DNA of 64,000 nt from Pseudomonadota bacterium (GTDB lineage Bacteria > Pseudomonadota > Gammaproteobacteria > Xanthomonadales > Rhodanobacteraceae): contig JAFEFO010000013.1 in assembly GCA_018240565.1 (NCBI GenBank), forward strand, positions 1 to 64,000. The letters run 5' to 3'. The position numbers and the translations under genes were made by a program. A model generated the notes under the pieces. It was given only the letters and a program-made list of their open reading frames with translations, was not told the DNA's origin and ran no database searches. Below are positions 1-64,000 of this stretch, one piece after another (position 1 is the stretch's first letter; every line of letters begins with the position of its first letter).

Positions 1-1041
1 ACCACCGACTGTGCCATGCAAAACGGCTCGACGCTGTCGCACACCGTGCAGGCCGGCGACATGATGAATGCGTATTACTCGGACGCGAACCTGCGCAGCA
101 TGGGCCTGGCCGTGCCGATGCTGGCACCGATCGGCTGGTCGAATGCGACCGCCGCAATGCCCGCCTGGGGGCAGCCGATCCCGAGCAACTGGTACGACGT
201 AACCCATTCCGGCCACGGCTTCGATTTCCAGCTCGCCTCCCACGACGCGGTCAATGGCGACGTCTACGTTCTGACGTTCTACAGCTACGACGGCAGCGGC
301 GTACCGGAGTGGTACCAGGCGGTTGGCCATATCGTGGATGGCGTCTTTCTGCCATTGATCCAGAGTGCGAACGGCAGCAACCTGCTGCGCGTCAAATATG
401 CCTCGAATGCGCCCGGCCAACTCAACGTGACAGCCGACAGCGGCTACTACGGCACGCTCGTGGTCGACTTCAACCAGGCCGCGAATTCGCCGATCTGTCG
501 AAATGTCGATCGCAGCCAGGCGTCGCAATTGGCGGTGATGTACTGGACGATCGGCAGCGACGCGAGCAATTCCGCCACCGATCAAAGCGCGTCATGGTGC
601 ATGCAGCCGATAGTCCTGCCCAGCGCTCACGCCACACCGGATTACAACGGCCATTGGTACGCCGGTTCGTCGGATTCCGGATGGGGCTTTGAACTGCTCG
701 ACGTAAAGACCGGCAGCGCATCGCCGGTAGTCATCGTCTACATTTACTATCCGGGAAAATCGAATCAACCAACCTGGGCGACGGCTTCCGGAACGCTGGT
801 CGGCAACAGCGTGACCATGCCGGTGTCCACGATTACGAATGGCTATTGCCGGACCTGCCAGCCTCCAACAGGTGGCAGCCAAGGTGCGCAAATCGGCAGC
901 ATGACGCTGACGCTGAACCCGATTTCCGGAACGCAACGCCCGACCGGCACCGTGTCCTTCAATCTCGCCAACGGCGACGGCACGTCGTTCGCGCGTAGCA
1001 ATGCCCCCATACAAATGCTGTCGCTTCCAACCGGGCAGTGA
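1..1041 (+). CDS. C-terminal part of a secreted repeat protein (5' end outside window)
   Basis: The reading frame is open from the first base of the window to a TGA at 1039-1041, so the start lies upstream and about 346 codons are visible. Two related blocks can be seen: one around WYDVTHSGHGFDFQL, the other around WYAGSSDSGWGFELL. Each is followed by a strand-rich stretch with a YxYY/YSY core and a conserved W. This GxWYxxxxSGxGF pattern recurs in secreted or surface proteins of Xanthomonadales, but I know of no biochemical function for it. Four cysteines are present in the visible part. Substrate and localisation cannot be decided without the N-terminus. A separate methyltransferase-like frame begins 16 bp downstream. 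Confidence 0.6.
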   Translation, partial: TTDCAMQNGSTLSHTVQAGDMMNAYYSDANLRSMGLAVPMLAPIGWSNATAAMPAWGQPIPSNWYDVTHSGHGFDFQLASHDAVNGDVYVLTFYSYDGSGVPEWYQAVGHIVDGVFLPLIQSANGSNLLRVKYASNAPGQLNVTADSGYYGTLVVDFNQAANSPICRNVDRSQASQLAVMYWTIGSDASNSATDQSASWCMQPIVLPSAHATPDYNGHWYAGSSDSGWGFELLDVKTGSASPVVIVYIYYPGKSNQPTWATASGTLVGNSVTMPVSTITNGYCRTCQPPTGGSQGAQIGSMTLTLNPISGTQRPTGTVSFNLANGDGTSFARSNAPIQMLSLPTGQ

Positions 1042-1057
1042 TGGCGGGAATATTCCC

Positions 1058-1814
1058 ATGACCGATTTGATTTCCCAAGCGCTGAACCAAAGGTGGTTCT
1101 ATCCATACGTACTACCCGATGGCCGCAAACTGCCAAGTACGCACGACGGTCGCGTCGATGCCATCCACACGACGCGCGCACGCATGCTCGAGACTTGGCT
1201 CGCGCGTGAATTCCCCCCCCCCGCCCGGTGATCGGTCCGAACTGCACGCGATGGACATCGCCTGTCACCAAGGCTATTACGCGATCCAGCTTGCGCGCGC
1301 CGGCTTCGGCCGCGTCGATGCCACGGACGTGCGTCAGGAGCACATCGACGACGTGGATCTGTTGCGCCGCATCTACGCACTGGACAATCTGCACACGCGG
1401 CGTGCGGATGTCTTCGAGATGCAGAATCGTGCGGATCACGATCTTGTGTTGATGTTTGGCCTGCTCTATCACCTGGAAAACCCCGTCGGCGCGCTGCGCA
1501 AGGCGCGCGCACTCACGCGCCGGGCCTGCGTGATCGAAACGCAAGTCGTGCCGCATCTTTCCGGCATGGTCGATTGGGGCAGCTACGAATACGTGCGCCC
1601 ACTCAAGGGTTGCTTCGGCATCATCGACGAGATCGACGAAACGCACGCCCCGGAAGCCAGCGTCACCGGCGTGTGCCTGGCGCCCAGCACCGAAGGCTTG
1701 CTGTGGCTTTTGCATGCCGTCGGATTTCGCCACGCCGAAGTCTTGCCGGTGCCGGATGATGGCTACGAACAGTTGCGCCACGGCAAGCGCGTGATGGTTG
1801 CCGCGCGCGTTTGA
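1058..1814 (+). pseudogene. Class I SAM-dependent methyltransferase, frameshifted in a 10-C run
   Basis: Translation from ATG 1058 (GGCGGGA just upstream) gives MTDLISQALNQRW and continues to a run of ten C at 1213-1222, then stops at TGA 1229-1231. Removing one C fuses this frame to the one running to 1814, giving about 251 residues through REFPPPPGDRSELHAMDIAC. The downstream part has a degenerate SAM-binding motif I (MDIACHQGYYAIQLA), an acidic end of strand 2 (VDATDV) and a motif similar to LMFGLLYHLENP, typical of class I methyltransferases. Substrate unknown. The break may be a sequencing error, a true inactivation or a slippage switch. The 5' fragment lacks the SAM site, so without correction no active enzyme would be made. 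Confidence 0.6.
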
Positions 1815-1846
1815 TCCGCCGCATAGCGATTCGCAATCGGCGCCCG

Positions 1847-1876
1847 TTGTAGTTTCTGGCGCCGCAAGAGTATGCT
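1847..1876 (+). promoter_or_regulatory. Possible sigma70 promoter for the HNH gene
   Basis: TTGTAG at 1847-1852 and TATGCT at 1871-1876 are separated by 18 bp and lie 35 bp before the HNH start. This is a sequence match only; the -10 resembles the one before the ClC gene (TATGCT). Confidence 0.35.
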
Positions 1877-1911
1877 GCCGCCAGCGTTCCCACCCTTTGA
1901 CGGAGGAGCCC

Positions 1912-2508
1912 ATGCTGGCGGAAGTCAGACCCAGCAACGACATCCATGGCACCCGCGTCCTGTCGCTGGATTCCAGCGGTCGCATCCTGGACTGGATGAG
2001 TTGGCAGGACGCGGTTTGCCTGTACGTGCGCGACGCGGTGGCGTGGACGCTCGGCGATCCGTGCCTGACCGTGCATGGCGGCACCAATCGTGACAGCGGC
2101 CTGCAAAGCGCCATCGACCTGCATCCCATCGTTGCCAGTCGCGGCCATGCGCGTGCCGGCCTGATCGAGCCCGCGCCGGCATTGACCAATGCCGCGCTGT
2201 TCGCGCGCGATCGCATGCTGTGCCTGTATTGCGGCGATCATTTCTCGCGCGGCGAACTCACCCGCGATCACGTCGTGCCGCTGTCCCGGGGTGGCCTGGA
2301 TGTGTGGGAAAACGTGGTCAGCGCCTGCATCCATTGCAACGTGCGCAAGGGCTGCCACACGCCGCAGCAGGCGGCAATGCCGCTGCTCGCTGTGCCCTAC
2401 CGGCCGAGTTGGGTCGAGCACCTGATCCTTTCCAACCGCAACATCCTCGCCGACCAGATGGAGTTCCTCGTGCATCACTTGCCGAAGAACCGCCGCCACC
2501 TTGCCTGA
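1912..2508 (+). CDS. HNH endonuclease family protein
   Basis: This 198-residue protein has a C-terminal HNH (beta-beta-alpha metal) nuclease fold. Residues from about 104 show a CxxC pair (CLYCGDHF), then RDHVVPLSRGG, a WENVV segment and a second CxxC with CNVRKG. That is the standard zinc-braced HNH arrangement, with the catalytic His in RDHV. The start at 1912 is chosen because GGAGG sits six bases upstream; an in-frame ATG at 1798 would overlap the preceding gene and has no such site. Stand-alone HNH proteins of this size are common in Xanthomonadales, with no assigned substrate. There is no methylase or phage gene beside it, so a restriction or phage role is not supported. Confidence 0.85.
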   Translation: MLAEVRPSNDIHGTRVLSLDSSGRILDWMSWQDAVCLYVRDAVAWTLGDPCLTVHGGTNRDSGLQSAIDLHPIVASRGHARAGLIEPAPALTNAALFARDRMLCLYCGDHFSRGELTRDHVVPLSRGGLDVWENVVSACIHCNVRKGCHTPQQAAMPLLAVPYRPSWVEHLILSNRNILADQMEFLVHHLPKNRRHLA

Positions 2509-2518
2509 GTCGCGCGCG

Positions 2519-2547
2519 TTGTCCGCTCGTGCGATCGGCGCTATGCT
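2519..2547 (+). promoter_or_regulatory. Possible sigma70 promoter for the ClC gene
   Basis: TTGTCC (2519-2524) and TATGCT (2542-2547) are separated by exactly 17 bp, 33 bp before the ATG at 2581. Confidence 0.4.
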
Positions 2548-2580
2548 GCGCCGCACTAAAGCCAGCACTCCCCGACGTCG

Positions 2581-4482
2581 ATGACTGCCTTGCATCCGGA
2601 TCCGCCGGATCGTTCCAGCATGCCCAGCGGTGCGGTTCCGGTTGCGCCCGGCCTGACCGACACCCTGATCGACGCACGCATCCCGCGCAAGACTATCCTG
2701 GTCGACAAGCGCGTCGTGTTGATTTCGGCGATCTCGATCGTGCTCGCCATCGCCGCAGCGTTCATCGCGCAATTTCTCACTGCGCTGATCGGGCTGGTGA
2801 CGAACCTGTGTTTCCACGGCCGCTGGTCGCTGGCGTTTTCCGCGCCGGCGCCGAATCACCTGGGACTGTGGGTGATCGCGATTCCGGCGCTTGGCGGCAT
2901 CGTCGTCGGCGCGATGGCGCGCTGGGGCTCGGCGGCGATCCGCGGCCACGGCATTCCCGAGGCGATGGAGCAGGTGCTGCTCAACGAATCCCGGATCGCG
3001 CCGCGGATCACGTTCCTCAAACCGGTTTCTTCGGCGATCGCCATCGGCACCGGCGGCCCGTTCGGCGCGGAAGGCCCGATCATCGCCACCGGCGGCGCAT
3101 TGGGCTCGCTGATCGGGCAAGTCCTGCGCGTGACCGCGACCGAGCGCAAGATCCTGCTCGCTGCGGGCGCGGCCGCCGGCATGGCCGCCGTGTTCGGCTC
3201 GCCGGTATCGGCGGTGATCCTCGCCATCGAGTTGCTGCTATTCGAGTTGCGCCCGCGCTCGCTGATCCCGGTGGCGCTGGCCACCACCACGGCGGCCGGC
3301 ATCCGCTACGCACTGGTCGGCTCGCAGGCCGTGTTCGCCATGCCGGCCATCGTCACGCCCGGTGGCGGCGCGCTCGCGTTCTACGTCGCGCTCGGCGCCG
3401 CGCTCGGATTCGTCAGCGTCGGCGTGACCTGGCTCGTCTACGCGATCGAAGACGGTTTCGACCACCTGCCGGTGCACTGGATGTGGTGGCCGGCGATCGG
3501 CGGCGTGGTGGTCGGCATCGTCGGCTACTTCGCGCCACTCACGCTCGGCGTGGGCTACACCAATATCGAGCAGATCGTGTCCGGCAATTTCACCGCGCAG
3601 GCACTGATGTTCCTGTGCGTGATGAAATTCCTGTCCTGGTCGATCGCGCTCGGCAGCGGCACCTCGGGCGGCACGCTGGCGCCCTTGTTCACCATCGGTG
3701 GTGCCTTCGGCGGCGTTGCCGGTTTTGCGGCATTGTCGCTCTTCCCCCATTTGGGCATCGATCCGCGCATCGCCGGCCTCGTCGGCATGGCGGCGATTTT
3801 CGCCGGCGCCTCGCGCGCCCTGCTCACCTCGGTAGTGTTCGCATTCGAAACCACGTTGCAGCCGGCCGGCATCCTGCCCCTGCTCGGCGGCTGCGCGGCG
3901 GCCTATTTGGTGTCGAGCCTGACCATGCGCGATACGATCATGACCGCCAAGATCGCGCGCCGCGGCGTGCGCGTGCCGACCGAATACGCCGCCGATTACC
4001 TGGACCAGGTGCTGGTGCGCGACAGCGCTTCGCGCAAACTGGTGACGCTCAAGACCACGGATGTGCTCGGCGACATCCGCCGCTGGATGGCATCCGGCGA
4101 CGCCAGGGCGCAGTTCCTCGGCTACCCGGTGATCGACGACGCCGGCAACGCGCGCGGCATCATCACGCGCCGCGAATTGCTCGATCCCGCGCATGCGGAA
4201 CTGACGCGCATCGGCGACCTGCTCACGCAGCCGCCGCTGGTCGTGTACGAAGACCATTCGCTGCGCGAGGCCGCCGACCACATGGTCGAACACAATGTCG
4301 GCAGCGTGATCGTGGTTGCGCGCGAGGCGCCACGCAAGATCACCGGCGTGCTCACGCGCGGCGATCTGGTCACCGCGCATTCGCGCCGGCTCAAGGAAAC
4401 CCGCGACGCCGACCGCCACATCCGCATCCGCCAGACGATCCGCAAGACGCTGCACCGGAACAAGCCGGAATCCAGGCTCTGA
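2581..4482 (+). CDS. ClC-family chloride channel/antiporter with C-terminal CBS pair
   Basis: A 633-residue polytopic inner-membrane protein of the voltage-gated chloride channel (ClC) family. The selectivity motifs appear in order: GHGIPEAM, then GAEGPI with the gating glutamate at about residue 164, then [19 protein letters not shown]. After about ten membrane helices, residues from about 455 to 625 form two CBS domains, which in this family bind adenine nucleotides and adjust transport. The gating glutamate indicates a gated channel or a Cl-/H+ exchanger rather than a fluoride channel. It stands alone between the HNH gene and dxs with its own predicted promoter. No strong Shine-Dalgarno sequence precedes the ATG, but this is the only start that keeps the whole first helix. 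Confidence 0.93.
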
Positions 4483-4552
4483 AACGCCTCGTCAACGCCA
4501 CGCCGGCGCCGCAATCCTTGCCCAGACTGACACCGTGGCCGAAAATAGAACG

Positions 4553-6451
4553 ATGATCGACTCCACGCACTATCCGCTGCTGTCCAAGATCGACTCGCCC
4601 GCCGACCTGCGCAAGCTCGCCGAAAGCGAACTGCCGCGCGTGGCGCGCGAATTGCGCGACTACCTGATCGAGCAGGTCGCGGGCAGCGGCGGTCATTTCG
4701 GCGCGGGACTGGGCGTGGTCGAGCTCACCGTCGCCCTGCACTATTTGTACGACACGCCCGACGACCGCCTGGTCTGGGACGTGGGCCATCAGTGCTACCC
4801 GCACAAGATCCTCACCGGCCGCCGCGACCGCATCCACACAATCAAGCACAAGGACGGCCTCGCGCCGTTTCCTCGCCGCGACGAGTCCACGTACGACACC
4901 TTTGGCGTCGGCCATTCGTCGACCTCGATTTCGGCCGCACTCGGCATGGCCATCGCCGCGCAGCGCCATGGCGATGCGCGCAAGATCGTCGCCGTGATCG
5001 GCGACGGCGGGTTGACCGGCGGCATGGCCTACGAGGCGCTGCACCATGGCGGCGATGCCGATGCAGACATGCTGGTGATCCTCAACGACAACCAGATGTC
5101 GATCAGCGAAAACGTCGGCGCCTTGCCGAAGATGCTCGCGCGCCTGATGACCAGCCGGCGCCTGAACGCGCTGCGCGAAGGCGCCAAGCGGCGCATGAAG
5201 CGCGACGGCCTGTTGTGGCGCTTCTTCAAGCGCTGGGAAGAACACACCAAGGGCATGTTCGTGCCCTCGACCCTGTTCGAGGAATTCAACTTCCACTACT
5301 TCGGCCCGATCGATGGCCACGACCTGCCGCAACTGCTGTACGCGCTGAAGACGCTCAAGGACCTCAAGGGCCCGCAGCTGCTGCACGTCATCACCACCAA
5401 GGGCAAGGGCTACGCGCCGGCCGAAGCGCATCAGATCGAATACCATGCGGTCGGTCCGTTCGATCCCGACAAGGGCGTGACGAAAAAGTCCGGCGGCAAG
5501 AAAAGCTACACCGATGTCTTCGGCGACTGGTTGTGCGACATGGCTGCGGCGGACGCGCGCCTGCTCGCGATCACGCCGGCGATGCGCGAAGGCTCGGGCC
5601 TGGTGCGCTTTTCCAAGGAACATGCGCAGCGCTATTTCGATGTCGGCATCGCCGAACAGCACGCGGTCACGCTCGCCGCCGGCATGGCCTGCGAAGGCGC
5701 GAAACCTGTCGTCGCGATCTACTCCACGTTCCTGCAGCGCGGTTACGACCAGCTCATCCACGACGTCGCCTTGCAGAACCTCGATGTCACCTTCGCCATC
5801 GATCGCGCCGGCGTGGTTGGCCCGGACGGTGCGACGCACGCGGGAAGTTTCGACCTGACCTACCTGCGTTGCATCCCGAACATGCTCGTCGCCGCGCCGG
5901 CGGACGAAAACGAATGCCGGCAGTTGCTGACCACGGCGTTCCGGCACGCAGGTCCCGCCGCGGTGCGCTATCCGCGCGGCAGCGGCACGGGCGCGAAAAT
6001 CGAAGCCGAGCTGAAAACCCTGCCCATCGGCAAAGCCGACGTTCGCCGTCGCGGCGCCGGCATCGCCATCCTCGCCTTCGGCAGTCCGCTGTCCGATGCG
6101 CTGCAAGCCGGCATGGAACTTGGCGCCACGGTCGCCAACATGCGCTTCGTCAAGCCGCTGGACGAAGCCCTGATACTTGAGCTTGCTCGCACGCACACGG
6201 CTCTCGTCACCGTCGAGGACAACGCTGTTGCCGGCGGCGCCGGCAGCGCTGTCGCGGAACTGCTTGCCGCGAAAAACCTGCAAGTGCAAATACTGCATCT
6301 GGGCTTGCCGGACGCGTACCTGGAACATGCCAGCCGTGAACAACTGCTCGCCGAAGCCGGCATCGACGCCGCTGGCATCCGCCGCGCGATCCTTGCGCGC
6401 TGGCCGCAGTTCGCGCCACGGCCCGCGGTGGAAATCAGAAGCGTGGTCTGA
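4553..6451 (+). CDS. dxs: 1-deoxy-D-xylulose-5-phosphate synthase
   Basis: Condenses pyruvate and glyceraldehyde 3-phosphate to DXP, the first step of the MEP isoprenoid pathway and also a precursor for thiamine and pyridoxal. The 632-residue length matches the family. Visible are the N-terminal [15 protein letters not shown], the thiamine-diphosphate segment [14 protein letters not shown]...NDNQMSIS, and the pyrimidine-domain segment [15 protein letters not shown]. The start at 4553 ([13 protein letters not shown]) is where family similarity begins; the frame is open further upstream but overlaps the ClC gene. Its 3' end overlaps the convergent membrane-protein gene by 17 bp. Confidence 0.97.
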
Positions 6452-7865
6452 CCGCGCGCTCGCGCCGCCACCATGGCGCGAGCATCAGCAATCCCGATCC
6501 GAGCGCCAGCGGCAGCAGCCACGTCGCATTGCGCGCGAGCGTCGCATCGATTCGGCGCGAAGCCGCAACGAAGGCCGCGGGTGCCGGCCGCGTGCCCAGG
6601 CGATCACCGAGGATCGCGCGCACGTCCGGCGCGTCGAGCCATGCCGTGAGGCGCGCGCGATCCGGATACGGCAGGATTTCCTGCGGCGCATGCGCGAATG
6701 CCGAGCGATCGCCGGTTTGCACATAACGGGCGATGCGCAACGCGGCTTCGTTCTCGTTGCCGGCGCGCCACGTCATCCAGTGCCAGGCGATCGGGCTGGC
6801 CGCGACCACCACCACAATACCGAGCACCAACACCGCCTTGGCAAACAGCGGCCACGTGCGCGCAAGCGCGAGCCGGCACAGGCACGCCAGGTTCGCAAAG
6901 ACCAGGCAGGCGAGCACATCGACGTAGCGCGAAATCGGATACCACAGGCGGAACTCCGGCCGTGCGAGCACGATCGCGGCCAATTGCAGGGCGCCCCAAG
7001 CCGCCACGCACACGAACACGACGTCGATGCGCTCGCCGCGCCCGCGCGCGATGCGTGCGAGAAGCCATGCCGCCGGCATGCACAGCGCGCCGGCGATGGC
7101 AATTTCAACCAGTTGCAGTCGGCCCAGGTGCAAGGCGGGTCGCGCTGGATGCGGCAACCATGCAAGCGTGGCAGCCGTCACGAGGAAAACGCCGGCGCCA
7201 TACGCCAAGGCGCGCGCGGCGGACAAATCGCCAAGACGATGGCGCAAGGCGAATGCCAACATGACCGCCAGCGCCGCGAACGGTCCCGATCCCATCGACA
7301 CACAGGCCGCAACGACGCACGCGGCCACGCAGGAAACGCCGAGCCCGCCACGCACGCGCGCGGCCAGCACGATCGCGGCCATGCTGAACGCAATCAGGAA
7401 ATAGTAGGGATTGGCCCAGCTGGCGATGATGTTTTCCCAGGAATACGGCAATGCCACGACCAGCAGCGCGCAGGCGACGTAGGCCCGGCGATAGCGACCC
7501 AATGCCATCGCCGAACCCGCAATCAACGCCGCTGCCATTGCCGCGTACAGGATCTGGCTGACCTCACACACCGGCACGTTGTCGTACTGTACGTCGCTGA
7601 TGCGCAGTTGCAGCCAGCTCAGGGCCTTGCTCCACAGCATCACGTGTTCATTGTCCAGCGACAGCCAGAACGCAGGGGTGAGCGAATGCGCGAGCATCGG
7701 TTGCGCCATCATCGCGATCACGCCGTCCCACTCGTCGTAGTAAGGCATCTCGGGTGCAAAGGCGATGACGAGCGCCAGCCGCACGGCAACCAGCACGATG
7801 AAGATGCCCGCGAACGAACGCGCAAACCCGGGCCGCGCGGTACCCGTCGCCACCGCCGGCGTCAT
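6435..7865 (-). CDS. Polytopic membrane protein, GT-C glycosyltransferase-like
   Basis: A 476-residue inner-membrane protein with roughly ten hydrophobic helices. After the first helix the external loop reads [11 protein letters not shown]. An acidic D/E motif in the first periplasmic loop is the hallmark of GT-C lipid-linked sugar transferases (ArnT/PMT type), so a sugar-transfer role is plausible but not proven. A second extracytoplasmic portion near residues 380-440 ([15 protein letters not shown]) resembles a small C-terminal domain. The start is taken at 7865, where ATG overlaps the prmC stop as ATGA, implying translational coupling with prmC. The 3' end overlaps dxs on the other strand. 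Confidence 0.6.
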
Positions 7866-8713
7866 GCGCGCGCCCCGGACAAGCATGCGCCGCTCACGCG
7901 CTCGCGGCCTTCCAGATCGCGCGCGGTGAACACCTGCGCGAATTCGCGTTGTCCCAGCATTCCGCGCACGGCGCCACCCTGGTCGAAACCGTGTTCGAGC
8001 AGCAACCAGCCGGCGGCGTGAAGATGCGCCGGCGCATCGCGGACGATGACGCGAATCGCATCGAGGCCATCCGCTCCGGATGCCAACGCACTGCGCGGCT
8101 CGAAGCGCAGGTCGCCCTGTGCGAGATGCGCGTCGTTTTCGGCGATGTAGGGCGGATTCGACACGATCAGATCGAAACGGCGCTGGCCGAGCGCTGCGCA
8201 CCAGTCGCCGTGCGCGAATTCGACGTTGCCGATGCGCAGCCGCTGCGCATTGCCGCGCGCCACATCCAGGGCTGCCGCGCTCGCATCCGTTGCGAGCACA
8301 CGCGAATGCGGACGCGCGTGTGCAATCGCCAGCGCGACGGCGCCGGAGCCTGTGCCCAAGTCCGCAATTTCCACTTTTTCATCTTGTGGAATACGCTGCA
8401 AGGCAAGCTCCACCAGCAATTCGGTTTCCGGCCGCGGAATCAGCACATCCGCCGTCACCACCAGATCCAGCGCATGGAATCCGCGATGGCCGACGATATG
8501 GGCGAATGGCTCGCCCGCTGCACGGCGCGAGACATGGCAGCGCAATTGCCCCGCCAGCGCCGGCGCGACCGCATCATCGCGGTGCGCGATCAGCCAGGCG
8601 CGATCGCGCCGCAGCGCATGCGCAAGCAGCAATTCGGCTTCAAGGCGGCCTTCGTCGCCCGTCAATTCGGCCTGCGCTTGCGCAAGAAGATCGCGCACGG
8701 TCACCATCGTCAC
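7862..8713 (-). CDS. prmC: Peptide chain release factor N5-glutamine methyltransferase PrmC
   Basis: Methylates the glutamine of the GGQ motif in release factors 1 and 2. The 283-residue protein shows the family order: an N-terminal helical RF-binding domain (residues 1-80), the linker IPRPETELLVELAL, SAM motif I DLGTGSGAVALAIA, and the catalytic NPPYI motif. The start is GTG 8713, overlapping the upstream stop as GTGA; an ATG two codons in is equally possible. In many genomes prmC follows prfA, but here it follows a large envelope protein and is coupled to a membrane protein, so the operon order is unusual. Confidence 0.95.
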   Translation of the reverse strand: MTMVTVRDLLAQAQAELTGDEGRLEAELLLAHALRRDRAWLIAHRDDAVAPALAGQLRCHVSRRAAGEPFAHIVGHRGFHALDLVVTADVLIPRPETELLVELALQRIPQDEKVEIADLGTGSGAVALAIAHARPHSRVLATDASAAALDVARGNAQRLRIGNVEFAHGDWCAALGQRRFDLIVSNPPYIAENDAHLAQGDLRFEPRSALASGADGLDAIRVIVRDAPAHLHAAGWLLLEHGFDQGGAVRGMLGQREFAQVFTARDLEGRERVSGACLSGARA

Positions 8714-11700
8714 GAAGCATCCGCTGGTTTTTCCGGCGTCGTTTCAAGCGGCGAGGCGGCGAGCGCCGGCTTGCGCCAGTAGCCGTCCTTCGTCCATGCG
8801 GCGAAGGCATCGCGCAGCCAGCCGATCAGCGCATTCGCCAGCCACAGCGCCCATGCCAGCATCAACACCTTGTACACCCACAGCGGCACCGTGATTGCCG
8901 TCGCCTGGGGCAGCGCATCCATGCTGCGGTCGGCAAACCACTGCAGGGCCTGCGCCGTCGAACCATTGCCGGCGACGTGCATGTCGGGCGAACCGAGCAA
9001 ACCCTGCGGAATCGCCGACACCACGCTCGCCAGCGCGAACAGGGTCAGCACCACCAACCCGGTCTGGCTGAGGTTGAACAACGATTCGGTTTTCGGTTGC
9101 GCCTCGCGGCCACGCCAGTCGAAGGCGAACAACCACGCCACGACGAGGACCAGCGCGCCCCACGAGAACGTGGAGAAGCCCAGTCCGAGCAGCAGCCAGT
9201 CGCGAAACTTCAGGCGCGTGCGGCCGCTGCGCGACAGCGCGAATGCGACGAGGATCATCACGATCAACTCGCCCCAGTACAGCACCGCCGGGCCGACGGT
9301 CGGGCCCCAGACCGCGAGCAGCCAGCGATTCGCCGGCAGGTTCAACGCCAGATTCACGTTCGCGGCGGGCAGTCCCAGCGCGACGGGCGGCGTGCTCGTG
9401 GCCAAGCCCAGCGCCGCATCCGTGCGGAAACGAATGTCGAATCGATGCGTGCCGGGCGTCAATGGCAGGGTCAATTTGCCACCTTGCGCACGCAGGTTCA
9501 GTGGCGCACCGTCACGCGTCACGCCGAGCACCTGCGCGTCGGCCGGCACGGCGATGACCTGGTCGCCGCCCTGGCTAGTGCGCACGGTCAACTGCAACGT
9601 ATGCGTCGCTGCATGCTGCCCGACATCGCTGCCCAGATTGGCCGCGTCGATCGCGCGTTGCGCACCCTGCAATGCCTGCGGTCGCGTCACCGTCAGCGTC
9701 AAGGTTTCGCCGGGCAGCGGATGGAACTCGAAATTGCGATAGTCGTTGGCGTCTTCGTTCGCGGGCATGTCCACGCCCGGCACGCCGGAAAACTCCACGT
9801 GCCAGGTGGGGCTGACCACCACGCGCCAGATTTCGGCATGGTCGGTCAGCGCAGGTGCGGTGAGCGTCAGTGAGCCACCCTTGTCGAGAGTGCCGTTCCA
9901 TGATGTTTGCGCGGCACCGTCGGCAATCGCAGCTTCGACCACGCCGTCCTTCACCTCGATACCGGCGGAGGACACATGCTCGCCCTTGATAAGCGGCACG
10001 GCGACGGTGAATCCGCCCGTTTGCGGTGCCAGACGTCGGACATGCGTCGTCGCCGTCCAGTCCAGCCCGAGGTTGATGAAGCGCGTCACTTCGACATATG
10101 GCGGAAACTGTTGCACGCCGAACGTGGGCTTCGCGCCTGCGGCAGCGTCCGCACGCACGCGCGCGAGCGTGAGGCTGTCGGCGAGCAGGCGGTCGTCGGC
10201 AATACCCGAGGCGTTCCAGCCCTTGCCCGAGAACAACACGCGCGCAGGCTTGAGCGGGAACGCCAGGGTTGCCTTGTCACCAGCGGCCACATACGCGAGT
10301 TGCACGCGATGCACGCCGCGCGCCAATTCCAGCCAGCGCGAATTGTCCGCTCCGCGCGCGATCGCGTCGGTGGCGACGCCATCCACTTGTACACTTTTCA
10401 GCGTCGCGCTGTCGCCGGTGTTCGGCAACGGCAGCGCGATACGTTCGCCGGCGTGCGCTTCCAGCACCACGCCGATCGCGTCGCCGTCCGCGGACACCTG
10501 CGCCTGCGCCACGCTCGCACACGCCGGTGCGCACTTGGGCGCCTGGAGCAAACGTGCGCGCAACTGCTGCAGCAGTTCCTGCGGCGGATAGCCTTGCGCC
10601 TGCGCCGATGGCGCCAGCGCGAGCGTACCGAGCACGAGCAGGCTTGCGCCCAGCGCGGTACGGCGCGGCAAACGGAAACCGGGTGCCGCACCGCGGAACA
10701 GGCGCATGACCAGGAAGGCGAGCAAGGCCACCAGCACGATGCGCAGCGGCCGCACCAGCCACGGTGGCGCGATCAACAGGCGCACGCTCTGGTTCGCCAG
10801 CACCGGTCCGCTCCAGCTCAATTCTGCTTCGCTGCCCAGCGACCAATCCGGCATGCCGGCGCCGGTTTGCACGACGGTGGTCTGGCTGTAGTGGTCGGTC
10901 ACGTCCATGCGCGAAATCTTCGTGCCGCTCACGACAATCGATTCCAATGCCTCGGAAGCCGCGGCCTGCGGCGCCGCGCGCACCATCGGCGCGGGCACGG
11001 CCAGGTTCTTGCCGCGCGTCGCCATTGGCGGTGGCGGTGGCGAAGGCGCCGGGATCGACATCGGCGTTTGCTGGGGAGCGACAACATACCCGCCCGTTTC
11101 CAGTTGCGGATACAACGCATCGCGCACCTGCGTCGCCACGAATGGCAATGCGATCAGCACCAGAATCAACAACGCCAGCGCGCGCAGGCGCAATGCGGCG
11201 TGCGCGAGCTTGCCGTCCGGCAAGGCCTTGGCGATCAGCGCCAGCGCGATGACGGCGATCAGGCTCCACAACGGCGCGTCGGATTCCTGATAGCCAAGGA
11301 CCAGGTAGGCAACCGCCGCTGCGGCGCCGGGCAGCCCAAGCAGGCGCCACGCGAGCAAGACGAGGACGGCGCAGACGAACACGTCGAGCAATGTCCAGCC
11401 GGCGATCCAGCTGCCGGCCGCGCTGTCCGCGCCGGGCGCGGCGAGCAGCTTGTAGCCGAACGGCAGATGCAGGCGCGCGCTCACGCTGTCGAAAGTTTGT
11501 TGCCATCCGGCGACCGGCATCGCCGCAGCGGCCGCAATGCGCAGGTTCGCGGACAGATCCACATTCGGCGTACGCCATTCCACGCCGCTCGAGCCGGGAT
11601 TTGCGCCGCGCGTGATCAACAGGTCCTCGGCCTTTGCGTTCTGCGCCGTGGCCTGCTCGAGCGTGTAGGGCGCGGCAGCGTCCAGGCGCCAGCCGTTGAC

Positions 11701-12825
11701 CATGTTGCCGTTGATGTGATCGCGGGCGTACCAGCCGCCGCCGGAAAAATCCAGCCACGCTTCGCGCTGCAAGGTCAGGCGATTGGCTGCATCCGGCGCG
11801 ATGCCGCGCGAGCGTTGTTCGATGGAAAGCTTCGCGCCATCACCCAGCGCAAATGCGGGCAGGCTCAACCAGTCATCCGGCACATCGGACTGGCGCGGAT
11901 CGACCTGCACCGCGCCACTCGCGGCGGTCACGCGCAGGTGCGGATCGGCCGCGTAGCTCCAGATTTCCTGCTTCGGCCAGGGCGCAGGAGCCAGGCGTGC
12001 GGTCGCGGCGGTCAAGGGCGCCAGCGCACGCGCCTGCACGGTGAGCGTGGCATTGCCGGGCTGCACCTGCACCGACAATTTTCCATCGCCATCCAGACGC
12101 GCCGGCCAGTCGCCTTCGATCGACATCGGCGCAAAACCTTCCGGCAGCACCGGTCCAAGCGATTCCGCGCGCGCCTGTCCGGAAACCGCAAGCCGGATCT
12201 GCGTGGTCAGCAGCGCGGGCACGCCGTCGGCGAGCCTGCGGAATACGCGCACCTCGATGTGATCGGCCTGGGGCGCGGCAGCCGCCGCGCGGCCCAGCGT
12301 GAGTTCACCACCGTCGCGTTGCACTTGCGCGACCGGCTTGCCATCCACGCTCAGCGCGATCAAGCCGATGGAGGGCGGCACCGCCAGTGCCTGCGGGCGC
12401 TCGCGCCACGCCATCGTGCCCCTGATCGCGTAACTGCCCGGCGCCAGCCATAAAGCGGGCGCGCCGCCGTGTTCGAGAACGGGCTGCGCCTGTCCGTTCA
12501 CCGTCACCTGTTGCGGCCAGTACTGTGCATCGCCGGGCAAGAAAATCCAACTCGGCGCTTGCGTGCGCCAGGCGATCGAAAACGTGGCGCCGCCGGCGTT
12601 GGCATCCAGGTGCAAGGTGCCGGGCCAGGCGCAGACGAAATCGCCGGCCGCGTTCGGCGCATGCGTGGCCAGGAACGGACACGCGCGGTAATCCAGATCG
12701 TGCATGACCCAGGCGCGCCAGTCGCGCAACGCGGAGGGGATTTGCGCATCCGGCGCCGGCTCCTGCGCCTGTATACTTGTAGACAATGCAAGAAGGCAGC
12801 CGATCAGGACCGATCCGAAACGCAT
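8710..12825 (-). CDS. Very large envelope protein with internal TonB-box-like segment
   Basis: A 1371-residue protein with a signal peptide (MRFGSVLIGCLLALSTSIQA), a long beta-rich extracytoplasmic region (residues about 25-475), a cluster of membrane helices (about 480-590), a short proline-rich linker (PSPPPPP), another helix near 685-705, a second signal-like hydrophobic stretch and beta-rich region (about 720-1140), then several C-terminal helices. At about residues 620-637 lies EALESIVVSGTKISRMD, very like the start of TonB-dependent receptor plugs although the protein has no plug or barrel. I do not recognise a named family. The stop overlaps the prmC start, and it lies 57 bp below the DUF5706 gene, so all four minus-strand genes may form one transcript. 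Confidence 0.7.
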   Translation of the reverse strand: MRFGSVLIGCLLALSTSIQAQEPAPDAQIPSALRDWRAWVMHDLDYRACPFLATHAPNAAGDFVCAWPGTLHLDANAGGATFSIAWRTQAPSWIFLPGDAQYWPQQVTVNGQAQPVLEHGGAPALWLAPGSYAIRGTMAWRERPQALAVPPSIGLIALSVDGKPVAQVQRDGGELTLGRAAAAAPQADHIEVRVFRRLADGVPALLTTQIRLAVSGQARAESLGPVLPEGFAPMSIEGDWPARLDGDGKLSVQVQPGNATLTVQARALAPLTAATARLAPAPWPKQEIWSYAADPHLRVTAASGAVQVDPRQSDVPDDWLSLPAFALGDGAKLSIEQRSRGIAPDAANRLTLQREAWLDFSGGGWYARDHINGNMVNGWRLDAAAPYTLEQATAQNAKAEDLLITRGANPGSSGVEWRTPNVDLSANLRIAAAAAMPVAGWQQTFDSVSARLHLPFGYKLLAAPGADSAAGSWIAGWTLLDVFVCAVLVLLAWRLLGLPGAAAAVAYLVLGYQESDAPLWSLIAVIALALIAKALPDGKLAHAALRLRALALLILVLIALPFVATQVRDALYPQLETGGYVVAPQQTPMSIPAPSPPPPPMATRGKNLAVPAPMVRAAPQAAASEALESIVVSGTKISRMDVTDHYSQTTVVQTGAGMPDWSLGSEAELSWSGPVLANQSVRLLIAPPWLVRPLRIVLVALLAFLVMRLFRGAAPGFRLPRRTALGASLLVLGTLALAPSAQAQGYPPQELLQQLRARLLQAPKCAPACASVAQAQVSADGDAIGVVLEAHAGERIALPLPNTGDSATLKSVQVDGVATDAIARGADNSRWLELARGVHRVQLAYVAAGDKATLAFPLKPARVLFSGKGWNASGIADDRLLADSLTLARVRADAAAGAKPTFGVQQFPPYVEVTRFINLGLDWTATTHVRRLAPQTGGFTVAVPLIKGEHVSSAGIEVKDGVVEAAIADGAAQTSWNGTLDKGGSLTLTAPALTDHAEIWRVVVSPTWHVEFSGVPGVDMPANEDANDYRNFEFHPLPGETLTLTVTRPQALQGAQRAIDAANLGSDVGQHAATHTLQLTVRTSQGGDQVIAVPADAQVLGVTRDGAPLNLRAQGGKLTLPLTPGTHRFDIRFRTDAALGLATSTPPVALGLPAANVNLALNLPANRWLLAVWGPTVGPAVLYWGELIVMILVAFALSRSGRTRLKFRDWLLLGLGFSTFSWGALVLVVAWLFAFDWRGREAQPKTESLFNLSQTGLVVLTLFALASVVSAIPQGLLGSPDMHVAGNGSTAQALQWFADRSMDALPQATAITVPLWVYKVLMLAWALWLANALIGWLRDAFAAWTKDGYWRKPALAASPLETTPEKPADAS

Positions 12826-12882
12826 GCGATGCTCCCGTGCAATGGACGTGGCGAATGAAACGCGGCTGGCGCGGCGACGGGG

Positions 12883-13455
12883 TCAGCTCGCGCCGGCATG
12901 CATGAGCAGGCGTGCTGCCTGTTCGGCGCAGGCGAGCACGAATCCGGCGAGAAAGAACAGGTAGCTCCAGCGCAAATACGGATACTTGTGCTGCGCAAGG
13001 TACACGCCCAGCGAATAGATGTCCGTCGACCAGGTCGCGTACGGCGAACCATCGCGCGCCAGCGCCTGCGCCATTTCGCGCAGGTAGCGCTCGCGCGGCA
13101 ACTGGCCGAAATGGCCGAAGAACAGCAGGTTGAATCCCGGGGGCAGCGAACCGTCCGCATTCAGTTTCGGCGGCCGGTACTTCGGCAATACCGCCAGGAT
13201 CGCCAGCAACAGCGCAATCAGCGTGAATGCGGCGAGGATCAGCGCGGCGACGCGCAAATCCGGATCGCCAAGCCGGCCCATGGCCAAGGTCAGCACGATC
13301 GAGGACATGGTGATGACGATGTTGGCCTTGGTGTCGGCCATGCTCGACAGCACCACATGGTGCTGCTGCGCCGTGCGCAACAGGTTGTCGGTGGTGCCGC
13401 GCTCGGGAATGTCGGCGAACAGCACGCTGGCGCGTTGTGACGGCGGCCCTTCCAT
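12883..13455 (-). CDS. DUF5706 (Pycsar effector TM-like) membrane protein
   Basis: About 190 residues. After a short cytoplasmic N-terminus comes NLLRTAQQHHVVLSSMADTK followed by ANIVITMSSIVLTLAMG, the typical helix-plus-first-membrane-segment of DUF5706, the family that includes the Pycsar membrane effector PycTM. A second helix (AALILAAFTLIALLLAIL) and a third near the C-terminus (YLFFLAGFVLACAEQA) follow. The start at 13455 has GGAG eight bases upstream; in-frame ATGs at 13470 and 13476 are alternatives. No pyrimidine cyclase gene is adjacent, so an anti-phage role is only a possibility and a housekeeping function is just as likely. It is divergent from the esterase, with 43 bp between the starts. 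Confidence 0.65.
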   Translation of the reverse strand: MEGPPSQRASVLFADIPERGTTDNLLRTAQQHHVVLSSMADTKANIVITMSSIVLTLAMGRLGDPDLRVAALILAAFTLIALLLAILAVLPKYRPPKLNADGSLPPGFNLLFFGHFGQLPRERYLREMAQALARDGSPYATWSTDIYSLGVYLAQHKYPYLRWSYLFFLAGFVLACAEQAARLLMHAGAS

Positions 13456-13498
13456 CGACTTCACTCCCATCCCCATCGGCAAGTGACACAATAGCCGC

Positions 13499-14395
13499 AT
13501 GATAGGAATCGCGTGCCGGCTTGGCAATCGTTTCGCGCTGCTGCTGGCGGCGCTTGCGCTGTGCGGCTGTGCCGGCGCGTTTTTCGCCGTCGTGGACAGG
13601 CTCGAAAACGCACGCAATGTGAATGAACGCGATCATGTCGTGTTCGATGGCAAGCGCGGTCTGGCGCTGGATGCGTATTCGCCGATTGGCGCGCACGCGG
13701 CGCCGGTCGTGGTGTTTTTCTACGGCGGCAGCTGGAGCGAAGGCAAACGCCACTGGTACCGCTATGTCGGCGACGCACTGGCCAGCCACGGCGTGGTCGT
13801 GCTCATCCCCGACTACCGCAAGTACCCGGACGTGCGCTTCCCCGCGTTCATGCGCGACGCGGCGCGTGCGGTCGCCTGGGTGCGCGAGCACGCGACCGAA
13901 TTCGGTGGCGATCCGCAGCACCTGTTCGTGATGGGCCACTCCGCCGGCGGCCAGATCGCCGCCCTGCTCGCCTGCGACCAGCGCTACCTCGCCGCGGTCG
14001 GCATGCGGCCACGCGACCTCGCCGGCATGATCGGGGTGGCCGGCGCCTACGCGTTCCTGCCCTTCGTGGACGACGAGCCGGAAATCTTCGGTGACGACGC
14101 CAAGGGTCGCTACGATTCGCAGCCGATCAACTTCGTCGACGGCGACGAGCCGCCGATGCTGCTGTTGCAGGGCGAGGACGACGACGAGGTGCCGCCGAGC
14201 AACGCGCAGGCCATGGCCGAGCGCGCGCAGGCGATGGACGGCACGGCGACCTTGAAGTTGTATCCGGACGTAGGCCACAACGGCATCCTGCTGGCACTCG
14301 CACGCGGCGGGCACGCGCAGGCACCGACGCTGGCCGACACGCTCGCCTTCATCGCGCGCATCGATGCCGTCGGCACGGCGGCATCGACACGATAG
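13499..14395 (+). CDS. Lipoprotein alpha/beta-hydrolase (esterase/lipase, HSL-like)
   Basis: 298 residues. The N-terminus has a hydrophobic stretch ending in the lipobox LCGC, so the mature protein is probably lipid-anchored in the periplasm or outer membrane. The hydrolase domain shows an oxyanion motif VVFFYGGSWSEG, the nucleophile elbow GHSAGG (Ser in GxSxG), an acidic residue in LLLQGEDDDEVPP and a late His in VGHNGILLAL, giving a complete Ser-Asp-His triad. It resembles carboxylesterases of the BD-FAE/Aes type. Substrate unknown. It is alone on its strand between DUF5706 and the ahpD-like gene. Confidence 0.85.
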   Translation: MIGIACRLGNRFALLLAALALCGCAGAFFAVVDRLENARNVNERDHVVFDGKRGLALDAYSPIGAHAAPVVVFFYGGSWSEGKRHWYRYVGDALASHGVVVLIPDYRKYPDVRFPAFMRDAARAVAWVREHATEFGGDPQHLFVMGHSAGGQIAALLACDQRYLAAVGMRPRDLAGMIGVAGAYAFLPFVDDEPEIFGDDAKGRYDSQPINFVDGDEPPMLLLQGEDDDEVPPSNAQAMAERAQAMDGTATLKLYPDVGHNGILLALARGGHAQAPTLADTLAFIARIDAVGTAASTR

Positions 14396-14403
14396 GCGCC
14401 CGC

Positions 14404-14964
14404 TTATGCCGCTGCCGCGAGCCCGGCGTCCGCCGCGGCGGACTGCTCCAGCGTCACCGCCACCGCATGCACCACGGCGGCGATGCGCGCCGCGCTCTGG
14501 ATCGCCTGCGCCGACACATCGTGCTTGCGCAAGGTCTTTTCGTGCGAGTCCACGCAGGTGCCGCAACCGTTGATCGCCGACACCGCGAGCGAACACAACT
14601 CGAAGTCGAGCTTGTCGCACCCGGGATTCGCCATCGCGTTCATGCGCAGCCCGGCGCGTAGCGTGCGGTATTCGGGATCGCTCGCCAGGTGCGTGAATCG
14701 GTAGTAGACATTGTTCATCGCCATGATCGCGGCGGCCGTGCGTGCGCCGTCGAGTTCCTGCGCACTGGCAGAACGCGCCGCTTCGGTTCCGATGGCGGAT
14801 ACGAGCGGTGCATGGCGCGCGGCAATCGCGCTGGCCAGCGCGACGAGGCCGATCTGCTTCTGCGTCAATCCCGGCGCGCCGCCTGTGGAGAGCACGGATT
14901 CGAGGTTCAGGCGCAGGTCGCGGGCGTAGTCGGGAATCGTGGATTTGATTTCGGAAAGGGACAT
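14404..14964 (-). CDS. ahpD: AhpD-type alkylhydroperoxidase (carboxymuconolactone decarboxylase family)
   Basis: 186 residues, close to the 177 of mycobacterial AhpD. The active site is NGCGTCVDSHE: a CxxC pair with a His three residues after the second Cys, as in AhpD, which passes electrons from dihydrolipoamide to AhpC. The N-terminus MSLSEIKSTIPDYARDLRLNL is also family-typical. The start at 14964 has GGAG nine bases upstream; a longer in-frame extension runs into the REP-like repeat and is rejected. It follows ahpC on the same strand with the repeat between them, so it is the second gene of a peroxide-defence pair, likely induced through OxyR. Confidence 0.92.
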   Translation of the reverse strand: MSLSEIKSTIPDYARDLRLNLESVLSTGGAPGLTQKQIGLVALASAIAARHAPLVSAIGTEAARSASAQELDGARTAAAIMAMNNVYYRFTHLASDPEYRTLRAGLRMNAMANPGCDKLDFELCSLAVSAINGCGTCVDSHEKTLRKHDVSAQAIQSAARIAAVVHAVAVTLEQSAAADAGLAAAA

Positions 14965-14983
14965 CTGGGAGTTCTCCATAATT

Positions 14984-15113
14984 GTCATTCCGGCATGGTC
15001 GAGCGTCGGCGACAGCCGACCGAGGGGAATCCAGAGGCCATGGATGGCAACCTTCGCCATTTTTGGTCGCTGCGTCCTGCAACCTGGATCCCGGCATTCC
15101 CTGCCGGGATGAC
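14984..15113 (-). repeat. REP-like paired palindrome (copy 1)
   Basis: Between ahpC and ahpD. It begins GTCATTCCGGCATGGTCGAG and ends in the palindrome GGCATTCCCTGCC followed by GGGATGAC. The left half is nearly the reverse complement of the right half of the copy at 18769-18900, so the two copies are inverted relative to each other. Confidence 0.8.
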
Positions 15114-15132
15114 GGTGTTGAAAGGCAATGGG

Positions 15133-15675
15133 TCAGGCCGCTTTCAAAGTCTGTTCGCCCGCCTGCCAGTTACACGGGCACAACTCGTCGGTCTGCAAGG
15201 CGTCCAGCACGCGCAGCACTTCGGCCGGATTGCGGCCCACGCTGCCGTCGGTGACGTAGGCGAAGCGGATGATCCCTTCCGGATCGACGAGGAAGGTCGC
15301 GCGCTTGGCCACGCCTTCGTCGGCGTCGAGGATGCCCAGCGCCGTGGTCAGGCGCTTGGCCGTGTCCGCCAGCATCGGGAACGGCAGGTGGCGCAGGTCC
15401 TTGTGGTCGCGTCTCCACGCCAGGTGCACGAATTCGCTGTCCGTGCTCGCCGCCAACACCTGGCAATCGCGATCGCGAAACTGCGAATCCAGATCGCCGA
15501 AGCCCTTGATCTCGGTCGGGCAGACGAAGGTGAAGTCCTTGGGATAGAAAAACACCAGCGTCCACTTGCCCTTGTAGGTGTGGTTGTCGATGGTGGTGAA
15601 AGCCTTGTCCAGGTTGTCGATGGACACGGTGGCCTTGAGGTTGAATTCGGGGAACTTGTCGCCGACGGTAAGCAT
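15133..15675 (-). CDS. ahpC: Alkyl hydroperoxide reductase C (2-Cys peroxiredoxin)
   Basis: 180-residue cytoplasmic peroxiredoxin reducing H2O2, organic peroxides and peroxynitrite. The peroxidatic cysteine is C52 in FTFVCPTE. The C-terminal LCPCNW places two cysteines (C166, C168) as in mycobacterial AhpC, the class that partners AhpD rather than AhpF, and the next gene is indeed ahpD. A Trp in the LAWRRDHK loop is also characteristic. It is transcribed divergently from oxyR across 134 bp containing a tandem OxyR-type operator, so peroxide induction is expected. Confidence 0.95.
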   Translation of the reverse strand: MLTVGDKFPEFNLKATVSIDNLDKAFTTIDNHTYKGKWTLVFFYPKDFTFVCPTEIKGFGDLDSQFRDRDCQVLAASTDSEFVHLAWRRDHKDLRHLPFPMLADTAKRLTTALGILDADEGVAKRATFLVDPEGIIRFAYVTDGSVGRNPAEVLRVLDALQTDELCPCNWQAGEQTLKAA

Positions 15676-15757
15676 GATGGACTCCTGATGGTCGTGGTTG
15701 GATAGGCGGCCCGGCTGGGCACGCGATCAAGATAGGGGTCGCTAACCGATTATTCAA

Positions 15758-15794
15758 ATCGATTGATGATATACTTTCGATAGGCTAGAACTAT
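15758..15794. promoter_or_regulatory. Tandem OxyR-type operator between ahpC and oxyR
   Basis: The OxyR consensus is two ATAGnTnnnAnCTAT units seven bases apart. The right unit here is ATAGGCTAGAACTAT (15780-15794, one deviation). Exactly seven bases to its left lies ATCGATTGATGATAT (15758-15772, a weaker match). It sits 15 bp before the oxyR ATG and 83 bp from the ahpC start, fitting autoregulation and ahpC activation. Confidence 0.7.
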
Positions 15795-15809
15795 TTATAA
15801 GGAAACCGC

Positions 15810-16766
15810 ATGAACCTGCGCGACCTGCACTATCTGGTAGCCCTCGCCGAGCACCGGCATTTCGGCCGCGCGGCACAGGCCAGTTTCGTCAGCCAGCCGA
15901 CCCTGTCCACGCAGATCAAAAAACTCGAGGATGAACTCGGCGTGGCCCTGGTCGAGCGCACGCCGCGCAAGGTGCTGCTCACCGAAGTCGGCCGCGAGAT
16001 CGCACAGCGCGCGCGCGACGTGCTCAACGAAGTCGAGCAGATCAAGGCGATCGCCCGGCGCACGCGCGATCCGGAATCCGGAACATTGCGACTGGGCATC
16101 TTTCCCACGCTCGGTCCGTACCTGCTGCCGCACGTGGTCCCGCGCATCCGCGAGCGCTTCCCGCGCCTCGAACTCTTGCTGGTTGAAGAGAAAACCGAAG
16201 TGCTGCTGCGCCAGCTGCGCGAGGGCCGGCTCGATGTCGGCGTGATGGCCCTGCCCGTCCACGACGATCAGCTGCATGCCGAATTCCTGTTCGAAGAACC
16301 CTTCCTGCTGGCCGTGCCGGAACACCACGAACTGGCCCGGCGCCGCGAGCTCAAGCTCGACGATTTGTCCGACCAGAGCCTGCTGCTGCTCGACGACGGG
16401 CATTGCCTGCGCGACCAGGCGCTGGAGGTGTGCGAGTTGTCCGGCGCGCTGGAAAAATCCGGATTCCGCGCCACCAGCCTGGAAACCCTGCGCCAGATGG
16501 TCGCCGCGGATGTCGGCATCACGCTATTGCCGACGCTCGCCGTGCAACCGCCGGTGGCGCATTCGGACAACGTGCACCTGATCGCGTTCCGCGGCAAATC
16601 GCCGAGCCGGCGCATCGCCATGTTCTGGCGCAAGAGCTCGGCGATGGCGGGCTTTCTCAAGAAGCTGGCGGCGACCGTGCGCGAGATACCGCAGGCTTTG
16701 CTGGATGCGCGCGCCGCCGTCGTCGAAAACACGCCAAAGCCCGCGGCCCGACGCGTCGCACGATAG
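15810..16766 (+). CDS. oxyR: Peroxide-sensing LysR-family regulator OxyR
   Basis: 318 residues: N-terminal winged helix-turn-helix (MNLRDLHYLVALAEHRHFGRA and SQPTLSTQIKKLE) and a C-terminal sensory domain. The two redox cysteines fall at exactly residues 199 and 208 (GHCLRDQALEVC), as in E. coli OxyR, where H2O2 drives the C199-C208 disulfide that activates the protein. The conserved segment GVMALP and a GITLLPTLA motif are present. Its own start lies just downstream of one tandem operator, and its stop codon is embedded in a second one, so both its neighbours are probably its targets. Confidence 0.97.
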   Translation: MNLRDLHYLVALAEHRHFGRAAQASFVSQPTLSTQIKKLEDELGVALVERTPRKVLLTEVGREIAQRARDVLNEVEQIKAIARRTRDPESGTLRLGIFPTLGPYLLPHVVPRIRERFPRLELLLVEEKTEVLLRQLREGRLDVGVMALPVHDDQLHAEFLFEEPFLLAVPEHHELARRRELKLDDLSDQSLLLLDDGHCLRDQALEVCELSGALEKSGFRATSLETLRQMVAADVGITLLPTLAVQPPVAHSDNVHLIAFRGKSPSRRIAMFWRKSSAMAGFLKKLAATVREIPQALLDARAAVVENTPKPAARRVAR

Positions 16767-16799
16767 ACACAATCTATCGAATTCATCGAAACATTCGAT
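16763..16799. promoter_or_regulatory. Tandem OxyR-type operator before rubrerythrin
   Basis: ATAGACACAATCTAT (16763-16777) matches the OxyR unit with one deviation; after exactly seven bases comes ATCGAAACATTCGAT (16785-16799), a perfect 15-bp palindrome with partial agreement. The left unit contains the oxyR stop codon (16764-16766). Position is 82 bp before the rubrerythrin ATG, suitable for activation. Confidence 0.65.
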
Positions 16800-16880
16800 T
16801 ATGTTTTATGCCGCTGGCGCGCTACGCTGCGCTGGTCAGGCGCGTTGCGCCCGGCCGCATCCCACAACACGAGGTGAGTC

Positions 16881-17300
16881 ATGAGCAACCTGAAAGGCTC
16901 CAAGACCGAACAAAGCCTGAAAGACGCGTTCGGCGGCGAATCGATGGCGAACCGCCGTTACCTGTACTTCGCCCAGAAGGCCGATGTCGAAGGCTACAAC
17001 GACGTCGCCGCGGTGTTCCGTTCCACCGCCGAAGGCGAGACCGGCCACGCGCACGGGCATCTGGAATACCTGGAACAATGCGGCGACCCGGCCACCGGCC
17101 TGCCGTTCGGCGAGACGAAAGCGAATCTCAAATCCGCCATCGCCGGCGAGACGCACGAATACACCGACATGTATCCGGGCATGGCCAAGACCGCGCGCGA
17201 CGAGCAATTCGGCGAAATCGCCGACTGGTTCGAGACGCTGGCCAAGGCCGAGCGTTCGCACGCCAATCGCTTCACCAAGGCGTTGAACGAACTGGTGTGA
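16881..17300 (+). CDS. Rubrerythrin (diiron ferritin-like domain only)
   Basis: 139-residue ferritin-like protein that reduces H2O2 at a diiron centre. Four helices carry the ligands: E in GGESMANRRY, the EGETGHAHGH motif, the E..H of GETHEYTDMY, and KAERSHANRF. The C-terminal rubredoxin domain of classical rubrerythrin is absent, so the electron donor must be separate; the Fe-S protein next door is the obvious candidate. GAGGTGAGTC provides the ribosome site before ATG 16881. The predicted OxyR operator upstream links it to peroxide stress. With the next two genes it forms a recurring rubrerythrin / Fe-S oxidoreductase / DUF3501 set. Confidence 0.92.
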   Translation: MSNLKGSKTEQSLKDAFGGESMANRRYLYFAQKADVEGYNDVAAVFRSTAEGETGHAHGHLEYLEQCGDPATGLPFGETKANLKSAIAGETHEYTDMYPGMAKTARDEQFGEIADWFETLAKAERSHANRFTKALNELV

Positions 17301-17308
17301 CAATGCTT

Positions 17309-17396
17309 GTCATTCCGGCAGGGACTGCCGGAATCCAGGTGCCACGGATGGCGGCATCCATGCAGTCTGGATCCCGGCAGTCCATGCCGGGATGAC
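17309..17396 (+). repeat. REP-like paired palindrome (copy 2)
   Basis: Two palindromes, GTCATTCCGGCAGGGACTGC with CGGAATCC and, inverted, TGGATCCCGGCAGTCCATGC with CGGGATGAC, between rubrerythrin and the Fe-S protein. Confidence 0.8.
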
Positions 17397-17416
17397 GGGG
17401 TTCTTTAGGACTTGCC

Positions 17417-18760
17417 ATGAACGAGACAACCCCCGCCGCCCGCGAAGGCAACCTCGAAGCGCCGACGCGGCATGCGCTGGACTGGAAGAACCCCGCGTTC
17501 TACGACCAGGCCGCGCTCGATGCGGAACTGGAACGCGTGTTCCACATCTGCCACGGTTGCCGCCGTTGCGTGAGCTTGTGCCAGGCCTTCCCGACCCTGT
17601 TCGACCTCGTCGATGAATCCGCGACGATGGAAGTGGACGGCGTGGCCAAGTCCGACTACGCGAAGGTCGTCGAGCAGTGCTATCTGTGCGATTTGTGCTA
17701 CCAGACCAAGTGTCCTTACGTGCCGCCGCATCCGTGGAACGTGGATTTCCCGCACGTGATGCTGCGCGCCAAGGCGGCGGCGCACAAGCGCGGCGAGACG
17801 AAACTTGCTGCCAAAGTGCTTTCATCGACCACCGCCGTGGGCAAACTGGCGACGATTCCGCTCGTGGTCGAGGCGGTGAACGCGGTCAACCACAGTGGCG
17901 TCGGCCGCAAGCTGCTGGAAAAAACGCTCGGCGTGGACCGCAATGCTCGCGTGCCGACGTACGCGCGCCAGCCTGCGCGCAAGCGCCTGAAGCATCTCGA
18001 CGGCAAGGCCAACGTGCAAGTCGCGGGGCGCACGCGCGGCAGCGTGGCGATCTTCGCGACGTGCTACTGCAACTTCTCGCAGCCCGAACCGGTCGAGGAT
18101 CTCGCTGCCGTACTGCGCCACAATGGCGTCGCCGTGAAGCTCATCGAGCGCGAGGTGTGCTGCGGCATGCCCAAGCTCGAACTCGGCGACCTGGAATCCG
18201 TGGAAAAATACAAGAATCAGAACATCCCGGTGCTCGCCGCTGCCATTCGCGCCGGCTGGGACATCAGCGCGACGATCCCGTCGTGCGTGCTGATGTTCAA
18301 GCAGGAACTGCCGCTGATGTTTCCCGACGACGCCGACGTGCAACTGGTCAAGCGCCACATCTTCGATCCGTTCGAGTATTTGTGGCTGCGCCACCAGGCC
18401 GGATTGCTGAAGACCGATTTTCCGAATGCGCTCGGCACGGTGGCCTATCACGCGCCCTGCCACCAGCGCGTGCAGAACATCGGCCCGAAGACGCGCGACG
18501 TGCTCGCATTGGTTCCGGGTACGCAAATCCAGTCGATCGAGCGTTGCTCCGGACACGACGGCACCTATGGCGTCAAGGCAAAGACCTACGCCTTCGCGCG
18601 CAAGATCGCCAAGCCGGTGGAAACACGCGTGCAGCAGATCGCGCCGGCGCATTTCGCCAGCGACTGCCCGATGGCCGCCAGCCACATCGCGCATGGCCTG
18701 GGCGACAATCCGCCGGCGGAAAGTCCGATCGGGTTGTTGCGCAAAGCCTACGGGATTTGA
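17417..18760 (+). CDS. HdrD/GlpC-like iron-sulfur oxidoreductase
   Basis: 447 residues. The N-terminal half has two ferredoxin-type clusters, CHGCRRCVSLC and CYLCDLCYQTKCP. The C-terminal half has two cysteine-rich CCG-type domains: CYCN...EVCCGMPK and APCHQRV...ERCSGHDG, the latter with the second domain's CCG replaced by CSG. This is the layout of heterodisulfide reductase subunit D and anaerobic glycerol-3-phosphate dehydrogenase GlpC, electron carriers or disulfide reductases at the membrane or in the cytosol. No membrane anchor is seen. Placed between rubrerythrin and DUF3501, it probably supplies electrons to the peroxide-reducing diiron protein; that is inferred from context. Confidence 0.88.
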   Translation: MNETTPAAREGNLEAPTRHALDWKNPAFYDQAALDAELERVFHICHGCRRCVSLCQAFPTLFDLVDESATMEVDGVAKSDYAKVVEQCYLCDLCYQTKCPYVPPHPWNVDFPHVMLRAKAAAHKRGETKLAAKVLSSTTAVGKLATIPLVVEAVNAVNHSGVGRKLLEKTLGVDRNARVPTYARQPARKRLKHLDGKANVQVAGRTRGSVAIFATCYCNFSQPEPVEDLAAVLRHNGVAVKLIEREVCCGMPKLELGDLESVEKYKNQNIPVLAAAIRAGWDISATIPSCVLMFKQELPLMFPDDADVQLVKRHIFDPFEYLWLRHQAGLLKTDFPNALGTVAYHAPCHQRVQNIGPKTRDVLALVPGTQIQSIERCSGHDGTYGVKAKTYAFARKIAKPVETRVQQIAPAHFASDCPMAASHIAHGLGDNPPAESPIGLLRKAYGI

Positions 18761-18768
18761 ATTCAACG

Positions 18769-18900
18769 TCATCCCGGCAGGGAATGCCGGGATCCAGACA
18801 GCAAGGACGCAATGCTTGGGAAATCCTCTGCAGTTGCCTTCCCTGGCTTCTGGATTCCCCTCGGTCGGCTGTCGCCGACGCTCGACCGTGCCGGAATGAC
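18769..18900 (+). repeat. REP-like paired palindrome (copy 3)
   Basis: Begins GTCATCCCGGCAGGGAATGC and ends CGTGCCGGAATGAC. The right half, including TCGGTCGGCTGTCGCCGACG, is the reverse complement of the left half of copy 1 with few differences. Confidence 0.8.
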
Positions 18901-18921
18901 GACAAACAGGAACCATCGTCA

Positions 18922-19503
18922 ATGCAAAAACTCGCACCCACAGACCTGATGACCCTCGAGGCCTACGCGCGCGAGCGTTCCGCCTTCCGCGCGCGCGTGC
19001 TCGAGCACAAGCAGGCGCGTCGCGTGGCACTGGGCGCGCACCTGACCTTGCTGTTCGAGGATCGCCTGACGATCCAGTACCAGGTGCAGGAAATGCTGCG
19101 CATCGAACGCATATTCGAACCCGCCGGCATCGCCGAGGAACTCGGCGCCTACAATCCGCTGATCCCGGACGGCGCCAACCTCAAGGCGACGTTGCTGATC
19201 GAATATCCCGATCCCGACGTGCGCGCGCGCAAACTCGTCGAACTGCGCGGCATCGAGCACGACATCGCCTTGCTCGTCGGCGACCTCGCGCCGGTCACCG
19301 CGATCGCCGACGAGGACATGCAGCGCAGCAACGACACCAAGACCGCGGCCGTGCACTTCCTGCGCTTCGAGCTTGCGCCTGCACACGCAGCCACCTTCAA
19401 GCGCGGCGATCGCGTCGCACTGGCGGTGGATCATCCCGCGTACCAGGGCAAAACGACGCTCGAAGCCGCGACGCGCGCGGCGCTCGCCGCGGACCTGGAT
19501 TGA
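18922..19503 (+). CDS. DUF3501 family protein
   Basis: 193-residue soluble protein starting MQKLAPTDLMTLEAYARER. The segment HLTLLFEDRLTIQYQVQEML followed by RIERIF is the family signature. No catalytic or metal motif is obvious. DUF3501 genes are recurrently found next to rubrerythrin and HdrD-like Fe-S proteins, as here, which suggests a shared role in peroxide reduction or cluster assembly. The start at 18922 is the first ATG after the REP-like repeat; AGGAACC lies upstream. The stop overlaps the TTG start of the next gene. Confidence 0.85.
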   Translation: MQKLAPTDLMTLEAYARERSAFRARVLEHKQARRVALGAHLTLLFEDRLTIQYQVQEMLRIERIFEPAGIAEELGAYNPLIPDGANLKATLLIEYPDPDVRARKLVELRGIEHDIALLVGDLAPVTAIADEDMQRSNDTKTAAVHFLRFELAPAHAATFKRGDRVALAVDHPAYQGKTTLEAATRAALAADLD

Positions 19504-20114
19504 ACATCCGCAACCTGCTGCTTGCCGCTGCCGCGCTGCTCGCGCTGGCGATGTGGAAGCACGCGCACCGTCCGGTTGCGCACGGCCCCGGCGAAATCGC
19601 ACCGGACATTCCGCTGCAACGGGCACTCGACGCACCCGCCACGCCCTGGCGCGAAGGCTCCTATTCGATCAAGCCGTTGGCGCGCTTTTCGATCACCGCG
19701 CGCGTGCTCTCGCGCGCCGACTACCGCTTCGATCGCGGTGCCGCCCTCGTACCCACGGACCTGGCACTGGGCTGGGGCCGCATGTCTGACAGCGAAGTAC
19801 TGAAAAACATCGATATTTCGCAATCCGGGCGCTTCTTTTTCTGGCACGTCGATACCTATGAAAAACTGCCGATTCCGGAGCGCGAAATCATCGAATCCAG
19901 CGCCAACATGCACCTCATCCCCGCCGATCGCCGCGTCGAACAGGCCATCGAACGCAGTCGCGCCGGTGACGTGGTTTCATTCGAAGGCTATCTGGTCGAA
20001 GCCGACGGCGCGGATGGATCCAAATGGATCAGTTCGCTCACGCGCAGCGATTCGGGTGCCGGCGCCTGCGAACTGGTGTGGGTGGAAGACTTCACGATTG
20101 CGCCGCGGCCGTAA
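19500..20114 (+). CDS. Hypothetical membrane-anchored or exported protein
   Basis: 204 residues from TTG 19500, which overlaps the DUF3501 stop as TTGA. One N-terminal hydrophobic segment (LLLAAAALLALAMW) suggests a membrane anchor or uncleaved signal. The body contains well-marked family-like stretches: YRFDRGAALVPTDLALGWGR, SGRFFFWHV, SSANMHLIPA and GDVVSFEGYLVEADG. I believe similar proteins occur across Xanthomonadales, always unnamed. It has no cysteine pair beyond a single Cys near the end. Coupling to the preceding gene places it with the peroxide-response genes, but function is unknown. Confidence 0.75.
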   Translation: MNIRNLLLAAAALLALAMWKHAHRPVAHGPGEIAPDIPLQRALDAPATPWREGSYSIKPLARFSITARVLSRADYRFDRGAALVPTDLALGWGRMSDSEVLKNIDISQSGRFFFWHVDTYEKLPIPEREIIESSANMHLIPADRRVEQAIERSRAGDVVSFEGYLVEADGADGSKWISSLTRSDSGAGACELVWVEDFTIAPRP

Positions 20115-20122
20115 GCCGGTAG

Positions 20123-21298
20123 TTACGCCGCACGCCGCTGTGTCGCCAACGTCGCCCGCGCCAAGCCCCGCTCGAGGTCGGCGCGCAGGTCTTCGAGCGC
20201 CTCAATGCCTACCGACAATCGCAGCAAGCCATCGCCGATGCCGGCGCGCCGGCGTGCTTCGGCATCCATGCTCGCGTGCGTCATCGTCGCCGGATGTGCG
20301 ACGAGGCTTTCCACGCCGCCGAGCGATTCGGCCAGCGTGAAGCATTCCAGACCCTCAACGAAGGCCGCCGCGGCGGCTTCGCCGCCAGCGAGATCGAAGC
20401 TCAGCATCGCGCCGAAGCCGCGCTGCTGCCTGCGCGCGAGCAGGTGTCCCGGATGACGGCTCAGGCCCGGAAAATATACTTTTTCCACCGCATCGCTTTC
20501 TAGCAGCAATTCCGCCAGAGCCGACGCATTGGCCTGGTGCACGGCCAAGCGCGGCCCGAGCGTACGCAGCCCGCGCAAGGTGAGATAACTGTCGAACGGC
20601 GCACCGGCCAGGCCCAGGCAATTGCACCACCACGCCAGTTGCTCGCCGACCGCCGCATCTTTCCAGATCACGGCGCCGCCAACCACGTCGGAATGGCCGT
20701 TGAGGTATTTCGTCGTCGAATGCACCACGATATCCGCGCCGAGCAAGAGCGGTCGTTGCAGGGCCGGCGACAAAAACGTGTTGTCCACCGCTGCCAGCGC
20801 GCCCACCGCATGCGCTTGCGCGCACGTTGCGGCGATGTCGGTGATGCGCAACAGCGGATTGCTCGGCGTTTCGATCCACACCAGCCTGGGTTTGCGTGCC
20901 AGCGCCGCGGCCAGCGCGTTTGCATCCGCGAAATCCACGAATGCGACTTCGTACAAGCCGCGTTCGGCCTGCGCCTTGAACAAACGATAGCTGCCGCCGT
21001 AGCAGTCGTGCGGCGCGACGAGCACATCGCCCGGCTGCAATTGCGCGGTCAACAACGCGATCGCGGCCATGCCGGATGCAGTGACCACGCCGCCCGCACC
21101 GCCTTCGAGTTCGGCCAGCGCGCCGGCCAGGCCATCACGCGTGGGATTGCCCGAGCGCGTGTAATCGTACTGGCGCTTTTGCGCGAAGCGCGCAAAGCTG
21201 TAGTTGCTCGACAAGTACAGCGGCGGCATCACCGCGCCGTGGGCGGGATCCGAATCCACACCGGCGCGCGCGGCGATGGTGGCGATATGAAGGCTCAT
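20123..21298 (-). CDS. metB: Cystathionine gamma-synthase / O-succinylhomoserine (thiol)-lyase
   Basis: 391-residue PLP enzyme of the Cys/Met metabolism family, joining O-acylhomoserine and cysteine to cystathionine. The PLP lysine is in HSTTKYLNGHSD; Tyr and Arg of the neighbouring-subunit active site are in YDYTRSGNPTRDGLA; GGVVTASGMAAI binds the phosphate. The C-terminal SLGGVESLVAHPATMTHA motif fits gamma-synthases and gamma-lyases. The start at 21298 overlaps the metX stop as ATGA, so the pair is translationally coupled and works in sequence: metX makes the activated homoserine, metB uses it. A direct-sulfhydrylase activity cannot be excluded. Confidence 0.92.
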   Translation of the reverse strand: MSLHIATIAARAGVDSDPAHGAVMPPLYLSSNYSFARFAQKRQYDYTRSGNPTRDGLAGALAELEGGAGGVVTASGMAAIALLTAQLQPGDVLVAPHDCYGGSYRLFKAQAERGLYEVAFVDFADANALAAALARKPRLVWIETPSNPLLRITDIAATCAQAHAVGALAAVDNTFLSPALQRPLLLGADIVVHSTTKYLNGHSDVVGGAVIWKDAAVGEQLAWWCNCLGLAGAPFDSYLTLRGLRTLGPRLAVHQANASALAELLLESDAVEKVYFPGLSRHPGHLLARRQQRGFGAMLSFDLAGGEAAAAAFVEGLECFTLAESLGGVESLVAHPATMTHASMDAEARRRAGIGDGLLRLSVGIEALEDLRADLERGLARATLATQRRAA

Positions 21299-22257
21299 GG
21301 GCATCCCCCCAGTGCAGTGTGCAGCACATCCGCAACGGCGACATGCTCCTTCAGGAATGCGTCGTGCCCGTGCACGGACGACGATTCCACCAACGTGCAA
21401 TTCGGTGCGCGCGCGGCATACTCGCGCAGCAACTCGGGGGGTACGAGCAGGTCTTCAGTCACGCCGAACAATGTGGTCGGCACGTTGACGACTGCCGGGT
21501 CGATCAGGTGCGTATCGAGCGAACGCCCCAGGCATCGGTAGGCGTTCGCGGAAAAATGTTGAGCAAACGTCGCGCCATGGCGCGCCAACCACGCCACCAC
21601 GTCACCGCCATCGGCAAAGCGGCGCTCCAGCTGTTCCGGCGTGACGTAACCCAGGATCGCCAGCGATCGCGCCAATGCGAGTGCCGTCGGTGAGTCCTGG
21701 CCCAATTCCAGCAACGCGCGCTGTAAATGCCGGAAGGCGATGGCGAACTGCGAGCTGCGGTGCGCGGTACACAACAGCACCAGACGATGCAGACGATCGC
21801 CGAGCAGGGCCGCCAGCTGCTGAGCGACGGCGCCGCCGTAGGATGCGCCGACCAGCAAATGCACACGGCGCGCGCCGAGCCGGTTGATCAGCAGCAGCAG
21901 CGCGCGCGCCTGGTCGGCGCTGGAGATCGTGACGCCACTCGCCGGACTCGAAGCACCGGCACCGCCGAGCCAGTCGGTGCCCAGCAAGCGCAGTCGCGAC
22001 GTGTCGAGCGCCTTGCCTGTGCCGCACTGTGCCTCCCACCAGCCGCTGCCATCGGCCGCACAACAACGCGCGTGCGCTGAAATCCCGCCGAGCACGATGA
22101 CCAGTGGCGCCTGTTCAGGACCAACGCACTGCCATGCCAGTTGCGCCTGATTCAAGCTTTCGCCGGACTCGAGCCGGAACGGATCCGGCAACGCGAGCAC
22201 GCCGCCGCCCCATTGCGCCGGCGCGGGCCGAACTTCGGTTTGTTGACAGGCGGACAT
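21295..22257 (-). CDS. metX: Homoserine O-acyltransferase of the MetX family (probably succinyl)
   Basis: 320-residue alpha/beta-hydrolase-fold enzyme activating homoserine for methionine synthesis. The nucleophile elbow is GASYGG, the Asp is in GVTEDLLVPPE and the His in SVHGHDAFLKEH. It is shorter than typical 370-380-residue MetX and has Tyr after the nucleophile rather than the Met of acetyltransferases, like the Xanthomonadales MetX proteins described as succinyltransferases; acyl-donor choice is inferred. It is first in the metX-metB operon, with a met-box-like array 48-79 bp upstream of its start. Confidence 0.85.
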   Translation of the reverse strand: MSACQQTEVRPAPAQWGGGVLALPDPFRLESGESLNQAQLAWQCVGPEQAPLVIVLGGISAHARCCAADGSGWWEAQCGTGKALDTSRLRLLGTDWLGGAGASSPASGVTISSADQARALLLLINRLGARRVHLLVGASYGGAVAQQLAALLGDRLHRLVLLCTAHRSSQFAIAFRHLQRALLELGQDSPTALALARSLAILGYVTPEQLERRFADGGDVVAWLARHGATFAQHFSANAYRCLGRSLDTHLIDPAVVNVPTTLFGVTEDLLVPPELLREYAARAPNCTLVESSSVHGHDAFLKEHVAVADVLHTALGGCP

Positions 22258-22304
22258 GCGTCGCTCCTTGCAGGATTGACGCGCATCCTAGCGTCTCGAA
22301 TTAC

Positions 22305-22336
22305 GGCCGTCAAGACGTCTAGACGTCCATACGTGC
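22305..22336. promoter_or_regulatory. Met-box-like operator array upstream of metX
   Basis: Tandem 8-mers: GGCCGTCA (22305), AGACGTCT (22313, perfect match to the MetJ consensus), AGACGTCC (22321, one change) and ATACGTGC (22329, weaker). Contiguous 8-bp spacing is what MetJ requires. Whether this lineage has MetJ, or another regulator uses the site, is not known to me. Confidence 0.55.
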
Positions 22337-22395
22337 GATCCATTGCACATCAGGCCCACGCTTGGCGTGATTCCGTGCGCGAGACGGCGCCCGTG

Positions 22396-23055
22396 TCACT
22401 TGGCTTGCTCGTGCAACGGCGCAATCGGTTCATTCACCGTGGCAGCCAGCCAGTCCTGCAGCGCCGGCAAGGCGAGAATCGCATCGGCATAGGCGCGTTC
22501 GAGAGGATCCAGCGCCACGTCGTAGCTGACAAAGCGCAACACCACCGGTGCGTACATCGCATCGGCAATGCCGAATCCACCGAACAGGAACGGCCCGCCC
22601 TGGCCATGGCGCGTGCGCGCTTCGCGCCAGATCGCCTTGACCCGCGCGATGTCGCGCTGCGCATCCGCGCTGGTCGGATGATTGTGCACGCGCTTGCGGC
22701 AATTCATCGACAACTCGCTGCGCAAGGCTGCAAACCCTGCGTGCATCTCGGCGCTGATCGCGCGCGCGAACGCGCGTGCGCCAACATCGGCCGGCCAGCC
22801 GCGCCCGCCGAGCCAACGCTCGTTGGCGTATTCGGCGATGGCCAACGAATCCCACACGCGCAGATCGCCATCGTGCAGGACCGGCACGCGCCCGGTCGGC
22901 GAGTAACCACCGATGCGCGCGTAGAATTCGGGCGTGTCGAGCGGCAGCACGACCTCATCGAAATCCACGCCACCCACGCGCAGCACCAACCAGGGGCGCA
23001 GCGACCACGACGAATAGTTCTTGCTGCCGACGACGAGAAGCGGTTTTGCGGACAT
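22396..23055 (-). CDS. Glutathione S-transferase family protein
   Basis: 219 residues. The N-terminal thioredoxin-fold domain begins LLVVGSKNYSSWSLRPWLVL, with the Ser of SSW as the likely glutathione-activating residue, and contains TGRVPVLHDG (cis-Pro) and WDSLAIAEYAN, where E-S equivalents bind the gamma-glutamyl group. The C-terminal helical domain follows. It is most similar in style to the YfcF or zeta/beta-like bacterial GSTs of unknown substrate. The DUF2007 gene lies 9 bp upstream on the same strand, so the two are probably cotranscribed. Function is cytosolic detoxification or thiol transfer. Confidence 0.85.
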   Translation of the reverse strand: MSAKPLLVVGSKNYSSWSLRPWLVLRVGGVDFDEVVLPLDTPEFYARIGGYSPTGRVPVLHDGDLRVWDSLAIAEYANERWLGGRGWPADVGARAFARAISAEMHAGFAALRSELSMNCRKRVHNHPTSADAQRDIARVKAIWREARTRHGQGGPFLFGGFGIADAMYAPVVLRFVSYDVALDPLERAYADAILALPALQDWLAATVNEPIAPLHEQAK

Positions 23056-23064
23056 GTGGAACTC

Positions 23065-23331
23065 CTAAACGGGTTCCGGCAACCAGCCGGCATCGGATTG
23101 TGGTTCGGCGCGGCGTTCGGCGAGTTCGGCGTCGAGTTTTTCCGCGATCGCGCTGGCGCGCGGCCAGTCAATGTCGGCCACCATGACATTGACCAGCGGC
23201 ATTGGCGGCAATTCGCCAATCGCGCCGGTCAGGTACTGGCCACCGACGAAGGCGAGGATGTCCTCGGACTCGAGCGCGTTCTTGACCAGATTCGCGTCGA
23301 TGATGTTTTCGGCCCGATAGACGATCTTCAT
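23065..23331 (-). CDS. DUF2007 family small protein
   Basis: 88 residues starting MKIVYRAENIIDANLVKNAL, with GGQYLTGAIGELPP and a VMVADIDWPRA segment. This is the ferredoxin-like DUF2007 domain, often annotated as a putative signal-transducing protein on thin evidence. It lies 9 bp upstream of the GST gene and is probably the first gene of that transcript. No ligand is known. Confidence 0.8.
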   Translation of the reverse strand: MKIVYRAENIIDANLVKNALESEDILAFVGGQYLTGAIGELPPMPLVNVMVADIDWPRASAIAEKLDAELAERRAEPQSDAGWLPEPV

Positions 23332-23426
23332 GCATACCCTCGCCTGTCCACCATCACGCTAACGCTTTCGACGACGGCGGTAAAGCCATCGACACCCCGC
23401 ATTCTGCCAACATCGTCGTCTACCGC

Positions 23427-24632
23427 GTGGATTATACTTGCGCGCCCGCAATCGCCGTGGTCGAAGTGACCGCTCCAGCCATCCGAGAATTGCCCGAACT
23501 CACCGGCCTGCGTGGCCTTGCCGCGATATGGGTGCTGCTGTTCCATGCCTGGGCTGTCTGCGGCGAGCCGAGCCTGGGCGGCTACGGACTGGCGGCGCCG
23601 TTCGCGCTGGGCTGGGCCGGCGTGGATGTCTTCTTCGTGCTGTCGGCCTTCCTGCTCGGCATGCCGTTCGCCGCATGGCGCCTGGGTCTGGCGCCGCGAC
23701 CGGCATTGCCACGCTACTTCGCGCGGCGCGTGTTGCGCATTTTCCCGGCCTACTACGCACAATTGGGCATCCTGCTTGCGCTCGCGGCGGCATTCGGCAT
23801 TGGCCGAATGCTCGACCTGCACGACTTCCTCGCCCATCTCGGACTATGGCTGCTGATCGGCGAGCACCCGGTCATGCCGCTCAATGGGGTCTGGTTCACC
23901 CTGCCGATCGAGTTTGCGTTTTACCTGGTGCTGCCGCTGCTTGCCGTGCTGCTCGCTCCGCGGCGCTGGCAATGGCTGCTGCTGGCATGCGTATTGCTCG
24001 CTTTCGCCTACCGTTGGCAAGCCTACTTCGGTGTCGCGGCCGCGCCCATACCGGTCAGGGTCAATGTCATCGAACGCTTTCCCGGGCGCATCGACCAGTT
24101 CGTCGTCGGCATGGTCGCCAGCTATTTCTACATCGCCTGGCGCGGGCATGGCATGCCTGCACGCTGGAGCGCCGACTGCTTGCTGTGGCTTGGCCTTCTC
24201 ATCTTCGCTGCCTTGTGCGCAGCGATATACGGCGTGCGTGCAACCTACTGGGATGGACATCCGCTGCTGTTTTGCTGGCATCTGCTGGCAAGCCTTGCCC
24301 TGGCATGCGTCCTGTTGGGATGCGCACTGGGCAGCCGTGCCGGCGGATGGCTGTTTGGCAATCGCGGCGTGCGCTATCTGGGCGAAATCAGCTTTGGCGT
24401 CTATTTGTGGCATTTCCCGATCCTCATCTGGATCGAACCCATGTTTGCGTCGATCACTTCACCCGGCACGCGTCTGGCGCTGGTCGTACCCGTGCTCACT
24501 GGCCTGACGGTGGCCGCGGCGCATTTGTCCTACGTCCTGATCGAGCGGCCCTTCCTGCGCATTGGCCGCCCACGCCAGGCACACCCGAGCCTGGTCAGTG
24601 AATTGCCGGCAGCTCCCTCGCAACCGACGTGA
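23427..24632 (+). CDS. Acyltransferase 3 family membrane protein (OafA/YrhL-like)
   Basis: About 400 residues with roughly ten membrane helices. The opening ELPELTGLRGLAAIWVLLFHA contains the family R and catalytic His; GVDVFFVLSAFLLG and RYFARRVLRIFPAYY follow, with a late GVYLWHFPIL and LIERPFL. Such proteins transfer acetyl or other acyl groups to surface sugars, lipids or peptides. No SGNH domain is attached. The start is uncertain: GTG 23427 keeps ten extra residues and GTG 23457 begins nearer the conserved region; neither has a clear ribosome site. It is flanked by unrelated genes, so its acceptor is unknown. Confidence 0.88.
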   Translation: MDYTCAPAIAVVEVTAPAIRELPELTGLRGLAAIWVLLFHAWAVCGEPSLGGYGLAAPFALGWAGVDVFFVLSAFLLGMPFAAWRLGLAPRPALPRYFARRVLRIFPAYYAQLGILLALAAAFGIGRMLDLHDFLAHLGLWLLIGEHPVMPLNGVWFTLPIEFAFYLVLPLLAVLLAPRRWQWLLLACVLLAFAYRWQAYFGVAAAPIPVRVNVIERFPGRIDQFVVGMVASYFYIAWRGHGMPARWSADCLLWLGLLIFAALCAAIYGVRATYWDGHPLLFCWHLLASLALACVLLGCALGSRAGGWLFGNRGVRYLGEISFGVYLWHFPILIWIEPMFASITSPGTRLALVVPVLTGLTVAAAHLSYVLIERPFLRIGRPRQAHPSLVSELPAAPSQPT

Positions 24633-24692
24633 AACCGGGCGTACCCCATGCGAAAACGCTAAACTTGTCGATCCGATCCCTTGTTCTGCGCC

Positions 24693-26426
24693 ATGACCGA
24701 CACCAGCCCTGTCAGCCACAACTTCATCCGCCAGATCGTCATTGACGAACGCTCCGCCAACAAGCACGGCGGCCGCGTCGCCACGCGCTTTCCGCCCGAG
24801 CCGAACGGTTACCTGCACCTGGGCCACGGCAAGTCGATTTGCCTCAACTTCGGCATCGCGCGCGAGTTCGATGGCACCTGCAACCTGCGCTTCGACGACA
24901 CCAATCCGGCCAAGGAAGATGTCGAATACGTCGAATCGATCAAGGCCGATGTGCGCTGGCTCGGATTCGACTGGAGCGAATTGCGCCACGCCTCGGATTA
25001 CTTCGAGGTGTTCTATGCCTGCGCGGAAAAGCTCATCCGCGACGGCAAGGCTTTCGTGTGCGACCTGTCCGCCGACCAGGTGCGCGAATACCGCGGCACG
25101 TTGACCGAGCCCGGCCGCAACTCGCCGTTCCGCGATCGATCCGTGGATGAAAACCTCGACCTGTTCGCAGCGATGCGCGCGGGCGAATTCGCCGATGGCG
25201 CCAAGACCCTGCGCGCGAAGATCGACATGGCCAGTGGCAACATCAACCTGCGCGATCCGGCGCTGTACCGCATCCGCAAGGTGCCGCACCAGAACACCGG
25301 CGACGCCTGGTGCATTTATCCGATGTACGACTACGCGCACTGCATTTCCGATGCGGTCGAAGGCATCACCCATTCGCTGTGCACGCTCGAGTTCGAGGAT
25401 CACCGCCCGCTCTACGACTGGTGCCTGGCGCAGATCGATTTGCCGGCCCATCCCGAATTGGTGCAATCGCTCATCGATGCGGGACTGAAAACGAACGTGA
25501 GCACGCCGCGCCAGATCGAGTTCGCGCGCGGCAACCTCGACTACACGGTGATGAGCAAGCGCAAGCTGATGGCGCTGGTGACCGATGGACTGGTTGCAGG
25601 CTGGGACGATCCGCGCATGCCGACGCTGTCCGGCGTGCGCCGGCGTGGATTCCCGCCCGCCGCGATCCGCACGTTCTGGGACCGTGCCGGCGTGACCAAG
25701 CAGAATTCCACCATCGAATTTTCCGTGCTCGAAGGCTGCGTGCGCGAAGTGCTGGATGCGAGCGCGCCGCGCCGCTTCGCCGTGCTCGATCCGCTCAAAC
25801 TCGTCATCACCAACTTGCCGGAAGATCACGCCGAAACGTTGAGCTTTCCGAATCATCCGAAAAATGAAACCTTCGGCACGCGCAGCGTCGCGTTTTCGCG
25901 CGAGTTGTGGATCGAACGCGAGGATTTCATGGAAGTTCCGCCGAAGGGTTTTCATCGTCTCGTGCCCGGCGGCGAAGTACGTTTGCGCGGTGTCGGCATC
26001 GTCAAATGCGAAAGCGTGGAAAAGGATGCTTCCGGAAACGTGATCGCCGTGCGCTGCACGCTCGATCCGGACACGCGCCACGGCATGCCCGGCGCCGAGC
26101 GCAAGGTGAAAGGCACGATCCACTGGGTCAGTGCACGCCACGCAATCGCCGCCGAAGTGCGCTTGTACGATCGCCTGTTCAACGTCGCCGATCCGGACGA
26201 CGACACGGATGGCAAGACCTACCGCGACCACCTCAATCCCGGTTCGCTGCGGGTGGTGCGCGGCTACATCGAAGCCTCGCTCGCCGAGGTCAAGCCGGAA
26301 ACCGCCGTCCAGTTCGAACGCCTCGGATTCTTCGTCGCCGATCTGCGCGATCACGCCGCCGGCAAGCCGGTGTTCAACCGCACGGTGACGCTGCGCGATT
26401 CGTACGCAAAGATCGCCGGCAAATGA
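24693..26426 (+). CDS. glnS: Glutaminyl-tRNA synthetase
   Basis: 577-residue class I aminoacyl-tRNA synthetase charging tRNA-Gln. The HIGH-equivalent is in PPEPNGYLHLGHGKS, the KMSKS-equivalent is VMSKRKL, and the GlnS-type beta-barrel anticodon domain occupies the last third. DDTNPAKE after the Rossmann start is the GlnRS/GluRS signature. ATG 24693 is chosen over the in-frame ATG 24681 because MTDTSPVSHNFIRQIV matches family starts. Its stop overlaps the next gene's ATG. Confidence 0.97.
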   Translation: MTDTSPVSHNFIRQIVIDERSANKHGGRVATRFPPEPNGYLHLGHGKSICLNFGIAREFDGTCNLRFDDTNPAKEDVEYVESIKADVRWLGFDWSELRHASDYFEVFYACAEKLIRDGKAFVCDLSADQVREYRGTLTEPGRNSPFRDRSVDENLDLFAAMRAGEFADGAKTLRAKIDMASGNINLRDPALYRIRKVPHQNTGDAWCIYPMYDYAHCISDAVEGITHSLCTLEFEDHRPLYDWCLAQIDLPAHPELVQSLIDAGLKTNVSTPRQIEFARGNLDYTVMSKRKLMALVTDGLVAGWDDPRMPTLSGVRRRGFPPAAIRTFWDRAGVTKQNSTIEFSVLEGCVREVLDASAPRRFAVLDPLKLVITNLPEDHAETLSFPNHPKNETFGTRSVAFSRELWIEREDFMEVPPKGFHRLVPGGEVRLRGVGIVKCESVEKDASGNVIAVRCTLDPDTRHGMPGAERKVKGTIHWVSARHAIAAEVRLYDRLFNVADPDDDTDGKTYRDHLNPGSLRVVRGYIEASLAEVKPETAVQFERLGFFVADLRDHAAGKPVFNRTVTLRDSYAKIAGK

Positions 26427-26983
26427 TCCCCGCACAACTGCACCTGACTCTTCCGCTTTGGCTGCGCGACAAGTTCGACGACACGCGCGTGTACGCGGAC
26501 GACGAATCCAAAGTCGCGCTGGCGATCGAACTGGCGCGGGGCAACGTCGAGAATCGTGGCGGCGGCCCGTTCGGCGCGGCGGTGTTCACCGGCGCGGGCC
26601 GGCTGGTTTCCATCGGCGTCAATCGCGTGGTGCCGCAAAGCTGCTCGGTCGCCCACGCGGAGATGATGGCCTACATGCTGGCGCAACAGCGCCTGCAACG
26701 CTTTCGCCTCAACGAGGACGGAACGAGATTCGTGCTGGCGACCAGCGCGCAACCCTGCTGCCAGTGCTACGGAGCGACGGTGTGGGCCGGCATCGACGAA
26801 TTGCTGATCGGCGCGCGCGCAGAAGACGTGGAAGAACTTTCCGAATTCGACGAAGGCCCGCTGCCTGCCGACTGGATCGGCGAACTCGCCAAGCGCGGCA
26901 TCGCCGTGCGCCGCGACATCCGCCGCGAACAAGCACGCCAGGTGTTCGTGCGCTACCGCGAACTCGACGGCACGGCGTATTGA
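26423..26983 (+). CDS. Cytidine/deoxycytidylate deaminase-like protein
   Basis: 186 residues, coupled to glnS by an ATGA overlap. The zinc deaminase motifs are present: HAEMMA (zinc His and catalytic Glu) and PCCQC (two zinc cysteines, PCxxC spacing). GGGPFGAAVF before them is like guanine deaminase and tRNA adenosine deaminase (TadA) relatives. It is longer than TadA and lacks its RNA-contact C-terminus, so a nucleoside or base deaminase is more likely. The cotranscription with glnS carries no obvious functional logic. Confidence 0.85.
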   Translation: MIPAQLHLTLPLWLRDKFDDTRVYADDESKVALAIELARGNVENRGGGPFGAAVFTGAGRLVSIGVNRVVPQSCSVAHAEMMAYMLAQQRLQRFRLNEDGTRFVLATSAQPCCQCYGATVWAGIDELLIGARAEDVEELSEFDEGPLPADWIGELAKRGIAVRRDIRREQARQVFVRYRELDGTAY

Positions 26984-26984
26984 C

Positions 26985-27012
26985 AAAAAAATGGGGGCGC
27001 TTGCGCGCCCCC
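26985..27012 (-). terminator. Rho-independent terminator, usable on the minus strand
   Basis: Perfect 8-bp stem GGGGGCGC / GCGCCCCC with loop TTGC (26993-27012). Seven A at 26985-26991 become a U tract for the minus-strand protease transcript; it may also stop the convergent glnS operon. Confidence 0.85.
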
Positions 27013-27049
27013 GAGAATTGCCTGTCCCGCGATGCGGGTTGAAACCGGC

Positions 27050-30000
27050 TTATTGCGCAGCGTTCACCTGTATTGGCAAGACCGGCGTGACGGCATCATT
27101 GCTGCCAAGGCACAGGTATGCGGTGGCATTGGTTCCGCCCAACGGCGCCGTCGCCGTGACCGTCAACGGCACCGTCGTCGCACCACCGATGTTCAGCGGG
27201 AACGTCGCCGCACTCAACCAGTTCGGCGTGGGCGCGGCGCACGATACCGCCGTCGTCAACCGCATGGCCAGGCCGGCACCGACGGTCGGGTCGATCGGCG
27301 TCCACGCCGGCGAAGGTGCCTGGGGCGCGATGTTCACCGCCGAATTGCCCACGCCCGTGGTGCTGGTCAGCCAGCCCCAGCCGTTGACGCAACCGTTGCC
27401 GGTATCGGCGCACGGCAGGGTCGGATACACAACCAGCCAGTAGTGGCCGGCAGGCAAGGCCGTGTGCAGGCCCGCCGCCACCATGTTCACGCTGATCTGT
27501 GCTCCGTAGGTTCCACCGGTCAGGTTGACGCCGGTCGCATTGGGCGCCAGATCGGCCGAGAACACCGCTGCACCACCGCTATCCGGATCGCTGCTTGGCA
27601 CACCGCCCGCGTTGGAATAGATGCGCAAGCTGATTTGCGTCGCAGTGTTGGCCAGGGTCGCAGTGCTGCTCGCCGAGGAGAAATATCCCGGCGCCGAGAT
27701 TTGGCCGATATCCACGGGCGTGTTGCCGGTGACAAAGAAATCATCCGCCGCGAAATAGTCCGTGTCGCCATTTCCCAGACCGGTGTACTTGGTGCTGGAG
27801 TAGTCGTAGCTGTCGGTGCTCGGCTGGTTCGACCAGACATAATTTGGCGTGCCAGTGGTCGCCTGATTGACGGTCAGTGTCGGCCCGCCGATGTTGGATA
27901 CGTTGAGCGCGGCGTTCGCCGAAGTCGTGCCAACGCCGGATATCGCCAGCGAGTTTGGCGCCGCGATGGTCGGCGGCGGCACCGCGACGGCGACCGGCAG
28001 GTGCAGCGGCGGCAGCGCCGGGTCGCTGGCCGTCAGTGTCACCTCAGCGAAGTTGAACACACCGTTCGAGGGCAATGTGGACGTATCGACGCTGAACGTG
28101 ATCGGCCGCGTGCCATGCGCCACGATCTGGAACGACGACGGCGAAACCGTCACCGCGCTGAAGGTCGAGTTCGGTCCTGGCGCAACACTCGCCGTCCACG
28201 TCACCGTATGGTCCTGCGTGCTGCGGAACTTGCGCGTGAACGCACACGTCCCGATGCAACTCGCATTCTGCATGCTGGCGATGTTCAGCGTGGACGGATC
28301 ACCACCCAAGGCCGGGTTGGCATTGGCGAAATTCAGGCCCGATTCGTTCAACACGAGGCCGGCCTGGCTCGCGATGTAATCCTGCAGACGCCCGGAGCCG
28401 CGATCGAAGAAGTCGCTGGGCGTCGTTGCATTCGCCTTGGTCAGCCCGGCTTCCTTGCCCGTCATCATCAGGGCCGACTTGGTTTCCATCGGCGTCCAGT
28501 CCGGATGCAGGCCCATCAGCAGCGCACCCGAGCCGGTCGTGTGTGGCGTGGCCATCGACGTGCCGTTGTACAAGGCAACCAGATCCGGGCCTTCGGCGCT
28601 GCCATCGTTGGCGATTGCCGCCAGGATGTTCACGCCCGGCGCTTGCACGTCCGGCTTGATCACGTTGATGTCGGCCGGGCCGAGCAGGCTGAAGTTGGCC
28701 AGCACGTCCGGCTGCGTGGGCTGCCGGCTCGGCGGGTAGGGAATGACCGTCGGTCCGGTATTCGAATTGGCGGCAAGGAACGTTTGCAACGCGGTACCCT
28801 GAGCCTGGGTAACGGAATACACCGGAACGGTCGCGCCCGGGACGGAAGGCGTCAGTGGCGATTCCACGCGATTGTCGGAAATGACGACGGCGATCGCTCC
28901 AGCGGACACCGCGTTGGTGACCTTGGTTGAAAACGAACACGTGCCGCGACTGACCAGCGCAACCGCACCCGTGAACTGGCCGGAGGCAAAAGCGGAACAA
29001 CCGTCGGTGCCGCTGGTGTCGGAATTATGGAACGTCGGGCTCAGGTTCATTGGCGCCGTGATCGTCGCGGTCGGCGGCGTATCACCCGCGCCTTCGGTCA
29101 GGGGAATATTCTGCACGTTCGCGGGCGGCGTGCCGGGACCGGTCACCGACAGATTCGGCCCAATCGCGCCTCCCGTATGCGTTCCGGCCGCCACCGTGGT
29201 GACCCACGGTTCCAGATGGTTGGCCGTGCCCGGAACCTGGTTGGGTACGCTCGTACCGGTGTTGCCTGCCGCGGCGGCAACAAAAATGCCGGCATCTTCG
29301 GCCGACAGGAATGCGAGCGATGTCGCATCGTTCCATGGCGTCGTGCCGCCGCTGATCGAAAAATTCAGCGCGTCGACGATGCCATCCGCAATCGCCTGGT
29401 CGACGGCGCCCGACGTCGCAGCCGTCGAACACTGCACGTTCGGATCCGGCGAGCAGGCATAGTAGACGACGAGGTTCGCGTGCGGGGCGACACCTGAAAT
29501 CGGCGCGGTATAGCCGTCCAGGGTGGCCATGCGGCTGTCGCCGGCAGCGGTACTCGCGGTATGGCTGCCGTGGCCTTGCGTGTCCTCGACGGAATACTGG
29601 GTCGGGCAAGCGCCCGTGCAGCTTCCGGTCAGGTCGACCTCGTCGTAGGCACCGATCACCTTGTCGTTGCAACCGGCGAGACTGATGCCGGTGGCTCCGC
29701 CGCCGAGGCTGCACTGGCCGATGTAGTTGCCCGTACCCAACGGGTTCTGGATGTGGTAGCCCTGGTTGTCAACGGCCGCGAACGAGGGACTTTCGCTGTT
29801 GTATCCGGTATCGATGTCACCGACCACCATGCCGTCGCCGCGGAAGCCCGGCGTACCGTCGAAACCGTTGGCAAAAATCGAATCCTGGCCGGCCGGCGTG
29901 CCCCACCACAGCGACGACGCGCCGATGAATCCCGGACCGATGTCGGTCGCCAGAGGCTGCGGACGATCGCGCTCGACGGCGACGACACCCGATACCGCGG

Positions 30001-30487
30001 CGACGGCCTTCGCCTGCGCCGGCGTGAGCTTGAGCAGCACGGCATTCAACGCATGCTGCATGCTGAAAAGCGCAGTCAGGCCAGGTTGGTTCAGCGCCTT
30101 GGCGATGGAAGCCAGGTGCGTTTGCTGCTGCTTTTGCAGGTACTGCACGTAGGCCACGGCCTGCGCGCTGTGCACGTCCAGGCGGGTGCGTCCGCTGGCG
30201 TACGTCCGGGAGGGAATCATGCCGATCCCGCTTACGGCATTGCTGGATTTGGCCGCCACCGCGTCGTTGTAGAGCGCCATCGGCGGCTCGGCAAAGCGCA
30301 CGATATAGCGCGCAGGTTCATTGGTTCCGGATAAACCCACGACAGCGGCGCCGCCAAACGACGGTCCGTTGCCGATATTGCCGGGCGAGTCGGCATACGT
30401 GCTTTGCAAGGGGAAACAGGCTGCGGCAAGCAACGACGCGATGGTCGCCGCGAGCAGACGCGGACGGAGCTCAGATTGCGAGGTCAT
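27050..30487 (-). CDS. Secreted S8 subtilisin-like serine protease with PA-domain insertion
   Basis: 1145 residues. Signal peptide (LLAATIASLLAAACFPLQSTYA), an I9-type propeptide (RYIVRFAEPP...), then the subtilase domain with catalytic D226 (GDIDTGYN), H306 (GHGSHTAS) and S644 (NGTSMATPH). A protease-associated insertion (GCSAFASG...VALVSRGTCSF) sits between His and Ser, as in plant-type and lactocepin-like subtilases. Beta-rich C-terminal domains of about 430 residues follow, including a Cys-paired segment. An IFANGFDG motif lies just before the catalytic core. AGGAGA precedes the ATG. It has its own terminator and a leader element shared with the next protease, so it is probably an independent unit. 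Confidence 0.93.
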   Translation of the reverse strand: MTSQSELRPRLLAATIASLLAAACFPLQSTYADSPGNIGNGPSFGGAAVVGLSGTNEPARYIVRFAEPPMALYNDAVAAKSSNAVSGIGMIPSRTYASGRTRLDVHSAQAVAYVQYLQKQQQTHLASIAKALNQPGLTALFSMQHALNAVLLKLTPAQAKAVAAVSGVVAVERDRPQPLATDIGPGFIGASSLWWGTPAGQDSIFANGFDGTPGFRGDGMVVGDIDTGYNSESPSFAAVDNQGYHIQNPLGTGNYIGQCSLGGGATGISLAGCNDKVIGAYDEVDLTGSCTGACPTQYSVEDTQGHGSHTASTAAGDSRMATLDGYTAPISGVAPHANLVVYYACSPDPNVQCSTAATSGAVDQAIADGIVDALNFSISGGTTPWNDATSLAFLSAEDAGIFVAAAAGNTGTSVPNQVPGTANHLEPWVTTVAAGTHTGGAIGPNLSVTGPGTPPANVQNIPLTEGAGDTPPTATITAPMNLSPTFHNSDTSGTDGCSAFASGQFTGAVALVSRGTCSFSTKVTNAVSAGAIAVVISDNRVESPLTPSVPGATVPVYSVTQAQGTALQTFLAANSNTGPTVIPYPPSRQPTQPDVLANFSLLGPADINVIKPDVQAPGVNILAAIANDGSAEGPDLVALYNGTSMATPHTTGSGALLMGLHPDWTPMETKSALMMTGKEAGLTKANATTPSDFFDRGSGRLQDYIASQAGLVLNESGLNFANANPALGGDPSTLNIASMQNASCIGTCAFTRKFRSTQDHTVTWTASVAPGPNSTFSAVTVSPSSFQIVAHGTRPITFSVDTSTLPSNGVFNFAEVTLTASDPALPPLHLPVAVAVPPPTIAAPNSLAISGVGTTSANAALNVSNIGGPTLTVNQATTGTPNYVWSNQPSTDSYDYSSTKYTGLGNGDTDYFAADDFFVTGNTPVDIGQISAPGYFSSASSTATLANTATQISLRIYSNAGGVPSSDPDSGGAAVFSADLAPNATGVNLTGGTYGAQISVNMVAAGLHTALPAGHYWLVVYPTLPCADTGNGCVNGWGWLTSTTGVGNSAVNIAPQAPSPAWTPIDPTVGAGLAMRLTTAVSCAAPTPNWLSAATFPLNIGGATTVPLTVTATAPLGGTNATAYLCLGSNDAVTPVLPIQVNAAQ

Positions 30488-30544
30488 GCACTTCTCCTGG
30501 GGGGATATTCATCTCAGTCGCGGCAAAAAAAGCCGCGCTCACAC

Positions 30545-30588
30545 GGAATATCTCGACTGCCCCCCAGGGCACCCCAAGTACACAGCGC
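30545..30588 (-). promoter_or_regulatory. Leader element shared by the two S8 protease genes (copy A)
   Basis: On the minus strand TTGGGGTGCCC leads into a small hairpin (GCCC/GGGC at 30559-30570), then TCGAGATATTCC. The same order (TGGGGTGCC, hairpin, TCGAAATTCC) occurs at 36531-36590 before the other protease, at a similar distance from the start. Confidence 0.4.
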
Positions 30589-30803
30589 AGCCGGTTCAAC
30601 TCCGGCGCGCGCAAGACTATTCCAGTCTTCAGTAGTTTGCAATTGCGGCCACGCCGCTTTGGCTTGCGTAGCGATTTCCCGGCTTGCGCAAACCAGCGCT
30701 TGCGCGCAAGCACGGTCGGTGTACATCGCCTTCGATGCCAAGTCGCACCAAGCAAACGCCTTTGCGCCTGCGCGATCTCGATGGCGCGGCGTATGTATTG
30801 AAC

Positions 30804-30833
30804 AAAAAAAAGCCCGGGCGCAAGGCCCGGGCT
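30804..30833 (-). terminator. Rho-independent terminator of the large S8 protease
   Basis: 9-bp perfect stem AGCCCGGGC / GCCCGGGCT, loop GCAAG (30811-30833), followed on the minus strand by a run of eight U, 21 bp past the stop codon. Confidence 0.9.
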
Positions 30834-30853
30834 TTGCAGGGGAACGAGGAGCC

Positions 30854-33800
30854 TTACTGTTTTTCCAGCGAAAGCGGACCGTTCTGCATCGGCGATTCCA
30901 CTTCCGCTTGCTGCTGCGGACCTTGCGCTGACACTTCACGCGGCGTCTGCGCGGCAATGCCGGTCGCGGTTACCTGGTTGCCGTAGACGCGTACCGGAAT
31001 GTGTACGCGCGTGCCCGTCACGTAGTCGGTGCTGCCGGTGAAGTTGAGCGTGCTGTCGTTGCTCGTGCTCTTGTACCAGCCGGTCGCACCCGTGGAGGCA
31101 TTGGCACCGACGGCCGGCGCGTAGCCGCTGCTCGCTGAATTGGTCAGGGAGACGAGATCGGCATTGGCGCCCAGGCCCGAACCGGTATCGGTCAGGTACT
31201 CGATGGTGACACCGAGCGTCGCACCCGCCCCAACCGTGACCGGTGTAGCCAGCCGCACCGGCAGGATGAAGTAACTGGTGTTGCCGGCACAACCAGCGGT
31301 GGTCACCACATCCAGATTGGCGGTGACCGCGGCGATCGGCGTGGAGTTGGAGAACACCGGCGCGCCGGCCGAGCCCGCGAACGTATCCCAGAACTGGATC
31401 TTGGCCTGCACTGCAGTGAAGGTTTTCGCGGCATTGCACAGTGGCGTCAACTGCAAGCCGGTCACGCTCCACTTGTTGCCGCCTGCCGGTGCCGTGATGG
31501 TGGCGGCGTAACCGGAGAAGTTGCGCGCAACGCCCGTCGCACTGTTCAGGGCGATGGTTCCCGTCGCCGCTGTGCCGCTCGAGTTCTTCATCTGGTAGGT
31601 GTCGAGCATGATGTTCGTGCCCAGGGTCGTGAGCTCCCAGCCGAACACGTTGCCGCCGCCACTGGTCAGGTTGCCCGGCGGGTTGTCCACCCACGTGGTG
31701 CTGCCATTGGGGCCACCCGTCGAAACGAACACCAGGTCACTGGTCGAACCCGCGGTCGGCGCATTGACATACTTTTCCTGACCCAGATTCGACAACTGCG
31801 CGTCCGTGAACGTGGCCGAGGCGCCGTAGTAGTACAGGCAGGCCCAGACGTTCGCCTTGACGCTGGCCGGTGCCGGCACATACGTTGCCGTGTAGCCGAG
31901 CGGATTGGCGGTGAACGTGTTGTTCACTCCCGGGTTGATCGTGGTGCCGAAATTGCCGCCGCCATAGTACACATCGTTCGTGTTGCCCAGGCGCACGCCC
32001 GGTCCGCCGCTGGCGCCCGAATCATCGTAGAACGCGATGCTGGTGGTCGGCGCCGTCGCAAACGCCGTTGCATTGTGATTCGTCGATGTCCAGGTGAAGC
32101 TGGTGATCAACTGCTGGCCGGGCTGGGCCAGAGTGAAGCGGCTGCAGACCATCGGCGTGTAACGGTTGGAGCCAAGAACGGTCGTGCTGCCGTTGAGCAG
32201 GTCGCTGCCCGCATCGGTGCCGAGGTTGCTGTACAGGCGGTACGGATCCGGCGCCGCTACAGTCAGCGTGTCGTTCGCCGCGGCGGTGTTGCTGCCGAAG
32301 TTGGTCGCCAATGCGCCGACACCGATCTGGTTGGCATAGCTGCCTGCACTTGCGGAAGTGACGTTGACGCTCACCGTGCACGAACCGTTCGCCGGAATCG
32401 TGGCGTTCTGGCCCAGCGTGATCGAACCACTGGTCGTCGACACGCCGCTGCCGCCGGTGCAGGTGGTTGCCGCCGCTGGTGAGGCGGTCAGCACCATGCC
32501 GCTCGGGAACGTATCGGTCAGGTCGGACGACAGCGTGGCCGCGGCCGGATTATTGTTGGACAGCGTGATGGTCAGCGTGCTGGCCGCGCCGGTGTTGATG
32601 CTGGTCGGGGCGAATGCCTTGCTCACGGTCGGAGCGCTGATGCCAGTGACGGTCAGCGATGCCGATGCCGCGGCCGCATTGCCTGCGTTGGTCTGCAGGG
32701 CGCCGGCCGGGATCGTGTTGGTGTAGCTGCCGGCTGCGGAGGAAGTCACGTCCGCAGTCAGCGTGCACGATCCGCCTGCCGGAATGGCAGCGCCATTGCC
32801 CAGGATCAGCGAACTGCCGCTGCCGCCGAGGCTGGCGCCTGCGCCGCCCGTGCAGGTGGTGGCGGCATTGCTGGCAACCAGACCGGATGGCATGGCATCG
32901 ATGAGGTTTGCGCTGAGGATGGCAGGCAGCGAGTTGGAGTTGCTCAAGGTCAAGGTCAAAGAGCTGCTGCCACCGGTGACGATGCTGCCCGGCGAGAAGC
33001 CCGCAGACAGCGAGGGCGGCACGGGCGGCGTGCCGGTCACCGTGAAGCCAAGACCGGTTATGACCGTGGGCAGATTGGTGGCATTGCTGGTGATGCACAG
33101 CGAACCGGTGTAATTGCCTGCGAACAAGCCGGTCGGATCGAACGTGACCACGACGTTGCTCACGCCGTTATAGCCCAGCGCACCGCTGGTCGGCGCATAG
33201 CTGACCCAGCTTGGCTGCGTACAGGCAACGGTACCGGCCACGATGCTCGAGAGCATGGTCGGCGTGGCTTCCACGTCCTCCCACGCCGTTATCCCCCACA
33301 GCGAGCCGATGATCTGGGCGCTGTTGCCGATGACCGGATCGGAACTCACGCGCCAGGCCCACAGCGGATTGGATGCGCTGTTGCTCGCGTCCGACGTGAT
33401 ATTCGGCGCGACCACCAGCCAGTAGCGGCCGGGAGCCAGATTGAGGACGGGTACACCGGCCTTGGTCAGGTCGAGATTGATGACGCCGTTGGTCGCGGAG
33501 ATGCCATTGGCGGTGCTGATCGAGTTCGTGTAGTCGAACAGCGGCGGAGTGCCGATATTGACCGTCGGTGGATCGCCCACGGTGCCGGCCGGAACGCCGC
33601 TGGCATCCGCGTAGACCTTGAACGTGATGGCAGGCGTGTTCGCCGTCGTCAGGCTGCCGCTCGGCAGACGGAAGCCGTTCGCGGTCAACTTGGTGATCTG
33701 CGTCGGTACGGAGACGTCGAAGTTCTGGGCAAGATAGCTGCTGGCGGGAATCTTGCTGTAGTAGCCACCCAGTTCGCCATTGTTCGTGGTCGCCGTGTTC

Positions 33801-36460
33801 ATCACCGTGATCGGCGCATTGCCGGTGCCGATGGTCCAGTTGAGCGTCGGGTTGCCGATGTTGGTCACGGCCAGCGATTGCGTCACCGCACTGCCGCCAA
33901 AAGCTGCCGATGCGGAGACCGCTGACGGAGCGACCTGGATCGCCGGTCCGCCGGGCTTGACCGCTACCGGCATGTGTTGCACCGGAACGCTCGGATCACT
34001 CGGCGTGAACGTGACCTGGCCCAGCGTGTACTGACCGGAGGTCAGCATATCGCCACGAACCGTCACGGTGAACGTCTTGGTGCCGCCCGTCGAAACCGGC
34101 AGGCTCGCCGGCGCCACACTCGCTGCACCGGCGGGGAATCCATCGATGCTCAACGTGTAGGTGAGCGCACCGGCATGGACGCCACGCACCGTGCGCGTGT
34201 ACGTGCAGGGACCGACGCAGTTGCTGTCGGCGATGCTGGGCAGGTTGAGCGTCGAAATCTTGCCGCCCGTAGCGGGGTTGGCAGCCAGGAAATTCGCGCC
34301 CGTTTCATCGAACAGCAGGCTGGCCTTGGCCGCGCTCGGCAGATCGATGCGACCGGAGCCGGTGTCCCAGATGCCGGCAGGCGTCTGGTCCTGATTGACG
34401 ACGCCGGCCGTCTTGGCCGTCATCATCATCGCCGAACGGATCTGCGTCGGCGACCAGGTTGGATGCAACGCACGCAACAACGCGGCGGAACCGGCGATGT
34501 GCGGCGTCGCCATCGACGTGCCATCTTCCACGGCTGCCGCGCCCGGGTCGCCCATGTAGGCAGCGAGGATACCGACGCCGGGTGCGGCGATCTCAGGCTT
34601 GACGATCGCCTGGCCACCGATGCCGGCGGCAGGACCGCGCGAACTGAAGTTGGCGATCACATCACCCTGTGCCGTGAAATAGGCCTTGAGCGGCAGCAGG
34701 ACGGATGCGCGGGCATTGGCCGGATCGCCGACGATCTGCGCGTAGACGTTGTTCCAGTCGGAGAAGATCATCGAATACGAGGTACCCGACGCGCCCAGAT
34801 TGATGTAGGCGTTGTCGACGAAGATCACGCCGGCCGCGCCGGCATTGAGCGCATTGGCGCGCCGCGTGACGCTGCCGCAACCGCTGTTGCTGGCATCCAG
34901 GTGCAGCACGGCGATGCCCTTCTCGTAGGGCGGCGGAGTTGGCGTGGTTTCGAAGCCGTCGGCGAAGATGCGGTCCGCGCTCAGGTCGCGGTCGAACGTA
35001 TGCGCGCTGGCAAACGCGGCGCAGCCATCGTTGTTGCCGTTGGCAAAACCCGGACTCTGCGTGATCGGCAGATTCACCAGATCGCCGGTCGGCTGCGGAT
35101 TCGCACCCGGACGCACCGGCAGGCCCACGGTATTGGATGGCGGCGTGCCGGGACCGTTGAGGCTGAACGTGTAGCCGAACACCTGATCGTCGGTAGACGC
35201 AGCGGCCGTTGCCACCCAGGGTTCGACGTGGCTTACCGTCGAGGCGGCGGGACCGTCGTTGCCAGCGGCGGCGACGACGAAAATGCCGGCGTTCTGCGCG
35301 CCGAGGAAGGCCATGGAAGTACTATCGGTCCACGGCGAGGTGCCGCCGCCGATGGAAAACGTGAGGACGTCGACAATGCCGTCGGCGACCGCCTGATTGG
35401 CCGCCGCCGTGGTCGACGTACTCGGGCAGGAACCCTGACCGGTGCTGACGACCGTGTAGCAGACGGTGTATTCGATCAGCGACGCGTGCGGTGCGACGCC
35501 CTGAATGGTGAAGTTGCCGCCACTGTAGTCAATGGAGGCGTGGTTGCCGCCCGCAGTGCTCGATGTGTGCGACCCGTGTCCGTTGTAGTCAAGTGCGCCT
35601 TGTCCAACCTGCCACGTGCCGGGGGCACCGCAGGGATTTCCGCTGCCGCTGCACACGCTGTAGACGAAATTGTACAAGCCGATCAGTTTGTCATTGCAGT
35701 TGCCTGCGTCGAAACCGCCGGGCTGGCACAAGCCCAGGTAATTTCCCGCGCCAAGCGGGTTGATGTGCTGGTAGCCGTCGAGCGGGCCGACGGCGGCAAA
35801 CGACGGACTGGTGTAGTTGATGCCGGTGTCGATGTCGCCGATGACGATGCCTTCGCCCTGCGTGGCGAATCCACCCGTGGCGCTGCCGTCCCAGATCTTG
35901 TCCGCGCCGATGAAGATCGGACTGCGGTCCGTCATCAGCGGCAACATTTTTTCGATGTCAACCAGCAACACGTCGTCGCGCGCGGCGATTTCGGCGGCTT
36001 CGGCGCTGGTGAGTTCCACGACCACGCCGTTGACGGCGTGCTGGAACTGCATGATGGCGCCAAGCGGGCGCTTCAACTGCGCGCCCGCGTCGCTGAGGAA
36101 CTGGCTCTGGCGGGCCTGCAGGTAGCTGACGTATTTGGCCGCTTCCGCGGATTTCATGTTCAACCGGCCTTTGGCCAGCGGGACTTTTTCGAAGCCGGAT
36201 GTTCGGCCGTCATAGGTGGCGACCGGCTCTTCCTTCAGGATCACCGTATAGCGGGCGAGCGCGCCGTGCTGCATGTTCAGGGCAATGTTCTTGCCGGACG
36301 AGCCTTCGGTGACGACCGCGGCGCCGACACCGGGCGTACTTCGCCACAATGAAAGCGCCGAATTCGGCGGACTTGCCGACGCGCCGGAACACAAGGTGAC
36401 AGCAATGGCGCCTGCCAGCGTCAGCATACGGTGATTGCGATACGTCCGATTGACCTTCAT
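30854..36460 (-). CDS. Giant secreted S8 serine protease with DUF11-like repeats
   Basis: 1868 residues. Signal peptide ending near GASA, I9-like propeptide, subtilase domain with D211 (GDIDTGIN), H295 (GHGSHTSS) and S649 (DGTSMATPH), interrupted by a PA-like insertion carrying RIFADGFETTPTPPPYEK. After the catalytic domain come Ig-like modules, at least two DUF11-type repeats (each with SAxFxPxSI...LTLTLSN and NxATTCTGG...IPAxGSCTL), and a beta-rich C-terminal region ending in a Gln-rich tail. Repeats of this kind make long extracellular stalks. It and its neighbour share propeptide and active-site layout and are probably diverged duplicates; this one is much longer. Own leader and terminator. 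Confidence 0.93.
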   Translation of the reverse strand: MKVNRTYRNHRMLTLAGAIAVTLCSGASASPPNSALSLWRSTPGVGAAVVTEGSSGKNIALNMQHGALARYTVILKEEPVATYDGRTSGFEKVPLAKGRLNMKSAEAAKYVSYLQARQSQFLSDAGAQLKRPLGAIMQFQHAVNGVVVELTSAEAAEIAARDDVLLVDIEKMLPLMTDRSPIFIGADKIWDGSATGGFATQGEGIVIGDIDTGINYTSPSFAAVGPLDGYQHINPLGAGNYLGLCQPGGFDAGNCNDKLIGLYNFVYSVCSGSGNPCGAPGTWQVGQGALDYNGHGSHTSSTAGGNHASIDYSGGNFTIQGVAPHASLIEYTVCYTVVSTGQGSCPSTSTTAAANQAVADGIVDVLTFSIGGGTSPWTDSTSMAFLGAQNAGIFVVAAAGNDGPAASTVSHVEPWVATAAASTDDQVFGYTFSLNGPGTPPSNTVGLPVRPGANPQPTGDLVNLPITQSPGFANGNNDGCAAFASAHTFDRDLSADRIFADGFETTPTPPPYEKGIAVLHLDASNSGCGSVTRRANALNAGAAGVIFVDNAYINLGASGTSYSMIFSDWNNVYAQIVGDPANARASVLLPLKAYFTAQGDVIANFSSRGPAAGIGGQAIVKPEIAAPGVGILAAYMGDPGAAAVEDGTSMATPHIAGSAALLRALHPTWSPTQIRSAMMMTAKTAGVVNQDQTPAGIWDTGSGRIDLPSAAKASLLFDETGANFLAANPATGGKISTLNLPSIADSNCVGPCTYTRTVRGVHAGALTYTLSIDGFPAGAASVAPASLPVSTGGTKTFTVTVRGDMLTSGQYTLGQVTFTPSDPSVPVQHMPVAVKPGGPAIQVAPSAVSASAAFGGSAVTQSLAVTNIGNPTLNWTIGTGNAPITVMNTATTNNGELGGYYSKIPASSYLAQNFDVSVPTQITKLTANGFRLPSGSLTTANTPAITFKVYADASGVPAGTVGDPPTVNIGTPPLFDYTNSISTANGISATNGVINLDLTKAGVPVLNLAPGRYWLVVAPNITSDASNSASNPLWAWRVSSDPVIGNSAQIIGSLWGITAWEDVEATPTMLSSIVAGTVACTQPSWVSYAPTSGALGYNGVSNVVVTFDPTGLFAGNYTGSLCITSNATNLPTVITGLGFTVTGTPPVPPSLSAGFSPGSIVTGGSSSLTLTLSNSNSLPAILSANLIDAMPSGLVASNAATTCTGGAGASLGGSGSSLILGNGAAIPAGGSCTLTADVTSSAAGSYTNTIPAGALQTNAGNAAAASASLTVTGISAPTVSKAFAPTSINTGAASTLTITLSNNNPAAATLSSDLTDTFPSGMVLTASPAAATTCTGGSGVSTTSGSITLGQNATIPANGSCTVSVNVTSASAGSYANQIGVGALATNFGSNTAAANDTLTVAAPDPYRLYSNLGTDAGSDLLNGSTTVLGSNRYTPMVCSRFTLAQPGQQLITSFTWTSTNHNATAFATAPTTSIAFYDDSGASGGPGVRLGNTNDVYYGGGNFGTTINPGVNNTFTANPLGYTATYVPAPASVKANVWACLYYYGASATFTDAQLSNLGQEKYVNAPTAGSTSDLVFVSTGGPNGSTTWVDNPPGNLTSGGGNVFGWELTTLGTNIMLDTYQMKNSSGTAATGTIALNSATGVARNFSGYAATITAPAGGNKWSVTGLQLTPLCNAAKTFTAVQAKIQFWDTFAGSAGAPVFSNSTPIAAVTANLDVVTTAGCAGNTSYFILPVRLATPVTVGAGATLGVTIEYLTDTGSGLGANADLVSLTNSASSGYAPAVGANASTGATGWYKSTSNDSTLNFTGSTDYVTGTRVHIPVRVYGNQVTATGIAAQTPREVSAQGPQQQAEVESPMQNGPLSLEKQ

Positions 36461-36530
36461 GCCCTACTCTCCACGGAAAAATGAGCGCACGCGCCCCACC
36501 CGGAGCGGTGCGCGCAAGAGACAACGACGA

Positions 36531-36590
36531 GGAATTTCGAGATTCGTACCGTGGACTCCAGCGTCCACGGCACCCCAGATGCAGCATCCC
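36531..36590 (-). promoter_or_regulatory. Leader element shared by the two S8 protease genes (copy B)
   Basis: Minus strand: CTGGGGTGCCGTGGA, then a 7-bp hairpin (CCGTGGA / TCCACGG at 36549-36570 on plus), then CGAATCTCGAAATTCC. The start codon is about 70 bp further on. Confidence 0.4.
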
Positions 36591-36720
36591 AGAACAAAAA
36601 CCGCGCGAAGATTTATCATGCGTCGGCGGGACGCACAATTATGGATTCTTTATACGACGCTTTCGGCTTACCGCGTTGCGCATGCAAACGCACGTATCGC
36701 CACACGTGCGTGCGCCGGGC

Positions 36721-36750
36721 AAAAAAAACCCGCGCCGTTGCCGGCGCGGG
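36721..36750 (-). terminator. Rho-independent terminator of the BNR-repeat gene
   Basis: 9-bp stem CCCGCGCCG / CGGCGCGGG with loop TTGC (36729-36750), followed on the minus strand by eight U, 30 bp past the stop codon. Confidence 0.9.
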
Positions 36751-36779
36751 CGCGGGCGCGAATCGGAATGCGAAGTCGC

Positions 36780-39371
36780 CTAGTTTCCGTCGAAGCCGTC
36801 GATGAAGATCGCGTCGAGGTTCAGGCGGAATGCACCACGACCATGCGTGCAGGCCAGCACGGTGTGCGTGTCGCGATTGGCCGTCAGCGAGAACACGGCG
36901 ACGTTCGGCATGCCGTTGTTGTAGGGATACCAGGTATTGCCTTCGTCGGTCGATAGATAGACGCCGACATCGGTACCGGCCCACAACTGGCCGGGGAAAA
37001 CCGGATCCCAGGCGATGGTATTGACCGGGATGTCCGGCAAGCCATTGGACTTGGTCGTCCACGTCGCGCCGCCATCGAAGGAGATGCGCACATTCTGCGC
37101 CGGCAAGGCGCCCGTAAAGCCTGCACGTGCCTGCACCACGATCTGCGGATTGCGCGGATACACCGCGATCTGCGAGACATAGGTGCCGATCGTGCCATCC
37201 ACGCTGGAGAACGTCGCGCCGGAATTGGTGGAACGCCAGACGTTGCCGTTGCTCGTGCCAACGAAAATCGTCGTGGCATTGGTGTTGGGCACCACGTTGC
37301 GGACTGTTTCGATCGCGCTAATCACGCCGCTCGCGGTAAGCGGCGGTGTTGCCGCGCCGAAGTTGGCGGCGCCGCCGATCTTCGTGAAGATGGTGAACGT
37401 GTACGGCGCGCCAGATCCAGTCGTAAAATAGTTGATCGCGGCATTTTCCTGCGTCACCGTCTGGTTGAAATAGTCGTTGGCCATGTACAACGACTGCGTA
37501 CCGAAATACAACGTAGTCGGATTGCCGCGATCCAGCGCCATCGGCGCGTAGAACAGCACGTTGTCCGCAGCGTTCATGCCGGAGGTCTGGAAACCGGGAA
37601 TCTCGCCCGCGAAGTAGCGATAATCGGCCGGTTGCGAAGCCGGGCCGTTCAATGCCAGCGCGGCGCCGATGATGTTGTTGGACTCGTTGTAGTACGTATG
37701 CGTCACATTGCTGGGATAGGCCTGATCGATCAAGGCAAAGCCGCCGTCGCCATCATCGCTGTGCGACCAGGCGGTGGCTCCCGGCAGGGTCTGGATGTTG
37801 CCCAGGAAGCTGTCCGTGCCGTTGTCCTGCGTGCCGCCGTAGGCCTGATTCGGATCGGTTGGATGCAGGTCGCAGATCTGGAACTGGGTCAACGACAGAT
37901 TGGTGTTCGCATTCACCCAGTGCTGGCCGCGATCGGTGGAATAGAACACGCCGCCGTCATTGCCGACCCAGACCTCGTTCGGACTTCCAGGCCAACTGGT
38001 AATGGCGTGGATGTCGGCATGCAGCGCGGAGTTGCCGTCGACCCCAACCATTTCATCGGAGAACGTGGTTCCGCCGTCGGTCGTGAGCATGAACGAGCTG
38101 GGCAGCGATCCGGAAGTACCGGCGCCGCCGGTGTAGACATTGGTCGCACTGCCCGGCTCCACATACACCGGCATGTCGTAGGTGCATTGGCCCTGGCAAT
38201 AGCCGGTGGCGGCAGCAACCGCTGCCCACGTCGCGCCGTCGTCCAAAGATTTGTACAGGGTTCCATTCGCGTCGCTGGTGCCGTAATACAAGACGGTATT
38301 GCTGCCGGCATAGGTGGCCGTGATCCAGGTGCGCGTAAACGTCGTGTTGCCGATGCCCGGCAAGCCCGTGGCCACGCCGTCGACACGCGTCCAGGTTTGG
38401 CCGGAATCGGAGGATTTCCACAATGCACCACCGCCACTGCTGGGTGTGGTCGCTGCCCAGTAGTGCGTTGCGCCCGCGGTCTGGAACGACGGGCTCGGAT
38501 CCTGCACGATGCGCGAAACGCGCAGCGTGCCCGAGGGCGTCGGCAAGACCTGCGTCCAGGTGTTGCCGCCGTCACTGGAACGATAGATTCCGCGCACGGC
38601 CGCATTGGGCGGAATATCGCCTTCAATGCCCGCATAGCCGGTCGTGGATCCCGCGAGCACGACCTGGGGATTGGCGCTGTCCACCGCAATGGTGCTCACC
38701 GAACGGCCGGCAAACTGCGCGGTACCCAACGGCCCTTGCCAGGTACGACCGGAATTGGTGGACTTGTAGATGCCGATGCCGGCGTAGGTATCACCAGAGA
38801 AATTGCCTTCGCCGGTACCGAGGTAGATCGTGGCCTGGCCGGGCGCATGCGCGCCCGGCGCGATGGCGATGGAGCCAACCGCCAGCGAGCCCAGGTAATC
38901 GGTCAGCGGGGTCCAGCTATAGCCATGATTGTTCGAACTCCACACGCCGCCCTGGGCGCCACCGATGTAGACGACACCGTCGATGCCATCGATCGCGATG
39001 GCATTCGTGCGACCGGAAACGGCCGAGCGGCTCGTCGTGGTCGCGGCCGTCGGGGTCTGGCCATCGAGGATCGGCGCCGGGCCGATCGGCTGCCAGACTT
39101 CGGCGTGATACAGTGCCGCCAGTTGTTGCATGAGCGGCTTGTTGCCCTGTTCGGCGGCGAGATCGGCACGGAACTTCGAATACGCGGCAAGCCGTGCCTT
39201 TGCGGCATCGAATGTCGAGTCGTAGGGATTGATCCGGCGCATTTCGAAATACGCCTCACGCGCGGAGTTGGTGTCCGCCGCCTCGTCGTCGGCCTTGGGC
39301 ACGTGCAGGGCAACAGCGGGCAACCAGGCGATCGACAAGGCAATTGCCGCGATCAGTCTCAATGGGTTCAT
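36780..39371 (-). CDS. Secreted BNR/Asp-box (sortilin-like) beta-propeller protein
   Basis: 863 residues with a signal peptide (LIAAIALSIAWLPAVA). At least nine Asp-box repeats of the SxDxGxTW type are spread along the chain (STNSGRTW, SSDGGNTW, SSDSGQTW, SLDDGATW, STDRGQHW, STNSGATF, SFDGGATW, STDEGNTW), which form the blades of a 7- to 10-bladed propeller as in sortilin/VPS10 and glycosidases. No sialidase catalytic Arg triad or xyloglucanase acid pair could be assigned, so binding or scaffold function is as likely as hydrolysis. The C-terminus is LDAIFIDGFDGN, matching a short motif in three other secreted proteins of this window. ATG 39371 has GGAGA ten bases upstream. Confidence 0.85.
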   Translation of the reverse strand: MNPLRLIAAIALSIAWLPAVALHVPKADDEAADTNSAREAYFEMRRINPYDSTFDAAKARLAAYSKFRADLAAEQGNKPLMQQLAALYHAEVWQPIGPAPILDGQTPTAATTTSRSAVSGRTNAIAIDGIDGVVYIGGAQGGVWSSNNHGYSWTPLTDYLGSLAVGSIAIAPGAHAPGQATIYLGTGEGNFSGDTYAGIGIYKSTNSGRTWQGPLGTAQFAGRSVSTIAVDSANPQVVLAGSTTGYAGIEGDIPPNAAVRGIYRSSDGGNTWTQVLPTPSGTLRVSRIVQDPSPSFQTAGATHYWAATTPSSGGGALWKSSDSGQTWTRVDGVATGLPGIGNTTFTRTWITATYAGSNTVLYYGTSDANGTLYKSLDDGATWAAVAAATGYCQGQCTYDMPVYVEPGSATNVYTGGAGTSGSLPSSFMLTTDGGTTFSDEMVGVDGNSALHADIHAITSWPGSPNEVWVGNDGGVFYSTDRGQHWVNANTNLSLTQFQICDLHPTDPNQAYGGTQDNGTDSFLGNIQTLPGATAWSHSDDGDGGFALIDQAYPSNVTHTYYNESNNIIGAALALNGPASQPADYRYFAGEIPGFQTSGMNAADNVLFYAPMALDRGNPTTLYFGTQSLYMANDYFNQTVTQENAAINYFTTGSGAPYTFTIFTKIGGAANFGAATPPLTASGVISAIETVRNVVPNTNATTIFVGTSNGNVWRSTNSGATFSSVDGTIGTYVSQIAVYPRNPQIVVQARAGFTGALPAQNVRISFDGGATWTTKSNGLPDIPVNTIAWDPVFPGQLWAGTDVGVYLSTDEGNTWYPYNNGMPNVAVFSLTANRDTHTVLACTHGRGAFRLNLDAIFIDGFDGN

Positions 39372-39535
39372 TTTGGCGAATTCTCCGTTTGGGTTGCACA
39401 AGAAGCAGCGGACAAAACCGGCTCAATTCATCCCATACGCCACAACTTCGGACCTACGCCCATGGACGCATGCGACTGAGGCGTAAGCCTAGCATGACCG
39501 TTTCAAAAATTATATTTTTTTTATATCCAATTCGT

Positions 39536-40381
39536 ATGACGGAGTCCCGGCAATTGCGCTCACGCAGCACCAGAACCAAGCCTCGCCCGCGCCACGGCTC
39601 GCTTGCCTGCATCGGCATCGGCATCACGCTGGGCTCGCACCTGACGCCGCTGGCGCGCAGTTACCTCGAGCAAGCCGACGTGGTGTTCCTGGCCGCCTCC
39701 GACGGCATCGTCGAGAAGTGGATCGAATCCATGAATGCAGACGTGCGCAGCCTGCAGCCCTTCTACGGTGCGGGAAAATCACGGCTAAAAACCTACCGCG
39801 AAATGACGAACGCGATCCTGACGCAAGTCCGCGCTGGCAAGAAAGTCTGCGCCGCGTTCTACGGCCATCCCGGCGTGTTCGCGCGGACGCCGCACCAATC
39901 CATCCGCATCGCGCGCAGGGAAGGGTTCGAGGCGCACATGGAACCGGGGATTTCCGCCGAGGATTGCCTGTATGCGGATCTCGGCATCGATCCCGGTGCA
40001 TTGGGTTGCCAACATTACGAGGCCAACCAGTTGCTCTATTACAAACGCGCCATCGACCCGAGCGCCTACCTGATCCTGTGGCAGGTCGGCGCGCTGGGCG
40101 ATGGCGGGCGCGGCAGCGCGCTGGCCGCAACGAATGCCGCGTATCGCGAAATCCTGATCAGGCGCCTGGCGCGGGACTATCCGCTCACGCATCACATCAT
40201 CGTCTATCGCGCCGCGACCTTGCCGATCGACACGCCGCGGATCGAACGCATCGCCTTGCGCCAGCTTGCCGGCATCGACATCGAAGTGGCGGATACGGTG
40301 GTGATTCCGCCAGCGCGCAAGCTTGTGCCGGATACAAGAATGCTGCGCCGGCTGGAAAAGCTGGCCCGGGCCAAAGCGTGA
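39536..40381 (+). CDS. Borosin-type peptide backbone alpha-N-methyltransferase (SonM-like)
   Basis: 281-residue member of the tetrapyrrole-methylase fold branch that N-methylates peptide backbones (OphMA, SonM). It aligns by eye with SonM almost throughout: GSLACIGIGI at residues 21-30, then FYGAGKSRLKTYREMTNAIL, YGHPGVF (109-115), EPGISAEDCLYADLGIDPG, HYEANQLL and IPPARKLV. Residues expected to act in catalysis are kept (Y77, R83, Y87, Y109). It lacks a fused core peptide, so it is the split type acting on a separate precursor, which lies two genes on. The start at 39536 is preferred; an in-frame ATG at 39494 would add an AT-derived IIFFLYP stretch that looks like promoter DNA. The end overlaps the GNAT start. 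Confidence 0.9.
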   Translation: MTESRQLRSRSTRTKPRPRHGSLACIGIGITLGSHLTPLARSYLEQADVVFLAASDGIVEKWIESMNADVRSLQPFYGAGKSRLKTYREMTNAILTQVRAGKKVCAAFYGHPGVFARTPHQSIRIARREGFEAHMEPGISAEDCLYADLGIDPGALGCQHYEANQLLYYKRAIDPSAYLILWQVGALGDGGRGSALAATNAAYREILIRRLARDYPLTHHIIVYRAATLPIDTPRIERIALRQLAGIDIEVADTVVIPPARKLVPDTRMLRRLEKLARAKA

Positions 40382-40896
40382 TCCTCACTCCGCGCCTGCG
40401 CCTGCGCGGGCTCACCCTGCGCGATCTGGCCTTGTTCCGCGCGTTGTATTGCGATGCGAAAACCATGCGCCACATCGGCAAGCCTATATCCCCGACAGAC
40501 GCACGCGCCAGCCTTCGTGCCACGATGGCCGCGCACAAGCGCGGCGCGCTGCGGTTTTTCGTCATCGCCGAGCGCGAATCCCGCTGCGCCGTCGGGCTGT
40601 GCTCACTGCGGCCTGCCGCATGGGACGAACACGGCGCCGAGGCCGGGCTCATGCTGTTGCCCGCCGCACGCGGGCATGGGTACGCACGCGAGACGTTGCG
40701 CGCGCTGATCGAGGTGGCATTTTTCCAATTGCGCGCAAAAGCGGTTTGGGTGCAATATCGGCGCGCCAACGTGAAGATGGCTCGGCTTTGCCAGGCGGCT
40801 GGATTCGAATCTGGGTTGAAGCAAAATCCAGCGCGCGGTTGTGTGGGCTTGGTGCGCCGGTCGGGATACCGCAAAAATTCATGCAAACCAACATAG
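40378..40896 (+). CDS. GNAT-family N-acetyltransferase
   Basis: 172 residues from GTG 40378, which overlaps the methyltransferase stop as GTGA. It has the GNAT order: strand 1 LTPRLRLRGLTLRD, a strand with FFVIAERE, the conserved LMLLPAARGHGYARETLRAL (acetyl-CoA pyrophosphate loop R-x-x-G-x-G/A) and the late NVKMARLCQAAGFE. The overall style is RimJ/RimL-like. Being translated together with a borosin methyltransferase and followed 11 bp later by its presumed precursor, it may acetylate the precursor (N-terminus or lysines) or be an immunity protein; both are inference from position. Confidence 0.85.
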   Translation: MILTPRLRLRGLTLRDLALFRALYCDAKTMRHIGKPISPTDARASLRATMAAHKRGALRFFVIAERESRCAVGLCSLRPAAWDEHGAEAGLMLLPAARGHGYARETLRALIEVAFFQLRAKAVWVQYRRANVKMARLCQAAGFESGLKQNPARGCVGLVRRSGYRKNSCKPT

Positions 40897-40907
40897 GGGA
40901 ACACCAC

Positions 40908-41189
40908 ATGTCGAAAGTCATCGGATTTCTGGAACACGTCGGCGCCAACGCCGCCATGCGCCACGCCAGCCGCGAGGCTTTGCTGCGCACCCTGCAGGAC
41001 GCAGAAATCGAAAATGTCCTGCGGCAGCCGGATCGTGCGTTGCTGAATGATCTGACCGGTGCGCGTGAGACGATGTATTGCCTCAACCAATCGAAAAAAG
41101 CGCCGAAGAAAGCCCCTGCCAAGAAGAAGCCGGCCAAGAAAGCCCCAGCCAAGAAGCCCGCCAAGAAAGCCCCAGCCAAGCGCAAGTGA
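40908..41189 (+). CDS. Putative split-borosin precursor with Lys/Ala/Pro-rich tail
   Basis: 93 residues with a strong ribosome site (AGGGGA, seven bases before the ATG). Residues 1-50 (MSKVIGFLEHVGANAAM, then EALLRTLQDAEIENVLRQPD, ALLNDLTG) are helical and resemble the borosin-binding domain of SonA-type precursors: same size, same FLExxGxxAxxR start and a DxxxLxxLxGA end. Residues 52-62 (ARETMYCLNQS) would occupy the core position. The rest, 63-93, is 31 residues of K, A, P and R in KKAPAKK repeats, like histone H1 or AlgP tails. A SonA-like precursor next to a SonM-like enzyme is expected; the cationic tail is not. If it is not a precursor, it could be a small nucleoid-binding protein. Confidence 0.75.
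   Translation: MSKVIGFLEHVGANAAMRHASREALLRTLQDAEIENVLRQPDRALLNDLTGARETMYCLNQSKKAPKKAPAKKKPAKKAPAKKPAKKAPAKRK
41106..41180 (+). repeat. Tandem 18-bp repeats encoding the precursor tail
   Basis: Three copies of AAGAAAGCCCCAGCCAAG (41106, 41136, 41163; the first with one T), spaced 30 and 27 bp, encode KKAPAK. In-frame spacing means copy-number change would alter tail length without shifting frame. Confidence 0.85.
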
Positions 41190-41221
41190 TATGCCGGCGG
41201 CATCTTGAGTCGTTGCCAGCC

Positions 41222-42997
41222 ATGGCAGGTCTTCCTCGTCGCGTGCGCCCGTTCATTCTGGCCGGGCGCCTGCTTGCGGCCGCCGCCTTGCTGGTCTGCG
41301 CGCTGGCCGTCGCGCAGACGCAAACCGTCGATCAGCTTGTGTTGCATGCAGACCAGATCAAGTACACGCACAACGACGAATTTCTGGCCGTGCTCAAGCA
41401 ACTCGATGCGCAAGGCGACAGGCTCTCGTCTTCGCAACGCGACTGGCTTGCGTATTTCCACGCCTGGCAATTGGGCTACAGCGGTGACTACGAGAAGGCG
41501 CTGGACGCTTTCCATACTCTTCTTGACCGCACGCCGGACCAGACCATACGCGCGCGTTCGCGGGTCAGCCTGATCTACGACCAGGTCAACGCGGCGCACC
41601 TCGAGGACGCCTATACCACCCTCAGCGAATTGCTCGGATCGCTCGGGGAAATCCAGGACCACAATACGCATTTCCTGGTTCTCGCCACAGCCGCCTTCCT
41701 GTACGGCAATGCGGGCCAGTACGATCTTGCCCAGAACTACGTCGGCCAGATGCTCGCCTACGACAACAGCGATCGCTCGGTCTGCCTCGCGCTGACCACC
41801 GAGGCCGACAATTTGTCCGCCAGCGGCAAATTGCGTTCTACCGATTCCCTGATCCAACGCGGTATCGACGCCTGCGAGCGCGCCGACGACCTGCTGTACG
41901 CCAACAACATCCGCACCGACCTGGCCTTGGCGCAAATCAACGAAGGCCACGCCGCCGACGCGCTGAAAATGCTCAAGGATCGCGATGCGGAAACGCTGGC
42001 GCTGCGCTCTGCAACCGCCATTTCGGAATTCCGTTCTGCGCTGGCGCGCGCGTATTTCGCAACGGGCGACTACGAGAACGCCGATCGAGCCGCGCAAAGC
42101 GCCGTCGCCTACGCCAACACGCAGACCAATGCGCGGTCCGTCGTGAGTGCGTACAGCATCCTCTACCAGATTGCGAAGAAGCACGGCGACGACAAATCCG
42201 CATTGGCAAACCTCGAGAAATTCGCCGCGGCCGACAAGGGCTACCTGACCGACGTCAGCGCACGCGCGCTCGCCTACCAGATGGTGCACCAGCGCGTACT
42301 CGACAACCAGCGCCAGTTGCAGGCGGCCAATGACGCCAACAAGGTACTGTCCTTGCAGCAACAGGTCGATGCGCAACGGGCAAGAACGCGCCTGCTCTAC
42401 GCCCTGCTCCTGCTGTGCGGCCTGCTCATCGTCGCCGGCTGGGCGTACCGCACCAAACGCTCGCAACTCAAGTTCCAGAAACTGGCGCGCGTGGACAGCC
42501 TCACCGGCATCTGCAATCGCCAGCACTTCTTCGATTCGGCGCAGGATGCGCTGCGCTACTGTGCGCGCAACAGCCGGCCGGCCAGCCTGCTGGCGCTGGA
42601 TCTGGATCACTTCAAGTCGGTCAACGACATGCACGGCCATGCCGCCGGCGACGCCGCCCTGCAAGCCGCCGTCGCCGCCTGCCAGTCGCGCCTGCGCAGC
42701 ATCGACGTGTTCGGTCGCCTGGGCGGCGAGGAATTCGCGATCCTGTTGCCGGATTGTCCGCTGGCCATGGCCACGCAGCGCGCCGAGGAAATGCGCCAGG
42801 CCATTGCCACATCGTCCGGCGACAGCGGTGCCAACGTGCTGGTCACCGCCAGCTTCGGCGTGGCCGGAACCGATGCCTGCGGCCACAACCTGACCACCTT
42901 GCTCGCCCATGCCGACAATGCCCTCTACGCCGCCAAGCGCGCGGGGCGCAATCGGGTCGAGACTCACCACATTGACGCGAATGCTGCTGCGACCTGA
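41222..42997 (+). CDS. TPR-containing membrane diguanylate cyclase
   Basis: 591 residues: signal or anchor segment (ILAGRLLAAAALLVCALAVA), a long helical region of TPR-like repeats (about 60-390, exported side), a coiled stretch, one membrane helix (LLYALLLLCGLLIVAGWAY), then a cytoplasmic GGDEF domain. The active-site signature is GGEEF at 501-505, an accepted active variant, and RSID five residues before it is a product-inhibition I-site. It should make cyclic di-GMP in response to an envelope signal. It begins 33 bp after the precursor gene and may share that transcript. Confidence 0.92.
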   Translation: MAGLPRRVRPFILAGRLLAAAALLVCALAVAQTQTVDQLVLHADQIKYTHNDEFLAVLKQLDAQGDRLSSSQRDWLAYFHAWQLGYSGDYEKALDAFHTLLDRTPDQTIRARSRVSLIYDQVNAAHLEDAYTTLSELLGSLGEIQDHNTHFLVLATAAFLYGNAGQYDLAQNYVGQMLAYDNSDRSVCLALTTEADNLSASGKLRSTDSLIQRGIDACERADDLLYANNIRTDLALAQINEGHAADALKMLKDRDAETLALRSATAISEFRSALARAYFATGDYENADRAAQSAVAYANTQTNARSVVSAYSILYQIAKKHGDDKSALANLEKFAAADKGYLTDVSARALAYQMVHQRVLDNQRQLQAANDANKVLSLQQQVDAQRARTRLLYALLLLCGLLIVAGWAYRTKRSQLKFQKLARVDSLTGICNRQHFFDSAQDALRYCARNSRPASLLALDLDHFKSVNDMHGHAAGDAALQAAVAACQSRLRSIDVFGRLGGEEFAILLPDCPLAMATQRAEEMRQAIATSSGDSGANVLVTASFGVAGTDACGHNLTTLLAHADNALYAAKRAGRNRVETHHIDANAAAT

Positions 42998-43079
42998 GAC
43001 CTACGGCTTCCGGACCTACTGAACCTGGGCAACCTGCGTCCATAATCCGCGCCGACTCCACATCCGCAGGAACCCACTC

Positions 43080-45278
43080 GTGAACCTTTCCGTCCGCTGC
43101 ACGCGCGCGTTGACGCTCGCCATCTGCGCCGCGCTTTTCACCGTGCCCGCCATTGCCGCCGACCCGGCTGGCCAATCCGAATCGCCGCAGCAGCTGAAGA
43201 AGGTCGACGTCAAGGGCTATGTCATGCCCGACGACGCCAAGCCCAAGCTCGACCACATCATGAAAGAAGTGGACGGGCCGAAGATCACGGTGACCAAGAA
43301 GACCTCGATCACCAAGCTCGATAACCTGCCAACCATCATCGGCAACAATCCGCGCGAAGTGTTCGCGCAGACACCGGGCCTGTACGTCGCCGAGCAGCAG
43401 ATCGCCGGACAGGTGAACCTGTCCTATCGCGGCATCGGCAATCCGCAGGAATCCGAGTACGTGGGCGTGTTCCAGGACGGCATCCCGCTGGAAGGCGACT
43501 GGATCGGCTTCCCGACGTTGTACGTGTTCCCGTTGCCGCAGACCATCGCGCAAGTGCAGATGATCCGTGGCGGCTCCTCGCTGCTGTACGGGCCGGAACC
43601 GCCGCCGGCAATCAACCTGGTCAGCGCGAAACCGTCAACCGCGCCGATGGCCGGCTACACCGAAAACGTGATCGGCAACAACGGCCTGTTCGCCAGCTTC
43701 AACAAGGTTTCCGGCACGCAAGGCAACTGGGACTACCTTGCCGATGCGCACTACCGCACCACCGATGGCCAGCGCGACAACGGCGACGCCAAGCTGCGCG
43801 GCGCGGATCTGCACATCGGCTACCGCCCCGACGAAACCGCATACACGGCGCTGGATTTCCATGCCTACGACCTGGATACCGGCAGCCCGGGTCTGCTGAC
43901 CTATCCGCAGTACACGGCCAATGCCGACCAGACCGCGACGCCCTACGACCGCCTGTGGACGCAGCGCTACGTGTTGAGTCTGTCGCACGAACGCCACCTG
44001 GACGACGACACGCAATTGTTCGTGAAGGCCTGGACGGGTTACCAGGACCAGGCCTCGCGCGCGCAGGACCGCGGCGCGGCGCCGACCACGACCACGTTGC
44101 AGGACGAACAATTCCGCTTCAGCGGAATCGATGCGCGCCTCGTGCATCACTGGGGTCGCGGCAATGCCTTCACCGTCGGCACCACGTTGTACCACTCCGA
44201 TGCGCCGTTCCGGCAATGGGATGTGTTCGGTCTGGACGCCGATGAATACGATCGTCCGGGCGTGGCCTGCGCGTCGCCGGCGTCGACCAACTGCGCCAAA
44301 TTGCGCCAGGGGCGTTCGACCAACTACGGCGCGGTGTTCGCGGAAAACGTGTTCCGCTTCGCCAACCAGTGGCACCTGGTGCCGTCCGTGCGCCTGGAAC
44401 ACGAACAGGTGAACATCGACGAGACAATCAAGCCGCCGACCCTCAATCGCGGCCTCGTCGATCGCTCCGTCAGCCACAACGTGCCGCTGTTCGGCATCGG
44501 CGTGGGCAACGACTTCGGCCATCTGAACGAGAGCTACTTCAATGTCTCGCAAGGCTGGCGCCCGGTGCGCTATTTCGACATCGGCTCGCCATTCGGCGCT
44601 ACCAATTCCGGGCCGTTGAACGATCCGGATCCCACGCATGTGCTCAATTACGAGCTCGGCGTGCACGGCGTGCCGGTGCAAGGATTGTTTTATGACGTCA
44701 GCGTGTTCCAGGTGAACGTGAAGGATCGCATCGAGTCGCAGCAGGTCACCGGCCAACCGCTCGGCAACACGATCAATGTCAACACCGGCGACACGCGCAG
44801 CCGCGGTTTTGAGGGCGAGGTGTCCTACGACTTCCTGCAGGCCCGCGACCTGCACACCTCGCAACATCTGGCCGTGTTCGCCAACCTGACCTTGCTCAAT
44901 GCCGAGTTCACCTCGACGATCAACCCGGCCAACCTCGGCAATACGCCGGCGTTTTCGCCGAAGTACCTGGCGCGCGCCGGCATCACCTACCGCGAGGACA
45001 AGCACCTCAAGCTCGCGCTGTCGGCGGTGTCCGTCGCCAGCCAGTATTATTCGGATGCCAACGTCGCCGCCGGCGCGCCCTTCCTCACGCCGGCGAAGGT
45101 CCCGTCGTATGCGGTCGCGGATTTCTCCGCCGACTACTGGGTGCTGCCGCAGCTGCGCCTGCTCGGCGGCGTTTCCAATATCACCGACAAGCGCTATTAC
45201 TCGCGCGTGTTCTTCTCCGGTGGCATCGATCCGGCGCCGGGGCGGATGGTGTACGCGGGATTCGCCTACGAGTTCTGA
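43080..45278 (+). CDS. TonB-dependent outer-membrane receptor (FecA-like)
   Basis: 732 residues from GTG 43080. Signal peptide (TLAICAALFTVPAIA), TonB-box-like LKKVDVKGYV, plug domain (NNPREVFAQTPGLYV, LSYRGIGNPQESEYVGVFQDG, IRGGSSLLYGP) and a 22-strand barrel ending in the aromatic FAYEF. The plug layout is like FecA-type ferric dicitrate receptors, but substrate cannot be read from sequence. The signature is complete with no frameshift. A two-component pair follows 145 bp downstream; no FecR/FecI pair is adjacent. Confidence 0.92.
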   Translation: MNLSVRCTRALTLAICAALFTVPAIAADPAGQSESPQQLKKVDVKGYVMPDDAKPKLDHIMKEVDGPKITVTKKTSITKLDNLPTIIGNNPREVFAQTPGLYVAEQQIAGQVNLSYRGIGNPQESEYVGVFQDGIPLEGDWIGFPTLYVFPLPQTIAQVQMIRGGSSLLYGPEPPPAINLVSAKPSTAPMAGYTENVIGNNGLFASFNKVSGTQGNWDYLADAHYRTTDGQRDNGDAKLRGADLHIGYRPDETAYTALDFHAYDLDTGSPGLLTYPQYTANADQTATPYDRLWTQRYVLSLSHERHLDDDTQLFVKAWTGYQDQASRAQDRGAAPTTTTLQDEQFRFSGIDARLVHHWGRGNAFTVGTTLYHSDAPFRQWDVFGLDADEYDRPGVACASPASTNCAKLRQGRSTNYGAVFAENVFRFANQWHLVPSVRLEHEQVNIDETIKPPTLNRGLVDRSVSHNVPLFGIGVGNDFGHLNESYFNVSQGWRPVRYFDIGSPFGATNSGPLNDPDPTHVLNYELGVHGVPVQGLFYDVSVFQVNVKDRIESQQVTGQPLGNTINVNTGDTRSRGFEGEVSYDFLQARDLHTSQHLAVFANLTLLNAEFTSTINPANLGNTPAFSPKYLARAGITYREDKHLKLALSAVSVASQYYSDANVAAGAPFLTPAKVPSYAVADFSADYWVLPQLRLLGGVSNITDKRYYSRVFFSGGIDPAPGRMVYAGFAYEF

Positions 45279-45423
45279 AGGAACCTGCTACGCTCGGCAT
45301 CTCGCGTGCCGGCAGTGCTCGGAATCCTCACATACGCAAAAGTATGCTCCGGTTCCTGCGCGCTGGCGACACGCGACCTGCCTTCGCTCGCGACGGTTCC
45401 TTTGAGGTTTCTCGAGGCTGCGC

Positions 45424-46854
45424 ATGAAACCCCTGCGTCCGCAATTGCGCGGACTGATCTTCAAACTCACCGTCTTCTACGTACTGCTGTCGGTACCGTG
45501 CCTGGTGCTGGTGGAGACGGGCTTGCTCACGTTCGAGTTCGACCGCTTCATGTCCGGCGTCGAGAACGGTTCCCTGGTGCAAGCCACCCGCACCGCCGCG
45601 GACGATCTGGAACAACGCTGGCCGCAGATGTCCGGCGTGCCGGCCAACCTCGATCTGTGGAGCGAGGCGCTGGTGCTGCGCCTGCAACGTCCCCATGGCG
45701 ATCTGCTCGCGCAGGACTCCTATATCCTCACCGAATTGTCGTCCAATCCCCTTGGCGCCTCGGTGTTTACGCCGGACGGTCGCATGCTCGCCGCGGCGCC
45801 GAAGTCTGCCGCCGCATCCGCGCCTGATGCAGCCACATGGCGCGAGTTGGTAGCGCATGCCGGCGACCTGGTTCGCGTGGCAGATTCTCCCTACCGCGTG
45901 CGGCGGGTTTTGATGCCGATTCGTGCAGCCGCGAGCCCGCTCGACGGTTACCTTCTGGTGGAATTGCGCTTGCCGGTTCCCTGGCATCGCCTGTTGTTCG
46001 ACGCCACGCTGGAATGGCCGATCGTACTCGGTTACCTGATCCTTTTCGGCATCGCCTCGTCATTCTTCCTCGTCGCCTGGGTCACGCGCCGGCTCAATCG
46101 TGTGGCACGCGCGGCCACGGCCTGGAGCCGCGGGGATTTTTCCGATCGCATCGGCGATCCGTCACGCGACGAACTCGGACGCCTGTCGGCCCTGCTCGAT
46201 GACATGGCGCTGCAGCTCAAGGACTTGCTGCGCTCGCGCGCGCAACTGGCCACGCTCGCCGAACGCCAGCGCCTGGCGCGCGACCTGCACGACACGGTCA
46301 AGCAGCAGGCGTTCGCGCTGAACCTGCAACTGGCCACGCTGCGGCGCCAACTCGGCACGCATCCACAGGCGGCGCGCCTGGCACAAGCCGAAGCGCTGAG
46401 CGGACAGATCCAGCACGAGCTCGCGCAGATCCTCGACGAGCTGCGCGCCGGCGATGCGCAGCTGCCGCTGGCCGAACGCTTGCGCGCACGCGCGCAAGCC
46501 TGGTCGCAGACCAGCGGCATCGCCCTTGATCTGCAACTGCACGACGTCACCGTGCCCCCCGCCACCGCCGAACACCTGTTGCGCATCCTCGACGAGGCAC
46601 TCGCCAATGTGCTGCGGCACAGCGCGGCGAGCCGCGTACAGGTTACGCTCGATCGCGATGAATCCGGCGCAAGCCTTGCGGTGACGGACAACGGCTGCGG
46701 CACGGCTGTACCGCCGCGCACCGGCATGGGCATTGCGAACATGCGCGAGCGTGCGCAGGCACTGCCGCACGGCCGCTTCGAATTCGACGGTACGTCGGGC
46801 AATGGCACGCGCGTTCGTGTACATTTTTCCCTTGCCGAGGACGATCACGCATGA
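45424..46854 (+). CDS. NarL-type sensor histidine kinase
   Basis: 476 residues. Two membrane helices (about 12-32 and 199-220) flank a periplasmic sensor of about 165 residues of no recognised family. A HAMP domain follows (RLNRVARAATAWSRGDFSDRI), then a HisKA_3 dimerisation domain with phospho-acceptor H289 (ERQRLARDLHDTVKQQ) and an HATPase_c domain (DEALANVLRHSAAS, VTDNGCG, GMGIANMRERA). This is the DegS/NarX architecture. It overlaps the regulator by ATGA. The upstream gap contains CATAC-GCAAAA-GTATG (45331-45346), an inverted repeat of unknown role. Confidence 0.94.
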   Translation: MKPLRPQLRGLIFKLTVFYVLLSVPCLVLVETGLLTFEFDRFMSGVENGSLVQATRTAADDLEQRWPQMSGVPANLDLWSEALVLRLQRPHGDLLAQDSYILTELSSNPLGASVFTPDGRMLAAAPKSAAASAPDAATWRELVAHAGDLVRVADSPYRVRRVLMPIRAAASPLDGYLLVELRLPVPWHRLLFDATLEWPIVLGYLILFGIASSFFLVAWVTRRLNRVARAATAWSRGDFSDRIGDPSRDELGRLSALLDDMALQLKDLLRSRAQLATLAERQRLARDLHDTVKQQAFALNLQLATLRRQLGTHPQAARLAQAEALSGQIQHELAQILDELRAGDAQLPLAERLRARAQAWSQTSGIALDLQLHDVTVPPATAEHLLRILDEALANVLRHSAASRVQVTLDRDESGASLAVTDNGCGTAVPPRTGMGIANMRERAQALPHGRFEFDGTSGNGTRVRVHFSLAEDDHA

Positions 46855-47504
46855 ATGCAAATGCCATCCGCGTCGTCATTGCCGACGACCATGTACTGGT
46901 GCGACAGGGTATCCGCGCTTTCCTGGATACCTATCCGGACCTGGCGATCGTTGCCGAAGCCGCCGATGCGGATACCGCCGCGTCCGCGTGTGCACAGGAA
47001 AAGCCCGACATCGCCGTGGTCGACCTCGCCATGCCCGGCGGCGGCGTCGCCGCGATCCGCGCCATCCGCGCAGCAAGCCCGGCGACGCAGGCGATCCTGC
47101 TCACCTCGTTCGACGATGCGAACGGCATCATCGCCGCCGTGCAGGCCGGCGCGCTGTCGTGCCTGCTCAAGGACATCGACGCCGACGGCCTCGCCGAGGC
47201 GATCCGCAAGACCGCACGTGGCGAGGCGGTGCTGCATCCGCGCGTGGCCGGGTATCTGGTCGGCGCGGTGCGGCAGGGCAAGCAGGGCCCGGGCGCAGAG
47301 GCATCCGCTGCGTTGAGCGAGCGCGAACGCGAAGTGCTTGCGCTGATCGCCGAAGGCGCGAGCAACCAGCGCATCGCCGACCAGCTCGGCATTGCCGAGA
47401 AGACCGTGAAGACGCATGTCAGCAACATGCTGGCCAAGCTCGGCCTCGGTGACCGCACGCAGGCCGCGGTATTCGCCTGGAAAAGCGGGTTGAAGAAATC
47501 GTGA
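46851..47504 (+). CDS. NarL/FixJ-family response regulator
   Basis: 217 residues. Receiver domain with the acidic pair in VIADDH, phospho-acceptor D58 (VVDLAMPGGG), T/S in LLTSFDD and K in LLKDID. The C-terminal LuxR-type helix-turn-helix begins at ALSEREREVLALIAEGASNQ and includes KTVKTHVSNMLAKLG. It is the partner of the overlapping kinase. Targets unknown. Its stop overlaps the rlmM start. Confidence 0.96.
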   Translation: MNANAIRVVIADDHVLVRQGIRAFLDTYPDLAIVAEAADADTAASACAQEKPDIAVVDLAMPGGGVAAIRAIRAASPATQAILLTSFDDANGIIAAVQAGALSCLLKDIDADGLAEAIRKTARGEAVLHPRVAGYLVGAVRQGKQGPGAEASAALSEREREVLALIAEGASNQRIADQLGIAEKTVKTHVSNMLAKLGLGDRTQAAVFAWKSGLKKS

Positions 47505-48526
47505 TGCCATTGCGGTTGCTGTATTGCCGTGCCGGTTTCGAGGGCGAGTGCGCGCAGGAAGTGACGGCACTCGGCGCAGGCGCGTGCGATTTCACGCGCG
47601 ACTCGGGCTTCGTAGTCGCCCACGCCGCGACAAACGCAACCACGCCACTTTGGCGCGACCTCATTTTCGCGCGTCAATGCCTGCCGGTTTTCGCGCATGC
47701 GCAAGCCATGCCGCGCAACGACCGCCTCACGCCCATCATGGCTGCCCTCGCGCAACGCGGCGAAACATACGCGCAGGTGTGGACGGAAGCGCCCGACAGC
47801 GACGCCGGCAAGGCACTCGCGCCCTTGTGCAAGAGCCTGGGCAACGCGCTGGTTGGCGCGATGAAGAAGGCACGCCTGCTCGATGTGGCGGCGTCGCGGC
47901 GCTTGCATGCGTTTTTTCCACAAGGCGACGAAGTATACTTGTGCGCAGCCGATCCGGAATCCTGCGCGCCGTGGCCGCAAGGCATCCCGCGCCTGAAGTT
48001 CCCGCGCGAGGCGCCGAGCCGTTCCACGCTCAAACTCGAAGAAGCATTCCTGACCCTGCTCGACGACAACGAACGCACGCGCTGGCTCACGGCCGGCATG
48101 AGCGCGGTGGATCTCGGCGCCGCGCCCGGCGGCTGGACGTATCAACTGGTGCGCCGCTCGATCCGCGTTGCCGCCATCGACAACGGGCCGATGGATCGCG
48201 CCCTGATGGATTCTGGACTCGTCACGCACCGGCGCGAGGACGGCTTCCGCTACCGTCCGCAAAAAATCGTGGACTGGCTGGTCTGCGACATGGTCGAACA
48301 GCCGCGGCGCGTGGCCGAACTCATCGCGCACTGGCTGCAAAAGGGCTGGTGCCGCCGGGCGATCTTCAACCTCAAGCTGCCGATGAAAAGGCGCTTCGAC
48401 GAGGCGCAACAATGCCTCGCGCGCGTGCGCGCCGTCGCGGGCACTGTGCGCGCGAAGCAGCTCTACCACGATCGCGAGGAAATCACGGTTTTTGCGGCTT
48501 CCACAGGGGTGCGGCAAAGGCCTTGA
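47501..48526 (+). CDS. rlmM: 23S rRNA C2498 2'-O-ribose methyltransferase RlmM
   Basis: 341 residues. An N-terminal THUMP-like domain precedes a Rossmann-fold 2'-O-methyltransferase. Visible are DLGAAPGGWTYQLV (SAM site, D of the K-D-K-E tetrad nearby), VDWLVCDMVEQPRRV and FNLKLPMKRRF (catalytic Lys). Length is close to the 366 of E. coli RlmM. GTG 47501 and ATG 47504 are adjacent starts; either overlaps the response-regulator stop. Translational coupling of an rRNA enzyme to a two-component system is unusual. Confidence 0.94.
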   Translation: MMPLRLLYCRAGFEGECAQEVTALGAGACDFTRDSGFVVAHAATNATTPLWRDLIFARQCLPVFAHAQAMPRNDRLTPIMAALAQRGETYAQVWTEAPDSDAGKALAPLCKSLGNALVGAMKKARLLDVAASRRLHAFFPQGDEVYLCAADPESCAPWPQGIPRLKFPREAPSRSTLKLEEAFLTLLDDNERTRWLTAGMSAVDLGAAPGGWTYQLVRRSIRVAAIDNGPMDRALMDSGLVTHRREDGFRYRPQKIVDWLVCDMVEQPRRVAELIAHWLQKGWCRRAIFNLKLPMKRRFDEAQQCLARVRAVAGTVRAKQLYHDREEITVFAASTGVRQRP

Positions 48527-48684
48527 CCCGGCGCATGGCGCGCCCGCGGATTTCGTTGTAGAGTCCAACGCGCAACCGGTTCATGGCACGCGGCACGGCG
48601 CCGCGCGACGATATTCGTTATCGCTGGGGATCCCGGTTGTTCAATCAGGCGCTATGCGGCGAACTTCGCCGCGCCGTTGCGTGC

Positions 48685-48698
48685 GACACGAAAGTGTC
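48685..48698. promoter_or_regulatory. Small hairpin upstream of the secreted nuclease gene
   Basis: GACAC-GAAA-GTGTC, a 5-bp stem with a GNRA-type loop, 55 bp before the ATG at 48753 in a 226-bp gap. It could be an operator or RNA structure; no promoter is clear. Confidence 0.3.
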
Positions 48699-48752
48699 AA
48701 ACACGCGGACTAACATGCGCGTTTTACCGGTCAATCCGTTTCGGGGAGTGTC

Positions 48753-51700
48753 ATGTCTGGAAAATTCAATTGTCGTTTGCTGAGTCTGGCCTTGTTGGCC
48801 GTTGCGGGCGGTGCGCAGGCGCAGGTTGTGATCAGTCAGGTCTACGCCAATGGCGGCAGCACCGGGGCAACTTACAACAAGAAGTACGTCGAGCTGTTCA
48901 ATCGCGGCAGTTCATCGCAGGACGTCAGTGGCTGGACAGTGCAATACGGCTCTTCAGGAAGTACGGGCAACTGGAGCGGCAAATACACCATCCCCTCCGG
49001 CACGTCGATTGGTTCCGGAAAGTACTTGCTTATTCAGTTCAACGGCAACGGTTCGGCAACCAACCCGGGCGCCGACCTGCCGTATTTCGATCTGGATGGC
49101 GCAGGCACCGTCAGCGCGTCCGGTTCCGCCGGCAAGTTGGCGCTGGTCAATGGCACTGCCACGTTGTCTGGTGCTTGTCCCACTACCGGCGTCGTCGATT
49201 TCGTCGGCTATGGCGCGACGGCCAATTGCTCCGAGCCGGAGTCCGTGCCAGCCACGGCCAACAACGCTCCCGCGCCAGCCCTCACCAAAGCCTTGCTGCG
49301 CGCAGGCAACGGCTGTACGGACACCGATAGCAACGTCTCGGACTTCACTGCCGACACGCCCAATCCGCGTTATTCCGGCACCGCGGCCAACATCTGCGGC
49401 GGCGGTGGCGGTTCCACCAACCCTGGCGGCAGCGGCAGCGCGAGTCCCAATTCCGTGCCCAACGACGGCGCGACGGCGACACTGCTGACGGTCGCCGTCA
49501 CCAAGGGAACGAATCCGGACAGCGCGAGTTACACCGTCACGGCCGACTTGTCCTCGATTGGCGGCTCGGCCACCCAGACGCTTTATGACGACGGCACGCA
49601 TGGCGACGTGACCAATGGTGATGGCACGTTCTCGTACAGCACCACGGTCGCCACGCCCACGCCCACTGGCACCAAATCGCTGCCGGCGACGATCACCGAC
49701 GACCAGAACCGCAATGGCTCGACGAGCATCGCGCTCACGGTGACCGGCGCGCCGATCACGATCATGGCGATCCAGGGCCATGGCGCGGCATCCTTGCTCA
49801 ACGGCCAGAACGTGACCACCACCGGTGTCGTCACCGCGGTCGGGCCCAAGGGCTTCTTCATGCAGGACCCGACCGGCGATGGCGATCCGACCACGTCCGA
49901 CGGCATCTACGTCTTCACATCGAGCGCGCCGAGCGTTTCCGTCGGCAACGCGGTGCTCGTCGCCGCCAAGGTGCAGGAATACAGCGGTTCGACCGAATTG
50001 ACCGCTCCGGCAGTCACCGTGACCAATCCGACGGCGCCGGTTTTGCCGCAAGCCTATGTGTTCGACACCAACCCGCCGACCAACGATCCGACCACCGGTC
50101 CGTGCATGGGCAATGGATCGACCATCAATCCGCCGGTCGACGGTTATCAGGCCAGCAACTTCGCCTGCCTCGATGGCATGCTCGTGCAGATGAACGATGC
50201 GGTGGTGACCGGTCCGACCTTCGGCGGCAAGATCAATTCCACCGATCCGGTGGGCGCCGACGCGGTGCACACCGGCTTGCCGAACGGCTTCTATGCCACG
50301 CTCGCCAGCCAGCCGCGTCCATTCCACGGCCCGGGCGCGCTGTATCCCGGCCTGGGCGGCACGATTCCGGTATGGAACGGCGAGCCGGAAGTCATCGAGG
50401 TCTACTACAAGGGCCTGAGTTTCGCGCCGGGCAGCGATGTTGCTCCGTACGACAACGACCCGACCGACTTCGTCTACCACGCCGGCACGCGGTTCTCGGT
50501 CACCGGCGTGATCCAGGGCTACCAGGCCTCGGGCGCGACCTCGCCGGTTTACGAAATCTACCCGGCGAGCATGACCACGCTCATGCGCGCGACTCCGACC
50601 GACGAAGTGCAGCCCGTTTCCGATCCGGTCGATGGCACGCTGACCTTCGGCACGCAGAACCTGCTGCACATGTTCAACGACAAGTTTGATTCGCCCGGCG
50701 TCGACGACAAGACGGCCAACTGCCCGTCGTACCCGTCGCTCGGCGGCTCGGACTGGTGCCCGACCACGGCGCAATACCAGGCGCGACTGGCCAAGTGGAC
50801 GCGGCAGGTCTGCGATGTCCTCAAGGCACCCGTGGTGATGGATGTCGAGGAAATCGAGAACCTCGCCGTGGCGCGCGACCTGGCCACCATGATCGCCGAC
50901 AACACCTCGGCCAACCACGTCGGTTGCGGCGTCACCTACCAGCCGTACGTGATTCCCGGCAATGACGTCGGCGGCATCAACATCGGCATCCTGGTGCGCA
51001 GCGATGTCGTGGTGGATTCGGTCACGCAACTGTACAAGGGCACCACCACCTCGTATTGCTCCAGCGGCTCGTCGTGCCTGCTCAACGACCGCCCGCCAGT
51101 GCTGGTGCAGGCCACCTGGAATGGCTACAAGTTCGCCCTGCTCGCCATCTACGGGCGTTCGCTCAGCGGCATCGACACCAAGCCCTACGTCGGGCCCAAG
51201 CGCGCGCAGCAGGCGGCGCAAATCGCATCGATCGCCGATGCGTGGCAGAACGGCCAGACCCTGACTGGCGCCGGCAATGCGCAACAGGCCGCCGACGGCA
51301 CCATCACCACTGGTTCCTTCGACATGGTCGGCGATGCCAGCGTGCCGCTGGTCGTGGCCGGCGACTTCAACGCCTACGAGTTCAGCGACGGCTACGCCGA
51401 CGTCACTGGCCTGATCACCGGCAATGCGCTGCAAAGTGACAACAAGTACTGGCCAAGCCCCTACACCGCGCCGAACCCGACACTCGTCGACAGCGGCATC
51501 AAGGCCAATCCGAGCCAGCGCTACTCGTTCAACTACGACGGACTGGCGCAGGAGATCGATCACATCGTGGTGTCGCGGCGCGCGTGGCAGGATTTCGTGC
51601 GCGTCGAAAACGCGCACGGCAATTCCGATACCGCCGAAGCCAGCAACGTGATCCTCGACGCCGGTACCGCCGCGCGAGCGGGCGATCACGACGGCCAGGT

Positions 51701-51755
51701 GATGACCATGGCCATTGACCGCATCTTTGCCGACGGCTTCGGCCAGCAGCCGTAA
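48753..51755 (+). CDS. ExeM/NucH-family extracellular endonuclease
   Basis: 1000 residues. Signal peptide (LLSLALLAVAGGAQA), lamin-tail domain (VVISQVYANGGSTG...YVELFNRGSSSQDVSGWTV), a glycine-rich linker, Ig-like modules, an OB-like region (GVVTAVGPKGFFMQDPTGDG), then an endonuclease/exonuclease/phosphatase domain (FGTQNLLHMF, VEEIEN, AGDFNAYEF, and a C-terminal GDHDG for the SDH motif). This is the ExeM/NucH layout of secreted DNases that digest extracellular or biofilm DNA. The C-terminus is DRIFADGFGQQP, not the usual membrane-sorting tail of ExeM. A terminator follows at 51788. Confidence 0.92.
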   Translation: MSGKFNCRLLSLALLAVAGGAQAQVVISQVYANGGSTGATYNKKYVELFNRGSSSQDVSGWTVQYGSSGSTGNWSGKYTIPSGTSIGSGKYLLIQFNGNGSATNPGADLPYFDLDGAGTVSASGSAGKLALVNGTATLSGACPTTGVVDFVGYGATANCSEPESVPATANNAPAPALTKALLRAGNGCTDTDSNVSDFTADTPNPRYSGTAANICGGGGGSTNPGGSGSASPNSVPNDGATATLLTVAVTKGTNPDSASYTVTADLSSIGGSATQTLYDDGTHGDVTNGDGTFSYSTTVATPTPTGTKSLPATITDDQNRNGSTSIALTVTGAPITIMAIQGHGAASLLNGQNVTTTGVVTAVGPKGFFMQDPTGDGDPTTSDGIYVFTSSAPSVSVGNAVLVAAKVQEYSGSTELTAPAVTVTNPTAPVLPQAYVFDTNPPTNDPTTGPCMGNGSTINPPVDGYQASNFACLDGMLVQMNDAVVTGPTFGGKINSTDPVGADAVHTGLPNGFYATLASQPRPFHGPGALYPGLGGTIPVWNGEPEVIEVYYKGLSFAPGSDVAPYDNDPTDFVYHAGTRFSVTGVIQGYQASGATSPVYEIYPASMTTLMRATPTDEVQPVSDPVDGTLTFGTQNLLHMFNDKFDSPGVDDKTANCPSYPSLGGSDWCPTTAQYQARLAKWTRQVCDVLKAPVVMDVEEIENLAVARDLATMIADNTSANHVGCGVTYQPYVIPGNDVGGINIGILVRSDVVVDSVTQLYKGTTTSYCSSGSSCLLNDRPPVLVQATWNGYKFALLAIYGRSLSGIDTKPYVGPKRAQQAAQIASIADAWQNGQTLTGAGNAQQAADGTITTGSFDMVGDASVPLVVAGDFNAYEFSDGYADVTGLITGNALQSDNKYWPSPYTAPNPTLVDSGIKANPSQRYSFNYDGLAQEIDHIVVSRRAWQDFVRVENAHGNSDTAEASNVILDAGTAARAGDHDGQVMTMAIDRIFADGFGQQP

Positions 51756-51787
51756 AGCGGCTATCCTAGGCAATTCCATGGTCGACG

Positions 51788-51816
51788 AGGGGCCGGGCAA
51801 CCGGCCCCTTATTTTT
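51788..51816 (+). terminator. Rho-independent terminator after the nuclease gene
   Basis: 9-bp stem AGGGGCCGG / CCGGCCCCT, loop GCAA, then TTATTTTT. It ends four bases before the next ATG, so that gene needs its own promoter inside or is read through. Confidence 0.85.
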
Positions 51817-51819
51817 GCA

Positions 51820-52530
51820 ATGAACCGGTTCAAGTCCTTCCTGCCTCTGCTCATCCTGATCGCCATCGGCATTGCCCTGCTGTCGACCGGCGTGCTCAAC
51901 CGCTTCCGCCCGGAGACGCTGGCAAGCGAACAGGCGCTGCTGCAGGCGCACATCGCCGCGCACCCCGTGCGCGCGTGGCTGTTGCACGTGGGCGTGACCA
52001 TGCTCGCCATCGCCACCGGCGTGCCCGGCGTGCTCGTGATCATCCTCGCCGGCGGCATGCTGTTCGGCATCGTCGGCGGCACGATCCTGTCCAGCATCGG
52101 CCTGACGCTGGGCGCATTGATCCTGTTTTTTGCCAGTCGCCGCGCGTTTGCGGGTGCGGCCGGCGGCACGGCTCCAGCCCTGGTGGAGAAGTTGCGCGCC
52201 GGGTATCTGGCGCACCCGGTCAGCTACACGTTCTTCCTGCGCCTGGTGCCGTTCTTTCCGTTCGGCGGCGTGACCGTGGCCCTGGCCTGGCTGCGCTGTC
52301 CGCTATGGTTGTTCACTGCCGCGTCCGCCGGCGGCGGCGCCTTGATGGTCGGCATCGAGACCGCGCTCGGCGCGGGCCTGGCCAAGAACATCGGCGCCAA
52401 TCACGCGGTGAACCTGAACCTGTTTTCCGATCCCGTCGTGATCGGACCCGTGCTGGCGATGGGCCTGCTGGCCCTGGCGCCGGTCGTCATCGGCAAGTGG
52501 CGCGAGGCGCGCGCACGCCGCGTCGATTGA
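51820..52530 (+). CDS. TVP38/TMEM64 (VTT-domain) membrane protein
   Basis: 236 residues, about five membrane helices. The VTT/SNARE-associated domain shows GVPGVLVIILAGGMLFGIVGG and a central RLVPFFPFGGVTVAL, the family core. Relatives (DedA, YdjX/YdjZ) act in lipid scrambling or undecaprenyl-phosphate recycling. The start at 51820 lies directly after the terminator's T tract with no ribosome site; an in-frame ATG at 51778 would place the hairpin inside the coding region. Start therefore uncertain. Confidence 0.88.
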   Translation: MNRFKSFLPLLILIAIGIALLSTGVLNRFRPETLASEQALLQAHIAAHPVRAWLLHVGVTMLAIATGVPGVLVIILAGGMLFGIVGGTILSSIGLTLGALILFFASRRAFAGAAGGTAPALVEKLRAGYLAHPVSYTFFLRLVPFFPFGGVTVALAWLRCPLWLFTAASAGGGALMVGIETALGAGLAKNIGANHAVNLNLFSDPVVIGPVLAMGLLALAPVVIGKWREARARRVD

Positions 52531-52597
52531 GCCGCGCCGTGGCATTGGGCTATCCTGCCGCGGCTCGCGCGTTGCCCATGTCGATCAGGGACCCGTC

Positions 52598-55189
52598 TTG
52601 AACCCACCTGTTGCCACCGCCACACGGCCGTCGTTCTGGCGCGCATTGTTTCTCACGTTGCTGGTCGCGGCGCTCAATATTGCGCTGTGGGCCGTGCTAA
52701 ACCGTCCCGCGCATCCGGCCGACTGGACCGGCAAGATCGAAAGCTTCAGCTACACGCCCTACCAGCGCTACCAGAATCCCAACAAACTGATTTATCCGAG
52801 CACCGACCAGGTCGACGCCGACCTCAAGCTGTTGGCGAAATACACCAGCAATATTCGCATCTACGCCGCGCTGGAAAATCCGGCGATACCGGCGATCGCG
52901 AAAAAATACGGCATGACCGTCACCGCCGGCGCCTACCTGGACCATCGCTGGCAACACGACGAAGACGAAGTCGACGCGCTGATCGACCTGGCGCGCGCCA
53001 ATTCCAACATCACGCGCGTCATCGTCGGCAACGAAACCCTGCTGCGCAACGACATGGGCGTGGATACGCTGATCAACTACATCGACCGTGTGCGTGCGCA
53101 GGTCAAGGTGCCGGTGTCCACCGCCGAACCCTGGCACATCTGGCTCAAGTATCCGCAGCTCGCCAAGCACGTGGATTTCATCACCGTGCACCTGCTGCCG
53201 TACTGGGAAGGCTATCCGCGCAAGGACGCCATCGGCCTGCAGGTGCTGATGCGCTACTACGAATTGCAGAGCGCGTTCCCCGGCAAGCACATCGTCATCG
53301 GCGAAGTCGGCTGGCCCTCGTCCGGCGACCGCATCAAGGGCGCGCTGGCATCCGTCGCGAACGAAAGCCTGTTCATCCGCCAGTGGCTCAACGTCGCCGC
53401 GGAACGGCATATCGACTACAACCTGATGGAAGCCTTCGACCAGCCATGGAAGGAGCCGTTCGAAGGCCGCGTCGGCGCCTACTGGGGCATGTTCGGCGCC
53501 GACCGTGCGCCGAAATTCTCGCTCACCGGCCCGGTGGTGGAAGACCCGACGTGGCCGTGGAAGGCGGGCATCGCCTGCCTGCTTGCACTGCTGCCGATGT
53601 TCTGGTTCGCGCGGCATTTCATGCGCTTCAAGGCGATCGGCTTGCTCTTCTATTGCGTGCTGATCCAGTTGTCGGTGTCGCTGTTGGTATGGTCGGCGAC
53701 CCTGCCCTACGCGTTCTACCTCGATCCGTTCGACTGGACGATGTTGACCATCCTCGCGCCAGCGCAGGTGGCGATCATCGCGATCCTGCTCATCAACGGC
53801 TTCGAGTTCACCGAAGTGCTGTGGCGCGGCAAGTGGCTGCGGCATTTCGACTTGCTCGAACCGAAACCCGGCGACGCGCAGCCGTTCGTGTCGATACATC
53901 TGGCGTGCTGCAACGAACCGCCGGAGATGGTGATCCTCACGCTCGACTCCCTCGCCGCGCTTGATTACGAGAATTTCGAAGTACTGGTGATCGACAACAA
54001 CACCAAGCGCGACGAGGTCTGGCAGCCGGTTGAGGAATACTGCAAGAAGCTCGGCCCTAAATTCCGCTTCTTCCATTTGAATCCGTGGCCCGGCTTCAAG
54101 GCCGGCGCGCTGAATTTCGGACTCAAGGAAACCGATGTGCGCGCCGAGGTCGTGGCCGTGATCGACGCCGATTACGTGGTGCGCAGCGACTGGCTGCGCG
54201 CGCTGACCGGTTACTTCACCGACCCGAAAGTCGCCGTCGTGCAGTGCCCGCAGGCGCATCGCGACTGGGAGCACAACGCGTTCCGGCGCATGACCAACTG
54301 GGAATACGACGGCTTCTTCCGCATCGGCATGCACCACCGCAACGAGCGCAACGCGATCATCCAACACGGCACGATGACCATGGTGCGGCGCGGCGCGCTG
54401 GAATCCACCGGCGGCTGGAGCGAATGGACGATCTGCGAGGATGCGGAACTCGGGCTGCGCCTGATGCATTCCGGTTATGACCTCGTCTACGTCGACGAAG
54501 TCATGGGCCGCGGCCTCACGCCCGCCGATTTCACCGCCTACAAATCGCAGCGCTACCGCTGGGCGTTCGGCGCGATGCAGATCCTGAAAGCGCGCTGGGA
54601 CTGGATGACCGAACGCGGCCCGCTCACCTGGGGCCAGCGCTTCCACTTCCTCACCGGCTGGTTCTCGTGGTTCGCCGACGCGCTGCACCTCGCGTTCACC
54701 CTGCTCGCGCTGGCCTGGACTGCGGGCATGATCGGCCTGCCGGAATATTTCAACCTGCCGCTGGACCTGTTCATCTATCCCATTCTGGGATTCTTCGTGT
54801 TCAAGGCCGTGATTGGCATCTGGCTGTACCGCGTGCGCGTGCCGTGCTCATGGAAGGACACCATCATGGCCTCGATCGCCAGCATGGGCTTGTCGCACGC
54901 CATCGCGCGAGGCATCTACCTCGGCCTGTGGAAGAAGCACGGCGAGTTCGTGCGCACCGCCAAGAGCCGGCGCATCGGCAAGCGCCCAAGCCCGTTCGCC
55001 GCCGTGCAGGAAGAACTGCTGATGTTCATCGCCATCGCGCTCGGCATCTTCGGCATGCTGCACGCGGTCGGCATCAATTACCTGGAAGGCAAGTTGTGGA
55101 TTGCCATCCTGTCCGCTCAGGCGATTCCGTACCTGTCGGCGCTGATCGGCGCGTGGGTGGCGTGGCGGGCGGGGGAGAAGGCGGGCTAA
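52598..55189 (+). CDS. GH17-GT2 fusion, NdvB-like beta-glucan synthase
   Basis: 863 residues from TTG 52598 (CAGGGA upstream). A membrane helix is followed by a periplasmic GH17-type domain (residues about 45-315) with the acid/base in VGNETLLR (about 145) and nucleophile in IGEVGWPS (about 236). Further helices lead to a cytoplasmic GT2 domain (about 425-660) with VIDADYVV, CEDAELGLRL and QRYRW (processive synthase motifs), then C-terminal helices. Proteins of this layout build and transglycosylate beta-1,3/1,6 glucans (NdvB-like), so a periplasmic or cyclic glucan is the likely product. A REP-like repeat follows. Confidence 0.9.
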   Translation: MNPPVATATRPSFWRALFLTLLVAALNIALWAVLNRPAHPADWTGKIESFSYTPYQRYQNPNKLIYPSTDQVDADLKLLAKYTSNIRIYAALENPAIPAIAKKYGMTVTAGAYLDHRWQHDEDEVDALIDLARANSNITRVIVGNETLLRNDMGVDTLINYIDRVRAQVKVPVSTAEPWHIWLKYPQLAKHVDFITVHLLPYWEGYPRKDAIGLQVLMRYYELQSAFPGKHIVIGEVGWPSSGDRIKGALASVANESLFIRQWLNVAAERHIDYNLMEAFDQPWKEPFEGRVGAYWGMFGADRAPKFSLTGPVVEDPTWPWKAGIACLLALLPMFWFARHFMRFKAIGLLFYCVLIQLSVSLLVWSATLPYAFYLDPFDWTMLTILAPAQVAIIAILLINGFEFTEVLWRGKWLRHFDLLEPKPGDAQPFVSIHLACCNEPPEMVILTLDSLAALDYENFEVLVIDNNTKRDEVWQPVEEYCKKLGPKFRFFHLNPWPGFKAGALNFGLKETDVRAEVVAVIDADYVVRSDWLRALTGYFTDPKVAVVQCPQAHRDWEHNAFRRMTNWEYDGFFRIGMHHRNERNAIIQHGTMTMVRRGALESTGGWSEWTICEDAELGLRLMHSGYDLVYVDEVMGRGLTPADFTAYKSQRYRWAFGAMQILKARWDWMTERGPLTWGQRFHFLTGWFSWFADALHLAFTLLALAWTAGMIGLPEYFNLPLDLFIYPILGFFVFKAVIGIWLYRVRVPCSWKDTIMASIASMGLSHAIARGIYLGLWKKHGEFVRTAKSRRIGKRPSPFAAVQEELLMFIAIALGIFGMLHAVGINYLEGKLWIAILSAQAIPYLSALIGAWVAWRAGEKAG

Positions 55190-55200
55190 GGCTCCTGCTC

Positions 55201-55304
55201 GTCATTCCGGCATGGAGTGCCGGAATCCAGAACACAGGGACGTGAGTCCGCAAGAAGAACGCCCTCCATGGCAGCTAGATTCCGGCAGTCCCTGCCGGAA
55301 TGAC
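55201..55304 (+). repeat. REP-like paired palindrome (copy 4)
   Basis: GTCATTCCGGCATGGAGTGC with CGGAATCC and, inverted, ATTCCGGCAGTCCCTGCC with GGAATGAC, between the glucan synthase and the converging ubi gene. Confidence 0.8.
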
Positions 55305-55310
55305 GAATCT

Positions 55311-56495
55311 TTATCGTCCCGCCGCGTGCCGCGCAAACGCGCGCTTGAGCGGTGCGACCTTGTCGACGATGGCCAGGCTTGCTCCGCGCAACGCGGCCAC
55401 TGGCATCACGTCGCTGCCGAACACGCGCTGGATCGCATCGAAGGCGTGCGCGGACAGCGCGTTGTCGCTGCGACGCCGGCGTTCGTAGCGACGCAGCACG
55501 GACTCGGCGGCGAAATCGCGTTTGGCGTCACGAGCTTCGATCAAAGCATGGCAAAGTTCATCGACATCGCGCAATCCCAGATTCACGCCCTGCCCGGCCA
55601 GCGGATGCACGGCATGCGCGGCATCGCCGATCAGGGCGAGTCGCGGGGCGACGTAACGTTCGGCCAGTTTCATGCGCAACGGAAATGCCGCGCGCTGGGT
55701 CGTCGCGGTGACGCGACCAAGGCGAAAGTCGAATGCGGCGCCGAGTTCGGCGCAAAATCCGGCGTCGTCGAGCGCGAGCAGACGTGCGGCTTCGGACTCC
55801 GGCACGGACCAGACGATGGAGCTACGCCCATCAGCCAGCGGCAGGAAGGCGAGCGTCGCGCCGGGAAGGAATCGCTGCCACGCCGTGGATTCGTGTGCAC
55901 GTTCGGTAGCGACGTGGGCAACGATGGCACGCTGGCCATAGTCGCGTCCGCTCGTGGTGATCCCGACCATGTCGCGCAGCGCGGAATCGGCGCCGTCCGC
56001 TGCGACCACGAGTTTCGCGGCAATCATGCTGCCATCGTCAAGCGTGAGCGTGCGCCGTTCCGTCGCCGCTTCGGTCGCGGCAACCTTGGCCGGACAATGC
56101 AATGCGATGCGTGCATCGGCTTGCAATGCCAGCCACAGCGTGGATTGAATCAGACGATTCTCGACGATGTAACCGAGCACGGCACGGCCTTCGTCCGCGG
56201 CGTCGAAGCTCAACGCACCGGGCGCGAGTGCATCCCAAACGCGCATGCGCTGGTAGCCACAGGCACGCGCGCTGGCAATCTGCTTCCAGACGTTCAATCG
56301 CACAAACAAATCAACCGACGACGGTGCCAGAGCGACGACGCGCAGATCGACTTCGTCCTCGGCGTGCCACGGCGCGGGCGCACGTGGCTCGACCACGGCG
56401 ACGTCGAAACCCTCGCGCGCCAACGCGAGCGCAAGCGCCGCGCCGACCATGCCGGCGCCTACAACAATCACGTCATGAATGCCTTGGCGATTCAT
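55311..56495 (-). CDS. FAD-dependent ubiquinone-biosynthesis hydroxylase (UbiI/UbiF-like)
   Basis: 394-residue flavoprotein of the UbiH/COQ6 family. Dinucleotide-binding VVGAGMVGAALALAL, the DG motif AADGADSALR and GDAAHAVHPLAGQG plus NLGLRD are present. It introduces one of the hydroxyl groups in the ubiquinone ring; assignment to C5 or another position cannot be made from sequence. It follows ubiH on the same strand after a short repeat, so the two probably form an operon. A REP-like element lies past its stop. Confidence 0.9.
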   Translation of the reverse strand: MNRQGIHDVIVVGAGMVGAALALALAREGFDVAVVEPRAPAPWHAEDEVDLRVVALAPSSVDLFVRLNVWKQIASARACGYQRMRVWDALAPGALSFDAADEGRAVLGYIVENRLIQSTLWLALQADARIALHCPAKVAATEAATERRTLTLDDGSMIAAKLVVAADGADSALRDMVGITTSGRDYGQRAIVAHVATERAHESTAWQRFLPGATLAFLPLADGRSSIVWSVPESEAARLLALDDAGFCAELGAAFDFRLGRVTATTQRAAFPLRMKLAERYVAPRLALIGDAAHAVHPLAGQGVNLGLRDVDELCHALIEARDAKRDFAAESVLRRYERRRRSDNALSAHAFDAIQRVFGSDVMPVAALRGASLAIVDKVAPLKRAFARHAAGR

Positions 56496-56523
56496 CCGGA
56501 CGCGCTCGCTATCTGCGACGCAG

Positions 56524-56576
56524 CCCCCTCACCCCAACCCTCTCCCCCAAGCCCTGCTTGGGGGAGAGGGAGAAAA
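56524..56576. repeat. Intergenic hairpin repeat of the CCCCTCACCCC type
   Basis: CCCCCTCACCCCAACC leads into a perfect 12-bp stem CTCTCCCCCAAG / CTTGGGGGAGAG (56540-56568) with loop CCCTG, then GGAGAAAA. It lies in the 97-bp gap between the two ubi genes; this type is common in Xanthomonadales intergenic DNA. Confidence 0.75.
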
Positions 56577-56592
56577 ACTCTGCCGCACGAGG

Positions 56593-57798
56593 TCATCGCA
56601 ATTCACCCAATGCCAACTTTGGTACGCGGCCACGAAAACCCATGCCGCGCCGCGCCAGCGCAGCCTGCAGCGGCGGGAGGCGATCCAGCGCAAGCAATCC
56701 GAAACTGCGCAGCAACTTAAGCGGCGGCGATTCGTTCGCCGTCCAGCGTGCGAGCGCATCGCTTTGCGCCGCAGTGCCTTCGCGATCTTCGCGGCGGCGT
56801 TGCGCGTACTCGGCGAGCAGCGCGGGATCGCCGCAATCGCCCTTCGCTTCGACCAGCAATTCGGCCAGCGTCAATGCATCGCGCAAACCGAGGTTGAAAC
56901 CCTGCGCGCCGATCGGATGCAGGGTCTGCGCGGCATTGCCGACCAGCACGGCACGCGGCGCCACGATGCGATGCGCGAGCAATCGCCGCAGCGGATACGA
57001 AACACGCTTGCCGGGCTTGCTCAATCTGCCCAGTCGCCAACCGAATCGCTCGTGCAGCAAGCCGATGAATCCCGCATCGTCGAGCGCAGTCACGCGCGCG
57101 GCATCCGGTGTTGGCACCGTCAGCACCACGCCAGCACGGCCTTGCGTCAATGGCAACAAGGCGACGGGTCCGGTCGCGGTGAACCGCTCAAAGGCGCTGT
57201 CGATGGTGCGTTCCGCAGTGACGGTCGTGACAAACGCGGTCTGTGCGTAGTCACGCGTTTCCGCATCGATGCCGAGCGCGTCACGCACAAATGAATTGGT
57301 CCCATCCGCGCCCACCAGCAATCGCGTGCGCAAGCCGCGCTCGCCTTCCGCGGTCGCGAGCGTGGTCACGACGGCATCATCGGCTTGGGCGATCACGGTC
57401 AATCTTGCCGGTGCGAGTCGGATCAAACCCTTGCAGGCATCCAGCCGGGTGAGCAGGCCATTGCCGAGTTCGCGCGCCGGCAGGGTCGCGCCAAAACAAT
57501 CCACGCCATGTCGGGATGCATCGATCCGCACCACGCCGAATTCGCCCTTCCGGCTGACGTGGATCTTGCGGATCGGCGTCGCGTGCGCGGCGCAGTGCGA
57601 CCATATGCCGAGCGCGTCGAGCGCGTTCACGCTGGCACGGGCGAGCGCAAGGTTGCGTTCGTCGTAGCTCGGCTGCGCATCGACCTTTGGCGGCGCCGCC
57701 TCGGCCAATGCCACGCGCAGGCCGGACGCATCCAGCGCGATGGCCAGGCTCGCCCCGACCAGGCCGCCACCGACGATGAGAACATCGACCTCTTCCAT
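56593..57798 (-). CDS. ubiH: 2-octaprenyl-6-methoxyphenol hydroxylase-like FAD enzyme
   Basis: 401 residues, same family as its neighbour: LIVGGGLVGASLAIALD, GADGTNSFVRDALG and GNAAQTLHPIGAQG followed by NLGLRDA. The NAA rather than DAA in the last motif is typical of UbiH. Start at 57798 (MEEVDVLIVGGG); the frame is open further upstream but overlaps the divergent phosphatase. Catalyses a late ring hydroxylation in ubiquinone synthesis. Confidence 0.9.
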   Translation of the reverse strand: MEEVDVLIVGGGLVGASLAIALDASGLRVALAEAAPPKVDAQPSYDERNLALARASVNALDALGIWSHCAAHATPIRKIHVSRKGEFGVVRIDASRHGVDCFGATLPARELGNGLLTRLDACKGLIRLAPARLTVIAQADDAVVTTLATAEGERGLRTRLLVGADGTNSFVRDALGIDAETRDYAQTAFVTTVTAERTIDSAFERFTATGPVALLPLTQGRAGVVLTVPTPDAARVTALDDAGFIGLLHERFGWRLGRLSKPGKRVSYPLRRLLAHRIVAPRAVLVGNAAQTLHPIGAQGFNLGLRDALTLAELLVEAKGDCGDPALLAEYAQRRREDREGTAAQSDALARWTANESPPLKLLRSFGLLALDRLPPLQAALARRGMGFRGRVPKLALGELR

Positions 57799-57834
57799 GC
57801 GGCGATGATAGCGCGAGAGTGCTAACCTGTTCGC

Positions 57835-58440
57835 ATGGATCTCATCCTCGTCCGACACGGCGATGTCGATGCCGCACCCGGCCTGTGCCTCGGCCAGACC
57901 GATGCACCGTTGTCGGCATCCGGCTTCGGCGCCGTGCAGCAATTGGCGGCAACGTGGGCGGAATCCGCGCCACGTTTCCTGTTTTCCAGCGACCTCAAGC
58001 GCGCGCAACAGGCCGCCCAGGTTTTCGCCGCGCGCTTTGCGATCGAACCGCTGTTCGACGCGCGCCTGCGCGAAGTGAACCTGGGCGACTGGGATGGCAA
58101 GCGCTGGGACGAGGTGATGCGCAGCGATGCGGCGCGCTACGAACACTGGTCGGCGAACTGGGTGATCCAGGAAGCGCCCGGCGGGGAGAGTTTCGCCGAC
58201 GTCATCCGCCGCACCGGCGCGTGGCTGGCCTCGGTGCTCGCCTCCACGCGCGAGGATGACGCCGTGCTCGCGGTGGCCCATGCCGGATCGATACGCGCCC
58301 TGCTCTGCCATGCGCTCGGCCTGCCTGCGCAGCGCGCCTATGCGCTGTGCATCGACCACGCCCACGCTGCGCGCATCCGTACCCGGGCCGGGCAGTTTGA
58401 AGTATGCTATGTCAATTCGACTCGGTTCGAATCCGAGTGA
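57835..58440 (+). CDS. Histidine phosphatase (alpha-ribazole phosphatase-like)
   Basis: 201 residues with the RHG phosphohistidine motif LILVRHGDVDA, the second Arg in LFSSDLKRAQQAA, REVNLGDWDG and the acid/base region GESFADVIRR plus VAHAGSIRALL. Length and the REVxxGxWDG signature fit alpha-ribazole phosphatase (CobC), which makes alpha-ribazole for the lower cobalamin ligand; phosphoglycerate-mutase-like activities are alternatives. Two genes on is a cob(I)alamin adenosyltransferase, supporting the cobalamin reading. The DUF6580 gene starts 26 bp downstream. Confidence 0.75.
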   Translation: MDLILVRHGDVDAAPGLCLGQTDAPLSASGFGAVQQLAATWAESAPRFLFSSDLKRAQQAAQVFAARFAIEPLFDARLREVNLGDWDGKRWDEVMRSDAARYEHWSANWVIQEAPGGESFADVIRRTGAWLASVLASTREDDAVLAVAHAGSIRALLCHALGLPAQRAYALCIDHAHAARIRTRAGQFEVCYVNSTRFESE

Positions 58441-58465
58441 CACGCACGCCGTCCGGAGTTACACA

Positions 58466-59062
58466 ATGCCGCAATTTCCACAAAATCAATCCGTATCACC
58501 GCGCACCTGGCTCCTGATCGGCATGATCGCGTTTGCCATCGCCTGGCGCCTGGTGATCCATTTCGTGCCGGGATTGCTGCCCTACAACTTCACGCCGGTC
58601 GAAGCGGTCGCCCTGTTCGGCGGCGCGTACTTCGCCAACCGACGCATGGCTTTCGCCGTGCCGCTCATCGCCATGCTGTGCGCGGACCTCGTCATCGCCA
58701 CCGCGCTGCCGCGCGAGTGGATCGGCGACTGGCTCGGCACCTTGCCGGCGGTTTACGGCTGCATCGCGCTCACCGTTCTCGGCGGACGCCATCTATCCAG
58801 CCGCATCAGCGCGACCCGCGTGGCCGGCTATGCCTTTGCCAGCGCGGTTATGTTCTTCCTCGTCACCAATTTCGCCACCTGGCTTTCGGCGCAAGCCGGA
58901 TCGGGCGCCGCCTGCACGCAAGGCCTCGCCGCCTGCTATGTGGCCGGCATTCCGTTCTTCCGCGGCACGCTCGCCGGCACTTTGTTGTGGAGCGCAATCC
59001 TGTTCGGTGGATTCGAGTTGATGCGCCGGCGCTGGAGCACATTGAGCGCCACGACGGCCTGA
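58466..59062 (+). CDS. DUF6580 family integral membrane protein
   Basis: 198 residues, about six helices, no signal. PYNFTPVEAVALFGGAYF in the second helix region is the family signature, which resembles substrate-binding S components of ECF transporters. It lies between a CobC-like phosphatase and PduO, 26 and 22 bp from each. A role in uptake of cobalamin or a precursor is inferred from that context; no ECF energy module is visible. Confidence 0.65.
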   Translation: MPQFPQNQSVSPRTWLLIGMIAFAIAWRLVIHFVPGLLPYNFTPVEAVALFGGAYFANRRMAFAVPLIAMLCADLVIATALPREWIGDWLGTLPAVYGCIALTVLGGRHLSSRISATRVAGYAFASAVMFFLVTNFATWLSAQAGSGAACTQGLAACYVAGIPFFRGTLAGTLLWSAILFGGFELMRRRWSTLSATTA

Positions 59063-59084
59063 TTCGCAAGGCTCGATCTTCGCG

Positions 59085-59648
59085 GTGGGCAACCGCCTTT
59101 CCAGGATTTACACCAAGACCGGCGACGACGGCACTACCGGCCTCGGCGACGGTTCGCGCACGCCGAAGGATTCGGTACGAGTCAACGCCTACGGCACGGT
59201 CGACGAGCTCAACAGCGCGATCGGCATGGTGCTGGCGCAGGAAGTTCCCGATGCCGTGCGCGAGACGCTGACGCAGGTCCAGCACGACCTGTTCGACCTC
59301 GGCGGCGAGCTGTGCATCCCCGGCATGGCGATGATCCACGACGTCGACGTCACGCGCCTGGAATCCACGCTGGACGGCTTCAACGCCGACCTGCCCATGC
59401 TGAAGGAATTCATCCTGCCCGGCGGCGGCATGGCGGCGGCGTGTTGCCATCTGGCGCGCACCGTGTGCCGGCGCGCGGAGCGCGAAACGGTGACACTGGC
59501 GCGCAGCGAAACCGTGCGGCCCGAGGCGATCCGCTATCTGAATCGTCTTTCGGATTTGCTGTTCGTGGTTTCGCGGGTGCTGGCCCGAGCGAGTGGACAC
59601 GGCGAGGTGCTGTGGCAGCACGAGCGTCGCAAGAAACCCAAAGCCTGA
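59085..59648 (+). CDS. PduO-type ATP:cob(I)alamin adenosyltransferase
   Basis: 187 residues from GTG 59085. The ATP motif IYTKTGDDGTTGLGDGSRTPK at the N-terminus (with the K-D-S/V segment following) and GGELCIPG, LPGGGMAAACCHLARTVCRR and RYLNRLSDLLFV are diagnostic. It attaches the adenosyl group to cob(I)alamin to give coenzyme B12. It is third of three closely spaced genes. The next gene starts 6 bp after its stop. Confidence 0.95.
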   Translation: MGNRLSRIYTKTGDDGTTGLGDGSRTPKDSVRVNAYGTVDELNSAIGMVLAQEVPDAVRETLTQVQHDLFDLGGELCIPGMAMIHDVDVTRLESTLDGFNADLPMLKEFILPGGGMAAACCHLARTVCRRAERETVTLARSETVRPEAIRYLNRLSDLLFVVSRVLARASGHGEVLWQHERRKKPKA

Positions 59649-59653
59649 ACGCC

Positions 59654-60568
59654 GTGCGGTTGTATACGCATCCTGCCTGCCTTGCGCACGATCCGGGCGC
59701 CGGCCATCCGGAATCGCCGGCGCGGTTGCGTGCGGTGCTGCAAGCGCTGGATGATCCGCGCCTCGCATCCATCACGCGCGTTGTCGCGCCGCCAGCCTTG
59801 CGCGCGCAACTCGCGCGCGTGCACGACGTGGCCTTGATCGATCGCATTTTCGCCAGTGCGCCGCGATCAGGCCATGTGCAGCTCGATCCGGACACGGCAA
59901 TGTCACCGGATTCGCTCGAAGCTGCTCTGCATGCTGCCGGCGCGGTATGTGCGGCGGTGGATGCCCTGATTGACGGCACCGACGCGCGCGCCTTCTGCGC
60001 CGTGCGCCCGCCCGGCCATCACGCCACGCACGACGCGGCGATGGGGTTTTGCCTGTTCAACAATATCGCCGTTGGCGCGGCTCAGGCGCTGGCGCGCGGC
60101 ATCGAACGCGTCGCCATCGTCGATTTCGACGTGCACCATGGCAATGGCACCCAGGATATTTTCGGGAACGAGCCACGTGTGCTGTACGCGTCCACGCACC
60201 AGTCGCCGTTGTACCCGGGCACCGGCGCGAGCGGCGAAACCGGCGTCGGCAACGTCGTCAACGCGCCGCTGCCGCCGGGCGCAGGCTCGGCCCAATTCCG
60301 CGCCGCGATGGCGGAAATCGTGCTGCCGCGCCTCACCGAATTCCGGCCGCAACTGCTGATGATTTCCGCCGGATTCGACGCGCACCGGCTCGATCCGCTG
60401 GCCAGCCTGAACCTGGACGCCGACGACTTCGCCTGGATCACGCGAGAACTCGTGGCCGTGGCCAACGCGCACGCGCAGGGGCGCGTGGTCTCCAGCCTCG
60501 AAGGCGGCTACAGCCTGGCGGCGCTGCGCGAATCCACCGTGGCGCATGTCGCTGCCCTGATGGAATGA
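59654..60568 (+). CDS. Histone-deacetylase family amidohydrolase
   Basis: 304 residues from GTG 59654, 6 bp after pduO. Zinc-enzyme motifs in order: RPPGHHATHDAAMGF (two catalytic His), FNNIAVGA, DFDVHHGNGTQD (zinc Asp and His), SAGFDAHRLDP (second zinc Asp) and SLEGGYS (Tyr is the transition-state stabiliser). All HDAC-family active-site residues are kept. Bacterial members deacetylate acetylpolyamines, acetoin-derived or small amide substrates; the true one is unknown. Confidence 0.93.
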   Translation: MRLYTHPACLAHDPGAGHPESPARLRAVLQALDDPRLASITRVVAPPALRAQLARVHDVALIDRIFASAPRSGHVQLDPDTAMSPDSLEAALHAAGAVCAAVDALIDGTDARAFCAVRPPGHHATHDAAMGFCLFNNIAVGAAQALARGIERVAIVDFDVHHGNGTQDIFGNEPRVLYASTHQSPLYPGTGASGETGVGNVVNAPLPPGAGSAQFRAAMAEIVLPRLTEFRPQLLMISAGFDAHRLDPLASLNLDADDFAWITRELVAVANAHAQGRVVSSLEGGYSLAALRESTVAHVAALME

Positions 60569-60638
60569 ACCGCCTGCGTTGCCGGAAACCGGCGAATCAG
60601 GCAAGCTTCGCGCCTTGCGCATTGCAATCGGATCATCC

Positions 60639-63101
60639 GTGTCTGGCGCCCTTCGATCAAAAGTCCTGCGTTTGAATTGGCTGGCCGTTGCGCTGGCGCT
60701 GGCCCTGGCCCAACCGGCGGCCGCCCAGGATGCGCCGCCAGCCTGCCCGGTCGGCGTGCTGATCTGCCCCAAGCCGGCGCGCACGAACCAGTTCGCGCTG
60801 TGCAAGCGCAATGCCTTGCTGGATTTCTACACCCCCGGGCTGCCCACGCAAGGCGATCGCAAGAGCATCGCCAGCGACGTCAGCGCGGAAAAGGTTTCGT
60901 CCACCGACAGCTCGCACTACCTGCTCGAAGGCGACGTGCAGATGCAGCGCCTGGACCAGTTGCTGCGCGCCGACACGCTCACCTACGACACCGACTCCAC
61001 GGCGTATGCGGCGCAGGGCCACGTGCGCATGCAGGATCGCAGCATCCTGATGTCGGCCGATTCCGCGCAGGGCACCGACACGCCGCGCACCACGCGGCTT
61101 GCCAACATCCGCTACCAGATGCTCGAGCAACGCGGCAATGGCGTTGCCGTCAGCGCCGACATGAGCGATGCCGACCACGGCAAGCTGCTGGACGGCACCT
61201 ACACGACCTGCGATCCGGACGACGTGCGCTGGCACCTGCACGCCAACGAGCTGGACATGGACAAGGCTGCCAACACCGGCTACGCGCACGGCGTGAGCCT
61301 GTATTACGGCGACGTGCCGTTCTTCTGGTTTCCCTACCTGAGCTTTCCGCTGAGCAACGAACGCCAGTCCGGATTCCTCGCCCCGCACGTGGGCTGGTCC
61401 AGCCATCGCGGCCTGGTGCTCGGCGCGCCCTACTACCTCAACCTTGCGCCGAACTACGACGCCACGCTCGAACCGCGCGTTTCCAGCGACCGCGGCGCGA
61501 TGCTCGCCGGCCAGTTCCGTTACCTGGATGCCGCCGACAAGACCCAGGTCGATTTCAATTTCGTCCCGCACGACAACGAAGCCGCCGACGAGCGCGCGCA
61601 ATACGCCGCCACGCCGCCGGTGTTCCAGGGGCCGGCCTCGCCGGTGGACGTGCCCGATCGGCGCTACAGCTTCCGCATCCAGGACATGAGCCTGTTCTCC
61701 GCCAATTGGGGCGCGGCGGTCAACATCGAACGGGTTTCCGACAAACAGTATTTTCAGGACTACGGCGATTCGCTCACCACCAGCGCCACCGCCCTGCTTG
61801 GCTCCAGCGCCTACCTGAACGGCCGCGGCACCTGGTGGAATGCAAGCTTCGGCGCGGATGCCTCGCAGATCACGCAGACCACGCTGTCCAACGCGGTGCA
61901 GCCCTACATGCGCCTGCCGCGCGCGACGTTCACCGGCGAACATGCGCTGCTCGGCGGACTGGTCTGGGGCGTGGATTCGGAATACGTGGATTTCCGCCGC
62001 GGTCCCTTCGACCTGGTCGGTCCCGTGCCGGGCAGCGTGCGCAGCGTCGACTCGATCGAAGGCCAGCGCGTGGACCTGCATCCGTACCTGGCCTTCCCCG
62101 TGGAATCGGCCGGCTACTTCATCCGTCCCGAACTCGGCCTGCGTTACACGGCCTACGACTTGCGCAACCTGACCGGCTACAACGCCTCCAATCCCGGTTC
62201 GCCGGCCTTCACCGCCAACTCGCCCTCGCGCAGCACGCCGATATTCAGTTTCGACGCGGGCCTGATCTTCGAGCGTCCGCTGACGCTGTTCGGCAGCGCG
62301 CTGACGCAAACGCTGGAGCCGCGCCTGTACTATCTGCGCGTGCCGTATCGCAACCAGGCCGACCTGCCGATCTTCGATACGCAATTGCCGAGCTTCGACT
62401 TCCCGAGCCTGTTCCGCAGCAACACCTTCGTTGGCGCCGACCGCCAGAGCAATGCCAACAACCTCACCCTGGCACTGACCTCGCGCCTGATCGACACTAC
62501 CTCGGGCGATGAATTACTCAGTGCCAGCATCGGGCAGATCCATTATTTCTCGCCGCAGCGCGTGCAGTTGCCGGGCATGCCGGAGGTGGACTATTCCGGA
62601 TCGGACTTCGTCGGCGAACTCGACCTGCGCCTGAACGACCGCTGGGAACTGAAGTGGGACCAGCAGTACAACCCGAACTCGCGAATCCTCGATCCGCAGA
62701 CGCTGATGCTGGTGGAGAACCTGCATCACACCGATCTGTCGGCGGTCAGTGTGCAGCATCGCTTCGGCGCCGAAGGCACCGTGAACTTCTCCTACCGCTT
62801 CCGCCGCGGCCTGCTCGAACAGGTCGATACCTCGGCCCTGCTGCCGGTCAACGCCAACTGGTCGCTGGTCGGTCGCTACTACTATTCGCTGATGCACAAC
62901 CAGCTGCTGGAAGCCTTCGCCGGCGCCCAGTACGACAGCTGCTGCGTGGCCATGCGCGTGCTGCTGCGGCGCTACATCAACGTCATCGGCCAGTTGCATC
63001 CGAGCAATGGCGTGTATTTCGAGCTGGAGTTCAAGGGCCTGGGCAGCACCGGCACGCGCACCGACAACTTCCTGCGCCGTGCTATCCTTGGCTACCAATA
63101 G
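60639..63101 (+). CDS. lptD: LPS-assembly outer-membrane protein LptD
   Basis: About 820 residues. Signal peptide (LNWLAVALALALAQPAAA), N-terminal OstA/LptA-like jellyroll domain (SHYLLEGDVQMQRLDQLLRA) and a large C-terminal barrel, inserting LPS in the outer leaflet together with LptE. Cysteines near the N-terminus (CPVGVLICPKP, LCKRN) and the late pair DSCCVAMR fit the disulfides between the periplasmic and barrel domains. The start is uncertain: GTG 60639 is used, TTG 60579 and TTG 60675 are alternatives. surA follows, the classical order. Confidence 0.95.
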   Translation: MSGALRSKVLRLNWLAVALALALAQPAAAQDAPPACPVGVLICPKPARTNQFALCKRNALLDFYTPGLPTQGDRKSIASDVSAEKVSSTDSSHYLLEGDVQMQRLDQLLRADTLTYDTDSTAYAAQGHVRMQDRSILMSADSAQGTDTPRTTRLANIRYQMLEQRGNGVAVSADMSDADHGKLLDGTYTTCDPDDVRWHLHANELDMDKAANTGYAHGVSLYYGDVPFFWFPYLSFPLSNERQSGFLAPHVGWSSHRGLVLGAPYYLNLAPNYDATLEPRVSSDRGAMLAGQFRYLDAADKTQVDFNFVPHDNEAADERAQYAATPPVFQGPASPVDVPDRRYSFRIQDMSLFSANWGAAVNIERVSDKQYFQDYGDSLTTSATALLGSSAYLNGRGTWWNASFGADASQITQTTLSNAVQPYMRLPRATFTGEHALLGGLVWGVDSEYVDFRRGPFDLVGPVPGSVRSVDSIEGQRVDLHPYLAFPVESAGYFIRPELGLRYTAYDLRNLTGYNASNPGSPAFTANSPSRSTPIFSFDAGLIFERPLTLFGSALTQTLEPRLYYLRVPYRNQADLPIFDTQLPSFDFPSLFRSNTFVGADRQSNANNLTLALTSRLIDTTSGDELLSASIGQIHYFSPQRVQLPGMPEVDYSGSDFVGELDLRLNDRWELKWDQQYNPNSRILDPQTLMLVENLHHTDLSAVSVQHRFGAEGTVNFSYRFRRGLLEQVDTSALLPVNANWSLVGRYYYSLMHNQLLEAFAGAQYDSCCVAMRVLLRRYINVIGQLHPSNGVYFELEFKGLGSTGTRTDNFLRRAILGYQ

Positions 63102-63131
63102 GCGCGTTGGCGCCTAACGGATTTCTTACCC

Positions 63132-63159
63132 GCGAAACCGCATAATCGCGCGGTTTCGC
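63132..63159. promoter_or_regulatory. Inverted repeat between lptD and surA
   Basis: Perfect 10-bp arms GCGAAACCGC / GCGGTTTCGC with loop ATAATCGC, 28 bp before surA. A second smaller hairpin TAGGCGC-GTTG-GCGCCTA overlaps the lptD stop (63099-63116). Neither has a U tract, so attenuation or mRNA stability is as likely as termination. Confidence 0.4.
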
Positions 63160-63187
63160 GCCATGCGCCCCTATCGAACTCCTGCCG

Positions 63188-64000
63188 ATGAACCGTATCG
63201 TCCCTTGCCTGTGTTTCCTCGTTTGCCTGCTCGGCGCCCATTCCGGTGCGCAGGCGCAAGCCCTGCTCCCGGCGCAACCGCTGGATCACATCGTCGCCAT
63301 CGCCGACGACAGCGTGATCCTGCAAAGCGAGCTCGACGCCGCGGTGGCGAACGTACTCCAGCAATATCGCGCCAATCCGCAGCAACTGCCGCCACGCGAC
63401 GTGCTCGAACGCCAGGTGCTGGAAAGCCTGGTCATGATGCGCCTGCAGGTGCAGCGCGCCAAGGATACCGGCATCCGCGTCAGCGATTCGGACATCGACC
63501 AGGCAGTGCAGCGCGTGGCCGAGAACAACAAGATGACGGTCGATCAGTTGCGCGCCTCGCTCGCCAGCCAGCACATGGGCTACGAGGACTTCCGCGACCA
63601 CATTCGCGACCAGATCCTCGTGCAACGCCTGCAGCAGCGCGTCGTGCAGGGTCAGTCCAACGTCAGCGATTCCGAAATCGACATCTTCCTGGCCAGCAAC
63701 AGCCTCAAGTCCGGCCAGGTGCACCTGCAACACATCCTGATCGGCCTGCCCAACGGCGCGGATGCCTCGCAGATCGCGGCGGCGCGCGCCAAGGCCGACG
63801 AAGTCAAGGCCAAGATCGACGCCGGCATGGATTTCACCACCGCCGCGATCCAGTACTCCAGTGCGCAGGACGCATTGCAGGGCGGCGACCTGGGCTGGCG
63901 CGGCTACGACGAGGTGCCGGAAGCGTTTGCCAACCTCGTCGAGGGCATGAAGCCCGGCGACGTCTCGCAGCCGCTGCGCGGCCCGAGCGGGTTCCACATC
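63188..64000 (+). CDS. surA: Periplasmic chaperone/peptidyl-prolyl isomerase SurA (3' end outside window)
   Basis: First 271 codons, open to the window edge. Signal peptide (IVPCLCFLVCLLGAHSGAQA), the N-terminal chaperone domain (LDHIVAIADDSVILQSELDA, ESLVMMRLQVQRAKD) and the start of the first parvulin domain (VHLQHILIGLP, GGDLGWRGYDEVPEAFA). It folds outer-membrane proteins, including LptD, the product of the gene just upstream. Confidence 0.95.
   Translation, partial: MNRIVPCLCFLVCLLGAHSGAQAQALLPAQPLDHIVAIADDSVILQSELDAAVANVLQQYRANPQQLPPRDVLERQVLESLVMMRLQVQRAKDTGIRVSDSDIDQAVQRVAENNKMTVDQLRASLASQHMGYEDFRDHIRDQILVQRLQQRVVQGQSNVSDSEIDIFLASNSLKSGQVHLQHILIGLPNGADASQIAAARAKADEVKAKIDAGMDFTTAAIQYSSAQDALQGGDLGWRGYDEVPEAFANLVEGMKPGDVSQPLRGPSGFHI

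Follow-up and report, generated by a model that had tools for sequence, protein, structure and literature searches.

Split borosins of type IV are represented by SonM/SonA of Shewanella oneidensis (PMC8429565), in which the methyltransferase is accompanied by a separate small five-helix precursor. Mutation of SonM showed that Y58, R67, Y71 and Y93 are important for catalysis or cofactor binding, SonA was methylated at L63 and I65, and as of 2021 none of the type IV borosin pathways was tied to a final product (PMC8429565). The five-helix binding domain of SonA comprises residues 1-53. The locus described here lies in a window of 64,000 nucleotides (the whole stretch of DNA that was analysed, to which all positions refer) from a genome of 3.0 Mb in 45 contigs. 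It shares with SonM/SonA the same active-site residues and a separate precursor of the same kind, and differs from it by an overlapping GNAT acetyltransferase gene and a lysine-rich tail on the precursor. The core also differs, being TMYCLNQ in the window and YLVI in SonA, and SonA ends shortly past its core whereas the precursor of the window runs 30 residues further. The fungal fused borosins OphMA and dbOphMA share with the window a homologous methyltransferase domain (1e-47), but here the precursor is on a separate gene within a bacterial operon. In the Shewanella relative S. corallii (L059) a TPR-GGDEF gene is placed 3' of the precursor, as in the window.

The GGDEF domain is listed in the figure of borosin architectures of a 2024 overview (PMC11395268, legend of Fig. 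1); the association of borosins with GGDEF may thus not be wholly new and part of the link may be known, while a TPR sensor, an exchange of output, repeated units and a part in signalling do not come up in the accessible portion of the text of that overview. A full-text search of the available literature found no paper in which borosins are mentioned along with either a diguanylate cyclase or a tetratricopeptide protein; the main reports on types 0 and V-X fell outside the scope of this search, and an earlier mention of the GNAT or TPR-GGDEF linkage is possible.

Gene organisation and identity of the locus

The features of the locus are as follows.

39536..40381, plus strand: borosin-type alpha-N-methyltransferase, 281 aa, with SonM/OphMA homology and a conserved active site
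40378..40896, plus strand: GNAT acetyltransferase, 172 aa, GTG start (Pfam Acetyltransf_3, 6e-26)
40895..40899, plus strand: ribosome-binding site AGGGG of the precursor; AGGGG or a close sequence is kept here in relatives
40908..41189, plus strand: borosin precursor, 93 aa, with a profile match to SonA-type precursors and five predicted helices
41222..42997, plus strand: 591-aa protein with a predicted signal peptide, a TPR solenoid, one membrane helix and a diguanylate cyclase domain (Pfam GGDEF, 1e-41)

The first three genes had been placed at 39536-41189 in a preliminary description of the locus, and the analysis found them real and their positions to hold. The junctions given there were also recovered: the methyltransferase stop and the GNAT start overlap in a shared GTGA, and the GNAT stop is separated from the ATG of the precursor by 11 nt. 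The stop codon TAG of the GNAT (40894-40896) overlaps the ribosome site AGGGG. The three genes had further been said to look like one operon. They are indeed contiguous and co-conserved, but the end was set too early, as the operon reaches 42997 and its fourth member, the far more conserved TPR-GGDEF gene lying 32 nt past the precursor, had been missed. A chance locus was excluded since relatives in the genus keep the precursor at 61-82% and the methyltransferase at 68-81% identity. The methyltransferase and the precursor co-occur in the identical 9 of 16 genomes of the genus of the window, and both are absent from the other 7. An operon comprising methyltransferase, GNAT, precursor and TPR-cyclase can be taken as firm and is very probable. 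The sigma-70 promoter scan of the operon gave no match, and terminator-like sites within it were no commoner than in shuffled sequences.

The identity of the methyltransferase was analysed against the PDB using phmmer. The search gave SonM at 6e-70 spanning residues 21-272, which bears out the likeness over nearly the full length claimed previously, and the fungal OphMA-type enzymes at about 1e-47, while the best cobalamin-type match, cobalt-precorrin-4 methylase, reached only 4e-4. The alignment placed Y77, R83, Y87 and Y109 on Y58, R67, Y71 and Y93 of SonM, and the motif YGHPGVF was present, confirming every residue and motif that had been reported as retained. These four active-site residues are conserved in 159-160 of 162 related methyltransferases, a count in which a few genes enter twice through overlapping loci. 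With the TP_methylase enzymes only the broad Pfam superfamily is shared, and the NCBIfam scores are far under the cut-offs. A cobalamin or siroheme (precorrin/uroporphyrinogen) methylase was ruled out by the difference between 6e-70 for SonM and 4e-4 for the precorrin methylase; grouping with the precorrin methylases was checked, and the enzyme was found to group with SonM/OphMA instead. Because this grouping, a precursor profile matching SonA-type proteins only, and contiguous, co-conserved genes come together, the locus is assigned as a split borosin with firm, near-certain confidence. The original reading of a SonM/OphMA-type enzyme with a separately encoded SonA-type precursor is thereby supported.

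Precursor, putative core and charged tail

The precursor is encoded apart from the methyltransferase with its own ribosome site and consists of a binding domain or leader (residues 1-53), a putative core ETMYCLNQS (about 54-62) and a lysine-rich tail (63-93). As a single sequence it gave nothing against PDB and Pfam, and against NCBIfam no borosin signal appeared but only noise from the lysine tail. A profile was then made from a 23-row alignment of relatives found beside related methyltransferases. Searched against the whole PDB, this profile gave 7 matches, all of them SonA-type borosin precursors, with a best E of 0.0021 and the best SonA-type match spanning profile positions 1-65. The AlphaFold model showed helices at residues 3-13, 15-18, 22-31, 35-38 and 43-50 and no structure beyond 50, with a pLDDT of only 72; this pattern agrees with what the five-helix domain of SonA would predict. 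Foldseek and VIA-align returned no matches with this low-confidence model, and it is the sequence profile and the number of helices that carry the binding-domain assignment. The likeness to the SonA binding domain proposed earlier for the first 50 residues is therefore real through the 23-sequence profile (E 0.002), and too weak from one sequence.

Judged by its sequence, the 93-aa protein is a genuine borosin precursor, and the methylated core is probably a short stretch past the binding domain, about TMYCLNQ. With G51 set on SonA G55, the methylated L63 and I65 of SonA fall near C58/L59 and N60/Q61 of the precursor, alignments varying by one residue. The same place elsewhere in the family is occupied by very different short cores, such as VCCMLVPA, PQATQSF and PPQSTQTPGHEEE, mostly followed by acidic tails. 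The net charge of the tail was at least +10 in 6 of 110 distinct precursors, all from the genus of the window, and -4 or lower in 70 of the 110. Two further genomes of the genus (L171, L172) carry lysine tails too, and the charge lies between +9 and +16 in every examined genus member having a methyltransferase of the cationic clade. The methyltransferases of the cationic-tail group form one clade with a support of 100/100. This charge distribution together with the single clade reveals the tail as a clade-specific charge swap and not as the segment that the cores share; in this genus KKAPAKK stands where relatives have an acidic tail, with the charge inverted.

The GNAT gave as best PDB matches the spermidine acetyltransferases (spermidine N1-acetyltransferase), at only 8e-4 to about 1e-3. 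Of 99 related loci, 23 carry a comparable GNAT directly beside the methyltransferase; it is placed 3' of the methyltransferase in Rhodanobacteraceae, Bowmanella and Alteromonas and 5' of it in Lysobacter, Luteimonas and Kangiella. Most of the GNAT-bearing loci have precursors with acidic tails, which indicates that tail lysines are dispensable for the GNAT and for the pathway. The acetyltransferase and the cationic tail, named side by side in the preliminary description, are not tied to each other, as GNATs recur and occur with acidic-tail precursors also. The proposal of a lysine-tail-specific acetyltransferase is weakened by the same occurrence.

Two minor observations were made among the related loci. 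A second small binding-domain-like ORF (L059:4490-4729) is located upstream of the Shewanella corallii methyltransferase and has relatives in ten loci. A Dyella-like borosin locus in a record titled Candidatus Eremiobacteraeota (L041) falls within the Dyella sequences of the tree, so that either mis-binning of the contig or a transfer is probable.

The TPR-GGDEF gene and its association with the precursor

The fourth gene encodes a predicted periplasmic TPR sensor with a cytoplasmic diguanylate cyclase domain, in which the motif GGEEF is intact. A homologue of this TPR sensor, encoded on the same strand, was found in 91 of 99 related methyltransferase loci, the 99 being those having at least 2.7 kb of downstream sequence and including a few loci fetched twice from different collections. 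The association spans several gammaproteobacterial families (Shewanella, Alteromonas, Bowmanella, Kangiella and Lysobacter) and Undibacterium, where the sensor is upstream. Of the eight loci without it, one (L095) is a long precursor array in which the sensor lies further on as found in L154, another (L141) is arranged divergently, and the remaining six are those of distant methyltransferases. Clustering of the neighbours gave the TPR sensor at 80 loci, with 74 for the methyltransferase and 52 for the GNAT/precursor cluster; the clusters that come next resemble antisense frames or further small proteins of the binding-domain kind, and no conserved transporter or immunity gene was found among these neighbours. 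The genome of the window has 16 GGDEF regions, only 2 of which match into the TPR part, so the probability of chance adjacency is well under 1%.

Among the related loci, units of precursor and TPR-cyclase are duplicated (L173 is ordered methyltransferase-A-DGC-A-DGC-A-DGC, L172 has two units, and L039 and L167 are similar). In two Luteibacter-type loci (L154 and L155, from G112 and G120), 11 and 7 precursors with differing cores are lined up in tandem, flanked by a single methyltransferase and a single TPR-GGDEF sensor. At four loci a hybrid histidine kinase replaces the GGDEF domain with the TPR part kept (L145:7135-9987, L146:7061-10306, L148:1275-4499 and L151:6746-9703, the last on the minus strand). 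As the GGDEF domain is swapped while the TPR part is kept, the TPR domain is the constant partner of the precursor. The duplicated units, precursor arrays and output swap are characteristic of a sensor whose output can be exchanged.

The TPR model has a pLDDT of 93. Over about 300 residues it aligned with the RRNPP receptors Rap, NprR and AimR at Z 19-22, a similarity of solenoid shape to be read against a generic fold, since eukaryotic TPR proteins match as well or better and APC subunits reach Z 27. The sensor of the window differs from the RRNPP receptors in its signal peptide, membrane helix and GGDEF domain, whereas those receptors are cytoplasmic with a phosphatase-type helical or HTH effector domain. 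Membership in the RRNPP family was rejected on account of the predicted periplasmic TPR part, the membrane-protein character and the GGDEF output. Two cysteines are invariant among 34 TPR sensor sequences, which fits a periplasmic domain.

Proposed function and alternative explanations

The locus is proposed to be a four-gene split-borosin operon whose N-methylated peptide modulates the TPR sensor and hence c-di-GMP, a reading to which roughly even chances are given. The precursor would dock on the methyltransferase by its five-helix domain, and methylation would fall on a single backbone amide, or on a few of them, immediately past this domain, around C58-Q61 of TMYCLNQ. The GNAT may acetylate the precursor or the product made from it. 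Either the matured peptide or the modified precursor would reach the periplasm, bind the TPR domain and alter c-di-GMP synthesis. The lysine tail would be an auxiliary segment for solubility, export or surface binding, substituted for the acidic tail that relatives carry.

The role of the peptide as ligand of the TPR sensor, derived from gene arrangement and sequence, is tentative and somewhat short of even odds. It is favoured because the units duplicate, arrays share one sensor, the TPR part survives the output swap, the likeness to Rap, NprR and AimR exists and the cysteines are invariant. Counting against it, no exporter or precursor signal peptide was found in the operon though a periplasmic location is predicted for the TPR part. 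A complementarity of charge linking the tails of precursors to TPR domains was unsupported (Spearman -0.20, p = 0.11; Mann-Whitney p = 0.14). The proposed function as a whole is also weakened by the generic TPR fold, by the precursor model that Foldseek left unmatched and by the six distant methyltransferases that lack the sensor. The broader scheme, a Gram-negative peptide signalling in which N-methylated borosins are ligands of periplasmic TPR receptors with c-di-GMP or phosphorelay output, and in which precursor-receptor units multiply and diversify like pheromone-receptor pairs, is likewise tentative and would more probably fail than hold. The operon link to a membrane receptor predicted to synthesise c-di-GMP suggests that this peptide class may act as a signal rather than an antibiotic. 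The near-universal TPR sensor, the swappable output and the co-duplicated units would point to a concrete function, an N-methylated ribosomal peptide controlling c-di-GMP, with possible consequences for biofilm or motility. Additional steps of processing are indicated by the cationic-tail clade and by the recurrent GNAT.

The product may otherwise be an ordinary split borosin metabolite (antimicrobial, metal-binding or another secreted compound), with the cyclase coordinating production or lifestyle and not sensing a peptide. This is unlikely, though it deserves weight, as fungal borosins are metabolites, type IV has no known product (PMC8429565), and an aspartyl protease able to release a product adjoins the Alteromonas, Bowmanella and L137 loci. 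It agrees poorly with a TPR sensor more constant than any tailoring gene, with the duplication of this sensor along with precursors and the retention of its TPR part under histidine-kinase output, and with the lack of a conserved transporter or immunity gene among the locus neighbours.

Two other explanations concern the precursor and its GNAT. A fusion of the two may be translated in the genus, with an internal start adding free precursor, so that the separate genes of the window would be a secondary split. In six relatives (L003, L004, L005, L006, L007 and L172) the GNAT frame indeed carries on into the precursor with no stop, and the internal ATG is preceded by a ribosome site. These genomes are closely related, however, and a single inherited accident may account for the open frame; in the window the frames differ and a TAG inside the ribosome site separates the genes, and the GNAT loci examined from other genera have separate genes. 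The fusion is accordingly held improbable, and read-through as a general architecture was rejected, being confined to the genus of the window. A little more improbable again is the modified precursor itself as effector, its histone-H1-like lysine tail binding DNA, polyphosphate or lipopolysaccharide and the GNAT tuning it by tail acetylation. The tail charge of +9 to +16 in all examined genus members of the cationic clade is in line with such a role, as is a weak NCBIfam link of the tail to Rv3852-type basic tails, but elsewhere the same operon, GNAT-bearing cases included, has strongly acidic tails.

Shewasin A reportedly cleaves a borosin precursor. Pepsin-like aspartyl protease genes, candidates for a maturation protease, were located beside borosin genes at L051:3646-4947, L058:3714-4997 and L137:4079-5416; such a shewasin-type gene is beside the borosin genes of Alteromonas, Bowmanella and L137, and none adjoins the locus of the window. 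Divergent from the operon, on the minus strand, are a large subtilase with DUF7933 repeats (30854-36460) and a sortilin/BNR-repeat protein (36780-39401), and this pair, or parts of it, recurs beside the loci of some genus relatives. Directly 3' of the operon, on the plus strand (43080-46854), a TonB-dependent receptor and a HAMP/HisKA_3 sensor kinase are encoded, which are probably separate from it.
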